From contig JAHZIZ010000244.1 of assembly GCA_022601215.1 (NCBI GenBank), forward strand, positions 1 through 5,754: a stretch of DNA of 5,754 bases. The letters are read 5' to 3'. The position numbers and the translations under genes were made by a program. Below, in pieces: positions 1 through 5,754 of this stretch; the stretch's first letter is position 1, and each line of letters opens with the position of its first letter. The notes beneath the pieces were generated by a model. That model did not search any database. It saw only the letters and a list, made by a program, of their open reading frames with translations, and was not told the origin of the DNA. The DNA is from Bacteroidota bacterium. GTDB lineage: Bacteria; Bacteroidota; Bacteroidia; Flavobacteriales; Flavobacteriaceae.

Positions 1-650
1 AATTTTTCTTTGGTCCTTTTTTCAAGGACCTTTTTATCTTCCTTCTTCTTTGTTTTCAGTAGATCCCGATCCCGTTTCATCTTTTCAATGTTGATTAGCT
101 TTTTTGGAGTCCAATGCTCCTTGGCATAGTCTGTATAATATGTATGGACATTTTCAAGGACACGAATATTTTCATCCAACCATTTTCTTTTGCTGTAATT
201 TGCACAACCTTGCATTTTCCATTCCAAGCGAAGAAATTCACTAGCTTCTTCAAAATATTCCTTGGCAAAGTGGGAGGCATCGGCATCCCTTATTATTTTG
301 TCCAATGGAGTTTGAGGTACAGCACCCATTCTTGTGGCAAGAATACAATCTGAAACCGCAGCTATGGTAGCAGAGTTCTCTCCATGTTTTGTTAGAAAAG
401 AGGTAGCAATTTCAACACTTTTTTCTTCATGTTTTTCGAACCCTTTTATATATCCAACATCGTGAAAAAGAACCGCTAACCAAAGAATGGTCATATCTTC
501 TTCAGAAAGAGACAACCCATCTGTCAATTCTTTCGTACTTTTAAGTACTCGTTGGGTATGCGTGTAATTATGATATAAACAGTTGCTTGGCAACTGATTA
601 GTTAGAAGTTCCTTTACATAGTTTTCACTTTTCAGAATAATGTCTGTCAT
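1..650 (-). CDS. HD-domain phosphohydrolase, N-terminal part of a probable Pycsar-effector-family (HD + DUF5706) protein; 3' end outside window
   Basis: This frame is open for 216 codons from ATG 650-648 to the window edge. An in-frame TGA at 659-657 lies three codons upstream, so this is the first possible ATG. Residues about 1-180 form an HD domain. H27 and H31 lie in a YHNYTHTQRV motif, the HD pair is H63-D64 in LFHDVGY, H74 follows, and the late aspartates are D122/D124 in IRDADASHF. Such domains bind divalent metal and usually hydrolyse phosphoesters, often of nucleotides. From about residue 183 the chain becomes Lys/Glu/Asp-rich and probably helical, like the linker that in flavobacterial homologues joins the HD domain to a two-helix membrane module (DUF5706). 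In Pycsar phage defence, PycTM proteins of the DUF5706 type respond to cyclic UMP or CMP. That half is not in the window, so the effector name rests on resemblance of the N-terminal half, recalled without a search. The gene diverges from the large lipoprotein gene. The HD fold is fairly sure; the defence role is not. Confidence 0.82.
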   Translation of the reverse strand, partial: MTDIILKSENYVKELLTNQLPSNCLYHNYTHTQRVLKSTKELTDGLSLSEEDMTILWLAVLFHDVGYIKGFEKHEEKSVEIATSFLTKHGENSATIAAVSDCILATRMGAVPQTPLDKIIRDADASHFAKEYFEEASEFLRLEWKMQGCANYSKRKWLDENIRVLENVHTYYTDYAKEHWTPKKLINIEKMKRDRDLLKTKKKEDKKVLEKRTKEK

Positions 651-669
651 GCCCAATCAATTAGATTAC

Positions 670-698
670 CAAATTACTAAATTTTAGCCTTAGTCAAC
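670..698 (-). promoter_or_regulatory. weak candidate promoter for the HD gene in the 52-bp divergent gap
   Basis: The gap between the divergent starts (651-702) is AT-rich. Read on the minus strand it has GTTGAC (698-693) and, 16 bases after that hexamer, TAATTTG (676-670). This resembles the Bacteroidota pattern of TTG near -33 and TAnnTTTG near -7, but the -7 box lacks one base of the consensus spacing. It would give a leader of roughly 10-15 bases before ATG 650. No convincing plus-strand box for the gene at 703 was found in the gap, so that promoter may lie inside the HD gene's 5' coding region. Neither start has a Shine-Dalgarno sequence. Confidence 0.25.
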
Positions 699-702
699 GA
701 TC

Positions 703-3700
703 ATGATTAAACTTTACAGATTTTGCAGTGTAGCCCTATTTTTAATACTCACAGGATGTGCCACTTATTCGGCTAAGCTTTCTCCTCAACCCAATACAGA
801 AGATAACTCTATTAGAAAGGTAAAAGAGAGTACTTTTTACTTTATAGGAGATGCTGGGTATGACAAAGATGGAACTGCCTCCGAGGCATTAGCGGCATTT
901 GGTAATTATACGGCATCATTAGATACTCAAAATGACCAACTTATTTTTTTAGGAGATAACGTTTATGAAAAAGGGATTCCCAAAGAAAAGGCTGATAACT
1001 ATAATGAAGCTAAGAATAGAATAGATCATCAAATTGCCGTGGCAGAACAATTTAAAGGAAAAACCATTTTTATTCCCGGAAATCATGATTGGTATAGTGG
1101 GTTGAGTGGTGTAAAGCGTCAAGAGAAATTAGTAGAGGCGGCACTTGGTAAAAATACCTTTCTGCCCGAAAATGGCTGCCCAATAGAGAAAGTTGATGTC
1201 ACTGAAAATGTAATAATATTGGCTTTAGATTCTCAATGGTTTATTGCAGATTGGGACCAACATCCTACGATAAATGATAATTGTGAAATAAAAAGTAGGA
1301 ACGACTTTTTCTTGGAGTTAGAAGGAGAATTAAAGAAGAATAATGAGAAGACCATTATCCTTGCTATGCATCACCCAGCATATACATATGGCCCCCATGG
1401 CGGAGGTTTTAATGTAGACAAACATTTGTTTCCATTTAAAACAAAAATACCATTGCCTGTTCTAGGTAGTCTTGTTACCCAATTACGATCTCAAGGCGGA
1501 GTATCACCACAGGATCGCTATAATAAACGTTATGATGAACTCATGGGTAGATTGCTCACCTTGGCGAAAGGGAGTGATAGACTAGTCATCGCATCGGGAC
1601 ATGAGCATACCTTGCAGTATATTGACAAGGATGGAGTAAAGCAGATTGTCTCTGGTTCTGGATCTAAGGAATCACCTGTTAAGCTAGGCGAAGGAGCTCA
1701 ATTTGTTACTGGAAGACAAGGTTTTGTGCAGCTAGATGTTTTCACTGATGGCTCATCGAATGTCACTTATTTTGAAGTGCAGGAAGGAGGTGGTGTTAGC
1801 GCTGTTTTTAATACCAATGTACATGCTGGTCATGAGACTTTTGACACAGCCAATTTACCATCTTCATTTGAGCCTACAATTGAAACGAGTGCTTATAACA
1901 GAGAATCGACCAACAAGGGAAATAGCTATAATTGGTTTTGGGGCGATCATTATCGATATGTTTATGGTACCGATATCAAAGTCCCCGTGATTACCTTGGA
2001 TACATTAATGGGTGGAGTTACGATAGCTAGAAAGGGAGGAGGGCATCAAACACGTTCTTTGCGATTGTTAGATCAGGATGGACGTAATTTTGCCATGCGA
2101 GCTGTTAAGAAAAGTGCAGTTCAGTTCTTACAAAGTGTAGCTTTTAAAGATAACTATGTTGAAAACGATTTTAAAGAGACATTAACCGAAGAAGTCATTT
2201 TAGATTTCTATACGGCAAGTCATCCTTATGGCTCTTTTGTCGTAGGACCTTTGGCAGATGCTATTGGAGTATATCATACCAATCCTAAGTTGATGTATGT
2301 TCCTAAACACAAGGCGCTTGGAAAATATAATGCCGAATTTGGAGACGAGTTATATATCGTTGAAGAACGTCCAGATGATGATTTTTTGGATGTTGCTTCT
2401 TTTGGGAAACCAGAAGCTATTGAGAGTACAGCCGATGTGTTAAAAAAGCTTAGAAAGGATGAGAAATATATGATGGATCATGAAGCCTTTATAAAGGCGC
2501 GCCTTTTTGATATGTTACTGGGCGATTGGGATCGACACCAAGACCAATGGAGGTGGTCTCGATTCGATATCGATGGAAAGAAAGTATACAGACCCATTCC
2601 TAGGGATAGGGATCAGGTTTTTTCAAATTATGATGGAGCACTCCTTGATGTGCTAAAGGTAATCATACCTGCGACCAAGCAGTTTCAGGAGTACGATGGA
2701 GAATTAAAGGACGTAAAATGGATCAATCTTGCAGGTATTCGTATTGACAGAGCATTTACTGAAGGCGCTACGATTGAAGATTGGAAAGCGCAGGCTACTT
2801 ATATCACAGAACATCTAACCGATACTGCGATTGATGATGCTTTTAAACAGTTGCCTAGCGAAGTACAAGATGATACCATGGAAAAGATTAAGACGAAATT
2901 GAAACAGCGTAGAGGTAATCTCTATGATGTCGCTATGCGCTATTACCAGTATTTGTCTAAACTGGTTGTGATAACGGGTACTGACAAGGATGATTATTTT
3001 GAAATTATACGCGAAGATAATCGTACCAAGGTTTCCGTTTCCAGAATTAAAAATGGCGAAAAACAATTGCCTTATAAAACCCGTATTATTCCTTCTGAAG
3101 AGACGAATGAAATTTGGATCTATGGTTTGGATGATGATGATCAGTTTGCGGTGAGTGGGAATGGAAGTAAGCCTATCTTTACAAGAATTATTGGCGGCCA
3201 AAATAATGATAGTTATACTATTGAAAATGGTAATAATGTGAAAGTACACGATCATAAAAGCAAACCCAATACAATCCTGAAAAAAGGAGGAGCTTCGGTG
3301 CGCTTGTCGGATTCATATCAGATTAACAATTATGACTACAGTAAGCATATAAGTAGAATGAACTCCCTTTTACCTTCAATAGGGGCTAACCCTGATGACG
3401 GTTTAAAAATTGGATTGCAAGACACTTATGTGATAAAAGGGTTTAAGACGGACCCTTTTCATCAGAAACACCAGGTAAGGGCAGGTTATTATTTTGCTAC
3501 GGAAGGGTTTGATGTAGCCTATAATGGAGAGTTTGCGGACACTTTTGGACATTGGAATTTGCTGTTGGAAGGTCACTTTACTAGCGAAAATTTCACACGT
3601 AACTTCTTTGGTTTCGGGAATAATTCTGCCGATTTAGACGAAGATCTCGATCTCGATTTTAATCGAATTAAAACAGGGATTCTTAGTGGAAAGATAGGGA

Positions 3701-4398
3701 TTGCGAAAGATGGAGATTACGGCAGTAGGTTGGTGCTTTCTGCTGGTTTTGAGAATATTGAGGTTGAAGCTACTTCAGGTAGATTTACAACCGATTTTTT
3801 TGACGCTTCACCCGAGACTTTTGAAGCTAAAAACTTCGCCTCAGCCGAAATGAATTACAGTTATTCCAGCCATGATAATGGCGCAGCACCTAGTAGAGGA
3901 ATGTTCTTTAAGTTAAACACCGGGATAAGAACAAACCTAGAGGAAACGGATCGCACTTATGGATACATTAATCCAGGGCTTCAGTTTTATAATTCACTGA
4001 GTAAAAATCGAAGACTTGTGCTTAAAACCATGGCCCGCGGACAGTTCAACATTGGAGATCAGTTCGAGTTTTATCAAGCTGCGACACTAGGAGCAGGAGA
4101 TGGTTTACGCGGGTATCGAACTCAGCGCTTTAGTGGTGAAAGCGCGTTGGCCTTGGGTGCCGACCTCCGCTATAGTTTTGCAAAATTTAAAACAGGACTG
4201 TTGCCGTTGCAATTAGGTGTTTTTGGAGGAGCCGACACAGGAAGGGTTTGGTTAGATGGAGAAGATAGCGATGTATGGCACAGTGATTTCGGTGGAGGAC
4301 TCTGGATCAATGCTGTTGATGCGATTTCTGGCCAACTAGGAATCTTTAGTGGTGGAGATGGAATGCGTATATCGTTTGGATTTGGAGTGAGCCTATAG
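703..4398 (+). CDS. Outer-membrane lipoprotein fusing a PAP-like metallophosphoesterase, a kinase-like domain and an Omp85/TamA-type barrel
   Basis: The 1231-residue product starts at the first ATG after an in-frame TAG (691-693). Residues 1-19 are a lipoprotein signal with lipobox LTGC (C19). Residues about 43-350 are a metallophosphoesterase with the purple-acid-phosphatase motif order: GDAG (D50), GDNVY (D85, Y88), GNHDW (N127, H128), MHHP (H223/H224) and GHEH (H300, H302). Residues about 410-750 resemble an atypical kinase: a glycine-rich turn at 445-447 before SLRL, a basic AMRAVKK strand (464-470), GDWDRH (607-612) and IPRDRD (632-637). Residues about 755-860 are a beta-rich, Asp/Gly-rich linker. 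Residues about 900-1231 look like a beta-barrel ending in alternating hydrophobic strands, with the Omp85 signature LRGY at 1135-1138. No POTRA repeats were recognised. The protein should sit in the outer membrane, with its globular part probably periplasmic. Substrate and partners are unknown. Phosphatase and barrel calls are strong; the kinase-like call is inference. Confidence 0.9.
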   Translation: MIKLYRFCSVALFLILTGCATYSAKLSPQPNTEDNSIRKVKESTFYFIGDAGYDKDGTASEALAAFGNYTASLDTQNDQLIFLGDNVYEKGIPKEKADNYNEAKNRIDHQIAVAEQFKGKTIFIPGNHDWYSGLSGVKRQEKLVEAALGKNTFLPENGCPIEKVDVTENVIILALDSQWFIADWDQHPTINDNCEIKSRNDFFLELEGELKKNNEKTIILAMHHPAYTYGPHGGGFNVDKHLFPFKTKIPLPVLGSLVTQLRSQGGVSPQDRYNKRYDELMGRLLTLAKGSDRLVIASGHEHTLQYIDKDGVKQIVSGSGSKESPVKLGEGAQFVTGRQGFVQLDVFTDGSSNVTYFEVQEGGGVSAVFNTNVHAGHETFDTANLPSSFEPTIETSAYNRESTNKGNSYNWFWGDHYRYVYGTDIKVPVITLDTLMGGVTIARKGGGHQTRSLRLLDQDGRNFAMRAVKKSAVQFLQSVAFKDNYVENDFKETLTEEVILDFYTASHPYGSFVVGPLADAIGVYHTNPKLMYVPKHKALGKYNAEFGDELYIVEERPDDDFLDVASFGKPEAIESTADVLKKLRKDEKYMMDHEAFIKARLFDMLLGDWDRHQDQWRWSRFDIDGKKVYRPIPRDRDQVFSNYDGALLDVLKVIIPATKQFQEYDGELKDVKWINLAGIRIDRAFTEGATIEDWKAQATYITEHLTDTAIDDAFKQLPSEVQDDTMEKIKTKLKQRRGNLYDVAMRYYQYLSKLVVITGTDKDDYFEIIREDNRTKVSVSRIKNGEKQLPYKTRIIPSEETNEIWIYGLDDDDQFAVSGNGSKPIFTRIIGGQNNDSYTIENGNNVKVHDHKSKPNTILKKGGASVRLSDSYQINNYDYSKHISRMNSLLPSIGANPDDGLKIGLQDTYVIKGFKTDPFHQKHQVRAGYYFATEGFDVAYNGEFADTFGHWNLLLEGHFTSENFTRNFFGFGNNSADLDEDLDLDFNRIKTGILSGKIGIAKDGDYGSRLVLSAGFENIEVEATSGRFTTDFFDASPETFEAKNFASAEMNYSYSSHDNGAAPSRGMFFKLNTGIRTNLEETDRTYGYINPGLQFYNSLSKNRRLVLKTMARGQFNIGDQFEFYQAATLGAGDGLRGYRTQRFSGESALALGADLRYSFAKFKTGLLPLQLGVFGGADTGRVWLDGEDSDVWHSDFGGGLWINAVDAISGQLGIFSGGDGMRISFGFGVSL
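4393..4398. other. Overlapping convergent stop codons forming the palindrome CTATAG
   Basis: The plus-strand gene ends with TAG at 4396-4398. The minus-strand gene ends with TAG on the complement of 4395-4393. Together these six bases are the self-complementary CTATAG, so the coding regions overlap by exactly their two stop codons. There is no space for an intergenic terminator, and I saw no GC-rich hairpin followed by a T run within about 70 bases on the downstream side of the large gene. Confidence 0.95.
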
Positions 4399-5250
4399 AC
4401 GCAATAGATATAAATTACCGCCTTTTCCTTTGGAGCGTTCGTCTGCAATAAATAATTCGTTTTCATTTTTAAACGAGATGCTTTCCTTTTGAGAAGTATG
4501 CTTTAATTTTATTTTTTCAATACTTCCATGTGCAAAGTTATCATCTATATAATCTTTAATAATCCAAACTTTATTATAGGATAGCAATGCAATTGTGCCG
4601 GTAGCATGATGAACAGCTGCACTTGTAATTTGGCAATCGGATGAATCATCACACGTTTTAATTTCGCCTATGAAAATTGCAACCTGTTCTCCTTCCTTGG
4701 CTGGAAGCTTATATATTTTAGTGGTGCCATCATAATGCTTGGATCGATTTCTTGTAAACAAATAAAAGTACTCATTGAGGTAGATAAAGGATTCTACATC
4801 ATAGCTTTTATCTTTTACCTTGGGGGGAAATGCTAACTGATCATGAAAACTAAATGAAGTTATTTTAGGCGTAATTCGTCGCTTATCTGCGGTATTTGGT
4901 GTCGCTATATGGTAGATAGTGAGATCAGTACGATTACTAATATTGTTACCAAAATCACCTATATAGAGTGAGCCATCAGGATGACTAGCGAGATCTTCCC
5001 AGTCAATATTTGTGGCACCTTTTACTCGGATTGTTTGCACATTCTTCCCTGTATTTACATTGATGTTGTAAAGCTCTGGAGGATTTCTAGAATCATTGAC
5101 GGCCCATATTGATTCTTGTGCGGGATAGTATTCAATTCCACTTACTTCATTTAATTTACTGGGAAGGTCGGTAGCAAGGACTAACTTTCCAAAGTTTTGA
5201 CAACTTACAGAGAAGCTTGATAGTATTAAAAGCGATAGGACTTTATTCAT
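4393..5250 (-). CDS. Predicted envelope lipoprotein with phytase-like beta-propeller repeats, function unknown
   Basis: The 285-residue product begins with a short export signal: K3, a hydrophobic stretch at 4-13, then SVSC with C17 as the likely lipidated cysteine. The lipobox is weak because Ser occupies the -3 position, so ordinary signal-peptidase cleavage is possible. After C17 there is no acidic cluster of the kind that exports Bacteroidota lipoproteins to the surface, which favours the periplasm. The mature part reads as successive beta-propeller blades: NEVSGIEY (34-41) with WAVND (49-53), DWEDLA (83-88) with LYIGDFGNN (95-103), YDVESF (150-155) with YLFTRN (163-168), ITSAAV (208-213) with LLSYNKVW (222-229), and KESISF (255-260) with LFIADE (266-271). 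Repeated acidic residues (E85, D86, D99, E153, E256) recall the pore-facing ligands of phytase-like or SdiA-regulated-type propellers, a similarity recalled rather than searched. C200 and C206 could form a disulfide. The gene is convergent with the large fusion and divergent from cysQ, so it is probably monocistronic. Confidence 0.82.
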   Translation of the reverse strand: MNKVLSLLILSSFSVSCQNFGKLVLATDLPSKLNEVSGIEYYPAQESIWAVNDSRNPPELYNINVNTGKNVQTIRVKGATNIDWEDLASHPDGSLYIGDFGNNISNRTDLTIYHIATPNTADKRRITPKITSFSFHDQLAFPPKVKDKSYDVESFIYLNEYFYLFTRNRSKHYDGTTKIYKLPAKEGEQVAIFIGEIKTCDDSSDCQITSAAVHHATGTIALLSYNKVWIIKDYIDDNFAHGSIEKIKLKHTSQKESISFKNENELFIADERSKGKGGNLYLLRL

Positions 5251-5261
5251 TGTTATAAAAG

Positions 5262-5273
5262 TAATAATTATTA
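5262..5273. repeat. 12-bp perfect AT palindrome in the divergent gap
   Basis: TAATAATTATTA is its own reverse complement. It lies 12 bases upstream of the propeller gene start and overlaps the -33 zone of the proposed cysQ promoter. That is a plausible place for a dimeric regulator, but in such AT-rich DNA it may be chance. A minus-strand TACTTTTA (5263-5256), one base from TAnnTTTG, overlaps it and could be the -7 box of the propeller gene, though no matching -33 element is seen. Confidence 0.35.
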
Positions 5274-5301
5274 TGATATACGGCTATTTATTGTAAATTT
5301 G
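5271..5301 (+). promoter_or_regulatory. Probable Bacteroidota-type promoter of cysQ
   Basis: TAAATTTG at 5294-5301 is a full match to the Bacteroidota -7 consensus TAnnTTTG. TTATG at 5271-5275, 18 bases upstream, is a weak version of the -33 TTG element. Transcription would begin near 5305, leaving a leader of about 15 bases before ATG 5320. No Shine-Dalgarno sequence follows, which is usual in this phylum. Confidence 0.6.
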
Positions 5302-5319
5302 CACCCTGATTTACCCCCT

Positions 5320-5754
5320 ATGAAATCTTACTTAAAAACAGCTATAACTGCTGCCATTAATGGTGGTAAGGCAATAATGGAAGTGTATGCAACCGATTTT
5401 GATGTTACAATTAAGGGAGATGATTCTCCATTGACAATTGCAGATCAAAAGTGTAATGACATCATTAACACCTATTTGGTGGACACTCCTTTTCCAATTA
5501 TTTCTGAAGAAAATAAGCAAACGGACTATAGTGAGCGCAAGAAATGGAGTAGTTGTTGGATTGTGGATCCTTTGGATGGAACCAAGGAATTTATCAAACG
5601 AAACGGCGAGTTTACCGTTAATATTGCTTTGGTGAAAGACGGGGTTCCGGTATTAGGGGTGATTTATGTACCTGTTACTAAAACCCTGTATTTTACTTCT
5701 GAAACAGCCAAGGAATCTTACAAGATAAACCTATCTTCTGAAGAAATGTCCACA
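5320..5754 (+). CDS. cysQ: 3'(2'),5'-bisphosphate nucleotidase CysQ, N-terminal 145 residues; 3' end outside window
   Basis: CysQ is a cytoplasmic, magnesium-dependent and usually lithium-sensitive phosphatase. It converts 3'-phosphoadenosine 5'-phosphate (pAp), the by-product of PAPS use, to AMP, and supports sulfate assimilation. The frame is open for 145 codons to the window edge. Motifs of the inositol-monophosphatase superfamily appear in order: SPLTIAD (36-42), ISEE (61-64, with E64 the expected metal ligand), and DPLDGTKEF (83-91, with D83 and D86 as metal ligands). The following sequence, with FTVNIAL at 98-104, is typical of CysQ rather than of inositol monophosphatase proper. The remaining family motif, a WD followed by a Gly pair, would lie past base 5754. 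The N-terminus matches the usual family start, so ATG 5320 is chosen; no Shine-Dalgarno is present. In flavobacteria cysQ is often followed by sulfate uptake and activation genes, which cannot be checked here. Confidence 0.93.
   Translation, partial: MKSYLKTAITAAINGGKAIMEVYATDFDVTIKGDDSPLTIADQKCNDIINTYLVDTPFPIISEENKQTDYSERKKWSSCWIVDPLDGTKEFIKRNGEFTVNIALVKDGVPVLGVIYVPVTKTLYFTSETAKESYKINLSSEEMST

What the first reader, a model, noticed from the sequence alone, without database searches (positions are those of the whole stretch)
703..4398. Phosphatase, kinase-like domain and Omp85 barrel on one polypeptide
A PAP-type metallophosphoesterase (motifs at residues 50, 85-88, 127-128, 223-224, 300-302) is followed by a region with kinase-fold landmarks and then by an Omp85-type barrel with LRGY at 1135-1138. 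Known Omp85 fusions include patatin phospholipases; opposing phosphate chemistries on one barrel would be a different design. It could dephosphorylate or phosphorylate a secreted protein, lipid or sugar as it passes the barrel. The motifs are seen directly; the joint function is inference.
Basis: partly seen in the sequence, partly recalled or inferred. Interest (0 to 1): 0.7.

Follow-up and report, generated by a model that had tools for sequence, protein, structure and literature searches.

The report
Outer-membrane phosphatase–kinase–barrel fusion protein
One bacterial gene encodes a 1231-residue protein that is predicted to fold into a phosphatase, a kinase-like domain and an outer-membrane barrel, and that likely adds and removes phosphate at the inner face of the outer membrane; a match to it is present in 109 of 149 sampled genera of its family.

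The parts
703..759 (+). signal peptide with lipobox, LTGC (predicted lipid-anchored Cys19), no acidic residues at +2 to +4
   Evidence: Cys19 at least 90% conserved in the 30 rows of A1; lipobox-like pattern in 166 of 237 full-size rows
817..1833 (+). purple-acid-phosphatase-type metallophosphoesterase domain, residues 39-377
1981..2955 (+). atypical kinase-fold domain, residues 427-751
2035..2043 (+). GGG (445-447), candidate nucleotide-binding loop
   Evidence: 476, 482 and 482 of 489 rows; role inferred
2524..2538 (+). DWDRH (608-612), candidate catalytic loop with D610
   Evidence: D610 in 486 of 489 rows; role inferred
2605..2613 (+). DRD (635-637), candidate metal-binding loop with D637
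   Evidence: D637 in 488 of 489 rows; role inferred
2962..3306 (+). all-beta linker domain, residues 754-868, where other Omp85 proteins have POTRA domains
   Evidence: secondary structure; its own fold was not searched alone
3352..4389 (+). 16-strand Omp85-type barrel, residues 884-1229, LRGY at 1135-1138
3..656 (-). divergent HD-domain gene, cut by the contig end; a full-length homologue is an HD-PycTM protein
   Evidence: PF01966; homologue in L034 carries PycTM PF18967; a homologue in 68 of 79 named loci
4393..5250 (-). convergent lipoprotein-like gene with SdiA-regulated/phytase-like match, 3' end overlaps the ORF by 6 bases
   Evidence: PF06977 24.4 bits, cut-off 21; a homologue in 49 of 79 named loci

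Best explanation
The gene encodes one polypeptide that is predicted to sit in the outer membrane by an Omp85-type barrel and to hold, on the periplasmic side, a purple-acid-phosphatase-type phosphatase and an atypical kinase-fold domain, which likely remove and add phosphate on the same outer-membrane substrate. Shown here: the intact ORF, conserved active-site positions, three confident predicted folds, wide distribution, occurrence of the three parts as neighbouring genes, and neighbours of phosphate metabolism. Inferred: the periplasmic side (lipobox without export signal, even strand number, PlpD precedent), that both domains are active, that they act on one substrate, and that the substrate is a lipid or glycolipid head group held at the barrel. 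The phosphate donor is unlikely to be ATP, which is not known to be available in the periplasm (general knowledge); polyphosphate is my guess because polyphosphate kinase is a recurrent gene neighbour in other families of the phylum.
Against: No activity, substrate or location was measured. The kinase match is distant: Foldseek TM-scores 0.40-0.52 of target at rmsd 7-10 A for the first six hits, and no sequence profile links the domain to a kinase family (Pfam, none of 30 members at E up to 0.1; PDB). Q615 stands where HipA and PI4K-II have Asn (recalled); the nucleotide-binding Lys (R466 or K470) and its acidic partner cannot be assigned without coordinates. Ppk1 is near the gene in only 1 of 79 named loci, so the polyphosphate link does not extend to the window's own family; Ppx-GppA is near in 3 of 77. 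By frame size 38 of 113 tabulated genomes have a kinase-plus-barrel frame without phosphatase, so the pairing on one chain is not obligatory. The second kinase-like family rests on a motif that a pattern found in 4 of its 10 loci and a HipA_C hit at E 0.25. Some full-size rows have lost ligand residues.
Confidence: 0.5

Rival explanations
1. The protein modifies outer-membrane or exported proteins: the kinase domain works like the protein kinases CotH and FAM20C, and the phosphatase reverses it.
Against: PI4K-II, a lipid kinase, ties with CotH; no candidate protein substrate was found; ATP is not known in the periplasm (general knowledge).
Confidence: 0.25
2. The barrel is the working part: an outer-membrane assembly or lipid-transfer factor of TamA type, in which the phosphatase and kinase folds serve as binding or regulatory modules in place of POTRA domains.
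Against: Catalytic positions are nearly invariant in both enzyme domains, which binding alone would not require; kinase-only and phosphatase-only genes exist.
Confidence: 0.2
3. A phosphate-scavenging device: the phosphatase frees phosphate from organic esters or polyphosphate in the periplasm, and the kinase fold is a binding module or a pseudokinase.
For: Neighbours fit phosphate metabolism: Ppk1, HD, SdiA-regulated/phytase-like.
Against: In the 113 tabulated genomes a kinase frame is present in 109 and a phosphatase frame in 78 (derived; separate phosphatase genes may be missed), so the kinase fold is not an accessory; D610 and D637 are nearly invariant. SdiA-regulated/phytase-like is a weak label.
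Confidence: 0.2
4. The kinase fold carries another transfer chemistry (for example AMPylation or glutamylation, as recalled for SelO and SidJ), with the phosphoesterase removing the group.
For: Divergent catalytic loop (Q615 for Asn, recalled; R466/K470) and no sequence match to known kinases.
Against: No direct support; the donor problem is the same.
Confidence: 0.1

Closest known systems
Omp85 'Metallo' subfamily (Heinz and Lithgow 2014, PMC4104836)
   Same: PF00149 domain ahead of an Omp85 barrel; not among the clusters that they list with predicted POTRA
   Different: There PF00149 is called a metalloprotease and the subfamily is said to be conserved at genus level only; here the domain has a predicted purple-acid-phosphatase fold, a kinase-fold domain follows it, and relatives are found across the phylum. 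Whether the window's protein is in their table was not tested.
PlpD, patatin-Omp85 (PMC11116518, abstract and passages)
   Same: Enzyme domain on an Omp85 barrel; the enzyme domain is in the periplasm; loss of plpD alters membrane lipids
   Different: Another enzyme, a phospholipase in vitro; here two enzyme domains, a lipobox and no POTRA match
Mammalian purple acid phosphatase (2bq8, 1ute and others)
   Same: Predicted fold and ligand positions; 21-23% identity over 263-274 residues
   Different: Fused to kinase fold and barrel; bacterial outer membrane
CotH, PI4K-II, CtkA and HipA kinases
   Same: Two-lobed atypical kinase fold; conserved D...D in the order of catalytic and metal sites
   Different: 8-18% identity, no detectable sequence profile match; Q615 where others have Asn (recalled); beta domain and barrel follow

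Membership tests
Purple acid phosphatase (PAP) | Metal ligands in GD, GDxxY, GNH(D), H, GHxH, including the PAP tyrosine (motif set recalled) | tested here: met
   D50 230, D85 230, Y88 234, N127 232, H224 237, H300 235, H302 228 of 237
Purple acid phosphatase (PAP) | PAP fold | tested here: met
Purple acid phosphatase (PAP) | Phosphatase activity with a two-metal centre | not testable with these tools
   needs protein
Omp85 superfamily | C-terminal 16-strand barrel with RGY/F-type motif (motif recalled) | tested here: met
Omp85 superfamily | At least one POTRA domain (definition as in the PMC11116518 abstract) | tested here: inconclusive
   No POTRA hit in Pfam at E up to 1; the beta domain 754-868 was not folded or searched alone
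Omp85 superfamily | Curated NCBIfam cut-off of NF047779 | tested here: not met
   63.5 bits, cut-off 200; a subfamily model, so this does not exclude the superfamily
Kinase-fold (protein-kinase-like) superfamily | Two-lobed kinase fold | tested here: met
Kinase-fold (protein-kinase-like) superfamily | Catalytic Asp and metal-binding Asp | tested here: inconclusive
   D610 486 and D637 488 of 489; their roles are assigned by order along the chain, not by coordinates
Kinase-fold (protein-kinase-like) superfamily | Nucleotide-binding Lys and acidic partner | tested here: inconclusive
   R466, K470, D501 and E554 conserved; which of them pair cannot be told
CotH / PI4K-II / HipA families | Sequence profile of the family | tested here: not met
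   Pfam: none of 30 members matches a kinase family at E up to 0.1; PDB profile search at E up to 10: no kinase
Omp85 'Metallo' subfamily of Heinz and Lithgow | PF00149 plus Omp85 barrel | tested here: met
Omp85 'Metallo' subfamily of Heinz and Lithgow | Presence in their sequence table | not tested
   supplement not read

The most novel reading that the evidence does not exclude
A phylum-wide outer-membrane phosphorylation switch: a periplasmic kinase that runs without ATP, drawing phosphate from polyphosphate made by its neighbour Ppk1, writes a phosphate on an outer-membrane substrate at an Omp85 barrel, and the fused purple acid phosphatase erases it; evolution has built the same writer-eraser-barrel set at least twice with different kinase families, and as one, two or three genes.
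Probability: 0.18. Interest if true: 0.88.

Novelty: new variant of a known kind. Interest (0 to 1): 0.62.

Why it matters
If both domains are active, this is a writer and an eraser of phosphate on one outer-membrane protein, in a compartment where a kinase is not expected to have ATP. It would also correct the label 'metalloprotease' for this kind of Omp85 protein, still used in 2024 (PMC11116518 passage), and explain a common gene that sources name, where they name it at all, by words such as metallophosphoesterase, phosphoesterase, surface antigen or BamA/TamA family protein. It turns a general question, whether the periplasmic side of the outer membrane has phosphorylation and what pays for it, into a test on one gene.

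Tried and rejected
Chance or artefact of the fused ORF: rejected, 1972 relatives at E up to 0.001; 114 of 116 family ORFs in loci L001-L109 have all four segments (those loci were found with a full-length query, which favours this). 'Extended part of the phosphatase': rejected by the kinase matches. CysQ downstream as a partner: rejected, a homologue in 2 of 79 named loci. The Riemerella metallophosphoesterase linked to virulence is listed in a review as a T9SS effector (PMC10202324 passages); the original paper is not held, so I draw nothing from it. The phosphate-starvation study PMC8115612 (passages) lists an induced PF00149 gene and a polyphosphate-kinase-like gene of F. johnsoniae; I could not tell whether the present family is among its genes. 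Biotin_carb_C and Glucodextran_B (below cut-offs) and Elongator (E 0.69) were dismissed. A kinase-domain tree (87 rows chosen from 491) needs 5 changes of the full-size label, at least 4 forced, so the phosphatase was gained or lost several times; four rows have long branches. Papers: the listings (20 of 21; 15; 6 of 8; 4; 10 of 100; 0; 2; 12 of 5,123) showed no title on a kinase domain of an Omp85 protein; the library holds open-licence papers only and no preprints, and most listed papers were not opened. The Bacteroidota BAM paper PMC12578637 and the TamL paper PMC12045153 were searched for terms only: 0 mentions of 'metallo', 'phosphoesterase' or 'kinase' in either main text.

Full report
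The observation. The ORF 703-4398 encodes 1231 residues without a stop. The window is a whole contig (C422) of a 2.8 Mb draft genome, 80% complete, in which one copy was found. Pfam gives PF00149 at 44-243 (40.9 bits, cut-off 21.5); NCBIfam gives Omp85_fam at 1018-1202, below its cut-off (63.5 of 200). Residues 360-890 reach no curated cut-off (relatives).

Relatives. A search of 5.8 billion proteins gave 1972 relatives at E up to 0.001; the 119 best other than the window's own are 55-71% identical over 97-100% of the query. In 149 genomes of the same family, one for each genus and the window's own among them, 109 have a match; among those at least 90% complete, 99 of 124. In 296 genomes drawn from the phylum, 126 have a match at E up to 1e-10; 12 of these have weak matches only, the two that are listed being in the barrel. 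Several genomes carry two or three full-size copies close together. The unnamed family is Flavobacteriaceae by inference from named relatives.

Active sites. In 237 distinct full-size rows the phosphatase ligands are kept in 228-237 rows. In 489 rows of all sizes R466 is kept in 486, K470 in 487, D501 in 486, D610 in 486, Q615 in 480 and D637 in 488. That is the pattern of enzymes rather than of decaying domains. The assignment of D610 as catalytic and D637 as metal-binding follows the order of motifs in atypical kinases (recalled), not coordinates, which I could not read. Which of R466 and K470 meets the nucleotide is open.

Architecture. By frame size, of 113 genomes whose rows I tabulated, 72 have a full-size frame, 38 a kinase-plus-barrel frame without the phosphatase, 6 a phosphatase-only frame and 4 a kinase-only frame; some have two kinds. 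In L114 the kinase plus beta domain (545 aa), the phosphatase (403 aa) and the barrel (395 aa) are three adjacent genes on one strand. In L126 (the same place as L130), L131 and L132, all of one genus, a barrel gene, a lipoprotein-like gene of about 560 aa and a phosphatase gene are adjacent. The middle protein is not hit by the family's kinase profile but has NDTDRRDANT and QDFG, which resemble the D-x5-N and DFG of classical kinases (motif reading; HipA_C hit at E 0.25). Of 10 loci with this second family, 8 have a barrel gene and 3 the phosphatase gene within about 1.5 kb; both motif parts were found in 4 of the 10. If the label holds, two different kinase-like families with the same two partners argue for a functional set.

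Neighbourhood. In 79 named loci, 68 have an HD-domain homologue and 49 an SdiA-regulated/phytase-like homologue within the fetched flank of up to 6 kb; a full-length HD homologue carries PycTM (PF18967). The CysQ gene of the window has a homologue in only 2 of 79 and serves as a contrast. In 77 genomes outside the window's family and family f2 of the same order that have a listed kinase row, HD-PycTM lies within 10 kb in 48 (17 of 22 families; about 0.5 expected), SdiA-regulated in 20 (11 of 22; 0.3), Ppk1 in 18 (10 of 22; 0.8), Ppx-GppA in 3, and RecA, the control, in 0 (1 within 20 kb). The expected values assume uniform placement. Ppk1 is a direct neighbour in L111 and L121. In the window's own family Ppk1 is not a neighbour (1 of 79 named loci).

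Side of the membrane. Cys19 sits in a lipobox (LTGC). A simple lipobox pattern is found in 166 of 237 full-size rows; in those, D or E stands at +2 in 0, +3 in 1, +4 in 0, +5 in 26 and +6 in 3. The Bacteroidetes export signal needs an acidic pair close to the cysteine, at +4/+5 in C. canimorsus and mostly +3/+4 in B. fragilis (PMC5080379 passages). Kinase-barrel proteins without the phosphatase mostly lack the pattern (5 of 189 have it), while kinase-only proteins mostly have it (48 of 63). The patatin domain of PlpD is periplasmic (PMC11116518 abstract and passages). I infer that both enzyme domains face the periplasm.

Mechanism. The best-supported picture is a phosphatase and a kinase-fold enzyme, tethered by a lipid at one end and a barrel at the other, acting on a molecule at the periplasmic face of the outer membrane. 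That both are active is inferred from conservation. That the substrate is a lipid or glycolipid head group is a guess from the PI4K-II match, the barrel and the PlpD precedent. The donor problem is real: ATP is not known to be free in the periplasm (general knowledge). The Ppk1 neighbourhood suggests polyphosphate, with low probability.

What is known. Heinz and Lithgow listed an Omp85 subfamily with PF00149 in 2014, called it metalloprotease, and said that it is conserved at genus level (section 10 and passages). A 2024 paper still names a metalloprotease subfamily among those not well characterised (passage). The listings of my paper searches (long results seen only in part) showed no paper on a kinase domain of an Omp85 protein. 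So this is a new variant of a known kind, with a proposed correction of a label, a newly recognised domain and a conserved phosphate-gene setting.

Noticed in passing
L126:4571-8823 (also L131, L132): A second family of kinase-like lipoproteins (about 560 aa, NDTDRRDANT ... QDFG) stands between an Omp85 barrel gene and a purple-acid-phosphatase-type gene; 7 of 296 genomes of the phylum have a match to it.
   Followed up: partly
L114:5051-10589: Kinase, phosphatase and barrel as three adjacent genes, followed by an MgtE-type magnesium transporter gene.
   Followed up: partly
window 3-656 and 68 of 79 named loci: HD-PycTM genes, a type annotated as Pycsar effectors, lie within 10 kb of this outer-membrane gene in 48 of 77 genomes of 17 of 22 families, so that label probably does not mean defence here.
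   Followed up: partly
L055, L058, L063, L033, L047; G321, G347, G371, G394: Two or three full-size copies of the gene close together, mostly in tandem.
   Followed up: no
L089:1583-3952 and relatives in 55 named loci: A 790-aa protein whose representative has no Pfam match at E up to 0.001 belongs to a cluster found in 55 of 79 named loci.
   Followed up: no
window 2962-3306: The all-beta domain between kinase and barrel takes the place of POTRA domains and has G/N/D-rich turns by eye; it recurs with the barrel and no kinase in L129.
   Followed up: no
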